Of a stretch of 44,150 nt of DNA, positions 1-44,150 are shown piece by piece. The stretch spans positions 1-44,150 of the forward strand of contig JAETUM010000022.1 in assembly GCA_021768625.1 (NCBI GenBank), in the 5' to 3' direction. Position 1 is the first letter of the stretch; every line of letters begins with the position of its first letter. Made by a program: the position numbers and the translations under genes. The notes beneath the pieces are model-generated. The model was not told the DNA's origin, did no database searches, and saw only the letters and a list, made by a program, of their open reading frames with translations. Origin of the DNA: Candidatus Stoquefichus sp. GTDB taxonomy: Bacteria; Bacillota_I; Bacilli_A; Erysipelotrichales; Coprobacillaceae.

Positions 1-55
1 GTTTACATATTTCTATTTTTAATTCTTTTGAATATTGACTTTTTCTTCCCAATAT

Positions 56-104
56 AAAAACCTCCCGTATCAGTGTTTAATTATTTACACTGTCTACTAG
101 GAAG
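56..104 (-). terminator. Putative leftward terminator or attenuator hairpin
   Basis: Read on the minus strand, CTTCCT (104-99) pairs with GGGAGG (66-61, with G-U pairs). Inside it a perfect CAGTGT/ACACTG stem (92-87 with 76-71) closes a 10-nt loop, and five U residues follow at 60-56. This is the shape of an intrinsic terminator with an internal loop. No minus-strand gene lies to its right for more than 9 kb, so it would act either as an attenuator in the leader of a leftward gene beyond the window edge or as the end of a small RNA. A second copy of the CTTCCTA segment lies just upstream on the minus strand (about 126-120) and could compete for GGGAGG. Confidence 0.45.
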
Positions 105-169
105 TTATCATATCATAGATAGGAAGCCTCTTTTTATTAATAAGGAATTTTAAAAAAGTAAAAAAAGAC

Positions 170-199
170 TTGATTTTTAAAGATTTTAAATGATAAAAT
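170..199 (+). promoter_or_regulatory. Putative promoter of the DUF2798-like gene
   Basis: TTGATT at 170-175 and TAAAAT at 194-199 are separated by 18 bp. This would start transcription near 206 and leave a leader of about 125 nt that contains the structured element at 233-309. Confidence 0.4.
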
Positions 200-232
200 G
201 CTTAAGAAAATTGAATATTTGACATGAAAACG

Positions 233-309
233 ACACAAGTAGTGCTTAGCACATAAATCTGATTACGGAACAAGATTCTTATTCGTATAGGATGAACTTG
301 TGTTTTTTT
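233..309 (+). promoter_or_regulatory. Structured leader with terminator-like closing stem
   Basis: ACACAAG (233-239) pairs perfectly with CTTGTGT (297-303), followed by a U run to 309, just 23 nt before the start codon. Inside are a small hairpin GTGC-TTA-GCAC (242-252) and a second arm closed by TACG/CGTA, so the fold looks like a three-way junction. This resembles a cis-regulatory RNA or transcription attenuator for the downstream membrane protein. It does not match a riboswitch class I recognise; c-di-GMP, purine, T-box and fluoride consensus elements are absent. Confidence 0.4.
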
Positions 310-332
310 ATTGCAAAAAGGGGGAATGATTT

Positions 333-896
333 ATGCCAAAGACTCAATTTCAAAGAATGATGTTTGCATTAATAACAGTTGTTATAACAGTTCATGCTTA
401 TGTATTTTATAGCTTATATGTTGTTAATGGATCAACTTTAATGACAATGACACAAACTTCTTATGTCTTAGATGCTATAGCAAAATTAGGTGGTGTCTAT
501 ATGTTTGGACGATATGTTCCTATATGGACAGTTATCGTTGTTGAATTTTGTTTTGCTTATATCTTAGAATTGATTATAGGAAGTCCTTTATCTTTTCGAC
601 TTGCGTCACGTGTTTTTGATATTCAAAATACACATCCTGTTATTTTTGAAACAGCTATTATATGTGCAACTGTTGGGCTAATGTGTCCAATGATGAGTTT
701 AATTGCAGCTATTATATATTATCCATTTTATACAGGTTTTCATTTTGCAACACTTTTAGCAAACTGGATAAAATTAGTATGTTTTAATTTTCCATTTGCT
801 TTTTTCACCCAAGTTTTCTTTATACAACCATTTGTGAGAGTTGTATTTAAGTTTATATTTGTTAAAAATGAAAAGAAAATGGTAAATGAGATATAG
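333..896 (+). CDS. DUF2798-family multi-pass membrane protein
   Basis: The 187-residue protein has four or more hydrophobic segments and two related halves. Each half starts near a transmembrane helix and ends in a basic patch (FRLASR near residue 88; VRVVFKFIF near the C-terminus). The opening MPKTQFQRMMFALITV, the central LCPMMS and the NFPFAFFTQ segment match my memory of DUF2798 proteins in Firmicutes, whose function is unknown. A GGGGGA ribosome site sits 9 nt before ATG. It is a single gene between its own structured leader and a clear terminator, so it is probably regulated alone. Function remains unassigned; a small-molecule or cation transport role would be a guess. Confidence 0.75.
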   Translation: MPKTQFQRMMFALITVVITVHAYVFYSLYVVNGSTLMTMTQTSYVLDAIAKLGGVYMFGRYVPIWTVIVVEFCFAYILELIIGSPLSFRLASRVFDIQNTHPVIFETAIICATVGLMCPMMSLIAAIIYYPFYTGFHFATLLANWIKLVCFNFPFAFFTQVFFIQPFVRVVFKFIFVKNEKKMVNEI

Positions 897-905
897 TTAT
901 TAATA

Positions 906-950
906 ATCTTCAAAGTTTAAAAATGAGAATAAAATTTTGAAGATTTTTTT
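906..950 (+). terminator. Terminator of the DUF2798-like gene
   Basis: ATCTTCAAA (906-914) pairs with TTTTGAAGAT and is followed by a run of T residues to 950, ten bases past the stop codon of the gene ending at 896. Confidence 0.75.
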
Positions 951-1031
951 AATCAAAATATTTATTTTTTAATTTTTTATATAAAATAAATAGTTTTAAA
1001 AATATATGTTTTTGAAATGACTTGTTTTTCC

Positions 1032-1060
1032 TTGAAATATCAATTAAATAGGAGTAAACT
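1032..1060 (+). promoter_or_regulatory. Putative V-ATPase operon promoter
   Basis: TTGAAA (1032-1037), a 17-bp spacer, and TAAACT (1055-1060) lie just upstream of the first ATPase gene. The leader would be about 30 nt with a GAGGAGGG ribosome site. The match is moderate. Confidence 0.4.
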
Positions 1061-1095
1061 ATTGTGGAAATAAAGATAGGTGAGGAGGGATATTT

Positions 1096-1407
1096 TTGGA
1101 TAAGATTATTCATGATATTGTTGCGGTGGATTTAGAATGTTCAAAACATGTTGAAGAAGCAAAGAAAAAGAAACAAGATGTTCAAGCAAATATGAATGAA
1201 AAGAAGAAAGAAATTTATGATTCTTTTGTTAAAGAATATCAAGTAAAAATCGATGCTCATAAAAAAGAATTAGAAGCACAAATCCAAGAAACAAAGGTTA
1301 AAAATGAACAAGAATATAAAGAGTCACTTCATCAACTCTCAAGTCTTTACGAAAAAAATAAAGACGAATGGGTTAATACTATTGTTGACCATTGTAAAGA
1401 AATATAA
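1096..1407 (+). CDS. ntpF: V-type ATPase subunit G/H (peripheral stalk coiled coil)
   Basis: This 103-residue protein is almost entirely charged and predicted to be a long coiled coil (Lys/Glu rich, residues 15-85). That is the pattern of the G/H subunit, which pairs with subunit E to form the peripheral stalk of V/A-type ATPases. The start is TTG at 1096: the strong GAGGAGGG lies at 1082-1089, 6 nt away, and no ATG fits. It opens an operon with eight other V-ATPase genes, the same first position as in Enterococcus hirae ntp operons. Sequence identity in this subunit is low across species, so the assignment rests on length, composition and position. The E. hirae symbol is used here. Confidence 0.85.
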   Translation: MDKIIHDIVAVDLECSKHVEEAKKKKQDVQANMNEKKKEIYDSFVKEYQVKIDAHKKELEAQIQETKVKNEQEYKESLHQLSSLYEKNKDEWVNTIVDHCKEI

Positions 1408-1422
1408 AGAAGAGGTGATCTT

Positions 1423-2460
1423 ATGAGTTCTTTTTCATCAAATGCAATTCTTGCAAAAGCAAGATCTATGTATTCACGTAGATTAACTGAACAAAATTAT
1501 GAAGAATTATTGAAAAGAAGAAGCATAAATGATATGGTCGCTTATCTTAAAAGTGAAACTGTCTATAGTAATATTCTTGGGGAGTTGAAGGAAACAAGTA
1601 TTCATCGTGGACAGTTAGAAAATTTATTGAATAAAGAGATTTTTTTAAGATTAGACAGACTTATGCGATATGCTTCTAAAAAAGAATTAGAATTTTATCG
1701 ACTTGCTGTAACAGAGTTAGAGATTCAATTAATACTTACGAAGACAAGATTAATTGTTTCTGATATGTATACTGGTTATGAAATAGAAATACCAGAATAC
1801 TTGAATAAATATGCAAGTTTTAATCTTTATGGATTATTAAGTGTTAATAACTATGATGGATTGATTGAGGTTATGAAGACGACAAAGTATTATAAGATTT
1901 TGTTGAAATATAAACCTGAAGAAAATCAACCATTAAATTCTAATATGTTAGAATTAGATTTTAAGCATATTTATTATCAAGAATATACAGATACTGTAAA
2001 ACGTTTATTCAAGGGAAAGAAATGTAAAGATTTATTAACAATGATTAATACATCCATTGAATTACAAAATATCACTAAGATTTATCGTTTGAAAAAGTAT
2101 TTTAATGCTACACCAGATCAAATTCGAGAAACTTTGTTTTTGGAACATACACGTATTCCAAAATCAGTTATGAATGAAATGATTGAAGCAAAAGATGCTT
2201 CAGAATTTTTAAGAAAACTTGCTCAATCATCATATAAATTATATATAGATGATAATGAGTTTGTTTATATTGAATATTATACAGAGAAGATTAAGTATAA
2301 TTTAGCTAAACGCTTTATGCGCTTTTCTACTGATAGTGCATTGGTATTTATGACATATAAAATTGTATACCAAATTGAAGTAGACAATCTTAAACATATT
2401 ATAGAAGGTTTAAGATATGGAGAAAGTCCAAGTCAAATTGAAGCTATGCTCATTTATTAG
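1423..2460 (+). CDS. ntpC: V-type ATPase subunit C/d (AC39 family)
   Basis: The 345-residue protein starts NAILAKARSMYSRRLTEQNY and has the repeated helical organisation and YASKKELEFYRL-like segments of the AC39/subunit d family. This subunit caps the membrane rotor ring and couples it to the central stalk. Length is typical (about 330-350). AGAGGTGA lies 7 nt before ATG, and the gene follows subunit G by 15 nt. In streptococcal and enterococcal operons this gene lies between E and F; here it precedes subunit I. The next gene is 141 bp away, the only long gap in the operon. Confidence 0.93.
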   Translation: MSSFSSNAILAKARSMYSRRLTEQNYEELLKRRSINDMVAYLKSETVYSNILGELKETSIHRGQLENLLNKEIFLRLDRLMRYASKKELEFYRLAVTELEIQLILTKTRLIVSDMYTGYEIEIPEYLNKYASFNLYGLLSVNNYDGLIEVMKTTKYYKILLKYKPEENQPLNSNMLELDFKHIYYQEYTDTVKRLFKGKKCKDLLTMINTSIELQNITKIYRLKKYFNATPDQIRETLFLEHTRIPKSVMNEMIEAKDASEFLRKLAQSSYKLYIDDNEFVYIEYYTEKIKYNLAKRFMRFSTDSALVFMTYKIVYQIEVDNLKHIIEGLRYGESPSQIEAMLIY

Positions 2461-2513
2461 TAGATTTAATATGAGTATAAAATGATTTGAGAATATTATT
2501 GATAATGCGAAAA

Positions 2514-2541
2514 TTGTCAATTTATTTATGAAATATATGAT
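2514..2541 (+). promoter_or_regulatory. Possible internal promoter before subunit I
   Basis: TTGTCA (2514-2519), a 16-bp spacer and TATGAT (2536-2541) lie in the only long gap of the ATPase operon. This could let subunits I to D be transcribed separately from G and C. Confidence 0.4.
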
Positions 2542-2601
2542 TATCTTTTGGTATAAATGACATTATTGCAAAAGTAAGTAGAATAAGGAAAGGAGATATA
2601 T

Positions 2602-4521
2602 ATGGCAATAGCGAAATTGAAGTTACTTGAAATCGAGTTTCCTCAAGATAAATATGATGCAGTTTTAATGAAACTTGCAAATCTCGATGATTTTCATCCT
2701 GAATATGCTTCTCAGTTTGCTGATTCTGTTCATGGATTATCTGTATTAAACAGAGAAAACCCTTATGCAGACATTATTGCTCGTATGGAAGAAGCAAAAG
2801 ATAGATATCAATTAGACTTGCAATATCAAGATATTGATAATACAAGGATGAATATTATTCAAGCTGATACATTTTTCTGTAATGTATTAGAACAAGCTTC
2901 TCAATTCGAAAAAGTAAGACATGATTTACAAGAAATGATTACAGAAAATGAGACAGCAATCACTCAACTAGAACATATGATTGATTCTGATTTGGATTTT
3001 GACAAGATTGTTGCTTGTAAATATTTAAAAGTAAGAGTTGGACGTCTACCAACGGTTCATTTAGATAAACTTCAATATTATGGAGCTCAGGAGTTTTTGT
3101 TTAAAGTATTCCATAAAGATGTGAAATACACATATTGTGGATATATAACAACAAGACTGAAAGCACCAGAAATTGATAACATCTTTTCTTCGTTATATTT
3201 TGAGAGAGCTCATATTCCTGAGTTTGTTCATGGGACTGCCGAAGAGGCTTTACAAGTCTTAAAAGAAGAGGATGAAACAGCAAGAAATTATGTTGTTACA
3301 CTTAATGAAAGAATTAACAAATTATTTGCTGAAAATATGGATGAATTAAATCGTATTTATTCAATTTCTAAGAAATTGAATGAAACATATGATGCTCAAA
3401 AATATGTTGTTGTGTTTGGTAAAAATTCAGCAGTATATGGTTTTGCTGAAGAAAAAGTATCACAAAAAATAAAACAAGATTTTGAAAAAATAGAAGGTGT
3501 TCATGTAGAAGTTAAATCAGCAACAGATGATTCACGTTTAACACCACCTACAAAATTAAAAAGTAATTGGTTCTCAAGACCATTCGGTATGTTTGTAGAA
3601 ATGTATGGAATGCCATCTTATACTGATTTTGATCCAACTAACTTTGTGGCAATCAGTTATACATTGTTATTTGGTATGATGTTTGGAGATGTTGGACAAG
3701 GTATATTATTGTCTATCGTTGGATATATAGCATATAAATGGAAAGGTATGAAACTTGGAGAAGTTGGTATGCGTATTGGTATATCAAGTGCCTTGTTTGG
3801 AATTTTCTTTGGATCAGTTTTTGGAAGTGAAGAAATTCTAACACCATTCTTTATGCCTATGGAAAAGGATAGTACAATGCCATTGTTAATTGCAGCTATT
3901 GGTATTGGTGTTACTTTAATTGTATTAGCAATGATTATGAATATTATTTTGAATGGAAAGAAGAAGCATATTGCAGAAATGTGTTTTTCTCAAAATGGTA
4001 TTGCAGGATTAGTATTTTATGTTTCTGTTTTACTTTTAGTAGTGAATATGATGATGGCAGATATTCAAATTCCATTTGTTGGAAGTATGCCTTATATTAT
4101 CATATGTATTCTTGTTCCCGTACTATTGATGTTCTTAAAGGAGCCTATTGAAAGAAAAATGGAAAATGAATCGCTTTTCCCTAATGGATTTGGTGGTTTC
4201 TTTACTGAATCATTCTTTGAATTGTTTGATATTATGCTTACATTCATAGCAAATACAATGTCATTCTTACGTGTTGGTGGTTTCGTATTATCCCATGCAG
4301 GTATGATGTTAGTTGTTTATACATTGGCTGAAATGGTCAATGGTGGAGTGATTAGTCTATCAGTTTCATGTTTATTGGTTTTAATTTTTGGAAATATTTT
4401 CGTTATGGTACTTGAAGGAATGATTGTTGGTATTCAAGTTTTACGTTTAGAGTTCTATGAAATGTTTTCACGTTATTATGAAGGAAAAGGAAAACCTTTC
4501 CTATCTATAAAAGAAAGATAA
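2602..4521 (+). CDS. ntpI: V-type ATPase subunit I (a subunit, ion half-channels)
   Basis: The 639-residue protein has a long soluble N-terminal half (about 1-330, coiled-coil rich) and a membrane half with about seven to eight helices. This is the a-type subunit that joins the peripheral stalks to the rotor and forms the ion half-channels. The essential arginine lies in TMSFLRVGGFVLSHAG (R557), the counterpart of R573 in E. hirae NtpI. GDVGQG (about 376) is also family-typical. GGAAAGGAG lies 7-8 nt upstream of ATG. Length is normal. It is followed after 28 nt by the rotor-ring subunit. Confidence 0.96.
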   Translation: MAIAKLKLLEIEFPQDKYDAVLMKLANLDDFHPEYASQFADSVHGLSVLNRENPYADIIARMEEAKDRYQLDLQYQDIDNTRMNIIQADTFFCNVLEQASQFEKVRHDLQEMITENETAITQLEHMIDSDLDFDKIVACKYLKVRVGRLPTVHLDKLQYYGAQEFLFKVFHKDVKYTYCGYITTRLKAPEIDNIFSSLYFERAHIPEFVHGTAEEALQVLKEEDETARNYVVTLNERINKLFAENMDELNRIYSISKKLNETYDAQKYVVVFGKNSAVYGFAEEKVSQKIKQDFEKIEGVHVEVKSATDDSRLTPPTKLKSNWFSRPFGMFVEMYGMPSYTDFDPTNFVAISYTLLFGMMFGDVGQGILLSIVGYIAYKWKGMKLGEVGMRIGISSALFGIFFGSVFGSEEILTPFFMPMEKDSTMPLLIAAIGIGVTLIVLAMIMNIILNGKKKHIAEMCFSQNGIAGLVFYVSVLLLVVNMMMADIQIPFVGSMPYIIICILVPVLLMFLKEPIERKMENESLFPNGFGGFFTESFFELFDIMLTFIANTMSFLRVGGFVLSHAGMMLVVYTLAEMVNGGVISLSVSCLLVLIFGNIFVMVLEGMIVGIQVLRLEFYEMFSRYYEGKGKPFLSIKER

Positions 4522-4549
4522 AATTAATTATATTAGGAGGAAATTTATT

Positions 4550-4978
4550 ATGACTATTTTAACATTTATTTTACCATTAATTGCTGTTGTTTTATTATCA
4601 TTACCATTAGTAAGAATGTTTACTTCTAAAGTAAGTAAAGAAAGTGCTAAATGGCGTTTATTAACTCATGTTGGTGGATTCTTTGGAGCTGTTGTTTTAA
4701 CATTATGCTTATCGATGAGTTCTGCATTTGCTGCTGAAGGTTCTGCAATTGTAGGAACTTTAGCTCAAGGTTTAGGATTTATTGCTGCTGCATTAGCAAC
4801 TGGATGTTCTGCATTAGGTGCTGGTATTGCCGTAGCTGCTGCTGCTCCTGCTGCAATTGGGGCATTCTCTGAAAATGATAATAACTTTGGTAAAGCATTA
4901 ATCTTCGTTGCCTTAGGTGAAGGTGTTGCTATTTATGGGTTATTAATTTCTATCTTGATTATTAACAACTTAGGATAA
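4550..4978 (+). CDS. ntpK: V-type ATPase proteolipid subunit K (c-ring)
   Basis: This 142-residue rotor-ring subunit carries one classical c-type hairpin in its C-terminal half: a Gly/Ala-rich helix (about 68-100) and a second helix with the ion-binding glutamate E124 in ALGEGVAIYGLL. The N-terminal half (1-65) is not c-like: a hydrophobic helix (2-22), a basic linker (KVSKESAKWR) and a second hydrophobic helix ending in SSAFAAEG, which resembles a signal-peptidase site. E. hirae NtpK instead has two fused c-like hairpins. Whether residues 1-63 are removed or stay in the ring is unknown. The residue after E124 is Gly, not the Ser/Thr common in Na+-coupled rings, so the coupling ion is uncertain. 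Confidence 0.93.
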   Translation: MTILTFILPLIAVVLLSLPLVRMFTSKVSKESAKWRLLTHVGGFFGAVVLTLCLSMSSAFAAEGSAIVGTLAQGLGFIAAALATGCSALGAGIAVAAAAPAAIGAFSENDNNFGKALIFVALGEGVAIYGLLISILIINNLG

Positions 4979-5000
4979 TGAGAAAGAAAGGTCTGATTAT

Positions 5001-5309
5001 ATGAAATTTTTCTTAATCAGCGATAATATAGACACATTGATGGGTTTAAGACTTGTTGGAATTGAAGGAAAGGTTGTTCATACAAGAAAGCATTTTCTTG
5101 AAACACTTCAAGAAAAAATGAAAGATGAATCAATTGCCATTATTTTAGTCACAACAAAGTTAATTGAAATGTGTCCAGATATTATATCTGAGATAAAATT
5201 AAAACAACAAAAACCTTTAATTACTGAGATACCTGATCGTCATGGAAACTCTAAAATTGGTGAAACAATTGATGGATATGTATCTGAAGCAATTGGGGTT
5301 AAATTATAG
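5001..5309 (+). CDS. ntpG: V-type ATPase subunit F (central stalk)
   Basis: The 102-residue protein begins MKFFLISDNIDTLMGLRLVGIEG, the characteristic start of V/A-type subunit F, a small Rossmann-like protein bound to subunit D on the central stalk. The conserved segment IAIILVTTKL follows near residue 50. Length is typical. It lies 22 nt after the proteolipid gene, and the next gene follows at once. The symbol follows E. hirae usage (ntpG encodes subunit F). Confidence 0.93.
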   Translation: MKFFLISDNIDTLMGLRLVGIEGKVVHTRKHFLETLQEKMKDESIAIILVTTKLIEMCPDIISEIKLKQQKPLITEIPDRHGNSKIGETIDGYVSEAIGVKL

Positions 5310-5321
5310 GAGAATGTGATT

Positions 5322-5915
5322 ATGCAAAATATTGATCAAATATTTCTCTATATGAAAGATGAAATTGAAAGAGAAGCGAGTAATGAAGAAAAAGCTATTT
5401 TAGATGAAGTAAAAGCTTTGGAAGAAGATATTTATGAGTCTATGAAAGCAGAAGCGAAAAGAGATGCAGATTTAAAAATGAAACAAGAAATTGAAGAAAT
5501 GACTTCTAATGCTTCTACTGAAATTTCTGAAAGTCATATTGAAAGAACAAAGAAATTAATTGAAAAAAGAGATGGATATGTGAAAACTATCTTTGATGAA
5601 GTACGTGAAAAATTAGTTGCTTTTACAGATAGTAAGGATTATGTATCTTTTATGCATGAAAAGATTAAAAAAATTGCTAATAACTTTAATGAAGATTCTA
5701 TTATGTATATAGCAAAAAAGGATTTATCAATGAAAGATGAATTGATTAAGGTTTTTGGTAAGAATATTAAAGTTGAAGTTGATGAAGATATTACTATTGG
5801 TGGTTTTATTGTTGAGAATAAAGATTTACACCTTGTAGTAGATGAAACATTAGATTTTGCTTTAAATAGTCAAAAAGAGTGGTTTAATAAAAATTCTGGA
5901 TTAATTATAAAATAA
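5322..5915 (+). CDS. ntpE: V-type ATPase subunit E (peripheral stalk)
   Basis: The 197-residue protein has an N-terminal coiled coil rich in Glu/Lys/Ala (about 1-100) and a globular C-terminal domain with a GGFIVENKDL motif (about 160-170), as in subunit E of V/A-ATPases. It forms the peripheral stalk with the G/H subunit encoded first in the operon. An in-frame GTG lies at 5316, but AGGAG (5308-5312) sits only 3 nt from it and 9 nt from ATG at 5322, so I place the start at 5322. Length is in the usual range. Confidence 0.93.
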   Translation: MQNIDQIFLYMKDEIEREASNEEKAILDEVKALEEDIYESMKAEAKRDADLKMKQEIEEMTSNASTEISESHIERTKKLIEKRDGYVKTIFDEVREKLVAFTDSKDYVSFMHEKIKKIANNFNEDSIMYIAKKDLSMKDELIKVFGKNIKVEVDEDITIGGFIVENKDLHLVVDETLDFALNSQKEWFNKNSGLIIK

Positions 5916-5934
5916 AGACAAGGGGGATTAAAAA

Positions 5935-7686
5935 ATGACTGAAAATGTAATTTATTCAATCAATGGTCCCGTTGTTACAGTCAAAGATACTGATGCCTTT
6001 TCAATGTTAGAAATGGTATATGTTGGAAATGCAAGACTGATTGGTGAAGTTATCTCAATCAAGAAGGAATTTACAACTATCCAAGTCTATGAAACGACAA
6101 CAGGATTAAAACCAGGAGAACCTGTTTATCCAACAGGACAACCTATTTCTGTAACTCTTGGACCTGGTATTTTAAGAAATATTTTTGATGGGATTGAAAG
6201 ACCCCTAGAAGAAATCGCAAAAGAATCTGGATCATTTATTCCTACAGGTAGTCATGTTGATCCACTTGATAAGGAAAAATTATGGGATGTTACTGTGGTT
6301 GCTCAAGTAGGGGATCAAGTTGTAGGTGGCGATGTTTATGCAACAATTCCAGAAACTGATTTGATTACACATAAGTGTATGGTATCTCCATATACAAAAG
6401 GAAAAGTTGTTGAAGTTGCACCATCAGGTCAATATAAAATTGATGATGTCATTATGAAAATTGAAACTGAAAAGGGGCAAATCGTTGAGTGTACATTAAC
6501 TCAAAAATGGCCTATTAAACAACCTAGACCAGTATCAAAACGTTTACCAATTTCAATGCCACTTGTTACAGGACAACGTGTTATTGATACATTATTTCCA
6601 ATAGCTAAAGGTGGAACTGCAGCTATTCCAGGTGGATTTGGAACTGGAAAAACAATGACTCAACACCAATTAGCAAAATGGTGTGATGCTGATATTATCG
6701 TTTATGTAGGTTGTGGAGAACGTGGTAACGAAATGACACAAGTTCTTGAAGAATTTAGAGAGTTAATTGACCCTAAATCAAATAAACCTTTAACAGATAG
6801 AACAGTTTTAATTGCTAATACATCAAATATGCCAGTTGCTGCTCGTGAAGCTTCTATTTATACTGGAGTTACACTTGCTGAATATTATAGGGATATGGGA
6901 TATCATGTCGCTATTATGGCTGATTCTACTTCTCGTTGGGCAGAGGCATTACGTGAGATTTCTGGACGTTTGGAAGAAATGCCTGCTGAAGAAGGTTTCC
7001 CAGCATATTTACCATCACGTTTATCACAATTCTATGAACGTGCAGGTTATATGGATAACTTAAATGGAACAAAAGGATCAGTAACAATCATTGGAGCAGT
7101 ATCTCCACAAGGATCTGACTTTTCTGAACCAGTTACACAAAATACAAAACGTTTTGTGCGTACGTTCTGGGCATTAGATAAAGCTTTAGCTTATGCACGT
7201 CACTACTTTGCGATTAACTGGAATCAAAGCTATAGTGAATATGTTCCTGATTTAGCAAGATGGTTTAATAAAAATGTAGATTCTAAATTTTTAAGAGATC
7301 GTCAAGAATTATCAAGTATTCTTGCTGAAGAAACAAAATTAATGGAAATTGTAAAATTAATGGGATCTGATGTTTTACCAGATGATCAAAAATTAATTAT
7401 TGAAATAGCAAAAGTTGTTCGTGTAGGATACTTGCAACAAAATGCATTCCATCCTGATGATACTTACGTACCATTAGAAAAACAATTAAAAATGATGGAA
7501 GTTATTTTATATTTATATAAACGTGGTAAAGAGGTTATTAATACTGGAAAACCAATTCGTTTAATTTTAGAAACAGGCATTTTTGATAAAGTTATTAAAA
7601 TGAAATATGATGTACCAAATAAGAATTTAGAATTATTTGATGAATATTATAAAGATATTGATGCAGCAGTTGCATCTATTGACTAA
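5935..7686 (+). CDS. ntpA: V-type ATPase catalytic subunit A
   Basis: The 583-residue catalytic subunit hydrolyses or makes ATP in the A3B3 head. The P-loop is GGFGTGKT (residues 233-240), the catalytic segment GERGNEM follows at about 262, and the domain order is N-terminal barrel, non-homologous insert (about 110-190), nucleotide-binding domain and helical C-terminus. [19 protein letters not shown] is the family signature. GGGGGA lies 8 nt before ATG. Length matches bacterial A subunits (about 580-600). It lies directly before subunit B. Confidence 0.98.
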
Positions 7687-7700
7687 AGGAGGAGTATGTT

Positions 7701-9149
7701 ATGAGTCTTCAATATATTGGTTTGAATGAAATTAACGGTCCATTAGTCGTATTAGATCATGTAAAAGATGCATCATATGACGAAATGGTTGAATTACAAT
7801 GTAAAGATGGTTCTACACGTTTAGGACGTATTGTTCAAATAGAAGGAGAAAGAGTTGTTGTTCAAGTTTTTGAAGGAACAAATACATTATCTTTATCTAA
7901 TACAAAAACAAGATTATTAGGGCATCCTATGGAGTTGCCTGTATCTAAAGAAATATTAGGACGTGTTTTTTCAGGAGCTGGAAAGCCTATTGATGGTTTA
8001 GGTGATATTTATGCTGAAAAATCAATGGATATTAATGGACAACCATTAAATCCAGTAGCACGTGTTTATCCAAGAAACTATATCAATACAGGTATTTCTT
8101 CTATAGACTGTTTGACAACATTGATTCGTGGACAAAAATTACCAATTTTCTCTGGTTCAGGATTACCACATAATCAGTTAGCAGTTCAAATTGTTAAGCA
8201 AGCAAAAGTTGCTGATGATGAAGGAAAAGGATTTGGTGTTGTCTTTGCTGCAATGGGTGTTACAAATGACGTTGCTGATTACTTTAGACGTTCATTTGAA
8301 GAAGCTGGGGTTATGCAAAGAGTTGTTATGTTCCTTAATTTATCTAATGACCCTATTATCGAACGTATCTTAACTCCAAGATGTGCTTTGACTGCAGCTG
8401 AATATTTGGCTTTTGAACATGATATGCATATTCTTGTTATTTATACAGATGTGACATCTTATTGTGAAGCATTGCGTGAATTCTCATCAAGTAAGGGAGA
8501 AATTCCAGGACGTAAAGGATATCCAGGATATCTATATTCTGATTTGGCTTCTTTATATGAAAGAGCAGGAATTGCTAAATCTGCACAAGGTTCAGTTACG
8601 CAAATTCCAATTCTAACAATGCCTAATAATGATATTACACATCCTGTTCCTGACTTAACAGGATATATAACAGAAGGACAAATTACTCTTGATGCAGAAT
8701 TGAATGCAATGGGTATTTATCCGCCAGTAAGTGTTCTTCCATCATTGTCTCGTTTGATGAAAGATGGTATTGGTGAAGGTTATACAAGAGCAGATCATTC
8801 AGATGTTTCTAATCAGTTATTTGCTGCATATGCACATGTTCAAGATGTTAAGGCATTGACATCTGTTATTGGCGAAGATGAACTATCTGAAATTGATAAA
8901 AAGTATATGGAATTTGGACGTTTGTTTGAAAAACACTTTATTAATCAAGGATTCAATACAAATAGATCTATTGAAGAAACTCTTGATTTAGGATGGACAT
9001 TATTATCTGTTCTTCCAAAGAGTGAATTAGACCGTATTGATAATGCTGTATTAGAACAATTCTATAATCATGAAAAAGCGGTAACTCAATTTGGTCTTTC
9101 AGAGGATGAGACAATTAGAGAGTTACAACAGGCAGTAGATAATGGCTAA
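7701..9149 (+). CDS. ntpB: V-type ATPase subunit B
   Basis: The 482-residue non-catalytic head subunit lacks a functional P-loop; the corresponding stretch reads [13 protein letters not shown] (about 150), as in V-type B subunits. The signature [20 protein letters not shown] (about 260) and [20 protein letters not shown] (about 348) identify it. AAAGGAGG sits 8-9 nt before ATG. Length is a little above the usual 460. The stop overlaps the start of the subunit D gene by 8 nt, indicating translational coupling. Confidence 0.98.
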
Positions 9150-9774
9150 TCAAGTTTTTCCTACCAAAGGAAATCTTATGGCAACCAAAAAGTCATTAGA
9201 ACTTGCATATTTGGGCTATGACTTAATGGATAAGAAAAGAAATGTTCTAATTAAAGAAATGATGAGTCTGTTGGATGATGTTAAAGAAATAAGAAACGAA
9301 ATTACCGATTCTTATGAGAAAGCTTATTATGCACTTCAAGAGGCTAATATGTCTTTAGGTATTATCAGTGATATTGTAGAAGCTGTCCCTATTGATGAAG
9401 GTATTAGTGTGACTTATCGTAGTGTTATGGGAGTAGAAATTCCAAAAGTCACATATAAAAAAACACCACTTCGATTAGGGTATGGTTTTGAACGTGCTAA
9501 TTCTAAAGTGGATTATGCATATAGATGTTTTTATCACGTTAAGGAGTTAACAGTCAAATTAGCAGAAATAGAAAATGCTGTTTATCGTTTAGCAAATGCT
9601 ATTCGTAAAACACAAAAGAGAGCTAATGCACTTCAAAATATTTCTATTCCTGAATTTGAAGCAACTGTTAAATTTATTAGTGAAGCATTAGATGAAAAAG
9701 AAAGAGAAGAATTTTCTCGTCAGAAAGTCATCAAGGCTCAAAAAGATAAACAAGAGATGTTAAAGAAGCAATAA
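9142..9774 (+). CDS. ntpD: V-type ATPase subunit D (central rotor shaft)
   Basis: The 210-residue protein begins with [17 protein letters not shown], the conserved start of subunit D, and is a long two-helix coiled coil closed by a mid-region hairpin (about 75-110). It forms the central shaft with subunit F. The late conserved motif RRANAL-type appears as [14 protein letters not shown] (about 165-180). Its ATG lies inside the subunit B gene (8-nt overlap). It is the last gene of the ATPase operon and its stop codon sits inside the terminator stem. Confidence 0.96.
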
Positions 9775-9799
9775 GATTTAAAAAGTCTTATTGCTTTTT
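9768..9799 (+). terminator. V-ATPase operon terminator
   Basis: GCAATAAGA (9768-9776) pairs perfectly with TCTTATTGC (9786-9794), followed by TTTTT. The stop codon of the subunit D gene lies within the left arm. Confidence 0.85.
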
Positions 9800-9886
9800 G
9801 TTAAGAAAATCTTAATGTTTTTTTTAAGAATAATTAGAAAATATGACAATATTTTTATCATATAATAAACATGTGGAGATGATTAT

Positions 9887-10300
9887 ATGAAAAAGAAAAT
9901 ATTAATGATATGTTTATTATTGTTGAATTGTGTTGCTATGACCTTTCCTTGGTTTAAAACAGTTGATGGGAATCAAAATATATATGGATTTATTCTTTTA
10001 CAAAACCCCATTGCTTTAACATGCTTGTTATTATGTTTTATAGGTATATGGGTGAAGTATCGTTATAGTCATATCTTGGAAACAATTGGATGGTTAGGGA
10101 TTATTATTATGCAAATCTATGAATTTTTAACATGGCATATTAGAACAGGTGGAGGAAGTATTAATCTTCAATTAAGTTGTCATTTAGCATATTCTTATTT
10201 TTATTTAGCGGTTATGATTTCTATCATTTCATATATTATATATAAGATAACTTTTTATAAGATAAGTAAAGACCAATATAATCATATGCTTTATGTATGA
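9887..10300 (+). CDS. Hypothetical membrane protein, four predicted helices
   Basis: I do not recognise this 137-residue protein. It has hydrophobic segments at about 4-22, 32-52, 62-80 and 96-122, a short extracytoplasmic stretch FKTVDGNQNIYG after the first helix, and a basic C-terminus. The layout resembles small DUF-type four-helix membrane proteins of Bacillota. GGAG lies 8-9 nt before ATG. A TATAAT at 9861-9866 could be its -10 box. It is monocistronic, between the ATPase terminator and a palindromic terminator shared with asnB. No function is proposed. Confidence 0.65.
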   Translation: MKKKILMICLLLLNCVAMTFPWFKTVDGNQNIYGFILLQNPIALTCLLLCFIGIWVKYRYSHILETIGWLGIIIMQIYEFLTWHIRTGGGSINLQLSCHLAYSYFYLAVMISIISYIIYKITFYKISKDQYNHMLYV

Positions 10301-10330
10301 AATTCTAAAATAATCAGTTATTTTAGAATT
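10301..10330. terminator. Bidirectional terminator palindrome between convergent genes
   Basis: AATTCTAAAATAA (10301-10313) and TTATTTTAGAATT (10318-10330) form a perfect 13-bp stem with loop TCAG. It starts next to the stop of the + strand gene and covers the stop codon of asnB on the - strand. The T tracts are weak on both sides. Confidence 0.6.
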
Positions 10331-12119
10331 CTAATTCAATGTGATAAATTTTGCCCCATAAATAGATTTGGTAAAAATATGCCATAAGTTGAGGACCCAT
10401 CATAAGTTGACCAAACCAAGGAGATTGAAAACTCTTTCCTTGACTTTCAACAAATTTAATAAGTTTATTTTTATCAAAAAATGAATAAAGAATATTGGAA
10501 GAATCAGATAATGATTCTTTTAATTTATGAGAAATTATTTGGGCATAGATAGGCGAATGCGTTTTAGGATAAGGATTCTTTTTTCGATGAGCAATATCTT
10601 CTGGTAAAAATTCTTCAAATGCTTTACGTAGAATTCCTTTTTCTTCATCTCCATAAAACATGTATTCTACAGGCATATTATAAAGATATTGCAATATTTT
10701 TGTAGAAGCAAATGGAACTCTGACTTCAATAGATGAACGCATTGTTTGACTATCAGCACGTGTTAATAATGTCTGCATAAACCATTCAGTATTTAGATAA
10801 ATTAGTTGTTTTTTCTTATCATTAGTATGAATTTCATCTAATGATTCATGATATCTTTGTATAATATAATCTTTCAGATTAAGCTTTTTCACTTTTTCAT
10901 TAAATAAATCTATTTTTAAATCTAAATCTCTCATCCATGGGAAATAAGGTTGACTATATAATTCTGCTTTATAAAACCAAGGATAGCCACCAAAGATTTC
11001 ATCAGCACATTCTCCAGATAAGCACACTTTATGATTCTTTGAGATTTGTTGAGAAAATAACAAGAAACTTGAATCAACATCTGCCATACCAGGCATATCT
11101 CTTGCTATAAGAGCTGTTTTTAATGAATCAACAAGATCTTCTTGAGATAATGTCACCTTATGATGGTTAGTTTGATAACGATCAATCATTTCATTAATAT
11201 ACTCATCATCCATAGTTGTTTGATAATCATAGGATTGAAAGTATTTTTCCTGATCTTCATAAGTAATACTATAAGTCGATAAATCTTGAATATATTGACT
11301 TGATATAGCAGTGATAATACTCGAATCTAATCCACCAGATAACATTGTTGACAATGGAACATCACTTAATAATTGTTTTTGTACACTATCAATGACCAAA
11401 TGCCTTACCTTTTGTATTGTTTGAGCTAAATTATCATTATGTTTTTCATCTTTTAACATCCAATAGCGATGAATGTCTATTTCACTATCAAAATACATAT
11501 AGTGACCAGGTCTTAAAGAATGTATATTTTTATAAATTGTATGACCAGGTGTTAAGCTTGGTCCTAGCCCTAATAATTCTTTAACACCATTTTTATCAAC
11601 AACAGCTTCACCTATATAACTCAATATACACTTAATCTCACTAGCAGCTATTAATGTGTGATTAATAATGGTATAGAAAAGAGGCTTAACACCTAATGGA
11701 TCTCTAGCTAAAAATAACTTTTCGCCATCGTCAATAGCAAAAGCAAAAATTCCTTCTAAATAATTTAAACACTTTTCTTTCCAAGCAATATAACTCACTA
11801 ATAAAACTTCAGTATCACTTGTTGTAGAAAAAGTAAAGCCTAACTCAAGAAGTTTATTTTTTAGTGCTATCATATTATATATTTCACCATTATAAGTAAT
11901 ATGATATGTCTTCCCTTGATATGTGTATGTCAAAGGTTGATTTCCTGTTTTTAAATCAATAATGGATAAACGACGATGAGCCATAATACAATGTTTATTC
12001 CATAAAAAGTCTTCATTATCAGGACCACGATATTTTAATAAAGAGGTCATTCTTTTGACTTTTTCATCATTTTTTGGCAATTCTTTCAAATAATTTCCAA
12101 TAACAACTATTCCACACAT
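10323..12119 (-). CDS. asnB: Asparagine synthase (glutamine-hydrolysing)
   Basis: The enzyme makes asparagine from aspartate, ATP and glutamine. After the initiator Met comes CGIVVIG, so the catalytic cysteine is residue 2. An in-frame GTG three codons upstream would bury this Cys, and AAAGGG is better spaced for ATG at 12119. The glutaminase domain spans about 1-210 (RGPDNEDF, AHRRLSIID, TYNGEIYN motifs). The synthetase domain follows with the pyrophosphate loop LSGGLDSS (about 260) and LSGECADEIFGGYPW (about 365). The 598-residue length fits AsnB of the small clostridial/bacillar type. It is the only long minus-strand gene in the first 19 kb and is transcribed divergently from comFA. Confidence 0.96.
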   Translation of the reverse strand: MCGIVVIGNYLKELPKNDEKVKRMTSLLKYRGPDNEDFLWNKHCIMAHRRLSIIDLKTGNQPLTYTYQGKTYHITYNGEIYNMIALKNKLLELGFTFSTTSDTEVLLVSYIAWKEKCLNYLEGIFAFAIDDGEKLFLARDPLGVKPLFYTIINHTLIAASEIKCILSYIGEAVVDKNGVKELLGLGPSLTPGHTIYKNIHSLRPGHYMYFDSEIDIHRYWMLKDEKHNDNLAQTIQKVRHLVIDSVQKQLLSDVPLSTMLSGGLDSSIITAISSQYIQDLSTYSITYEDQEKYFQSYDYQTTMDDEYINEMIDRYQTNHHKVTLSQEDLVDSLKTALIARDMPGMADVDSSFLLFSQQISKNHKVCLSGECADEIFGGYPWFYKAELYSQPYFPWMRDLDLKIDLFNEKVKKLNLKDYIIQRYHESLDEIHTNDKKKQLIYLNTEWFMQTLLTRADSQTMRSSIEVRVPFASTKILQYLYNMPVEYMFYGDEEKGILRKAFEEFLPEDIAHRKKNPYPKTHSPIYAQIISHKLKESLSDSSNILYSFFDKNKLIKFVESQGKSFQSPWFGQLMMGPQLMAYFYQIYLWGKIYHIELEF

Positions 12120-12218
12120 ATATTTCACCCTTTAAATCTTATGAATGATATTCAAAAAATATGATATAAAAGTAAGAAAAAATAAGAACAAAGTTGAGAC
12201 GCACACCTATTTTAATTA

Positions 12219-12227
12219 TGGTATGAT
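12219..12227 (+). promoter_or_regulatory. Extended -10 promoter of comFA
   Basis: TGG-TATGAT (12219-12227) is an extended -10 element; no good -35 is seen at 16-18 bp. Transcription would start near 12234, only about five bases before the ATG of comFA, so this mRNA would have almost no leader. Confidence 0.45.
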
Positions 12228-12238
12228 AAGTCTGGGTG

Positions 12239-13381
12239 ATGAAGGTGGAATGTCCAAGGTGTCATAATCAAAACAATCATTATTTATATGAGTATTTGGG
12301 TGAATATTATTGCCGAAAGTGTATTTCCTTTTCGAGGGTCAAAATCAATGATCAGCGACTTACAAAAAGAGTAAAATATTCATGCCAAACTGTTAAGTAT
12401 CATCTTGATTTCCAATTATCTTCAAGACAACTTGAGATTTCACATCAGTTATTACAAAACTATATAAATAGAAAAAATTCATTTGTATGGGCAGTATGTG
12501 GTAGTGGAAAAACAGAAATTGTCTTTGAAGTAATTCAATATGCACTTCAACAAGGAGAACGTGTTTGTTTTTGTATACCAAGAAAAGAATTGGTCAAGGA
12601 GCTATATCAAAGAATAAGAACATGTTTTCAAAACATAGATATTGGTTTATTGTATGGTGGGTATGAAGAAAAGAAAAATGCACAATTTATTATTTGTACA
12701 ATGCATCAGTTATATAAGTTTGAAAATGATATTGGTTTTGATTTGGTTATTTCGGATGAAGTAGATGCTTTTCCTTTTTATAAGAATGAAGTTCTTGAGG
12801 AAATATTTTCAAGATGTTGCTTAGGAACATTTATTAAGCTCAGTGCTACTTTTGTACCAAAAGATATTCAAAATGGTGAATTAATCATTATGAATAGAAG
12901 ATATCACGGAGTTGATCTACCTGTACCTCAAAAAATCCTATGCCCTCAATGGTTACAAAGGTGGCTATTACTTATCATATTATTGAAAAAGAGAAAAAGA
13001 TGGATTGTCTATGTGCCTACTATTCAATTAGTAGAAGATATTGTTCATTTTTTAAAGTTGTTTAAAAGAAATGTTGAAGGAGTTTCTTCAAAATCATTTG
13101 ATAGTCAAACATATATTCATCACCTAAAAAAATCTTCACATTTTATTCTTGTTTCAACAACTTTATTAGAAAGGGGTATAACAATAGAAGATGTCCATGT
13201 CATTGTCTTGTATAGTGAACATCAAGTATTTGATGAAAGAACGCTTATTCAAATAGCAGGAAGAGTAGGTAGAAAACCAAATTATACTACAGGTGATATT
13301 TACTTTATAACAGCACATTTTTCTAAAGAAATTCAAAAATGTATTCACACAATCAAAAAACTCAATCAAATGAATGTTTAA
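12239..13381 (+). CDS. comFA: ComFA-like DNA helicase/translocase
   Basis: The 380-residue superfamily 2 helicase belongs to the competence machinery that drives single-stranded DNA uptake. It has an N-terminal zinc finger (CPRCHNQN near 4-11 and CRKC near 29-32), Walker A CGSGKTE (about 88), a DEAD-type box with DEVD (about 176-180), motif III SATF, and a C-terminal helicase domain ending in QIAGRVGRK. An in-frame GTG precedes the ATG at 12239. I see no ribosome site upstream of either start; with the extended -10 at 12219-12227, translation may be leaderless. It overlaps comFC by 43 nt. Slightly shorter than Bacillus ComFA (about 460). Confidence 0.9.
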   Translation: MKVECPRCHNQNNHYLYEYLGEYYCRKCISFSRVKINDQRLTKRVKYSCQTVKYHLDFQLSSRQLEISHQLLQNYINRKNSFVWAVCGSGKTEIVFEVIQYALQQGERVCFCIPRKELVKELYQRIRTCFQNIDIGLLYGGYEEKKNAQFIICTMHQLYKFENDIGFDLVISDEVDAFPFYKNEVLEEIFSRCCLGTFIKLSATFVPKDIQNGELIIMNRRYHGVDLPVPQKILCPQWLQRWLLLIILLKKRKRWIVYVPTIQLVEDIVHFLKLFKRNVEGVSSKSFDSQTYIHHLKKSSHFILVSTTLLERGITIEDVHVIVLYSEHQVFDERTLIQIAGRVGRKPNYTTGDIYFITAHFSKEIQKCIHTIKKLNQMNV

Positions 13382-13989
13382 TATGTTTTGAACCATTGTT
13401 AAAAGAAATATCATTTGTTCATATTTTGAGATCGTTACCTATTTGTTATCAATGTTTAAATAAGTTTGAAGTTCTTAATTTTCACACTTTATTCCATCAT
13501 CATCCATTGCAAATACTTTATTTCTATAATGAATTCTTCCAATCATTATTATATCAATACAAAGGTCTTTATGACTATGCTTTAAAAGATACATTTCTAT
13601 GTTTGTTCTCTGATGAACTTATAAGAAAATATTCAAATTATGTGATAGTAGTAGCCCCAAGTTCTAAAGAGGATAATCTCGTAAGAGGTTTTTCACCGAT
13701 GGAAAGTATAGCAAAAACGATTTGGAAAAATGTGTTTACGGGATTGTACAAAAAGGAAAAGTATAAACAAAGTGATCTAAGGTATGAAGATAGAGAAAAG
13801 ATGAAGAAGAAAATAGGAATAAGAAATGGTGAGCAATTAAAAGGAAAGAAAGTATTGATTCTTGATGATGTTATTACATCAGGAAATACGCTTTCTACAT
13901 GCTTATCTTTAGTATTATTGCAAAATCCCCAGTGTGTAGAATTACTTGTTCTCTCTACAAGAAAGAACAAAGAAACTTTTACATCTTAG
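13339..13989 (+). CDS. comFC: ComFC-type phosphoribosyltransferase-like protein
   Basis: The 216-residue protein has an N-terminal CxxC pair (CLICFEP, residues 13-16; CYQC, about 36-39) that would bind zinc, and a C-terminal phosphoribosyltransferase fold with the PRPP loop VLILDDVITSGNTLS (about 173-187). This is the ComF family, required for natural transformation in Gram-positive bacteria and partner of the ComFA helicase. The only in-frame ATG (13339) lies 43 nt inside comFA, so translation is probably coupled. A hairpin follows the stop. Confidence 0.9.
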   Translation: MYSHNQKTQSNECLICFEPLLKEISFVHILRSLPICYQCLNKFEVLNFHTLFHHHPLQILYFYNEFFQSLLYQYKGLYDYALKDTFLCLFSDELIRKYSNYVIVVAPSSKEDNLVRGFSPMESIAKTIWKNVFTGLYKKEKYKQSDLRYEDREKMKKKIGIRNGEQLKGKKVLILDDVITSGNTLSTCLSLVLLQNPQCVELLVLSTRKNKETFTS

Positions 13990-14013
13990 AAAGAGGAATA
14001 TTTTTCCTCTTTC
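13989..14013 (+). terminator. Terminator after comFC
   Basis: GAAAGAGGAA (13989-13998) pairs perfectly with TTCCTCTTTC (14004-14013) over a 5-nt loop. The left arm touches the comFC stop; the downstream T tract is weak. Confidence 0.65.
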
Positions 14014-14062
14014 TATACATTTGAAATAATAGAATAATTTTTATAAAAAGATACTTTTTTAC

Positions 14063-14080
14063 ATATTTCCTCGGAAATAT
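14063..14080. promoter_or_regulatory. Perfect palindrome upstream of the cold shock gene
   Basis: ATATTTCC-TC-GGAAATAT is an 18-bp perfect dyad about 125 bp before the cold shock gene. It could be an operator. No known regulator motif is recognised. Confidence 0.3.
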
Positions 14081-14167
14081 ACAAACAAAATAAAAATGCA
14101 TTATATGAATATATGATAAAAATAATGATATCGACAAGAAGTGAGTAATTCTTTGAGAAAGGTTTCA

Positions 14168-14173
14168 TATAAT
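14168..14173 (+). promoter_or_regulatory. -10 box of the cold shock gene
   Basis: TATAAT at 14168-14173 lies 32 bp before the start codon; the -35 region is poor. A leader of about 25 nt would follow, shorter than the long leader of E. coli cspA. Confidence 0.35.
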
Positions 14174-14205
14174 GGGAATGACCATGAAGTAAAGGAGTGT
14201 TACAA

Positions 14206-14403
14206 ATGCAAGGTAAAGTAAAATGGTTTAATGCAGAAAAAGGGTTTGGATTCATTGATAGAGGAGAAGGTAAAGATATTTTTGTACATTACAGTCAAAT
14301 TGTTCAAGATGGATATAAATCTTTAAATGAAGGTGAATTGGTAGAGTTTGAGCTTTATCAAAGTGACAGAGGTTTACAGGCTAAGCATGTTGTCAAGATT
14401 TAG
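14206..14403 (+). CDS. csp: Cold shock protein (CspA family)
   Basis: The 65-residue single-domain OB-fold protein binds single-stranded RNA and DNA and acts as an RNA chaperone. The motifs [15 protein letters not shown] (RNP1, residues 3-17) and DIFVHYSQI (RNP2, about 25-33) are intact. An in-frame GTG at 14197 overlaps the ribosome site AAAGGAG (14191-14197), so ATG at 14206 is the start. Length is normal for the family. It is monocistronic with a strong terminator. Confidence 0.97.
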
Positions 14404-14430
14404 AAACAAGGATTCCTTGTTTCTTTTCTT
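14403..14430 (+). terminator. Terminator of the cold shock gene
   Basis: GAAACAAGG (14403-14411) pairs with CCTTGTTTC (14415-14423) over a 3-nt loop, followed by TTTTCTTTT. Confidence 0.85.
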
Positions 14431-14690
14431 TTGAAAAAATGAATAGATGTTTTACCACTTATTATTTGTTTAAGTACATTATTGATAATTGATTCTTTTG
14501 TTATAAAGCTATGGATTTAATAGATTTCGTTTTATAATATTTTGCAAAAGAATATGGATAGTTGAGCATTGATAGAGAAGAAAGGTTTATTCTTCTTTGA
14601 TTATATGGATTGTTTTTGCAATAGTAGTCTTTTTTACTATAAAAAGCTAAAATAAGAGGTATATATCCTCTTTGTTTTATAAAAATAGTA
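14431..14690. other. Intergenic region, csp to secA
   Basis: No ORF with a ribosome site is seen. It holds a weak hairpin around AGAAGAA/TTCTTCT (about 14575-14600) and a terminator-like hairpin AAGAGG (14654-14659)/CCTCTT (14667-14672) followed by TGTTTTA, which may insulate secA from upstream transcription. Confidence 0.5.
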
Positions 14691-14699
14691 TGATATAAT
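14691..14699 (+). promoter_or_regulatory. Extended -10 promoter of secA
   Basis: TGA-TATAAT (14691-14699) is a perfect TGnTATAAT element. It overlaps an in-frame upstream ATG at 14698, which rules that ATG out as the secA start. Confidence 0.6.
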
Positions 14700-14736
14700 G
14701 TATGAGGTTTTAGTATGCTTGAAAGGAGAATTATTC

Positions 14737-17382
14737 ATGGCAAGTAGAAAACAACAAATTAGAAAACAATTAAAAAAGAAGGAAGCAAAAGAATTAGAAG
14801 AGTTAGGACTTAATACAGATGTTGAAGTTGTTGACTTAAATGATGACTTAGGTGAAGACATTGAAGTAGAAACATTTGAAGATAGTACAGTTTCTTCTGT
14901 TAAGCCTATAGAATTTAATACAACACCTCAAAAAACAAAAAAAGGTTTCTTAGGTTCTCTTAAAAGTGCTTTTTCACAAGATAATAAAATATTAAAGAAG
15001 TTAGACAAGCAAGCACAAGAAGTATTAGATTTAGAAGAAAAATATCAAGCAATGAGTGATGAGGAACTTGCTCATCAAACGGAGATTTTTAGAGAAAAAT
15101 TAGCTCAAGGTCGTACGTTGGATGATATTCTTGTAGAAGCATTTGCAACTGTAAGAGAAGCAGCTTTTAGAAAATTAGGATTAAAGGCTTTTAAAGTGCA
15201 AGTTATGGGAGCAATATCATTACATAATGGAGATATTGCTGAAATGAAAACTGGAGAAGGAAAAACATTAACTTCTATTTTCCCAGTATATTTGAATGCT
15301 TTGGAAGGTAAAGGTGTACATGTTGTTACTGTCAATGATTATTTGGCAGAACGTGATAAGACTGATAATGGAAAAGTTTTAGAATTCTTAGGATTGACAG
15401 TTGGTTTAAATAAGCGTGAGTTATCTAATGATGAAAAGAGAGAACAACATGGTTGTGATGTAACTTATACAACAAATTCTGAGCTTGGATTTGATTATTT
15501 GAGAGATAATATGGTAACAAGTTTAGAAGATAAGGTTTTAAGACCACTTAATTATGCTTTAGTGGATGAGGTCGATTCTATTTTAATTGACGAATCTAGA
15601 ACACCATTAATTATTTCTGGTGGAAAGAAAAATACAGCCGCATTATATGTACAAGCAGATAGATTTGTTAAATCATTGAGAGAAGAAAAAGACTTTGAAG
15701 TTGATATTGAAAGTAAAACAGTTACATTAACTGCAGAGGGTATTGCTAAGGCTGAAAAAGGATTTAAGCTTAAGAACTTATATGATCCTGAACACACTTC
15801 ATTAGTTCATCATATTAATCAAGCATTGAAAGCAAACTATACAATGACTCGTGATGTAGAGTATATGATAGCAACAGAAGATGGTAGTCGTGATATTAGA
15901 AATGCAAGTATTATGATTATTGACCAATTTACAGGACGTGTTATGCCTGGACGTGCATATAGTGATGGTTTACATCAAGCGCTTGAAGCTAAAGAAGGAG
16001 TACCTATTAAAGAAGAAACAGCAACTCTTGCAACAATTACTTATCAAAATTTCTTTAGATTATTTAATAAGTTAGCTGGTATGACAGGAACTGCAAAAAC
16101 TGAGGAAGAAGAGTTTAGAACAATTTATAACATGCGTGTTATTGAAATTCCTACAAATAGACCTGTTATTAGAGATGACAAGCCAGATTTAGTATATGCT
16201 AAACAAAGTGTAAAATATAAAGCAATATGTGATGAAGTTGAGAAACGCCATGCTTATGGACAACCTATTTTGTTAGGTACAGTTTCAGTAGAAACATCTG
16301 AATTGTTAAGTCGTATGTTAAATAAACGTGGAATTAAACATAATGTTTTGAATGCAAAAAACCATGCTAAAGAAGCATTGATTATTGAAAAAGCAGGTGT
16401 GAAAGGTGCTGTTACGATTGCAACCAATATGGCAGGACGTGGTACCGACATTAAGTTAGGAGAAGGTGTTGCTGAAATTGGAGGCTTAATGGTTATTGGT
16501 AGTGAAAGACATGAATCTAGACGTATTGATAATCAGTTAAGAGGTCGTTCTGGTCGTCAAGGAGATCCAGGATGTTCATTATTCTTTGTTTCTTTTGAAG
16601 ATGAGTTAATGCAAAGATTTGCAAGTGAAAGAATTCAACAATTTACAGGTTTCTTAGAAGATGAAGCAATTGAAAGTAAAATGGTTACAAAATCTATTGA
16701 AGGAGCTCAAAAACGTGTTGAAGGACAAAACTTTGATATTCGTAAACAATTACTTCAATATGATGATATTATGAGACAACAACGTGAAATCATGTATAAA
16801 GAACGTGATGATATTATGTCACAAGAGGATTTGACTGACATTGTTAAAGGAATGTTTGAACAATCTATTGAACATACTGTAAGAAAGTTTACAAAACATG
16901 ATGGAAAACAAGATGTTGTAGATGTTGATGGAGCTTTAAGTTATGTGTCTAAAAATTATATGTTATTAGCAACTTTGACAGCTAAAAATAAGGAATCTAT
17001 AGAAAATGAACCACAAAAACTTATGAATAGTTTATCAGAAATTACATTCTTACAATATCAAAATAGATTTAATAAAGATCTTCCTTTAGAAGTGAAAACA
17101 GATTATGAGAGAAGAATTTTATTAGGTGTTATTGATCATACATGGATTAATCATATTGATGCAATGCAAAAATTAAGAAATGGAATTTATTTAAGAGCTT
17201 ATGCTCAAAAAGATCCATTACAAGAATATACTGAAGAAGCGTTCTATATGTTTGAAGAGATGACAAAGTCAATTTCTGAAGATATTACAAGAAATATTGT
17301 TCATATGGGTATTGCACCTGGAAGTGAACAAGAGAAAGAAATTCCTTCTGTTCAAATAGAGTTGGAGTTTAATCAAGATTAA
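14737..17382 (+). CDS. secA: Preprotein translocase ATPase SecA
   Basis: SecA drives secretory proteins through SecYEG using ATP. Walker A is MKTGEGKT (about 170-177), then VDEVDSILIDESRTPLIISG (DEAD motif), VTIATNMAGRGTDIKLGEGV and SERHESRRIDNQLRGRSGRQGD. The 881-residue protein carries about 70 extra residues at its N-terminus relative to Bacillus SecA (there Walker A begins near residue 100). The extension is a Lys-rich helix followed by an acidic stretch (VEVVDLNDDLGEDIEVETFE). It ends in PSVQIELEFNQD without the C-terminal CxCx8C(H/C) zinc motif. GAAAGGAG lies 8-9 nt before ATG 14737. The stop overlaps prfB (TAATG). Confidence 0.97.
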   Translation: MASRKQQIRKQLKKKEAKELEELGLNTDVEVVDLNDDLGEDIEVETFEDSTVSSVKPIEFNTTPQKTKKGFLGSLKSAFSQDNKILKKLDKQAQEVLDLEEKYQAMSDEELAHQTEIFREKLAQGRTLDDILVEAFATVREAAFRKLGLKAFKVQVMGAISLHNGDIAEMKTGEGKTLTSIFPVYLNALEGKGVHVVTVNDYLAERDKTDNGKVLEFLGLTVGLNKRELSNDEKREQHGCDVTYTTNSELGFDYLRDNMVTSLEDKVLRPLNYALVDEVDSILIDESRTPLIISGGKKNTAALYVQADRFVKSLREEKDFEVDIESKTVTLTAEGIAKAEKGFKLKNLYDPEHTSLVHHINQALKANYTMTRDVEYMIATEDGSRDIRNASIMIIDQFTGRVMPGRAYSDGLHQALEAKEGVPIKEETATLATITYQNFFRLFNKLAGMTGTAKTEEEEFRTIYNMRVIEIPTNRPVIRDDKPDLVYAKQSVKYKAICDEVEKRHAYGQPILLGTVSVETSELLSRMLNKRGIKHNVLNAKNHAKEALIIEKAGVKGAVTIATNMAGRGTDIKLGEGVAEIGGLMVIGSERHESRRIDNQLRGRSGRQGDPGCSLFFVSFEDELMQRFASERIQQFTGFLEDEAIESKMVTKSIEGAQKRVEGQNFDIRKQLLQYDDIMRQQREIMYKERDDIMSQEDLTDIVKGMFEQSIEHTVRKFTKHDGKQDVVDVDGALSYVSKNYMLLATLTAKNKESIENEPQKLMNSLSEITFLQYQNRFNKDLPLEVKTDYERRILLGVIDHTWINHIDAMQKLRNGIYLRAYAQKDPLQEYTEEAFYMFEEMTKSISEDITRNIVHMGIAPGSEQEKEIPSVQIELEFNQD

Positions 17383-18497
17383 TGGAATTATATGAAATAA
17401 AAAATGGACTTGAAAAAGCCCGTTTATTACTCAATGAATTGTATATTTCTGTAGATATTGAAGTTTTAAAAAGAGAAATTGAAGGATTAACTGTTCAAAC
17501 ATTAGATGAAAATTTTTGGAATGATCAAGATCATGCTAAAAAGATATATGATCAATTAAATGAAATGAAAAAAGTTGTAGATATTTATGAAGAATTGGAT
17601 CATTCTCTTAACGAATTAGATGAAACATATGAATATGTTAAAGAAACAGATGATCAAGATTTTAAAGAATCTTTAGATCAAGATTATATAGATTTTGAGA
17701 AGAAGCTTGAAGACTTTGAAAAAACATTATTATTTTCAGAAGAATATGATCATCATAATGCTATTTTAGAAATCCATCCTGGGGCAGGCGGAACAGAGTC
17801 ACAGGATTGGGCTGCCATGTTAATGCGTATGTATCAACGTTATGGAGATAAAAAAGATTGGAAAGTAGAAGTATTGGATTATCTTGATGGTGAAGAAGCT
17901 GGATTGAAATCTGTCACAATGCGTTTTGTTGGTTATAACGCTTATGGACATCTTAAAGCAGAAAAGGGAGTTCATAGATTGGTACGTATTTCACCATTTG
18001 ATTCTTCAAAAAGAAGACATACATCTTTTGCATCAGTAGATGTTATGCCAGAGTTTAATAACGATATTCAAATTGAAATAGATCCAAATGATATTAGAAT
18101 TGATACATATCGTGCTTCTGGAGCTGGAGGACAACATATTAATAAAACTGACTCCGCTATACGTATTACTCATATCCCAACAAATATTGTTGTGACTTGT
18201 CAATCACAAAGATCTCAAATTCAAAATAGAGAACAAGCAATGATTATGTTGAAATCAAAGTTATATCAAAGAATGTTAGAAGAGCAAGCTTCTAAATTAA
18301 GTGATATTAAAGGAGAACAAAAGGCAATAGAATGGGGAAGCCAGATTCGCTCATATGTGTTACATCCCTATTCTCTAGTTAAAGATAATCGTAGTGGGTA
18401 TGAGAGTAATAATCCTAAAAATATACTTGATGGTGATTTAGATGATTGTGTTTATTCTTATTTAAAATCGATAGTAAAGGAAGACGAAAATGAATAG
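17382..18497 (+). CDS. prfB: Peptide chain release factor 2
   Basis: RF2 ends translation at UGA and UAA. The GGQ catalytic motif is at 249-251 (ASGAGGQHINKTDSA) and the stop-codon recognition SPF motif lies in RISPFDSSKRRHTSFAS (about 204-208). The 371-residue frame is continuous. The usual programmed +1 frameshift near codon 25, with its in-frame UGA, is absent: the matching region reads LLLNELYISVDIEVL. Autoregulation by frameshifting has therefore been lost here. ATG shares one base with the secA stop (TAATG), so translation is coupled to secA. The end overlaps the next gene by 8 nt. Confidence 0.97.
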   Translation: MELYEIKNGLEKARLLLNELYISVDIEVLKREIEGLTVQTLDENFWNDQDHAKKIYDQLNEMKKVVDIYEELDHSLNELDETYEYVKETDDQDFKESLDQDYIDFEKKLEDFEKTLLFSEEYDHHNAILEIHPGAGGTESQDWAAMLMRMYQRYGDKKDWKVEVLDYLDGEEAGLKSVTMRFVGYNAYGHLKAEKGVHRLVRISPFDSSKRRHTSFASVDVMPEFNNDIQIEIDPNDIRIDTYRASGAGGQHINKTDSAIRITHIPTNIVVTCQSQRSQIQNREQAMIMLKSKLYQRMLEEQASKLSDIKGEQKAIEWGSQIRSYVLHPYSLVKDNRSGYESNNPKNILDGDLDDCVYSYLKSIVKEDENE

Positions 18498-19356
18498 TAT
18501 TGTTAAAGTTTTAAAAGATAGTGTTCTTGTTATTATTGGAAATGCTATTTTAGCATTTGGTTATGCAGTTTTTGCTATACCTTCAAACTTAATTGTAGGT
18601 GGTGCTACAGGAATATCACTTATTGGAGAACATTTTCTATCAATTAATTATTCAACAATTGTCTTTATTATTAACATGTTGATGTTGGTATTAGGATATT
18701 TTGTTTTAGGAAGAAAATTTGCTGTTGGAACAATATTAAGTTCATTTCTTTTCCCTTTCTTCTTAGCTTTATTTGAGACTATTCCACAATTTCAGAACAT
18801 AACAACGGATATGCTATTATCAGCTATTTATGCTGGAATTTTCTCTGGTGTTGGATTAGGAATTGTTTTTAGATTAGGCTATAGTACGGGAGGAATGGAT
18901 GTCCCACCACTTATTATTCATAAAAAAATGGGTATTTCATTAACTCTAGCTATTAATGCTATAGATGTTTTCATTTTAATGGGACAAGTATTCTTTACTA
19001 ATTTTGAAGGGATATTATATGGTGTCTTAACTGTCTTCATCTCTTCATTTGCTATTGATAAAGTGAGTGTTTTAGGAGAAAAGAATTTACAAGTCTTGGT
19101 GATTTCTAATCAACATGAGAAAATAGCAGATGCTATATTTAATGAAATTGACCGTGGATGTACATTTGTTAATGTGACAACTGGATATCTTCATGAAAAA
19201 CAACATGCTGTATTGTGTGTAGCTAATAATCGTGAATATGCAAAAATAAATGATTTGGTTATGGCTATTGATCCAACTGCATTCATTATTGGAAGTGAAA
19301 TTCATAGTGTTAAAGGAAGAGGATTTACATTGCCAAATATAGACATAGAAAAGTAA
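18490..19356 (+). CDS. YitT-family membrane protein (DUF161/DUF2179)
   Basis: The 288-residue protein has five or six transmembrane helices (about 7-180) and a cytoplasmic C-terminal DUF2179 domain (about 205-285, with DRGCTFVNVTTGYLHEKQHAVL). The conserved GGATGISLIGEH and STGGMDVPPLI motifs identify the YitT family; its role is not known. It overlaps prfB by 8 nt and ends the secA-prfB operon before a bidirectional terminator. Confidence 0.92.
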   Translation: MNSIVKVLKDSVLVIIGNAILAFGYAVFAIPSNLIVGGATGISLIGEHFLSINYSTIVFIINMLMLVLGYFVLGRKFAVGTILSSFLFPFFLALFETIPQFQNITTDMLLSAIYAGIFSGVGLGIVFRLGYSTGGMDVPPLIIHKKMGISLTLAINAIDVFILMGQVFFTNFEGILYGVLTVFISSFAIDKVSVLGEKNLQVLVISNQHEKIADAIFNEIDRGCTFVNVTTGYLHEKQHAVLCVANNREYAKINDLVMAIDPTAFIIGSEIHSVKGRGFTLPNIDIEK

Positions 19357-19367
19357 AAAAATATACA

Positions 19368-19400
19368 AAAGAGAAGGTGATATTATATCTCCTTCTCTTT
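19368..19400. terminator. Bidirectional terminator, yitT-like and zinc ribbon genes
   Basis: AAAGAGAAGG (19368-19377) pairs with CCTTCTCTTT (19391-19400). It lies between convergent genes and overlaps the 3' end of the minus-strand one. Confidence 0.75.
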
Positions 19401-19580
19401 CATTTCTGCATAAAGTTCAATATAACCACAATGATTACAAACTGCTGCTTTAATAGGATATTGCTTCTTCCTTAGGTCTTCATCTTTTACAATTACAGTA
19501 AAGTCACTAATAGGTTGAGCAGAGTCAATAAGATAACAATCTTCTGACATTTCATGATGACATCTAGGACATTTTTTCAT
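19383..19580 (-). CDS. Small zinc ribbon protein
   Basis: This 65-residue protein has two CxxC pairs, CPRCHHE (residues 4-7) and CNHCGYIE (about 48-51), the pattern of a zinc ribbon. AGAGGTGA lies 8 nt before ATG on the minus strand, and a TTGTTT/TATAAT promoter with 16-bp spacing lies further upstream. I do not recognise a specific family; it resembles small nucleic-acid-binding zinc ribbon proteins of Bacillota. It is convergent with the yitT-like gene and divergent from ftsE. Confidence 0.75.
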   Translation of the reverse strand: MKKCPRCHHEMSEDCYLIDSAQPISDFTVIVKDEDLRKKQYPIKAAVCNHCGYIELYAEMKEKEI

Positions 19581-19675
19581 ATAATTTTTTCACCTCTTGA
19601 CTCTATTATACATAATATTTTTTTGAAAACAAATATCAAAAATACTATAATTTCCATTTTATATGTCAAAATATA

Positions 19676-19684
19676 TGTTATAAT
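19676..19684 (+). promoter_or_regulatory. Extended -10 promoter of ftsEX
   Basis: TGT-TATAAT (19676-19684) lies 21 bp before the ftsE start; the -35 box is weak (TTTTAT at 19657, 16 bp). Confidence 0.5.
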
Positions 19685-19704
19685 AGGGCAAGGAGTGTGA
19701 TATA

Positions 19705-20397
19705 ATGATAAAACTTGAAAATGTAACAAAGATATATAAAACTGGCGTAAGGGCTATTAATAATATGAATGTAGATATTGGTCCAGGAGAATTTGTTTAT
19801 GTTATTGGACCTACTGGTGCAGGAAAATCAACTTTTATTAAGTTGTTATACAGAGAAGAGAAAGCAACATCAGGGTTAGTTGTTGTTGCTGGAAAAGATG
19901 TTTCTAAGATTAAGAATCGTAAAGTTCCTTATTTTAGAAGAAATATTGGTGTTGTTTTTCAAAATTTCAGACTTTTACCAAAAAAGACTGTTTTTGAAAA
20001 TGTTGCTTTTACTTTAGAAGTAACAGATACTCCTAAATTAGAAATAAGAAAGAAAGTAAGAAAAACGTTAGAATTAGTTGGATTAGAAGATAAAGCAAAT
20101 GCATTCCCTCATGAATTATCTGGTGGACAACAACAACGTGTTGCTATTGCAAGAGCTATTGTTAATAGTCCTAAAGTTTTGATTGCAGATGAGCCTACAG
20201 GAAATCTTGATCCTGAAACATCTATAGAGATTATAGAGTTATTACAAAGAATTAATGAAGTCAATCATACAACTATTTTGGTTGTTACTCATGATAAAGA
20301 AATTGTTCAAAAGTATAAGAAAAGAACAATTTTGATTGAGGATGGTTGTATAAAGACAGACACAAGTACAGGAGGTTATTTCAATGGAACTCATTAG
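19705..20397 (+). CDS. ftsE: Cell division ATP-binding protein FtsE
   Basis: FtsE is the ATPase of the FtsEX complex, which activates peptidoglycan hydrolases during division or elongation. Walker [10 protein letters not shown] (about 36-44), the Q-loop VFQNFRLLP, signature [14 protein letters not shown] (about 139), Walker [14 protein letters not shown] and the H-loop VVTHDKE are all present. The 230-residue length is normal. The spacing AGGAG to ATG is 9-10 nt (19691-19695 to 19705). It overlaps ftsX by 14 nt. Confidence 0.97.
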
Positions 20398-21289
20398 TTG
20401 TATTAAAAACTTTCCAAAGCATTGTAAAACAGCTATTCAAAATATTTGGAGAAATGGAGTGATGTCAATTTCTTCAATCTTTGCAGTAACAATTACATTA
20501 GTCCTTATTGCTGTTATTGGTGTTGTTGCTATTAATATTCAAGATATGACATATGATATAGAAGAAAGCTTAACAATTTATGTGAAAATGGATCGTGAAG
20601 TTAAGGATTCAAAAGCACAAGAGATTCAATCTGATATTGAAGCGATTGATGGAGTTAAGAAAGTAACTTTTTCTTCTAAAGATGACGAATTAAATAAATT
20701 GATTGAGTCACAAAATGATGATGGAAAAAAATTGTTTGAAACATATCGTAAAAACAATCCATTAGGAGCAGCATATGATGTTGAAGTGAAAGATACAAAA
20801 CAATTAGATAGTATTGCACAAAAGATTCAAGAATTAGACAATGTTAATGAAGTCAATTATGGAGGAGAGTCAACATCGTCTTTAGTAAGCAGCTTAGAAT
20901 CAGTAAGAAATGGTGGAGCTATCTTTGTAGTTGCATTAACAATTGTTGCATTATTTATGATAGCAAATACCATAAAAATTACTATTACTTCAAGACAAAC
21001 AGAAATCAGTATTATGCGTATGGTTGGAGCAAGTAACTGGTATATTCGTTTACCATATATGTTAGAAGGAATTTTTATTGGAATTATAGGAGCTATTATT
21101 CCCGTTGCAGTTTTATATTTTGGGTATACAACAGTTTTCAATAGTGCGAAAGATCTTTTACCTGCAATAATGACATTAAGAGAACCTTTCCCATTTGTAT
21201 GGCAATGTGGAGGCATTCTTGTTGGACTAGGTAGTGGTGTTGGTTTGATTGGAAGTTTTGTTTCAGTAAGAAAATTTTTGAAATTCTAA
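20384..21289 (+). CDS. ftsX: Cell division permease FtsX
   Basis: The 301-residue protein has the FtsX plan: a cytoplasmic N-terminus, a first helix (about 23-47), an extracytoplasmic domain (about 48-180) that contacts a murein hydrolase, and three C-terminal helices (about 180-210, 225-250, 270-295). RQTEISIMRMVGASNWYIRLPYMLEG is the conserved FtsX/MacB-type coupling segment. Its start overlaps ftsE by 14 nt. A terminator follows. The cognate hydrolase is not next to it. Confidence 0.96.
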   Translation: MELISCIKNFPKHCKTAIQNIWRNGVMSISSIFAVTITLVLIAVIGVVAINIQDMTYDIEESLTIYVKMDREVKDSKAQEIQSDIEAIDGVKKVTFSSKDDELNKLIESQNDDGKKLFETYRKNNPLGAAYDVEVKDTKQLDSIAQKIQELDNVNEVNYGGESTSSLVSSLESVRNGGAIFVVALTIVALFMIANTIKITITSRQTEISIMRMVGASNWYIRLPYMLEGIFIGIIGAIIPVAVLYFGYTTVFNSAKDLLPAIMTLREPFPFVWQCGGILVGLGSGVGLIGSFVSVRKFLKF

Positions 21290-21309
21290 AAGTAGATATA
21301 TGTTATAGC

Positions 21310-21343
21310 AAACCCCAGAAGTTGAAAAACTGAAGGGGTTTTT
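21310..21343 (+). terminator. Terminator of ftsEX
   Basis: AACCCC (21311-21316) pairs with GGGGTT (21335-21340), with an inner AGTT/AACT stem, followed by a T run. Confidence 0.8.
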
Positions 21344-21383
21344 AAGTGTTGAGAAGGAAACTATGGGTTAATTATATTGTATA

Positions 21384-21392
21384 TGGTATAAT
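21384..21392 (+). promoter_or_regulatory. Extended -10 promoter of the agr-like operon
   Basis: TGG-TATAAT (21384-21392) lies 62 bp before the agrB-like start. Just downstream, ACCGTTGAA (21400-21408) resembles a LytTR-regulator half site, but no clear second repeat was found. Confidence 0.45.
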
Positions 21393-21453
21393 TTATTTGA
21401 CCGTTGAAAGTAAAATATAAAAGATAAACTATTGACGATGAGAAGGTGAGAAA

Positions 21454-21993
21454 ATGCAAACTTTTTGTGAGTTGATTGCTAATTATTGTGTAAAATATAA
21501 AGTCATTGATGCAGAAGGTGCTAATGCTCTTAGGTTTGGTATAGAACTGATTGTGACTCAAGTTATGACTATAGGAGCAATTCTTTTAATAGGTATAATG
21601 ATAAGTGATATAAAACAATGTCTTCTTTTTTGTATATGTTTTGTTAGTTCAAGAAAACTTTTTGAAGGATATCATGCAAGTACATTCTTAAGATGTTTTG
21701 TATTGACAATTTCATTTTACTTATTTGTAGAAATGGTTATAAAGCTTGAAATACCATATGATTTGTTAAATGTTGTGTCATGTATAATGATATATCAATC
21801 ATTGAAAAAGCATGATGAAAAAAGAAATAAGATAATTTTATTTACATTGTTTTATAGTGTATGTATTATTGGTTTTTACTTGCTTGAAAAGACACAGTAT
21901 ATTCATTTATATTCTCTAACTTTATTTCTAGTTCTTTGTTTAGGGAATGTTACGTTTGGAGGGGAAGAACATAAACATAGCAGTTGTGGATGA
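21454..21993 (+). CDS. agrB: AgrB-like peptide-processing membrane protease
   Basis: AgrB cleaves the AgrD pro-peptide and cyclises it. In this 179-residue protein the catalytic pair is intact: His74 in EGYHAST and Cys81 in FLRCF, the same seven-residue spacing as H77/C84 of S. aureus AgrB. About five or six hydrophobic helices follow (36-56, 58-66, 84-104, 106-122, 127-145, 150-170). The first segment is amphipathic. GAAGGTG precedes ATG at the usual distance. The 3' end overlaps the regulator gene by 47 nt. The matching pro-peptide is not directly downstream but after the kinase gene. Confidence 0.92.
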   Translation: MQTFCELIANYCVKYKVIDAEGANALRFGIELIVTQVMTIGAILLIGIMISDIKQCLLFCICFVSSRKLFEGYHASTFLRCFVLTISFYLFVEMVIKLEIPYDLLNVVSCIMIYQSLKKHDEKRNKIILFTLFYSVCIIGFYLLEKTQYIHLYSLTLFLVLCLGNVTFGGEEHKHSSCG

Positions 21994-22645
21994 TCAAGAA
22001 GTATATCATGCTATTGTGAAAGATTATTTCCAAGACATGAAAGAAGATATAAATATTTATTGTTTTGATAGTGTTCAAAAACTAGAAGAAAGTAAGGTTT
22101 GTTTTCATATAGTGTTATTGGATATTGATATGCCTGATATCAATGGAATTGATTATGCAAGGGAACATATAGAAAAAAATATTATATTTGTCAGTGCACA
22201 TAGTTCTTATATTAAACAAGCATTTGGGCCAAATGTCTATGCTTTTATTGAAAAAACAGATAGTAAAGAAATGTTTCAAAGACAGATAATAGATGTTATG
22301 AATCGAATAGGTGCACAAAAGATTGTAAATTTAAAAGTAGGAAATGAATATCATAAAGTATATATCAAAGATATTATTTATGTTCAATATATTAGAAGAA
22401 AAACATTATGTGTGAAAATGAAAACGAAGGAAATTGAAGTTTATGGTTATAGTATTAAAGATTTTGCAAATGAATTAGGTAATCATTTTGTTTATATTGA
22501 TAGAGATACAATCTGTAATATTGATTATATTTTCGGAATTGTTAAGGATAAACTTATTTTAAAAGATACAAATCATCAATTAAGAATAAGCAGTAGAAGA
22601 AGACAAAATGTAAAGAGAGCTTATTTGGAGAATATTAAACAATGA
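21947..22645 (+). CDS. LytTR-family response regulator (AgrA-like)
   Basis: The protein has an N-terminal receiver domain (acidic VVDDQE near 14-19, phospho-acceptor Asp59 in VLLDIDMPDING, and the FIEKTDS lysine near 105) and a C-terminal LytTR DNA-binding domain (about 125-230; KVYIKDIIYVQYIRR, VYIDRDTICNIDYI). This is the AgrA/ComE architecture. The only canonical start is ATG at 21947, which overlaps agrB by 47 nt and has a weak ribosome site. A GGAGGGG at 21958-21964 suggests initiation a few codons later on a non-canonical codon. The stop overlaps the kinase start by 4 nt (ATGA). Confidence 0.9.
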   Translation: MLRLEGKNINIAVVDDQEVYHAIVKDYFQDMKEDINIYCFDSVQKLEESKVCFHIVLLDIDMPDINGIDYAREHIEKNIIFVSAHSSYIKQAFGPNVYAFIEKTDSKEMFQRQIIDVMNRIGAQKIVNLKVGNEYHKVYIKDIIYVQYIRRKTLCVKMKTKEIEVYGYSIKDFANELGNHFVYIDRDTICNIDYIFGIVKDKLILKDTNHQLRISSRRRQNVKRAYLENIKQ

Positions 22646-23889
22646 TGATTTTATACGAATATTTGCTTTGTTTTATATATGTATCAAGTTTATTTTTTTG
22701 CTGCTATCCTTATTTGAAAATTAAAAAAACGACATTATCACTATTTATATTTTTGCTTATTTATGCATTTGTAGACTTTGTTATTACAGGAAACTATATT
22801 ATAGATTTACAACAATATTTTATTGCCAACCTATTTGTAATAATTAGTGATTATATACTTATCAGTCTTTATCAAAGAAAATTATCATTTTATATATTGT
22901 TTTATACATCTTTATATTTTTGCATTTATACTTTGTTTGTTAGTGTTTTTATGTTTGTTTGTACATATTTTGGAATCACTGTTATTGATATCTATAAAAC
23001 ATTATTTTTAAGAATTATATTTGCTTGTACTTATGCAATAGGAACTATACTTATTTATAAGGGATTAGAAAGAATAAAAATTATTCCAAAATCAGAGATT
23101 GTTATTAGAAGTCCATGGTTATTTAATTTTATAAATATTATTGTTATAGTGGCTTATCTTGTTTTCTTTGGAATGAAATTAATTAATCTAGATAGTATTT
23201 TAATGCGAATTATTTTTTTACTTTTTGTATGTTTATGGTTTGTTCTTTTATATCTATCTAGCAGATCAATATCTTTAATGTTAGAGAATAATAAATTAGA
23301 GATTGTCAATATTTATCAAGAAAGTACAGAGCAATTGATAAATCATTACAAAAAGGAAATTGAAGAAACAAGAAAAATAAAACATGACATGAAAGGACAT
23401 TTAGCAATTATACAGTCAATGCATGAATTAAGTGAGATTAAAGAATATGTTCATAGCATTTTAACAGATATTGAAGATATTTCAGATCATAGATTTTATA
23501 CAGGAAATAATGCAATAGATATTATTTTAATGTTGAAAGAAAAACAATATTCATATATTCACTATAAATATAATATAAATTTTAAAGAAATACATATAGA
23601 TATAAAAGATTTAGCATCAGTATTATTCAATCTTATAGACAATGCCTCTCAAAATATTTCATCTCATGATAGAAATGTCTATATATCCATCATACAATCA
23701 GAAGCCAGTTTATCAATTATGGTTATTAATACTGTAGAGAAACCCTTAAATCTTATTTCAAAGAAAGGGAAAGGACATGGTTATGGTTTGACGATAGTAG
23801 AAAGCATTGCAGAGAAGTATAATGGAGATTTCAGTATAAATTGTTATAATAACCAAGTCATAGCTCAGGCGATTCTTGAAAATGTTTAG
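22642..23889 (+). CDS. GHKL sensor histidine kinase (AgrC-like)
   Basis: The 415-residue kinase has about six or seven N-terminal transmembrane helices (5-215), as expected for a peptide-sensing AgrC-type receptor, then a dimerisation helix with phospho-acceptor His248 in IKHDMKGHLAII. The GHKL ATPase domain follows with the N-box LFNLIDNASQNI (about 330-342) and G-box KGKGHGYGLTIVES (about 373-386). It overlaps the regulator gene by 4 nt. It probably senses the cyclic peptide encoded at 23996 and phosphorylates the LytTR regulator. Confidence 0.9.
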   Translation: MMILYEYLLCFIYVSSLFFCCYPYLKIKKTTLSLFIFLLIYAFVDFVITGNYIIDLQQYFIANLFVIISDYILISLYQRKLSFYILFYTSLYFCIYTLFVSVFMFVCTYFGITVIDIYKTLFLRIIFACTYAIGTILIYKGLERIKIIPKSEIVIRSPWLFNFINIIVIVAYLVFFGMKLINLDSILMRIIFLLFVCLWFVLLYLSSRSISLMLENNKLEIVNIYQESTEQLINHYKKEIEETRKIKHDMKGHLAIIQSMHELSEIKEYVHSILTDIEDISDHRFYTGNNAIDIILMLKEKQYSYIHYKYNINFKEIHIDIKDLASVLFNLIDNASQNISSHDRNVYISIIQSEASLSIMVINTVEKPLNLISKKGKGHGYGLTIVESIAEKYNGDFSINCYNNQVIAQAILENV

Positions 23890-23918
23890 TAACTATAGCA
23901 TTCAGTGATTTGATTGTC

Positions 23919-23928
23919 TACGTTCGAT
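23919..23928 (+). promoter_or_regulatory. Possible LytTR half-site before the agrD-like gene
   Basis: TACGTTCGAT resembles the ACnGTTnA(G/T) half-site of LytTR regulators; a looser copy (TTCAGTGAT) lies 19 bp upstream. TATAAA boxes follow at about 23951 and 23964. If real, this would be a separate feedback promoter for the pheromone gene. Evidence is weak. Confidence 0.25.
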
Positions 23929-23995
23929 GACCCTCTTATATTTTTATATTGTATAAATGTTATTATAAATGTATGAATGAAAGGAGGTATGTGTC

Positions 23996-24094
23996 ATGAA
24001 GTTAATAAATAAAATTGCTAATACATTGATTTGTCAGGTGAAAAAGTCAAATTATAATTGTTCACCATTAGGTTTTTATAAACCTAAAAAATAA
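23996..24094 (+). CDS. agrD: AgrD-like cyclic autoinducer pro-peptide
   Basis: This 32-residue ORF has a very strong ribosome site (AAAGGAGGT ending 6 nt before ATG). Its plan is AgrD-like: an amphipathic N-terminal helix (about 1-17, MKLINKIANTLICQVKK), then a core with one Cys (C22) followed by small and hydrophobic residues, NYNCSPLGF, then YKPKK. A Y-x-P-K segment directly after the ring is common in AgrD of Listeria and clostridia (YEPK, YQPK). The predicted product is a thiolactone from Cys22 to Phe27 or Gly26, made by the AgrB-like protein encoded 2 kb upstream. The tail is short and basic, not acidic. It is too short for most gene finders. Confidence 0.82.
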   Translation: MKLINKIANTLICQVKKSNYNCSPLGFYKPKK

Positions 24095-24121
24095 TAAATG
24101 ATAGATGAGGGGAATCATATA

Positions 24122-24592
24122 TTGAAGTTTATTATAAAAAATAAAAAGGCAGTATTATGTATATTTATAATTGTTGTTATTGGATACTTAATTTATAAAA
24201 ATCAATTAAATAAATCATATGTGTTGCAAAAAGAAAGTTTTGAAACCTATCTATACTACCATAAAGTTAATGATACAAAATTGACTAATGGAAAAGATCT
24301 TTATATTTTTGTTGTTTCTACAAAATGTAAAGATGATAGTATTGATATAAACAAAATAAATGTACAATTAAGATTAAAAGATAATTATAAAGAATATTCT
24401 GCTTATGAAATTAATGAGGCTTATGCTCAAAAGTATTTTGAAAATCATGTTGAACAAAAAGGGAAAAAAATATATAGATATTATATCTTTGAAAAGCTTT
24501 GGGGAAAAGAGGATTTTACATCTGCTAAAATAGATATTTCGAAAGATAAAATGGTTTTAGAAGATAATGTTGATATTTTTATAGAAATATAA
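24122..24592 (+). CDS. Hypothetical membrane-anchored protein downstream of agrD
   Basis: I do not recognise this protein of about 156 residues. It has a single N-terminal membrane anchor (AVLCIFIIVVIGYLIY) and a soluble domain rich in Lys, Asp and Tyr, probably outside the membrane. The TTG at 24122 has GAGGGG 9 nt upstream. The in-frame ATG at 24098 lacks a ribosome site and starts 4 nt after the agrD stop, so TTG is preferred. It lies in the same stretch as agrD and may be co-transcribed. The N-terminal plan is shared with the next gene, but their sequences are not obviously related. Confidence 0.6.
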   Translation: MKFIIKNKKAVLCIFIIVVIGYLIYKNQLNKSYVLQKESFETYLYYHKVNDTKLTNGKDLYIFVVSTKCKDDSIDINKINVQLRLKDNYKEYSAYEINEAYAQKYFENHVEQKGKKIYRYYIFEKLWGKEDFTSAKIDISKDKMVLEDNVDIFIEI

Positions 24593-24677
24593 TCAACATA
24601 ATTTTATAATTCTAAACAAAACTTTTGGAATTGTTAATTCAAGGATGAAATTTATTTGAATTAGGTAGGGGAAAGTT

Positions 24678-25217
24678 ATGAATAAAAAGATTATTTCCAT
24701 ATTTATTATTATAGTTATTTTTGTTGGATATATCATTTATTCGATGTTTTGGATAGGACCAGGAACTTCTCCAATATCATATGTTAATATTCAAGAATTT
24801 GAAAAAAATGAAAATGTAAAAATTTATCATTTTTATGATATTGAGGAATATATAATGAATGATAAGAAAGAATTGCTGGTTGATTCTTCTAAGACGTTTC
24901 ATATAACTGGAAAAATACCTCAAAGTCAATATGATTCTTATGATATTGAAACAGAAGATTTATCTTCTTCATATAGTTTTACTACAGATAAATCAACTTC
25001 TATTGTAGATAATAGGAGCATGAAAACAAATATTGGGGATGGAATATTTTATCAATATCATTATAAAGATAATGATAATAAAGATAGAGTATATGTTGGT
25101 CAATATATAACAAATGATTTTAGTTATACTATTAAAATGATTTGCAATAATTTAGAAGAAAAGATAATTGAAAAGAAAATGATAAATTATATTAAGCTTG
25201 TTGAAAATATAAAGTAA
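24678..25217 (+). CDS. Hypothetical exported, membrane-anchored protein
   Basis: The 179-residue protein begins with a basic residue pair and a long hydrophobic segment (IISIFIIIVIFVGYIIYSMFW, residues 4-24 in part), followed by WIGPGTSPISYVNIQEFE and a Ser/Asp/Tyr-rich domain. It is probably an uncleaved anchor with an outer domain. There is no lipobox. GTAGGGG lies 8 nt before ATG. No family is recognised. It follows agrD and the previous anchored protein, so a role in the agr response or in self-protection is possible but unproven. Confidence 0.65.
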   Translation: MNKKIISIFIIIVIFVGYIIYSMFWIGPGTSPISYVNIQEFEKNENVKIYHFYDIEEYIMNDKKELLVDSSKTFHITGKIPQSQYDSYDIETEDLSSSYSFTTDKSTSIVDNRSMKTNIGDGIFYQYHYKDNDNKDRVYVGQYITNDFSYTIKMICNNLEEKIIEKKMINYIKLVENIK

Positions 25218-25239
25218 CAAGAAATAGGAGGAAGAAGTA

Positions 25240-25398
25240 ATGAGGAATATTTTAAATTTTATGATTGTATTTAATATTTTTTTAATTCATTTGCCAAATG
25301 TAGATACTTCATTAAAAGCTATTCAATGGGATAAAGATAAAAGCGGGAAAGCAAAGTATTATTATAGGATATTTAAAATACAAAGACCTGTTTCATAA
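25240..25398 (+). CDS. Small hypothetical protein with N-terminal hydrophobic helix
   Basis: The 52-residue ORF has an excellent ribosome site (TAGGAGGA, 7-8 nt before ATG). A hydrophobic stretch (NFMIVFNIFLIHLP, about 6-19) is followed by a Lys/Tyr-rich tail (KSGKAKYYYRIFKIQRP). It is not recognised. The plan fits a small exported peptide or membrane microprotein. It lies 22 nt after the previous gene. Confidence 0.5.
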   Translation: MRNILNFMIVFNIFLIHLPNVDTSLKAIQWDKDKSGKAKYYYRIFKIQRPVS

Positions 25399-25403
25399 AT
25401 AAT

Positions 25404-25577
25404 ATGAAAAATAATAATTTTGGGAAATTAATTATCTTTATACTTGTGATAATAGTTTATAGCTTTCTGATGAGTTTGTTTCTAAAATATAATTTATCCT
25501 TTGTTGAATATTGTGGGATTGGCATTATTATAGCTATACCATTTTTAGTATTGATCCGATATATTGAGAAGAGATAG
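25404..25577 (+). CDS. Small two-helix membrane protein
   Basis: A 57-residue ORF with two hydrophobic segments (FGKLIIFILVIIVYSFLMSL in part, about 6-26; and about 38-51) separated by KYNLSFVEY. The start is 5 nt after the previous stop and has no clear ribosome site, so it may rely on coupling or be spurious. The size and topology resemble small immunity-type proteins. It is followed directly by a strong terminator, which supports it being the end of an operon. Confidence 0.4.
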   Translation: MKNNNFGKLIIFILVIIVYSFLMSLFLKYNLSFVEYCGIGIIIAIPFLVLIRYIEKR

Positions 25578-25579
25578 GT

Positions 25580-25620
25580 AAAGCTCTTTTAACAGTTTCG
25601 CTTGTTAAAAGAGCTTTTTT
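25580..25620 (+). terminator. Strong terminator after the agr-associated genes
   Basis: AAAGCTCTTTTAACA (25580-25594) pairs perfectly with TGTTAAAAGAGCTTT (25603-25617) over an 8-nt loop, with T's continuing. Confidence 0.9.
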
Positions 25621-25697
25621 CATAAACAAAATAGTATGTATATGAAGATAGAATACTGTATAATTATTATTGATATTTAAGAAATGTGGTGGAATAT

Positions 25698-26198
25698 ATG
25701 AAAAATATTATTTTTATTGGTGGAACAATGGGAGTAGGTAAGACAACAGTATCACAAGTTTTAAAGCAAGAACTAAATCAAAGTGTTTTTCTTGATGGTG
25801 ATTGGTGTTGGGACATGAACCCATTTGTTGTTAATGAGGAAACAAAAACATTAGTGATGGATAATATTTGTTATATGTTAAATAATTTTATTCATTGTCA
25901 ACAATATCAAAATATTATTTTTTGTTGGGTTATGCATCAACAATCTATTATTGATGAAATTCTTTCTCGTTTAGATACAAAAGATTGCAATATTTATTGT
26001 ATTTCTTTAAGTTGTTCAGTTGAACAACTCACAAAACAAATAGAAAAAGATATACAAGAAGGAATTAGAGAAAAAGATGTGTTAAGAAGAAGTATAGAAA
26101 GATTAAAATTATATGATAACCTTAATACTATAAAAATCGACACAACTTCTTTATCTGTTTATGAAATAGCGGATAGAATAAAGGAAATCATATATTAA
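25698..26198 (+). CDS. P-loop kinase-like nucleotide-binding protein
   Basis: The 166-residue protein has Walker A GGTMGVGKTT (about 7-16), a nearby FLDGDWCWDMNPF segment typical of small kinases that bind a substrate by Asp, and an Arg-containing lid region (REKDVLRRSIERL, about 132-144). It resembles the AAA_33/zeta-like or shikimate-kinase-like group of unknown substrate. An in-frame GTG at 25686 lacks a ribosome site; GGTGGA is better placed for ATG at 25698. The gene stands alone after a strong terminator. Confidence 0.75.
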   Translation: MKNIIFIGGTMGVGKTTVSQVLKQELNQSVFLDGDWCWDMNPFVVNEETKTLVMDNICYMLNNFIHCQQYQNIIFCWVMHQQSIIDEILSRLDTKDCNIYCISLSCSVEQLTKQIEKDIQEGIREKDVLRRSIERLKLYDNLNTIKIDTTSLSVYEIADRIKEIIY

Positions 26199-26262
26199 TA
26201 TGAATTGACTTCAATAGCTATTTTACTTATAATAATGAAGTGACAAAAAGGCAGGGATAAAA

Positions 26263-26820
26263 ATGTTTACAAAAAAAGAAGTTTTTAGTATTCCCAATTT
26301 AATATGTTACTTTAGAATTTTATTAGTACCTATTTTTATCTATGTTTATTTTACGGCTGAAACTGGGGAAGGACATATGTTATCGGCTTTTATTCTGCTT
26401 CTTTCAAGTATTAGTGACTTTTTGGATGGTTACATTGCTCGAAAGTATAATATGGTAACAGAGTTAGGTAAGCTCATTGATCCAGTTGCAGATAAATTGA
26501 CTCAATTTGTAGTTGCGTGTGTACTTATGTATACATACCCAGCTTATTCGTTATTAGTTGCAATTATTGTTTTGAAAGATGGTATGTTATTATTTGTTGG
26601 TTGGTATATTTATAGAAAAAAAGCAAAACATTTGGCACAAGCTGAAATGCCTGGTAAAGTAGCTACTGCTGTTTTCTTTGTTGTATCTATTTTATTGATT
26701 GCATTTGATATACCACATACTTTTATTGCTTCTATAATGATTTATACAACAGTCATTTTGATGGTTTTAGCAATGATATATTATGGGCAAGGATTATATC
26801 ATTTATATAAAGAGGATTAA
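26263..26820 (+). CDS. pgsA: CDP-diacylglycerol-glycerol-3-phosphate phosphatidyltransferase
   Basis: The enzyme makes phosphatidylglycerol phosphate from CDP-diacylglycerol and glycerol 3-phosphate at the membrane. The CDP-alcohol phosphotransferase signature is complete: D-FL-DGYIAR then G-KLI-D-PVA-D (residues about 48-72). About five or six helices and a 185-residue length match PgsA. It ends at a terminator that starts at its stop codon. Confidence 0.95.
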   Translation: MFTKKEVFSIPNLICYFRILLVPIFIYVYFTAETGEGHMLSAFILLLSSISDFLDGYIARKYNMVTELGKLIDPVADKLTQFVVACVLMYTYPAYSLLVAIIVLKDGMLLFVGWYIYRKKAKHLAQAEMPGKVATAVFFVVSILLIAFDIPHTFIASIMIYTTVILMVLAMIYYGQGLYHLYKED

Positions 26821-26844
26821 ACAAGATTGAAGTCTTGTTTTTTT
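26820..26844 (+). terminator. Terminator of pgsA
   Basis: AACAAGA pairs with TCTTGTT over a 6-nt loop, followed by TTTTT; the left arm begins at the last base of the pgsA stop. Confidence 0.8.
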
Positions 26845-26876
26845 ATATGATTTTGAAAAGGAGGAGGGAAAAGTAT

Positions 26877-27266
26877 ATGTATAAAAGAGAGTTAAAGTGT
26901 AAATGTTATATGGAAGCATTAGAAAAAAGTATTGTTTCAGTTGAAATGGTTTTAAATAGATTAGTGCAAATTGATAGTAAAAAGGGTGTTTTTGATGATA
27001 GTGTTCTTATAAAAGATAAAACAAAAACAATTCTTGATTTAGAGTTATCATTAGCTGATTTATGCATTTTATTAAGAAAAATGTCAGAAAATTTATTTAT
27101 ACAGATTGATAAAGAATTAAGAAGAGATATGAACAGTATTATTCATTCTAATCGTTTTGAATATGATCAGGAGGTCATTGTGTATTCACAAAAAGGAAAA
27201 GAAGAGGTGGACTTAAATGGCTTATTAGCCTTTTGTCATCATATACTATCAACTGACAAAGTTTGA
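26877..27266 (+). CDS. Hypothetical soluble protein
   Basis: The 129-residue protein is helical, with no membrane segment and no motif I recognise. It begins MYKRELKCKCYMEALEKS and has a heptad-like middle (about 50-85). GGAGGAGGG lies 9-10 nt before ATG at 26877; an earlier in-frame ATG at 26835 lies in the pgsA terminator and is rejected. The next gene follows after 36 bp. Confidence 0.6.
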   Translation: MYKRELKCKCYMEALEKSIVSVEMVLNRLVQIDSKKGVFDDSVLIKDKTKTILDLELSLADLCILLRKMSENLFIQIDKELRRDMNSIIHSNRFEYDQEVIVYSQKGKEEVDLNGLLAFCHHILSTDKV

Positions 27267-27302
27267 ATATGAAATGTTTTATAATTATCTTGGGTGATAC
27301 TT

Positions 27303-27491
27303 ATGAACTTAAGAAGAAATGTGGGAATTATTATGATGATGTTAGGTGTTTTATTAACAATTAATCAAGCAGGAATTAATAATGAATTTTTAATACAAAT
27401 TAGGAAAACATTAGAAGTTTACTGGCCTCTTATATTAAGTTTTATAGGTATATATATGATTTCTTTTCCAAAGAAAAAGAATAAAAGGTAG
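27303..27491 (+). CDS. Small LiaI/LiaF-like two-helix membrane protein
   Basis: The 62-residue protein has two hydrophobic segments, NVGIIMMMLGVLLTIN (about 5-20) and WPLILSFIGIYMISF (about 40-55), in the pattern of the LiaI-LiaF-like/DUF5668 two-helix domain (RNxGxIxxxxG then YWPLIL). The full LiaF C-terminal domain is absent. An earlier in-frame GTG at 27294 exists; GGGTG is nearer to ATG at 27303. Function unknown; envelope-stress sensing is only a family-based hint. Confidence 0.6.
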   Translation: MNLRRNVGIIMMMLGVLLTINQAGINNEFLIQIRKTLEVYWPLILSFIGIYMISFPKKKNKR

Positions 27492-27531
27492 AACATTATT
27501 TATTTATAGTATAAAAAATAGGTGATAAAAC

Positions 27532-27560
27532 TTTATTTTTTGTTTATTATTTTGTATAAT
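27532..27560 (+). promoter_or_regulatory. Putative gpmI promoter
   Basis: TTTATT (27532-27537), 17-bp spacer, TATAAT (27555-27560). It overlaps an in-frame ATG at 27559, which therefore is not the start. Confidence 0.5.
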
Positions 27561-27585
27561 GAACGCATATGGAGGTATATGTATA

Positions 27586-29103
27586 ATGAAAAAAAGACCT
27601 GTGGTTTTATGTATTTTAGATGGTTATGGTTTAACTGACAGAATTGATGGAAATGCTGTTAAATTAGCAAATACACCAAATTTAGATGATTTAATGGCAA
27701 TGTATCCAACAACAACTTTAAAAGCATGTGGAAATGCTGTAGGATTACCTGAAGGACAAATGGGTAATAGTGAAGTTGGACACTTAAATATTGGTGCTGG
27801 TAGAATTGTTTATCAATCATTAACTTTAATTAATAAAGCTGTTGAGGATGGAACATTCTTTGAAAATGAATCATTCTTAAAAGCTATTCAACATGCTAAA
27901 GATAATAATTCAAAATTACATATTTGGGGATTATTATCAAATGGTGGAGTTCATTCATCAAATGAACATATCTATGCTTTATTAAAATTAGCAAAAGATC
28001 AAGGATTAGAAAAAGTTTATGTTCATGCATTCTTAGATGGTAGAGATGTTGCTCCTGACAGCGGTGCTGACTTTGTTCAAGAGTTACAAGATAAAATGAA
28101 TGAAATTGGAGTAGGTGAAATAGCAACTATTTCTGGTAGATATTATGCTATGGATAGAGATAAGAGAATGGATCGTATTGAATTAGCATATAATGCATTA
28201 ATTGCAAAAAGTGGAGAAACATATAGTGATCCTGTTCAATATGTTAAAGACTCATATGCAAAAGAAGTTTATGATGAATTTGTAATTCCAGGATACAATC
28301 CAGATACAAATGGTGGAGTGAGTGATAATGATGCTATTATTTTTGCTAACTTCAGACCAGATAGAGCAATCCAAATGTCAAATGTATTCACTGCTGATGT
28401 ATATGATAACTTTAAACCGGCTGATAAACCAAAGAATATTTATTTTGTATGCATGATGAGATATGCTGATACAGTTAATGGAGATATTGCTTTCCATTCA
28501 ATGAACTTAGACAATACTTTAGGAGATTATTTATCTGCTCAAGGATTAAAACAATTAAGAATTGCTGAAACTGAAAAATATGCTCATGTAACATTCTTTA
28601 TGGATGGTGGAGTTGATAAAGAAATTGAAGGAGCTACACGTGTATTAATTAATTCACCTAAAGTAGCAACTTATGATTTACAACCAGAAATGAGTGCATA
28701 TGAAGTCAAAGATGCTCTTATAGCTGAATTAGATAAAGACTTATATGATGTTGTTATTGTGAATTTTGCAAACTGTGATATGGTTGGGCATACAGGAATT
28801 ATTCCAGCAGCTATTAAAGCAGTTAGTGTTGTTGATGAGTGCGTGGGAGAAGTTTACCAAAAAGTTCTTGAATTAGGTGGAACAATGTTAATTACTGCTG
28901 ACCATGGTAATAGTGAAAGATTATTAGATGAAGATAATAATCCATTTACAGCACATACAACAAATCCAGTACCTTTAATTCTAACAAATACTCATTTAGA
29001 ATTAAAAGAAGGTGGAAAGCTTGGAGATTTAGCTCCAACAATTCTTCAATTATTAGGATTACCAATTCCTGAAGAAATGACTGGTGAAAGCTTATTGGGA
29101 TAA
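27586..29103 (+). CDS. gpmI: 2,3-bisphosphoglycerate-independent phosphoglycerate mutase
   Basis: The Mn-dependent glycolytic enzyme interconverts 3- and 2-phosphoglycerate. The catalytic serine is S62 in GNSEVGHLNIGAGR; LDGYG (about 11-15) and the metal-binding ADHGNSE (about 438-444) and AHT (about 457) motifs are present. The 505-residue length is typical. GGAGG (27572-27576) is 9 nt before ATG at 27586. Codons near the start favour AT-rich, highly expressed forms. It has its own promoter and terminator. Confidence 0.97.
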   Translation: MKKRPVVLCILDGYGLTDRIDGNAVKLANTPNLDDLMAMYPTTTLKACGNAVGLPEGQMGNSEVGHLNIGAGRIVYQSLTLINKAVEDGTFFENESFLKAIQHAKDNNSKLHIWGLLSNGGVHSSNEHIYALLKLAKDQGLEKVYVHAFLDGRDVAPDSGADFVQELQDKMNEIGVGEIATISGRYYAMDRDKRMDRIELAYNALIAKSGETYSDPVQYVKDSYAKEVYDEFVIPGYNPDTNGGVSDNDAIIFANFRPDRAIQMSNVFTADVYDNFKPADKPKNIYFVCMMRYADTVNGDIAFHSMNLDNTLGDYLSAQGLKQLRIAETEKYAHVTFFMDGGVDKEIEGATRVLINSPKVATYDLQPEMSAYEVKDALIAELDKDLYDVVIVNFANCDMVGHTGIIPAAIKAVSVVDECVGEVYQKVLELGGTMLITADHGNSERLLDEDNNPFTAHTTNPVPLILTNTHLELKEGGKLGDLAPTILQLLGLPIPEEMTGESLLG

Positions 29104-29132
29104 GGGGAAAACTCTTATCCTTTTCTTTTTTT
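29098..29132 (+). terminator. Terminator of gpmI
   Basis: GGATAAG (29098-29104) pairs with CTTATCC (29114-29120), followed by TTTTC and a long T run. The stop codon lies in the left arm. Confidence 0.85.
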
Positions 29133-29169
29133 AATGTTTATGATATATTTAAACAAGTGGAGTGAGAAG

Positions 29170-29679
29170 ATGAAAAAAATATTTCTTTTTTTATTATTAT
29201 TGTTTGTTTTGCTAGGATGTCAAAGTCAACCAAATGAAAAACTAAAAATAAAAGGTATTCAAAGTATTCAATATGAAGAGTTAATACAGAATTTAAATAA
29301 GAATGTTACATTTATGATATATATTGGAAGACCTGATTGTGGAGATTGCCAACAATTCTATCCCGTTTTAGAAGAATATATACAATCTCATCCAAATACA
29401 GGCATATTTTATTTGAATATTAAAGCCTTTAGAGACCAAGCTAAGAAAGAGAATGCTACAAAGGAAGAAAAGGATTTTTATGAAAATCTTTATCAAGAGC
29501 TTCATTTTGATTGGACTCCAACTATACATATTATTTCTAATGGTCGATTTATAAAAACGTATCAATATTTAGATGAGGATTATTTTCAAATAAAAGATAG
29601 AAATGAACAAAAACAAAAAAGACAGGAATTTTTAGATGAATTTCAAAAATTTATGGATGATTATTTTAAGGAGGATTAG
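29170..29679 (+). CDS. Thioredoxin-fold lipoprotein
   Basis: The 169-residue protein has a lipoprotein signal ending in LFVLLGC (lipobox, Cys17), so it is anchored outside the membrane. A thioredoxin-like domain follows with CGDC in RPDCGDCQQFYPVLEEY (about 69-72) and a cis-Pro-like FDWTPTIHII (about 118). This suggests a disulfide reductase or oxidase of the envelope; bacteriocin-transport accessory proteins have a similar plan. GTGGAG precedes ATG at 29170. It is 3 nt from the next gene. Confidence 0.8.
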   Translation: MKKIFLFLLLLFVLLGCQSQPNEKLKIKGIQSIQYEELIQNLNKNVTFMIYIGRPDCGDCQQFYPVLEEYIQSHPNTGIFYLNIKAFRDQAKKENATKEEKDFYENLYQELHFDWTPTIHIISNGRFIKTYQYLDEDYFQIKDRNEQKQKRQEFLDEFQKFMDDYFKED

Positions 29680-29682
29680 TGT

Positions 29683-30498
29683 ATGAAACAATGTCCAAGA
29701 TGTGGCTATAAAATAACAGATGAGGATAAGTATTGCCCTCATTGTGGATTGGATTTACAAAGACAATATAAACCATTAAAAAAGAAAACAACTAAAGCAA
29801 CAAACTACTTGTTATATGCACTTATTCTTTTTTCATTTATTAGTGTTCCTTTATTATATTCACAATTTTTAAATAATTTTAGTCAAAATATACCACTAAC
29901 TCAACAAATACAAAATAGTACACTATTGCCTGACATTATTGAGGCAGAACCAACAGCACTTTTCCAATCATTTGATACATTGGCTGATTATAAAAAAGAA
30001 TATTCAAATGTTTCTTCTTTTGTTACAAATATTGAAAACTTTGAAAAAACATTATCTCAAAAAGGAGAATATACATTTGAAAAAGAATACAGCATTCAGG
30101 TATTAAATAATTATAATGTGTTATATAGACTTGTATATACAACAATGATATCTGACCAATATGAAATTAAGATTATTAAGGAATATGATAGAGCTCATAG
30201 TTATAATCGTGAAATAACATCATTAAGAAAAATAAAAGCAGAGACATTTGAAGATCTTTTATTAAATGATGAAGAAAAAGAAATGATTAATCATTTTATT
30301 AATGATCGAACAACGATAGATCAACTTATTCAAACATATTCTTTAAGAAAAGATGAGTTTAATGCTAAAAAAGAAAAGCTTGGACATTATGGATTAGGAA
30401 CTTATCAAGATAATGCCTCATTTGTTGTTTATAGATATGGAGAAACTTATCAATCTGAATTAAAATATCAAATAGAATCAAAAGATTATATGGGCTAA
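29683..30498 (+). CDS. Zinc ribbon membrane protein
   Basis: The 271-residue protein starts with a double-CxxC zinc ribbon (CPRCGYKI, 4-7; CPHCGLDL, about 19-22), a Lys-rich linker, one membrane helix (about 44-64) and a long outer domain with coiled-coil-like and Tyr-rich segments. The outer domain is not recognised. The zinc ribbon would be cytoplasmic. AAGGAGG precedes the start and the gene follows the thioredoxin lipoprotein after 3 nt, so the pair probably forms an operon. A similar ribbon-plus-helix plan is used by the gene at 40677. Confidence 0.75.
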   Translation: MKQCPRCGYKITDEDKYCPHCGLDLQRQYKPLKKKTTKATNYLLYALILFSFISVPLLYSQFLNNFSQNIPLTQQIQNSTLLPDIIEAEPTALFQSFDTLADYKKEYSNVSSFVTNIENFEKTLSQKGEYTFEKEYSIQVLNNYNVLYRLVYTTMISDQYEIKIIKEYDRAHSYNREITSLRKIKAETFEDLLLNDEEKEMINHFINDRTTIDQLIQTYSLRKDEFNAKKEKLGHYGLGTYQDNASFVVYRYGETYQSELKYQIESKDYMG

Positions 30499-30519
30499 GA
30501 GAGATATTCTCTCTTTTTC
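30497..30519 (+). terminator. Terminator after the zinc ribbon membrane protein
   Basis: AGAGAGA (30498-30504) pairs with TCTCTCT (30508-30514), then TTTTCTTT. Confidence 0.8.
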
Positions 30520-30566
30520 TTTGCATTTAAGATAATATTAGATATAATAATGAAAATGGAGGAAAG

Positions 30567-31370
30567 ATGATGAAAGTATTATTTAGCGACTTTGATGGAA
30601 CTTTGGTAGAGGGTAATAAAGAACTATCACAAAAAAATAAAGAAATGATGAAGAGATTACAAGATGAAGGACACTTGATGGTCATCTGTACAGGTAGAAA
30701 TATTAAAGAGTTTCAAAAAGATCAACAAGTCTTTCATTTTCCATTTGATTATCTTGTTTTAAATAATGGTGGACATATTGTTGATAAAAACTATCAAACT
30801 TTATATGAAAAGGTGATAGATCAACAAGTAGGGATAGATATTTTAGATCATTCAACGTCTTATCCTCATATGTGGTCATATTTTTGTGATGGAAAAGAAA
30901 CATATGCATATAAAGATGGCATAACATATGATCATAGTATTGGTGATGTTCCAATAGATAAAGATTTTATTTCTTTATATCATCATGCCCACCATTTTCA
31001 AATTCTTTGCTTTAACCAAGATGATGCGGGTATGCAAGATACAAAGGTATGTTATAATTATGTACAAGAACATTATCAAAATGAAGTAGAGGCTTATTTT
31101 AACTTGCATTATGTTGATGTTGTTCCTTATGGATGTTCTAAAGGAACAGGGGTTCATCAGTTATTAAAACTACTTAAACAAGATATTGAAGAAGTTTATG
31201 CCATTGGAGATTCGTACAATGATTTATCTATGATTCAAGAAGCAACCCACGGATATACATTCCATCATGCTCATGAAGATATTCGACAAGCAACAAAGCG
31301 ACATGTTCATTTTGTATATGAAGTTATAGAAGATATGTTAGGAGGACAACAAGATGAGTTGGCAAGATAA
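30567..31370 (+). CDS. Cof-type HAD-superfamily hydrolase
   Basis: The 267-residue phosphatase has HAD motif I DFDGTLVEG (about 8-16), motif II CTGRN, and motif III/IV GDSYNDLSMI (about 212-221), with the IIB-type cap between. Substrate unknown; Cof-type enzymes act on sugar phosphates and flavin mononucleotide. Tandem ATGs (30567, 30570) follow GGAGGAAAG. It overlaps the aminotransferase gene by 17 nt, so the two are translationally coupled and may serve one pathway. Confidence 0.9.
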   Translation: MMKVLFSDFDGTLVEGNKELSQKNKEMMKRLQDEGHLMVICTGRNIKEFQKDQQVFHFPFDYLVLNNGGHIVDKNYQTLYEKVIDQQVGIDILDHSTSYPHMWSYFCDGKETYAYKDGITYDHSIGDVPIDKDFISLYHHAHHFQILCFNQDDAGMQDTKVCYNYVQEHYQNEVEAYFNLHYVDVVPYGCSKGTGVHQLLKLLKQDIEEVYAIGDSYNDLSMIQEATHGYTFHHAHEDIRQATKRHVHFVYEVIEDMLGGQQDELAR

Positions 31371-32412
31371 ATTGAGAAAGGTAGAACCTTATGTAGCAGG
31401 AGAACAACCTAAAATTAAAAATTTAATTAAATTAAATACAAACGAAAACCCTTATAGCCCAGGTATAAAGGTAGAAGAAGCTATTCAACATTTTCAATCA
31501 TCAAAATTATCATTATATCCTAATCCAGATGCTGATGATTTAAAACATGCTATTGCAAGTTATCATCATTTGAAAGATAATCAAGTTTTTATAGGAAATG
31601 GTTCTGATGAAGTTTTAGCTTTAACTTTTCTAACATGCTTTAATGGACAAGAACCTATATTATTTCCTGATATCACATATTCATTTTATCCTGTTTATTG
31701 TGACTTGTTTGGAATATCTTTTCAAAGTCAACCATTAGATGAAGACTTTTGTATTGTTAAGGAAGACTATTATAAACCTAATTCAGGTATTATTTTTCCA
31801 AATCCTAATGCGCCTACAGGATGCCTAGTTTCATTAGAATTTATTGAAGATATTTTAAAACATAATCCAGAAAGTGTTGTTGTTATTGATGAGGCATATA
31901 TTGATTTTGGAGGTCAAAGTGCAGTTTCTTTATTAAAGGATTATCCACAATTATTAATTATTCAAACATTTTCTAAATTCAGATCACTAGCTGGAATTAG
32001 ATTAGGGGTTGCACTAGGGAATGAAGAATTGATTTCTAAGCTTTATGACGTTAAGAATTCTTTTAATTCTTATCCTATAGATAGTCTAGCCCAAGTAATA
32101 GGAAAAGCAAGTATGGATGATAGTGATTATATCAAAGAGAATGCTCAAAAAATTATAAAAACAAGAGAATGGGTAAAAAGAGAATTAAAGGCATTAGACT
32201 TTGAAATGCCAGATTCTTATGCAAACTTTGTGTTTGCTAAACACCCACGATATGATGGAGAGAAACTCTTTCAAGAGTTAAGGAATAGAGGAGTATTAGT
32301 ACGTCATTTTGATAAGCCAAGAATTTCTCAATATTTGAGAATTACAATTGGAACTCAGAGTCAAATGGAAAAGCTCATAGAGGAAATAAAACTTATATTA
32401 AAGGGATCTTAG
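31354..32412 (+). CDS. hisC: Histidinol-phosphate aminotransferase-like protein
   Basis: The class I/II PLP-dependent aminotransferase has LNTNENPYSP near its start, NPNAPTG (about 149-155), VVIDEAYIDF (about 175) and the PLP-binding lysine in TFSKFRSLAGIRLG (about 208). The 352-residue length and these motifs fit HisC. No other histidine genes are in the window, so it may use aromatic amino acids or be part of a scattered pathway. Its start lies 17 nt inside the HAD phosphatase gene. Confidence 0.9.
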   Translation: MSWQDKLRKVEPYVAGEQPKIKNLIKLNTNENPYSPGIKVEEAIQHFQSSKLSLYPNPDADDLKHAIASYHHLKDNQVFIGNGSDEVLALTFLTCFNGQEPILFPDITYSFYPVYCDLFGISFQSQPLDEDFCIVKEDYYKPNSGIIFPNPNAPTGCLVSLEFIEDILKHNPESVVVIDEAYIDFGGQSAVSLLKDYPQLLIIQTFSKFRSLAGIRLGVALGNEELISKLYDVKNSFNSYPIDSLAQVIGKASMDDSDYIKENAQKIIKTREWVKRELKALDFEMPDSYANFVFAKHPRYDGEKLFQELRNRGVLVRHFDKPRISQYLRITIGTQSQMEKLIEEIKLILKGS

Positions 32413-32424
32413 AATCCTTTTTTT
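32400..32424 (+). terminator. Terminator of hisC
   Basis: AAAGGGAT pairs with AATCCTTT (imperfect), followed by seven T's, at the hisC stop. Confidence 0.7.
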
Positions 32425-32466
32425 AATTCTTTTACTTATAGTTATGAAGATTTTTATTTATTAGAA

Positions 32467-32492
32467 AAGGACAAGTACAATGACTTGTCCTT
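32467..32492. terminator. Terminator palindrome, esterase 3' end
   Basis: AAGGACAAGT (32467-32476) and ACTTGTCCTT (32483-32492) form a perfect 10-bp stem between two convergent genes. It can serve the esterase gene and back up the hisC terminator. Confidence 0.75.
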
Positions 32493-32497
32493 AAAAG

Positions 32498-33253
32498 TTA
32501 TGATCTCCATAAAAAATCCATATATGCTTGATTTTCCTTTTCCCAAGATGCTTCATTATGTTTACCATTTGTAATATTAATACAACAAGCAGCATCCCTT
32601 TTTACAAACTCAGAGTAAAAATAAGATAGTAAGTTTTGAACACTCTCTAAATGTTTATATCCACGAGTTTCTTTTTTTCCATGACTCAAGTAAACTCTTG
32701 TATCAGGACTTATATCTGCACCAGCAAGTTCATCTTTTAATTGATATTGACAAATAGACAATGCAGAAGATAAACAAGCTGCTTTAGAGAAATATTGATT
32801 GTATTGAATGACTGTGTATAAAGCCATCAAACCACCCATTGAGCTACCACCTATACCTGTGCATTCTCTAAAAGGAATAGTACGATAATGCTTATCAATG
32901 TATGGCTTTAACTCATCAACAACCCAGTCCATCAATTGTTTTCCTTTGCCATTAATATCCCCTAAGTAGGAACCTTTTAATGTATAAGGGCAAAACTCAT
33001 TCAATCTTTCTCTACCTTCATAGTTACATTCTATACCAACAATAATAAAGTCTTTATCATAATGATCTAAAAACTCTTTAAGGCCCCATGATTTATCATA
33101 GGTTGCATCTTCATCAAAAAATAAATTATGTCCATCATACATATACATGACAGGATATCTCTCATGACTATCATAATAATGATTAGGTAAATATAAATGA
33201 ATAGTTCTTTCTAATTGAAAAGGTGTTATACAAATATTAAATTTTTCTACCAT
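32498..33253 (-). CDS. Alpha/beta hydrolase, esterase D-like family
   Basis: The 251-residue protein has a nucleophile elbow GGSSMGG with Ser138, MYMYDGHNLFFDE (about 36-49), and a late histidine in ITNGKHNEASWE (about 230) matching the esterase family related to Esterase D/enterochelin esterase. AAGGAGG lies 8 nt before ATG on the minus strand. The likely substrate is an ester of a small acyl or siderophore-like compound. No signal peptide is seen, so it is cytoplasmic. Its promoter has a MerR-type architecture. Confidence 0.85.
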   Translation of the reverse strand: MVEKFNICITPFQLERTIHLYLPNHYYDSHERYPVMYMYDGHNLFFDEDATYDKSWGLKEFLDHYDKDFIIVGIECNYEGRERLNEFCPYTLKGSYLGDINGKGKQLMDWVVDELKPYIDKHYRTIPFRECTGIGGSSMGGLMALYTVIQYNQYFSKAACLSSALSICQYQLKDELAGADISPDTRVYLSHGKKETRGYKHLESVQNLLSYFYSEFVKRDAACCINITNGKHNEASWEKENQAYMDFLWRS

Positions 33254-33275
33254 TATAGTAACCTCCTTAATCTAT

Positions 33276-33306
33276 ATAGTACACCTTAGAGTATACCTTA
33301 AGTCAA
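33276..33306 (-). promoter_or_regulatory. MerR-type promoter with 19-bp spacer and dyad
   Basis: On the minus strand TTGACT (33306-33301) and TACTAT (33281-33276) are separated by exactly 19 bp. The spacer region contains the dyad CTTA-GA-GTATAC-CT-TAAG (plus-strand reading). Overlong spacers with a central dyad are typical of promoters activated by MerR-family regulators, which twist the DNA. No MerR gene lies in this window. Confidence 0.7.
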
Positions 33307-33352
33307 GCCTTTCTAAAAATAGAGTATTTTCTTTTGGTAAATATGAGATATA

Positions 33353-33361
33353 TGGTATAAT
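33353..33361 (+). promoter_or_regulatory. Extended -10 promoter of the ppaX-like/trxB operon
   Basis: TGG-TATAAT (33353-33361) precedes the HAD gene by 21 bp. Confidence 0.55.
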
Positions 33362-33382
33362 GCTTACGATGGGAGGAAAAAT

Positions 33383-34030
33383 ATGAATAAAGATTTTGTA
33401 GTTATTTTTGATTTAGATGGCACATTATTGAATACAGACTTATTAATACATAAGTCCTTTGAACATGTTTTTCAAATATATAAACCAGATTATCAATTAA
33501 CAGAAGAAGAACATCTTTCCTTCTTGGGACCATCTTTAAGAGAATCATTTCAAAGATATTTTCCTCATGAAATGACAGATGAGCTTGTTGCATGTTATAG
33601 AGAACATAATCATACACATCATGAAGATTATGTGACTATTTATCCAACTGTTAAAGAAACGTTAAAGATATTAAAAGATAAAGGTTATTCATTAGCGGTT
33701 GTTACAACAAAATACAAAGAGGCTGCTTTGATTGGATTAGATCTTTTTGATTTAACAAAATACTTTGATGTTATTATTGGTGGAGAAGAAGTTGTTCATT
33801 CAAAACCGCATCCTGAAGGATTGTTAAAGGTTATGGAAAAGACAAAGTGTTCTCAAGGTGTGATGATAGGAGATAATGTAACAGATATTCTTTCTGGAAA
33901 GAATGCAGGAATTTATACGATAGGTGTGAAATGGAGTCCAAAGGGTCAAGAAGATATAGAAAAACTAGAGCCAGATTTGATGATTGATCAGATGGATGAA
34001 ATAATACAATTTATAGAAAGGGTGAATTAA
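33383..34030 (+). CDS. HAD-superfamily phosphatase, PpaX/Gph-like
   Basis: The 215-residue protein has HAD motif I FDLDGTLLNTD (about 10-19), motif II VVTTK (about 110), motif III lysine in HSKPHPEG and motif IV MIGDNVTDILSGKNAG (about 172-187). PpaX hydrolyses pyrophosphate in Bacillus; the related Gph acts on phosphoglycolate, and the sequence alone does not separate them. GGGAGGAAAA precedes ATG. The stop is adjacent to the trxB start, so the two are coupled. Confidence 0.85.
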   Translation: MNKDFVVIFDLDGTLLNTDLLIHKSFEHVFQIYKPDYQLTEEEHLSFLGPSLRESFQRYFPHEMTDELVACYREHNHTHHEDYVTIYPTVKETLKILKDKGYSLAVVTTKYKEAALIGLDLFDLTKYFDVIIGGEEVVHSKPHPEGLLKVMEKTKCSQGVMIGDNVTDILSGKNAGIYTIGVKWSPKGQEDIEKLEPDLMIDQMDEIIQFIERVN

Positions 34031-34933
34031 ATGTTAGATTTAGTGATTATAGGAGCAGGACCAGCTGGATTAACAGCAGCACTTTATGCTTCACGAGCAG
34101 GAGCAAGTGTACTTGTATTAGATAGTGGTGCACCTGGTGGAAAGCTTAATTTAACAGCGGAAATTGAAAATTATCCAGGAGTAAAAATGAAAGGACCAGA
34201 ACTTGCTTATTCTATGTATGAACAATGTTTATCATTTGGGGCTAAGCAAGAGTATGGAGAAGTCACAAAAATAGAAAACCTAGATGATCATAAGGTGGTT
34301 TATGTTGATGAAAAAAGATATGAAACCAAATATGTTTTAATTGCAACTGGAACAAAAGAAAGAAAGATGAATATTCCTTTAGAAGAAGAAATGACTGGAC
34401 GAGGGGTTTCTTATTGTGCGGTGTGTGATGGACCATTTTTTAAAGGAAAGACAGTGACAGTAGTAGGTGGAGGGAATTCTGCTATAGAGGAATCTATTTA
34501 TTTGAGTGATATAGTTGAAAAGGTTAATGTTGTTGTAAGACGTGATGTTTTACGTGCAGATCAATATTTAGTTAATAAATTAAATCAAAGAGAAAATATT
34601 GAAATGCATTATTTGAAAAAACCACATTCTATTGAAGTTGTTGATCAAAAGGTTACAGGATTAGTTGTAGAAGATTCAAAAACTGGGGATATTTCAACAA
34701 TTCCAACACAAGGTATTTTCCCTTTTATTGGATTAGATCCGATAACAGATTTTGTGAAAGAACTCGATATTATAGATGAATATGGTTATATCCCTGTTGA
34801 TGATAATCAAGAAACAAAAGTATCTGGTATATTTGCGGCAGGAGATGTAACAACAAAACAATTAAGACAAGTTGTTACAGCTACAAATGATGGTGCTATT
34901 GCAGGACAATATATTGCTTCATTACTTAAGTAA
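34031..34933 (+). CDS. trxB: Thioredoxin reductase
   Basis: TrxB passes electrons from NADPH via FAD to thioredoxin. FAD motif GAGPAGLTAALYASRAG (about 8-24), redox pair C129/C132 in CAVCDGPFF, NADPH motif VVGGGNSAIEE (about 146-156) and the late GIFAAGDVTT (about 274-283) are present. The 300-residue length is typical. ATG immediately follows the HAD stop codon, with GAAAGGG as ribosome site. trxB beside rapZ/whiA is a known Bacillota neighbourhood. Confidence 0.96.
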   Translation: MLDLVIIGAGPAGLTAALYASRAGASVLVLDSGAPGGKLNLTAEIENYPGVKMKGPELAYSMYEQCLSFGAKQEYGEVTKIENLDDHKVVYVDEKRYETKYVLIATGTKERKMNIPLEEEMTGRGVSYCAVCDGPFFKGKTVTVVGGGNSAIEESIYLSDIVEKVNVVVRRDVLRADQYLVNKLNQRENIEMHYLKKPHSIEVVDQKVTGLVVEDSKTGDISTIPTQGIFPFIGLDPITDFVKELDIIDEYGYIPVDDNQETKVSGIFAAGDVTTKQLRQVVTATNDGAIAGQYIASLLK

Positions 34934-34955
34934 GCAAAGTGTTTTTTATAGAGTT

Positions 34956-34980
34956 GAAGTGTTTTTACACTTCTTTTTTT
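34956..34980 (+). terminator. Terminator of trxB
   Basis: GAAGTGT (34956-34962) pairs with ACACTTC (34967-34973) over TTTT, then seven T's. Confidence 0.85.
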
Positions 34981-35034
34981 CATTTAAGAAGTTAAAAAAT
35001 ATAATTTTTATAAATAATTAAAAAAGATATTGTA

Positions 35035-35062
35035 TTTTGAAAAAAATGTGATATGCTATGAT
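35035..35062 (+). promoter_or_regulatory. Promoter of the first c-di-GMP riboswitch
   Basis: TTTTGA (35035-35040), 16-bp spacer, TGC-TATGAT (extended -10, TATGAT at 35057-35062). Transcription would begin near 35069, close to the 5' end of the aptamer. Confidence 0.5.
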
Positions 35063-35065
35063 TGT

Positions 35066-35151
35066 AAATTAAATCAGCAAACCTATTGAAAAGTAGGGAC
35101 GCAAAGCTATAGGGTCTTTAAAATGACAGCCAGTTGCAATTATTTATAAAC
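35066..35151 (+). promoter_or_regulatory. c-di-GMP-I (GEMM-I) riboswitch aptamer, copy 1
   Basis: The conserved elements are in order: GCAAACC, a P2 stem with GAAA loop, GGGACGCAAAGC (receptor and core), a short P3 (GGGTC...GAC), and AGCCA-GTTGC closing P1 with GCAA (35078 onward). The P3 arm is shorter than usual. It precedes the secreted papain-like protease. AGCCA is at 35128-35132. Confidence 0.92.
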
Positions 35152-35179
35152 TATATATGATTATATTTAATGATAACGG

Positions 35180-35207
35180 CTCTATTTGTAAGATAAATAG
35201 AGTTTTT
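35180..35207 (+). terminator. Riboswitch terminator 1, copy 1
   Basis: CTCTATTT (35180-35187) pairs with AAATAGAG (35195-35202), followed by TTTTT. The 5' flank GGCT (35178-35181) is complementary to the AGCC of the aptamer, so an antiterminator pairing can block it. Confidence 0.85.
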
Positions 35208-35251
35208 ATTCTTTTTAATCATGTTCATAATTTTATAATTAATCGTAATGG

Positions 35252-35280
35252 CTCCTGATTTAAAAAAGATAGGAGTTTTT
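35252..35280 (+). terminator. Riboswitch terminator 2, copy 1
   Basis: CTCCT (35252-35256) pairs with AGGAG (35271-35275), followed by TTTTT. It again starts with TGGCT (35249-35253), complementary to AGCCA. Its right arm is a ribosome-binding site for the short ORF at 35284. Confidence 0.7.
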
Positions 35281-35283
35281 ATT

Positions 35284-35331
35284 ATGGGACAAAAATTTAA
35301 AATATTTTATTTTTATGTTGTTATAACATAA
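35284..35331 (+). pseudogene. 15-codon ORF, probable remnant of an earlier gene start
   Basis: ATG at 35284 lies 8 nt after AGGAG in the riboswitch hairpin, exactly where the CAP-protein gene starts behind the second riboswitch copy. It encodes MGQKFKIFYFYVVIT and stops. The basic and hydrophobic composition resembles the first residues of a signal peptide. It is either a leader peptide or a relic of a gene replaced by the protease gene. A dyad TTATGTTGTT/AACAACATAA (35313-35322/35332-35341) covers its stop codon. Confidence 0.5.
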
Positions 35332-35420
35332 AACAACATAATATTCACTTTAAGATAGTGAAAAATACACAAATGAAAATGATGATATTAATAAATAGAG
35401 GATAGAGGTTGAATGTGATT

Positions 35421-38171
35421 ATGAGAAAGATAAAAATATTAATTTGTTTAACAATGATATTTTCATGTTTATGTATAAATATTTCGAGTGTTTTTGCAGC
35501 AGGAGAGGAAGAACATGGGTATTTAGATATTAGTTATACACCAGAGCCAAGAAAAGCAAAATCTATATATTCAAACAATTATGCACCACAATTGCCTTCT
35601 TCATATAATACAAAGGGAACACAATATGTTAGTTCTGTAAAAAATCAAAATCCATATGGAACATGTTGGGCATTTAGTTATATCTCTTTAGCTGAATCTT
35701 ATATGATGAAACACAATGGAACTTCATCTGATATTGATTTATCAGAAGCTCAATTAGCATATTTCCTTTATAATAATAAATCTCGTTCTTTAAATGATCC
35801 TTTGGGAAATACCAAGGGTGATGGAGTGAATACATTAGGCAATGATTATTGGGATTTAGGAGGTAATTCTTATTTTGCGAGTTTATGGTTATCAGGGTAT
35901 TGTGGAATAACTGATGAAAGCTTAGCACCTTATGTAAGTGCTAATGAAAGAAAAACATATAAGTTAAGTAATGATATAGCTTATAATCGCAATAGTGTTA
36001 TTTTAAGAAATGCTTATTTCTTAAGTGATGAATCATCAACATTACAAGATGAGGTTAAACAAGCTATATATAAAAATGGAGCAGTTGGGGCTGCTTATTA
36101 TAGTAAAGATAGTGTATATTATAATAAATCAACAGCAAGTTATTATTGTTATCAAGAGCAACGTACGAATCATGCAATAACTATTGTGGGGTGGGATGAT
36201 TCTTATTCAAAAAGTCAATTTAATAAAACAAATCAGCCTAAAAATGATGGGGCTTGGCTTGTTAAAAATAGTTGGGGAAAAAGTTATGGAAAAAATGGTT
36301 TTATTTGGATATCTTATGAAGATAAAAGTTTAACAGATTTTATAAGTGCTGAGTTTGATAAAGGATCTGCTTATGATCATAATTATCATTATGATGGAGG
36401 TTTAGGACTTGGATATATTTCTATTTATTCAGGCAATAAAGTTGCAAATATTTATCAAGTTAATGGAAATAAGACTGGGGGAGACGAAATATTAAAAGCT
36501 GTTAGTTTTGGATTAGATTCTACAGATACAAATTATAGCATTCAAATATATAAAGATATTACAGATAAATCAAATCCACAAAGTGGAACAGCTGCATTAT
36601 CAGAACCAGTGAAAGGTAGAACAACTTATGCAGGTATTTATACAGTTGATTTAAATGAAGAAATTCGTTTGAAACATGGTGAAAATTATTCAATTGTTAT
36701 AACATTCACAAATAATACTGGAAGTAAGATTAAGGTGTATTGTGATAATGATGCAGATTATGATGATTTTCAAACTTTTAATGCGACAGATTATAATCAA
36801 AGTTTCTATATTTCTGGTAGTTATGCTCAGGATTTAAAAAGTAACAAAGGTGATGATTCTTTCTCTGTAAGAATCAAAGGATTAACTGTTGACGATGATA
36901 GAAAACCGTTAAAAAATATTCAACTCAATAAAAAAAGTATGACTATGTATGTTGGAGATAAAGAAAAACTAACATATACTCTTACACCAAGCGATGCACA
37001 AAATCAATTAATTTGGAAATCAAGTAATAAAAATGTTTTAACCGTGAGTAGTAAAGGAGAAATAAATGCGCTTTCTGAAGGAACAGCAACTGTTACAGTG
37101 ACAGATAAAAGCGGACTATTCTCTCAATGTTCTATTACAGTCAATGAAGCTGTGAATGCTACAAGTATTCAATTAAACAAAAGTAAGTTAACTTTAAATG
37201 TTGGAAGTCAAGAAACTTTAAAGGCAACTATTCTTCCATATAATACAACAAATAAAAATATGATATGGAGTACAAGTAATGAAAAAGTTGCTACTGTAAA
37301 AAACGGTGTTGTAACAGCTAAATCGGTAGGAACGACAACAATTACTGTTCAAACTTCTAATGGAAAAAAAGCTATTTGTGATATAAAAGTTACACAGCCT
37401 GTTAGTGCTAATGTTCTTTCTGATGGCATTATATCAGAAAGTGTTAAAAAGGTATCTATCAGTGAAGCAAAAGTAAGTGTTGGAAATATGAGTTATATTG
37501 GAGCACCAGTTAAACCAAGTGTAAAACTTGTTTTAAATGGAAAAACATTAAAGAATGGAACAGATTATTCTTATACTTATACAAAACAAACACAAGCGAA
37601 TAAATCTGTCGTTATTAAAATCACAGGAAAAGGGAACTATACAGGAACAATCACAAAGGCCTTTACAATTGCAAAACGTAATGTATCTACATTAACATAT
37701 TCAAAAATAAGTCATAAGTCTTATACAGGAAAACAAATCAAGCCAAGTATAACTGTTAAATATAATGGAAAGACATTGAAAAAAGGAACAGATTATACAT
37801 TGTCTTATGGAACAAATAAATCAACAGGAAAAGCAACAGTAAAAATTACAGGAAAAGGAAATTATACAGGAAGTGTTACAAAGACATTCTATATTATTCC
37901 TAAAACTGTTTCAGCTCCAACACTAAAGGCTGGTAAAAAATCTATATCTATTAAATATAAGAAGGTTACAGGAGCAAGTGGATATAGAATAGCTTATTCA
38001 ACAAATAGCAAAAAAGGTTTTCAATATATCACAACAACCAAACTTTCTTCAACAATTAAAAAGTTGAAAAGTCAAAAAAAGTATTATATTAAGGTTCAAG
38101 CTTACAAAACAGTAGGAAAGACAAAGTATTATGGATCATATAGTAAAATCAAAAGTATTAAAGTGAAATAG
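35421..38171 (+). CDS. Secreted papain-like cysteine protease with Ig-like, YDG-like and FnIII modules
   Basis: The 916-residue secreted protein starts at ATG 35421 (upstream TTG and GTG codons fit the ribosome site poorly). A signal peptide ends near SSVFAAG (about 27). The C1A peptidase domain (about 50-310) has the full triad: Cys82 in GTCWAFS, His251 in NHAITIVGW and Asn283 in VKNSWG. A beta-rich lectin-like region follows to about 490, then two BIG2 Ig-like domains (about 495-580, 583-660), two YDG-like repeats with GKGNYTG (about 675-755, 760-830) and a C-terminal FnIII-like domain (about 835-916). No LPXTG anchor is seen. It lies behind a c-di-GMP riboswitch, so expression should fall when c-di-GMP is high, if the OFF reading is right. 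Confidence 0.93.
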   Translation: MRKIKILICLTMIFSCLCINISSVFAAGEEEHGYLDISYTPEPRKAKSIYSNNYAPQLPSSYNTKGTQYVSSVKNQNPYGTCWAFSYISLAESYMMKHNGTSSDIDLSEAQLAYFLYNNKSRSLNDPLGNTKGDGVNTLGNDYWDLGGNSYFASLWLSGYCGITDESLAPYVSANERKTYKLSNDIAYNRNSVILRNAYFLSDESSTLQDEVKQAIYKNGAVGAAYYSKDSVYYNKSTASYYCYQEQRTNHAITIVGWDDSYSKSQFNKTNQPKNDGAWLVKNSWGKSYGKNGFIWISYEDKSLTDFISAEFDKGSAYDHNYHYDGGLGLGYISIYSGNKVANIYQVNGNKTGGDEILKAVSFGLDSTDTNYSIQIYKDITDKSNPQSGTAALSEPVKGRTTYAGIYTVDLNEEIRLKHGENYSIVITFTNNTGSKIKVYCDNDADYDDFQTFNATDYNQSFYISGSYAQDLKSNKGDDSFSVRIKGLTVDDDRKPLKNIQLNKKSMTMYVGDKEKLTYTLTPSDAQNQLIWKSSNKNVLTVSSKGEINALSEGTATVTVTDKSGLFSQCSITVNEAVNATSIQLNKSKLTLNVGSQETLKATILPYNTTNKNMIWSTSNEKVATVKNGVVTAKSVGTTTITVQTSNGKKAICDIKVTQPVSANVLSDGIISESVKKVSISEAKVSVGNMSYIGAPVKPSVKLVLNGKTLKNGTDYSYTYTKQTQANKSVVIKITGKGNYTGTITKAFTIAKRNVSTLTYSKISHKSYTGKQIKPSITVKYNGKTLKKGTDYTLSYGTNKSTGKATVKITGKGNYTGSVTKTFYIIPKTVSAPTLKAGKKSISIKYKKVTGASGYRIAYSTNSKKGFQYITTTKLSSTIKKLKSQKKYYIKVQAYKTVGKTKYYGSYSKIKSIKVK

Positions 38172-38193
38172 AACGATTTATCGTTCTATTTTG
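38170..38193 (+). terminator. Terminator of the protease gene
   Basis: AGAACGAT (38170-38177) pairs with ATCGTTCT (38180-38187), followed by ATTTTG. The stop codon lies in the left arm. Confidence 0.7.
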
Positions 38194-38230
38194 TATTATA
38201 GAAAGAATTGTAGGGAAATTATTTTGTAAA

Positions 38231-38242
38231 AAGTGTACACTT
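38231..38242. promoter_or_regulatory. Perfect palindrome before rapZ
   Basis: AAGTGTACACTT is a 12-bp perfect palindrome 46 bp before rapZ. It may be an operator; no regulator is recognised. Confidence 0.3.
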
Positions 38243-38287
38243 ATGGTAGGGAATTTGTTATAGTTATTATGATGGGGGAATGGGAAA

Positions 38288-39136
38288 ATGAATAAAATTG
38301 AAATTGTGGTTGTTACAGGAATGTCTGGTGCTGGAAAGACACAGACAATGGCAATATTTGAAAATATGGAATATCAATGTATTGATAATTATCCAGTTGC
38401 TTTGTTAAAGGAATTTGGAGAGTTGTTACGTACATCTAGTACTTATACAAAAGTTGCGATGGCTGTATCTTTGTCAGATGCTATTTTTGCAATAAGAATT
38501 TTATCTAATCTGGATTGGGTGGATTTAACAGTTGTTTTCTTAGATGCTGAAAACGAAGTCCTTTTATCACGTTATAAACAAACAAGGCGTTCACATCCAT
38601 TAATGATTAGTAATCGTTCATCATCACTTTTAGAAGCTATAGATGAAGAAAGAAATATGGCAGAACCTATTAGTAAGTTAGCTAATATTGTTATTGATAC
38701 AACTTTATTGAAACCTGCAAAACTTCAAGATAAATTAGAAATTTATTTTCATAAAGGAAATCAGGAAACATTTAGAATTTCGTTTGTTTCATTTGGTTAC
38801 AAGCATGGAGTTCCAAGAGATGCTGATTTATTATTAGATGTTCGTTTTTTACCAAATCCATTTTATATTGAAGAATTAAGAAATAAGACTGGTAACGATA
38901 AAGAGGTTTATGATTATGTTATGGAACAACCTGAAACAAAAGAATTTATTGAAAAAACAACAGTTTATTATGATTATTTATTAAAAAAGTATGAAGAAGA
39001 AGGAAAGATGCAAATGATTATAGGGATTGGTTGTACAGGGGGACAACATCGTTCTGTAACATTAGCAAATTACTTAGCTGAATATTATTCTCAATATTAT
39101 CAAGTTTATAAATGGCATAGAGATGCTCATCATTAG
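38288..39136 (+). CDS. rapZ: RapZ/YvcJ nucleotide-binding protein
   Basis: The 282-residue protein has Walker A GMSGAGKT (11-18), CIDNYP (about 31-36), and the C-terminal domain with FGYKHGVPRDADLLLDVRFL (about 170-188) and IGCTGGQHRSV (about 248-258). RapZ homologues bind nucleotides and RNA; in E. coli RapZ controls the glmS sRNA pathway, while in Bacillus YvcJ affects competence. It precedes whiA by 5-11 nt, as in many Bacillota, but the usual yvcK gene between them is missing. Confidence 0.95.
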   Translation: MNKIEIVVVTGMSGAGKTQTMAIFENMEYQCIDNYPVALLKEFGELLRTSSTYTKVAMAVSLSDAIFAIRILSNLDWVDLTVVFLDAENEVLLSRYKQTRRSHPLMISNRSSSLLEAIDEERNMAEPISKLANIVIDTTLLKPAKLQDKLEIYFHKGNQETFRISFVSFGYKHGVPRDADLLLDVRFLPNPFYIEELRNKTGNDKEVYDYVMEQPETKEFIEKTTVYYDYLLKKYEEEGKMQMIIGIGCTGGQHRSVTLANYLAEYYSQYYQVYKWHRDAHH

Positions 39137-39147
39137 GAGGAATGTAC

Positions 39148-40095
39148 GTGGTATCGTTTTCTAGAGTTGTTAAAGAAGAAATTGTATTTAATGATTTTAA
39201 TTATCAGTGTGAAAAGTCTATATTATGTGCAATGATTAAGATTATAGGGACACTTTCTTTAAATCAATCAGGATTCTTTTTGATATTGCGTACCGAGAAT
39301 GCGAAAATAGCATCTAAGCTACATAAGTTTTTAAAAGATTTATATCAGCCACATATTGAATTTTTGGTTTCAAGAAAAATGAAATTAAAGAAAAATAATG
39401 TTTATATATTACGTGTTTCTAAAGCACGAGAAATATTAGAAGATTTACATTTGATGGAAGGTATTGGTATTCAAAATATTCCAGATCAACAGCTATTAAA
39501 AACGGATGATGAAAGACGTGCTTATTTAGCAGGAGTTTTTTTAGCAAGTGGGAGCGTCAATAATCCAGATACTTCTAATTATCATTTGGAAATGAGTGTT
39601 AATGAAGATGATTATGCTCATTTTATTGAAACGTTAATGAATCAATACGAATTAAATGCTAAAGTTATTAAAAGAAGAAATAAGTATGTTATTTACTTAA
39701 AATCAGCAGAAAAAATTGGTGATTTTTTGAGAGCTATAGGAGCAAGCCAATCTGTTATGAATTTTGAAATGACACGTATTGATCGATCTATGGCAAATAC
39801 TGTTAATCGTTGGAATAATTGTGATATTGCTAATGAAGTGAAAGCGATGAGTGCATCATCTGCTCAAATAGAAGATATTGCTTATGTGATTGATAAAGCT
39901 GGTATAGAAGTATTAGATACAAAGACACGACAAGTTGCTTTACTAAGATTGGAAAATCCAGAATTAACATTAAATGAACTAGCACAAGTATATTTACAAA
40001 CGACGGGACAGTCCATTAGTAAGTCAGGATTACATCATCGTTTTCAGAAAATAAAAGATGAAGCACAAAAATTAAGGCAAATGGAGAATGAGTGA
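39148..40095 (+). CDS. whiA: Sporulation/cell-division regulator WhiA
   Basis: WhiA has an N-terminal degenerate LAGLIDADG homing-endonuclease-like fold (RAYLAGVFLASGSVNNP, about 126-142) and a C-terminal helix-turn-helix (about 255-315). It regulates division and chromosome segregation in Bacillus and sporulation in Streptomyces. The 315-residue length is normal. AGGAGG is 7 nt from GTG at 39148 but only 1 nt from ATG at 39142, so GTG is the start, giving MVSFSRVVKEEI, like other WhiA N-termini. It overlaps the XRE gene. Confidence 0.95.
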   Translation: MVSFSRVVKEEIVFNDFNYQCEKSILCAMIKIIGTLSLNQSGFFLILRTENAKIASKLHKFLKDLYQPHIEFLVSRKMKLKKNNVYILRVSKAREILEDLHLMEGIGIQNIPDQQLLKTDDERRAYLAGVFLASGSVNNPDTSNYHLEMSVNEDDYAHFIETLMNQYELNAKVIKRRNKYVIYLKSAEKIGDFLRAIGASQSVMNFEMTRIDRSMANTVNRWNNCDIANEVKAMSASSAQIEDIAYVIDKAGIEVLDTKTRQVALLRLENPELTLNELAQVYLQTTGQSISKSGLHHRFQKIKDEAQKLRQMENE

Positions 40096-40315
40096 TATGG
40101 AAAATATTAATATTAAGTTTGGAAGACGGATTAGAGAATTGCGTTTAAGACAAGAGATATCTCAAGAAGAATTAGCATTTCGTTGTCAATTATCTAAAAA
40201 CTATATTTCTGATGTGGAACGTGGTACAAGAAATATCACATTAAAAGTGGTTGATAAGTTTGCTATTGGACTTGAAGTTCATCCTAGTTATTTGTTTCAA
40301 TGGCATGATGAATAA
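40088..40315 (+). CDS. XRE-family small transcriptional regulator
   Basis: The 75-residue protein is a single helix-turn-helix domain of the Cro/CI (XRE) type: FGRRIRELRLRQEISQEELA (about 11-30) and LSKNYISDVERGTRNITL (about 35-52). It has no extra sensor domain. ATG at 40088 lies within whiA; a second ATG at 40097 is better spaced from GGAG. It is coupled to whiA and replaces crh, which holds this place in Bacillus. Confidence 0.88.
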   Translation: MSDMENINIKFGRRIRELRLRQEISQEELAFRCQLSKNYISDVERGTRNITLKVVDKFAIGLEVHPSYLFQWHDE

Positions 40316-40383
40316 CCTAGAAAAAGTTCATTTGTAGTTTATATTTGTCATATAGACTACAAATTATATAAAGGAGAAAATGT

Positions 40384-40650
40384 ATGGGATATAGTTATTT
40401 ATATTTATTTTGTTTTTTGATATTAATTATGGTAGTTATGAGGTTTTTCTTACCATTCTTAATTTATTTAATTCCTATTTTATTTATTGTTTATATTGTT
40501 AAAGCCATTTTTGCAAGAAAATCAACAACATATGAACAAACATATCAAGAACAAAAAACAACTTATCATCAAACAAATCAATCATCAGATCCTAATGTTA
40601 TTGATGTAGATTATAAAGTTGTTAATGAAGAAGATAATGACACTCACTAG
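40384..40650 (+). CDS. Hypothetical small membrane protein
   Basis: This 88-residue protein has two hydrophobic segments in its first 45 residues (SYLYLFCFLILIMVVMRFF in part, and LIPILFIVYIVKAIFA) and a soluble Gln/Thr-rich tail ending in DPNVIDVDYKVVNEED. The tail and a DVDY motif resemble small DUF4834-like proteins, but I cannot assign it. AAAGGAG precedes ATG. A terminator begins at its stop codon. Confidence 0.7.
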   Translation: MGYSYLYLFCFLILIMVVMRFFLPFLIYLIPILFIVYIVKAIFARKSTTYEQTYQEQKTTYHQTNQSSDPNVIDVDYKVVNEEDNDTH

Positions 40651-40660
40651 AGTGTTTTTT
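40640..40660 (+). terminator. Terminator at 40640
   Basis: CACTC (40641-40645) pairs with GAGTG (40650-40654), then six T's. The stop codon is in the loop. Confidence 0.7.
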
Positions 40661-40676
40661 AAAAGGGGGATTCATT

Positions 40677-41948
40677 ATGATATGTCCAAGATGTAAAAAA
40701 GAAATAGATGATGATGCACAATTTTGTTCTCATTGTGGAATGAAGATAAATAGATGTCCATCATGTCAACAACCAATATTTGATAATGCAAAGTATTGTT
40801 CTCATTGTGGGAAACCTATTTATTCTCATAATTATAATGACAAAATAGAAGGTTATTATCAACCTATTGATCATACTCAGGTTTTTCAAAAAGAAAAATC
40901 AAAAGTTTCATTTCAAGATATTCCAACTCAAAAGAAAATAAATATACCTGTTATTGTGTTAAGTGTTTTAACATTAGTTATTTTAACTATATGGGGATAT
41001 GGATATTTAGATAAAACAAAAGGTGTGAATATTTTTAAGGCAGAAGACAATAGTCAAAATAATCAAAAGAATAATGCCCAAGATGATCAAATCATGAAAA
41101 TCACAGGAACAACACCTGAGGTTTCTATGCGAGGGAATTTGAATCAAGGTGGAAATATTGCTTTTTATAAAGATAAAATATATATGAATAGTGATGAAGG
41201 GCAACTTGTTTGCATGGATAATCAACTACAAAATCAACAAGTTATAGTTGATGGAAGTGCTGAATATATTAATATTGTTAATGATGTCATTTACTATACA
41301 AATGAAAGTAATCAACTTTGTTCTGTGAATATAGATGGTAAGGATCAAAAGACTATTTTAAATAAGAAAGTCTTTTATGTTGTTGTGAAAGACAATAAGG
41401 TCTATTATCAATTTGATACTGATCAAGAGAGAATATATGTTTATGACTTAAAAACAAATAAAGATGAAAGGTTAAATGAAAGACATTCTTATAATTTGAA
41501 TGTAATTGATGATAAAATCTATTATACAAGTAGTGATGGTATTTATTGTATAGGTGTAGATGGTCAAAATGATCAAAAGTTAGTAGATGGTAAATCAAGT
41601 TATATGGTTTATAATAATCAAAAGCTATACTATGGAACAAGTGATTTAAATATTTGTGTATATGATATTCAGAAGAAAAAGGTTGAAATTATTAATCAAG
41701 AAGAAGGACAATTCATGAATATGAATGAACAATATATCTTTTATTCTTTAAATGGTTTATTAAGGTATGATATAAAGACAAAAGAAGTCAAAAGAGTATA
41801 TAATGGTTTTGTTCGTACGTGTGAAATTGTTGGAGATAAGGTGATTATAACAACAAATGGATATGATTCTGCACATCGTGTTATGATAGATTTTGATGGT
41901 GTTAAACAACAAAGAATTTTTCAAAATCAAAATGACTCATATATTTAA
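40677..41948 (+). CDS. Double zinc ribbon membrane protein with DUF5050-like propeller
   Basis: The 423-residue protein has two zinc ribbons (CPRC/CSHC about 3-20; CPSC/CSHC about 28-45) in the cytoplasm, a single helix (about 87-106, IPVIVLSVLTLVILTIWGYG in part), and a long outer domain of repeated short beta units containing YYTNES, YYQFDT and YYTSSDG. This pattern fits the DUF5050 beta-propeller fold of Bacillota surface proteins. AAGGGGG precedes ATG by about 9 nt. The ligand is unknown. Confidence 0.82.
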   Translation: MICPRCKKEIDDDAQFCSHCGMKINRCPSCQQPIFDNAKYCSHCGKPIYSHNYNDKIEGYYQPIDHTQVFQKEKSKVSFQDIPTQKKINIPVIVLSVLTLVILTIWGYGYLDKTKGVNIFKAEDNSQNNQKNNAQDDQIMKITGTTPEVSMRGNLNQGGNIAFYKDKIYMNSDEGQLVCMDNQLQNQQVIVDGSAEYINIVNDVIYYTNESNQLCSVNIDGKDQKTILNKKVFYVVVKDNKVYYQFDTDQERIYVYDLKTNKDERLNERHSYNLNVIDDKIYYTSSDGIYCIGVDGQNDQKLVDGKSSYMVYNNQKLYYGTSDLNICVYDIQKKKVEIINQEEGQFMNMNEQYIFYSLNGLLRYDIKTKEVKRVYNGFVRTCEIVGDKVIITTNGYDSAHRVMIDFDGVKQQRIFQNQNDSYI

Positions 41949-41966
41949 AAAAATGAATAAAAGTAC

Positions 41967-41994
41967 TTGCATTTATGAAAAAATATGCTATATT
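41967..41994 (+). promoter_or_regulatory. Promoter of the second c-di-GMP riboswitch
   Basis: TTGCAT (41967-41972), 16-bp spacer, TATATT (41989-41994). Transcription would start close to 42000, at the aptamer 5' end. Confidence 0.5.
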
Positions 41995-42002
41995 ATAAGT
42001 GT

Positions 42003-42084
42003 AAATTAAATCGGCAAACCTATCGAAAGGTAGGGACGCAAAACTACAGGGTCTTTAAAATGACAGCCAGTTGCAATTATTTAT
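42003..42084 (+). promoter_or_regulatory. c-di-GMP-I (GEMM-I) riboswitch aptamer, copy 2
   Basis: GGCAAACC, P2 with GAAA loop, GGGACGCAAAAC, a short P3 (GGGTC...GAC) and AGCCA-GTTGC are all present. The aptamer and the next 140 nt are closely similar to copy 1. AGCCA is at 42065-42069. The gene controlled is the CAP-domain protein. Confidence 0.92.
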
Positions 42085-42117
42085 AAAGTATTATATGGTT
42101 ATATTTAATGGTAATGG

Positions 42118-42147
42118 CTCTGTTTATTAAAGTAAATAGAGTCTTTA
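42118..42147 (+). terminator. Riboswitch terminator 1, copy 2
   Basis: CTCTGTTT (42118-42125) pairs with AAATAGAG (42134-42141), with T-rich sequence after it. It starts with TGGCT (42115-42119), complementary to the aptamer's AGCCA. Confidence 0.8.
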
Positions 42148-42191
42148 TTATTTCATAATCATACATATAACTTATAATTAATCGTAAATGG

Positions 42192-42222
42192 CTCCCTTTA
42201 TTGAATGATGAAAGGAGTTTTT
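42192..42222 (+). terminator. Riboswitch terminator 2 with buried ribosome site, copy 2
   Basis: CTCCCTTT (42192-42199) pairs with AAAGGAG (42211-42217, one bulge), followed by TTTTT. The right arm is the ribosome site of the CAP-protein gene (ATG 42227, 9 nt on). TGGCT (42189-42193) leads the left arm. The hairpin could act on both transcription and translation. Confidence 0.75.
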
Positions 42223-42226
42223 ATTT

Positions 42227-43438
42227 ATGAAAAACAAAAAATTATTTATCTCTTTATTCTCATGTGTTTTAACTTTATCATCAGGATTTATTGCTTCTAC
42301 AACTGTTGGAGCAGGAACAAATGATTTAACTATTTCTACTTTAAGTGGAGAAATGGTTGATGGAGATGACTTGTTCAGTGATGACAATATTTGCATAGTT
42401 GATATTATTGAAGAAGAGGATACACCTTTAAGTGTTATTGGTGATAATAATTCTAAAAGTAGGAATTTGAGTACGAAAGAACTTGATCAAATACAAGAAA
42501 GTTTAATGGATTCAATTAATGCAACTAGAAAAGTACAAGCAGCAAACAAAACAGTTACTGAATTATCAACATTAGAAAAAACAGGTACTGTTCGTGCTAA
42601 TGAAATTACAAAAAAATGGTCCCATACAAGACCAAATGGACAATCTTGGGTAACTGTATTAACAAGTTATGGTATTAGTAAAAATAATTTAAAAGCTGGA
42701 GAAAACTTAGCAAAAATTTCTATGTCAGCAAAATCAACTTATTCATCTGAACAACTAGAAAAATTATCTAAGATTATTCATCAAAGCTTAATGGATAGTC
42801 CAACACATAGACAAGTTATTTTAAATCAAAGTTATAAAAAAGCTGGTATTGGAATATATTCAGAAGTTAAAAATGATAAATTAACAATTTATATTACAGA
42901 ACACTTTAAAAATGATAATGCAGAACAAAAAGTTGCAAGTAAAGTTAATGTATCTCAATTAACATATTCAAAAATAAATAATAAAGTTTATACAGGAAAA
43001 CAAATCAAACCAAGTCTAACTGTTAAATATAAAGGGAAAACTTTGAAAAAAGGAACAGATTATACATTGTCTTATGGAACAAATAAGGCAACAGGAAAAG
43101 CAACAGTCAAGATTTCAGGAAAAGGAAATTATACAGGAAGTGTTACAAAGACATTCTATATTGTTCCAAAAAAAGTATCTACACCAACACTAAAGGCTGG
43201 TAAGAAATCTATAACAGTAAAATATAAAAAAGTGACAGGAGCAAGTGGATATCAAATTGCTTATCAAAAGAGTGGAAGCAAGAGTTGGACATATACAACA
43301 GTATCAAGTGCATCAAAGACACTGACAAAACTAACAAGCAAAAAGAATTATAAAGTGAAAGTAAGAGCATATAAGACAGTAAGTGGTAAAAAGTACTATG
43401 GAACATATAGTGCTACAAAGACTGTGAAAGTAAAATAG
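42227..43438 (+). CDS. Secreted CAP-domain protein with YDG-like and FnIII modules
   Basis: The 403-residue protein has a signal peptide (residues about 1-28, ending near STTVGA). A CAP/SCP domain covers about 85-225: an N-terminal LMDSINATRK, WSHTRPNGQSW, AGENLAK and SPTHRQVILN (family motifs, with the His in WSHTRP). The C-terminal part is a YDG-like repeat (about 243-308) and an FnIII-like domain (about 312-403), nearly the same as the end of the protease. CAP proteins of bacteria occur at the envelope; activity is unclear. ATG uses AAAGGAG, which lies in the riboswitch hairpin. Confidence 0.9.
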   Translation: MKNKKLFISLFSCVLTLSSGFIASTTVGAGTNDLTISTLSGEMVDGDDLFSDDNICIVDIIEEEDTPLSVIGDNNSKSRNLSTKELDQIQESLMDSINATRKVQAANKTVTELSTLEKTGTVRANEITKKWSHTRPNGQSWVTVLTSYGISKNNLKAGENLAKISMSAKSTYSSEQLEKLSKIIHQSLMDSPTHRQVILNQSYKKAGIGIYSEVKNDKLTIYITEHFKNDNAEQKVASKVNVSQLTYSKINNKVYTGKQIKPSLTVKYKGKTLKKGTDYTLSYGTNKATGKATVKISGKGNYTGSVTKTFYIVPKKVSTPTLKAGKKSITVKYKKVTGASGYQIAYQKSGSKSWTYTTVSSASKTLTKLTSKKNYKVKVRAYKTVSGKKYYGTYSATKTVKVK

Positions 43439-43896
43439 ATATTAAAAAATATGTTTGATCACTTTGTCGTATTTCGATTTCAGTGAATGAATTATACATG
43501 TATATAGAAAATAGTCATATCAATCACCTTTTAACAAAAAGGTGATTGTAGTGACTAAGATGATATTTACATATAAGAATTGATAAGAAGTATTAAGAAG
43601 ACTATATAGGTATGCATATAGTGTTCAATTTTATAAAATGTTTTACAAGATTAGAAGAGAGATTAATTTTTTGTTATATTTTCTTAATGATTACGATTTT
43701 ATTTATTGATGGATTATGAGTCTATTCAATAAAAATAAGTTTTATGTTTATATTACTATATAATACACTTTCCTTTTGGATTAACAAAATGAGATGAATG
43801 TGTTATTTTTCAAATATGAAGAATTACACTATTATAACTATAAATATATAAGATGTTATTATTTTATAGTGTTACAAAAAGAAAGGGGATATAAAT
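43439..43896. other. Intergenic region with hairpins, no gene seen
   Basis: A perfect 12-bp stem CAATCACCTTTT (43521-43532)/AAAAGGTGATTG (43537-43548) may be a terminator for the CAP gene, though no T tract follows. The rest is very AT-rich, with no ORF preceded by a ribosome site and no riboswitch like those at 35066 and 42003. Near the end, ACACTAT (43826-43832) and ATAGTGT (43866-43872) form a dyad just before the next gene. Confidence 0.5.
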
Positions 43897-44150
43897 ATGA
43901 AAAGATTTAAGAAAGTATTGATGTGTTTTTTAACTTTATCAATGGTATTCAGTTTTTATATTATGGATACCAATGCAGTGGAAGAAAATGTTATTTCTTT
44001 CCCTGTAGAGTTCTTTGATGTTGATGCAGACGGGTTGTTTTTTGAATATTTTCTAGGAGATGGAATGGACACATTCGGATTCAAGAATTCCGATAATGTC
44101 GGTCCAACATTAGGATTGGTATCTCCACAATTAGGTGATGATGGCAATCC
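43897..44150 (+). CDS. Secreted protein, N-terminal part (runs off the window)
   Basis: Only the first 84 residues are inside the window. A signal peptide (KRFKKVLMCFLTLSMVFSF, about 2-20) is followed by FPVEFFDVDADGLFFEYFLG (about 33-52), the start of a fibro-slime-like or related domain found at the N-terminus of large Bacillota surface proteins. AAAGGGG is 8 nt before ATG. The C-terminal part and any anchor are unseen. There is no c-di-GMP aptamer in front of it. Confidence 0.7.
   Translation, partial: MKRFKKVLMCFLTLSMVFSFYIMDTNAVEENVISFPVEFFDVDADGLFFEYFLGDGMDTFGFKNSDNVGPTLGLVSPQLGDDGN

Follow-up and report, generated by a model that had tools for sequence, protein, structure and literature searches.

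The window analysed here, a stretch of 44,150 nucleotides of Candidatus Stoquefichus sp. DNA, probably encodes an agr-type system in which agrB, agrA and agrC are expressed from one unit, agrD is autoinduced as a second unit, and the signal is a five-residue ring, most likely a serine lactone. The genes lie in the order agrB-agrA-agrC-agrD, with agrA and agrC standing between agrB and agrD, and the system is one of known parts in a new arrangement.

The three genes ahead of agrD overlap head to tail on the forward strand, on which the other window features given below also lie. The agrB gene (21,454..21,993) encodes a membrane protease/cyclase of 179 aa that matched Pfam AgrB with an E-value of 1.6e-20 (73.7 bits versus a cut-off of 23), and its H74 and C81 were unchanged across an alignment of eight proteins (the window protein and seven other AgrBs); no AgrB relatives were found among PDB sequences. 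The agrA-like response regulator (21,947..22,645; receiver and LytTR domain) scored above the cut-off of Pfam Response_reg, while Pfam LytTR found no match in the window protein and matched six of its seven orthologues. Its AlphaFold model (pLDDT 86.5) matched full-length ComE and the DNA-bound LytTR domain of AgrA in Foldseek, with TM values of 0.81-0.85 on the domain, and on this model we assign the protein as a LytTR response regulator (AgrA) despite the missing Pfam LytTR match. If the regulator starts at the ATG at 21,947, it overlaps agrB by 47 nt; that ATG is the only one present and lies upstream of a GGAGGGG at about 21,957-21,963, behind which ATA codons stand at the place where homologues start. 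The agrC-like GHKL sensor kinase gene (22,642..23,889) overlaps the regulator gene by 4 nt, and its product matched HATPase_c_5 above the cut-off (E 5.2e-12); seven orthologues show no variation at H248 or in the N box. The original prediction of an agr-like locus with AgrB, a LytTR regulator and a GHKL kinase was borne out by Pfam, the alignments and AlphaFold/Foldseek, and the sequence agreed with its description of an intact AgrB H74/C81 pair, of overlapping B, A and C genes and of agrD as the last gene with a strong ribosome site of its own. The same genome carries two more agrB genes, each adjoined by a conventional agrD.

The agrD-like gene (23,996..24,094) follows the kinase gene after a gap of 106 bp, is preceded by a strong ribosome-binding site (AAAGGAGGT, 23,980..23,988, 7 nt before the ATG) and encodes a putative pheromone precursor of 32 aa (MKLINKIANTLICQVKKSNYNCSPLGFYKPKK). 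The curated AgrD model TIGR04223 gave it 13.9 bits, under the cut-off of 19, in a match spanning most of the model, and its tail past the presumed cleavage site is just YKPKK, short and basic; both points weigh against our preferred explanation. Relatives of the peptide are present in three more species of the family, namely G009 (66% identical), Longibaculum muris DSM 29487 (G028; 56%) and G036 (about 47-50%), all sharing with it the core C-S-P-x-x-[FY]-Y-[KR]-P-K-K, and the peptide profile returned E-values of 1e-14 to 1e-19 for its seven members. The open reading frame at 23,996 is therefore conserved, and a search of the 700 bp around the window agrB gave no other AgrD candidate, so neither of the observations that would have spoken against the original prediction was made. 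The A1/A2 peptide profiles, run against about 395 genomes of the class, matched only the genome itself, L. muris and, weakly, G385 (beside agrB); their remaining weak matches lay inside long open reading frames or had no tie to agrB. A DNA pattern search of 84,980 genomes matched L. muris and one Erysipelotrichaceae MAG, together with an Alistipes match that is apparently due to chance, and the pattern had no match in viral contigs.

The predicted macrocycle is S23-P-L-G-F27 (24,062..24,076). Across ten related peptides that we aligned, Ser23, Tyr28 and Pro30 were invariant, and all ten share the layout of a nucleophile and four residues before Y-x-P, which in the window reads S-P-L-G-F before YKPKK. 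The peptides of relatives with another gene order that align with the window peptide read N-Y-S-P-G-G-x-Y-K-P, N-V-S-P-H-N-F-Y-K-P-K-K, L-S-L-W-N-F-Y-K-P-K-R and Y-S-L-W-D-F-Y-T-P-K-R. We also surveyed every small open reading frame near an AgrB in the examined loci with a pattern that leaves position -5 from Y-[KQE]-P free, and this position was Ser or Cys in all 14 AgrDs of the family (Ser in 13, Cys in one). The Listeria AIP precursor runs on behind its ring as Y-E-P-K. With that ring being C-F-M-F-V (PMC4916163), the ring-closing residue thus stands at -5 from the Tyr. Since Ser23 is invariant and at -5 and Cys22 is variable, we predict a serine lactone with Cys22 outside the ring. Rings closed by Ser rather than Cys are known from Enterococcus faecalis (fsrBDCA, whose product is GBAP) and from the agr system of Staphylococcus pseudintermedius; the GBAP ring likewise begins with S-P, but comprises nine residues instead of the predicted five, and the gene order differs (PMC12312760).

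A thiolactone closed by Cys22, with the six residues C-S-P-L-G-F in an otherwise identical system, had been implied by the original prediction and is the best of the alternatives, although we consider it rather improbable. All four members of the B-A-C-D/A-C-D group keep Cys22 in their peptides, and a six-residue thiolactone is known in Clostridium acetobutylicum (PMC12312760). Against this, the other six of the ten related peptides have Tyr, Val or Leu at that position, whereas the adjacent Ser occurs in every one of them and occupies the usual ring-closing position. The window signal is thus most likely, judging from these alignments, the five-residue lactone S-P-L-G-F rather than a Cys thiolactone. 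Thr was seen at -5 in two further AgrDs outside the AgrB filter of the survey. The agrB-adjacent AgrD candidates at L049:5914-6048 and L027:1949-2083 carry T-W-I-W-M before YEP, with Thr at the ring-closing position, and are possibly threonine lactones.

The gene order of the window recurs in a relative, the first locus of G036 having B-A-C-D intact. G009 has A-C-D with agrB absent in front, and L. muris has B-A-C on one contig, with agrB reduced to a remnant (about 40 codons, then TGA) and the kinase gene followed by one for a transposase; the L. muris peptide gene is on a separate contig, close to insertion-sequence remnants and ahead of RiPP maturation genes. In a kinase tree, the window, L. 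muris, G009 and the first G036 locus grouped together (support 87/91), and a solid A-C-B-D group stood separately (100/100). This order, A-C-B-D, was found in three loci of one genus (the second locus of G036, G035 and G041), where agrD overlaps the end of agrB, while two loci of a neighbouring family (G385 and G551) are ordered C-B-D, and in G549 and G297 a similar peptide is encoded some 480 bp past agrB. The kinases within the window group are about 60-73% different, so the B-A-C-D arrangement is probably old, and because the peptide is kept in three further species and the order is intact in G036, we regard it as a lineage trait and no accident. To describe the order only as unusual misses the A-C-B-D relatives and the constant regulated promoter behind the kinase gene described below.

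In L. muris (L043:2486-4869 and L050:4344-6460), the agrD-like gene with its LytTR repeat precedes an acyl-carrier-like gene, which is followed by genes for a small peptide (MKKKLVKPTKSTNNSVVLYGEGNNKCS) and for a TIGR04066/subtilase-like maturation protein; the arrangement suggests a RiPP cluster under quorum control.

These loci also bear on a second alternative, in which the peptide, of a bacteriocin-like or some other small kind, is under the control of B-A-C and AgrB acts on a different substrate. Of the four genomes that carry the peptide, two have no intact agrB at the locus and keep A, C and D, which weighs against our preferred explanation, and the L. muris gene ahead of a RiPP maturation cluster and the score under the AgrD cut-off point the same way. 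We nevertheless hold this alternative to be unlikely, as relatives of the peptide adjoin or overlap relatives of the window agrB in five genomes (G036, G035, G041, G385 and G551), its Y-K-P-K motif and the nucleophile at -5 fit an AgrD, and agrB has no other candidate partner nearby.

The proposal that agrD could be controlled separately is supported by a LytTR-type promoter that appears specific to it. Between the kinase gene and agrD lie two LytTR-type half-sites, GCATTCAGTG (23,898..23,907) and ACGTTCGATG (23,920..23,929), with 12 bp between them and a period of 22 bp, followed 31 bp after the second by a -10 element, TATTAT with an upstream TG (23,961..23,966). The first half-site is imperfect (6/10), which weighs against the promoter assignment. 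In G009 the pair is a perfect repeat of ACGTTCGTTG with a period of 21 bp, and in L. muris it is ACATTTGATG/ACGCTCGATG, likewise at 21 bp; G035, G041 and the second locus of G036 have a comparable pair (CCGTTCGATC and similar, 21-bp period) between the kinase gene and agrB. The motif was first spotted by eye, so the tests of the repeat are post hoc, and each leave-one-out score used half-sites of the remaining loci only. In five of the six loci the pair reached p 0.0005 or better (p 0.0005 in the window; L042 and L043 are also among the five), and scores were low upstream of agrB or agrA operons. The sixth locus, L046, gave a leave-one-out p of 0.60, a consensus p of 0.022 and a -10 at 40 bp, whereas the spacing from repeat to -10 was 31 bp in four and 30 bp in one of the other five loci (the window, at 31 bp, L042, L043, L047 and L048). 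The AgrA-type consensus alone was not significant in the window (p 0.30), being too loose in AT-rich DNA.

Over both strands of the window, the agrD repeat ranked second of all pairs. The 2.92-Mb genome was scanned by half-site pattern searches: ACGTTCGWTG had a single match, the second half-site, compared to six for a reversed control pattern, and allowing one mismatch gave 68 places, about 30 of which were examined. Among 32 near-matches in 30 loci of the genome, only the agrD site combined a partner repeat with a suitably spaced -10. In the four other loci that share the arrangement, it precedes agrD or agrB-agrD. In the first G036 locus (L044), the half-site seen in the window is absent, which again weighs against our explanation. 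Upstream of agrD there (L044:6145-6232) lies another direct repeat, TAAGGAGGTAT/TGAGGAGGTGT, with a period of 21 bp, which may represent either a LytTR site that has diverged or a pair of ribosome sites. G009 carries degenerate duplicates of the agrD promoter region and start (L042:2500-2640, 5880-6114 and 7300-7420), which adjoin genes for small membrane proteins of 70 aa.

That agrD is instead transcribed by read-through from the kinase gene, with B-A-C-D as one operon and the repeat and -10 as chance features of AT-rich DNA, is quite unlikely: the genes are all co-directional with a gap of 106 bp, no terminator was found and a generic promoter scan did no better than shuffles, but the repeat and -10 recur at 30-31 bp in five diverged loci, the half-site is unique in the genome and the L. 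muris unit, isolated from A-C, has a repeat and promoter of its own. Because the repeat and -10 precede agrD and not agrB in the window, recur in four other loci and include a genome-unique half-site, separate control of agrD is supported, most likely as autoinduction of agrD alone. The constant feature of the clade appears to be a regulator-type promoter immediately after the kinase gene, which would drive agrB-agrD in the A-C-B-D loci and, in the window and its kin, agrD without agrB, so that the pheromone gene, and probably the genes for exported proteins too, would be the autoinduced part. Directly behind agrD (24,098..24,592), a gene for a 164-aa protein is likely co-transcribed with it; the product had no family match and is predicted from an N-terminal hydrophobic stretch to be exported or membrane-anchored.

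Compared to other agr systems, the window resembles the staphylococcal agrBDCA locus (P2/P3) in its AgrB, GHKL kinase and LytTR regulator and in tandem repeats near -60 of the activated promoter: the AgrA repeats of Staphylococcus aureus P2/P3 are centred there (PMC4227749), and with the -10 following the repeat by 30-31 bp, so is the window pair relative to its predicted start. It differs from that locus in its B-A-C-D order, in a recognisable site that precedes agrD and not agrB, in having no visible RNAIII or divergent unit, in the short basic tail of AgrD and in the predicted Ser lactone. Reported orders include agrBDCA, agrBD with agrCA, agrD1B1, agrB2D2C2A2 and fsrBDCA (PMC12312760) as well as agrACDB (PMC3754575). 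Order and operon splitting thus vary, as in agrACDB (agr2) of Clostridioides difficile and agrBD/agrCA of C. acetobutylicum, and adjacency of agrD and agrB is typical but not required; in these two, agrD adjoins agrB, whereas agrA and agrC separate them in the window (PMC3754575, PMC12312760). A further comparison is with the A-C-B-D loci of the family, which have related AgrB and AgrD proteins and share the repeat-promoter that follows the kinase gene, differing in that this promoter would drive agrB and agrD together. A literature search of incomplete coverage returned no papers on AgrD in Erysipelotrichia or on an agrD-only promoter of this kind.

From the computed genes, their order and conservation, the conserved Ser and the geometry of repeat and promoter, we infer the processing, ring chemistry, phosphorelay, activation and downstream operon of the system as follows. 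Export and sensing (agrB-agrA-agrC) would be expressed from a single promoter that has no recognisable LytTR site, and agrD would head a second transcription unit. AgrB would cut AgrD before Y28 and close the five-residue ring, most likely as the Ser23-Phe27 lactone; the exported peptide would activate the GHKL kinase, leading to phosphorylation of the LytTR regulator, which would bind the tandem repeat (23,898-23,929) and activate the agrD promoter. As it is this promoter that the regulator would activate, the feedback loop would be confined to agrD and the genes behind it. More tentatively, it is possible that processing and sensing are constitutive and that agrD and the exported-protein genes are the sole or main target of the regulator, that the signal, a Ser lactone, carries beside its ring an exocyclic Cys and might rearrange into a thiolactone or a disulfide, and that lineages which lost agrB at the locus process the precursor with another AgrB or use it for eavesdropping.

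The loops of agr systems normally amplify processing, signal, sensor and regulator jointly. The window would represent a natural system that amplifies the signal gene only, and with its relatives that would amplify agrB-agrD, the effect of feedback wiring on the switch could be tested. For a gut family of the Erysipelotrichales, our analysis predicts lactone signals.
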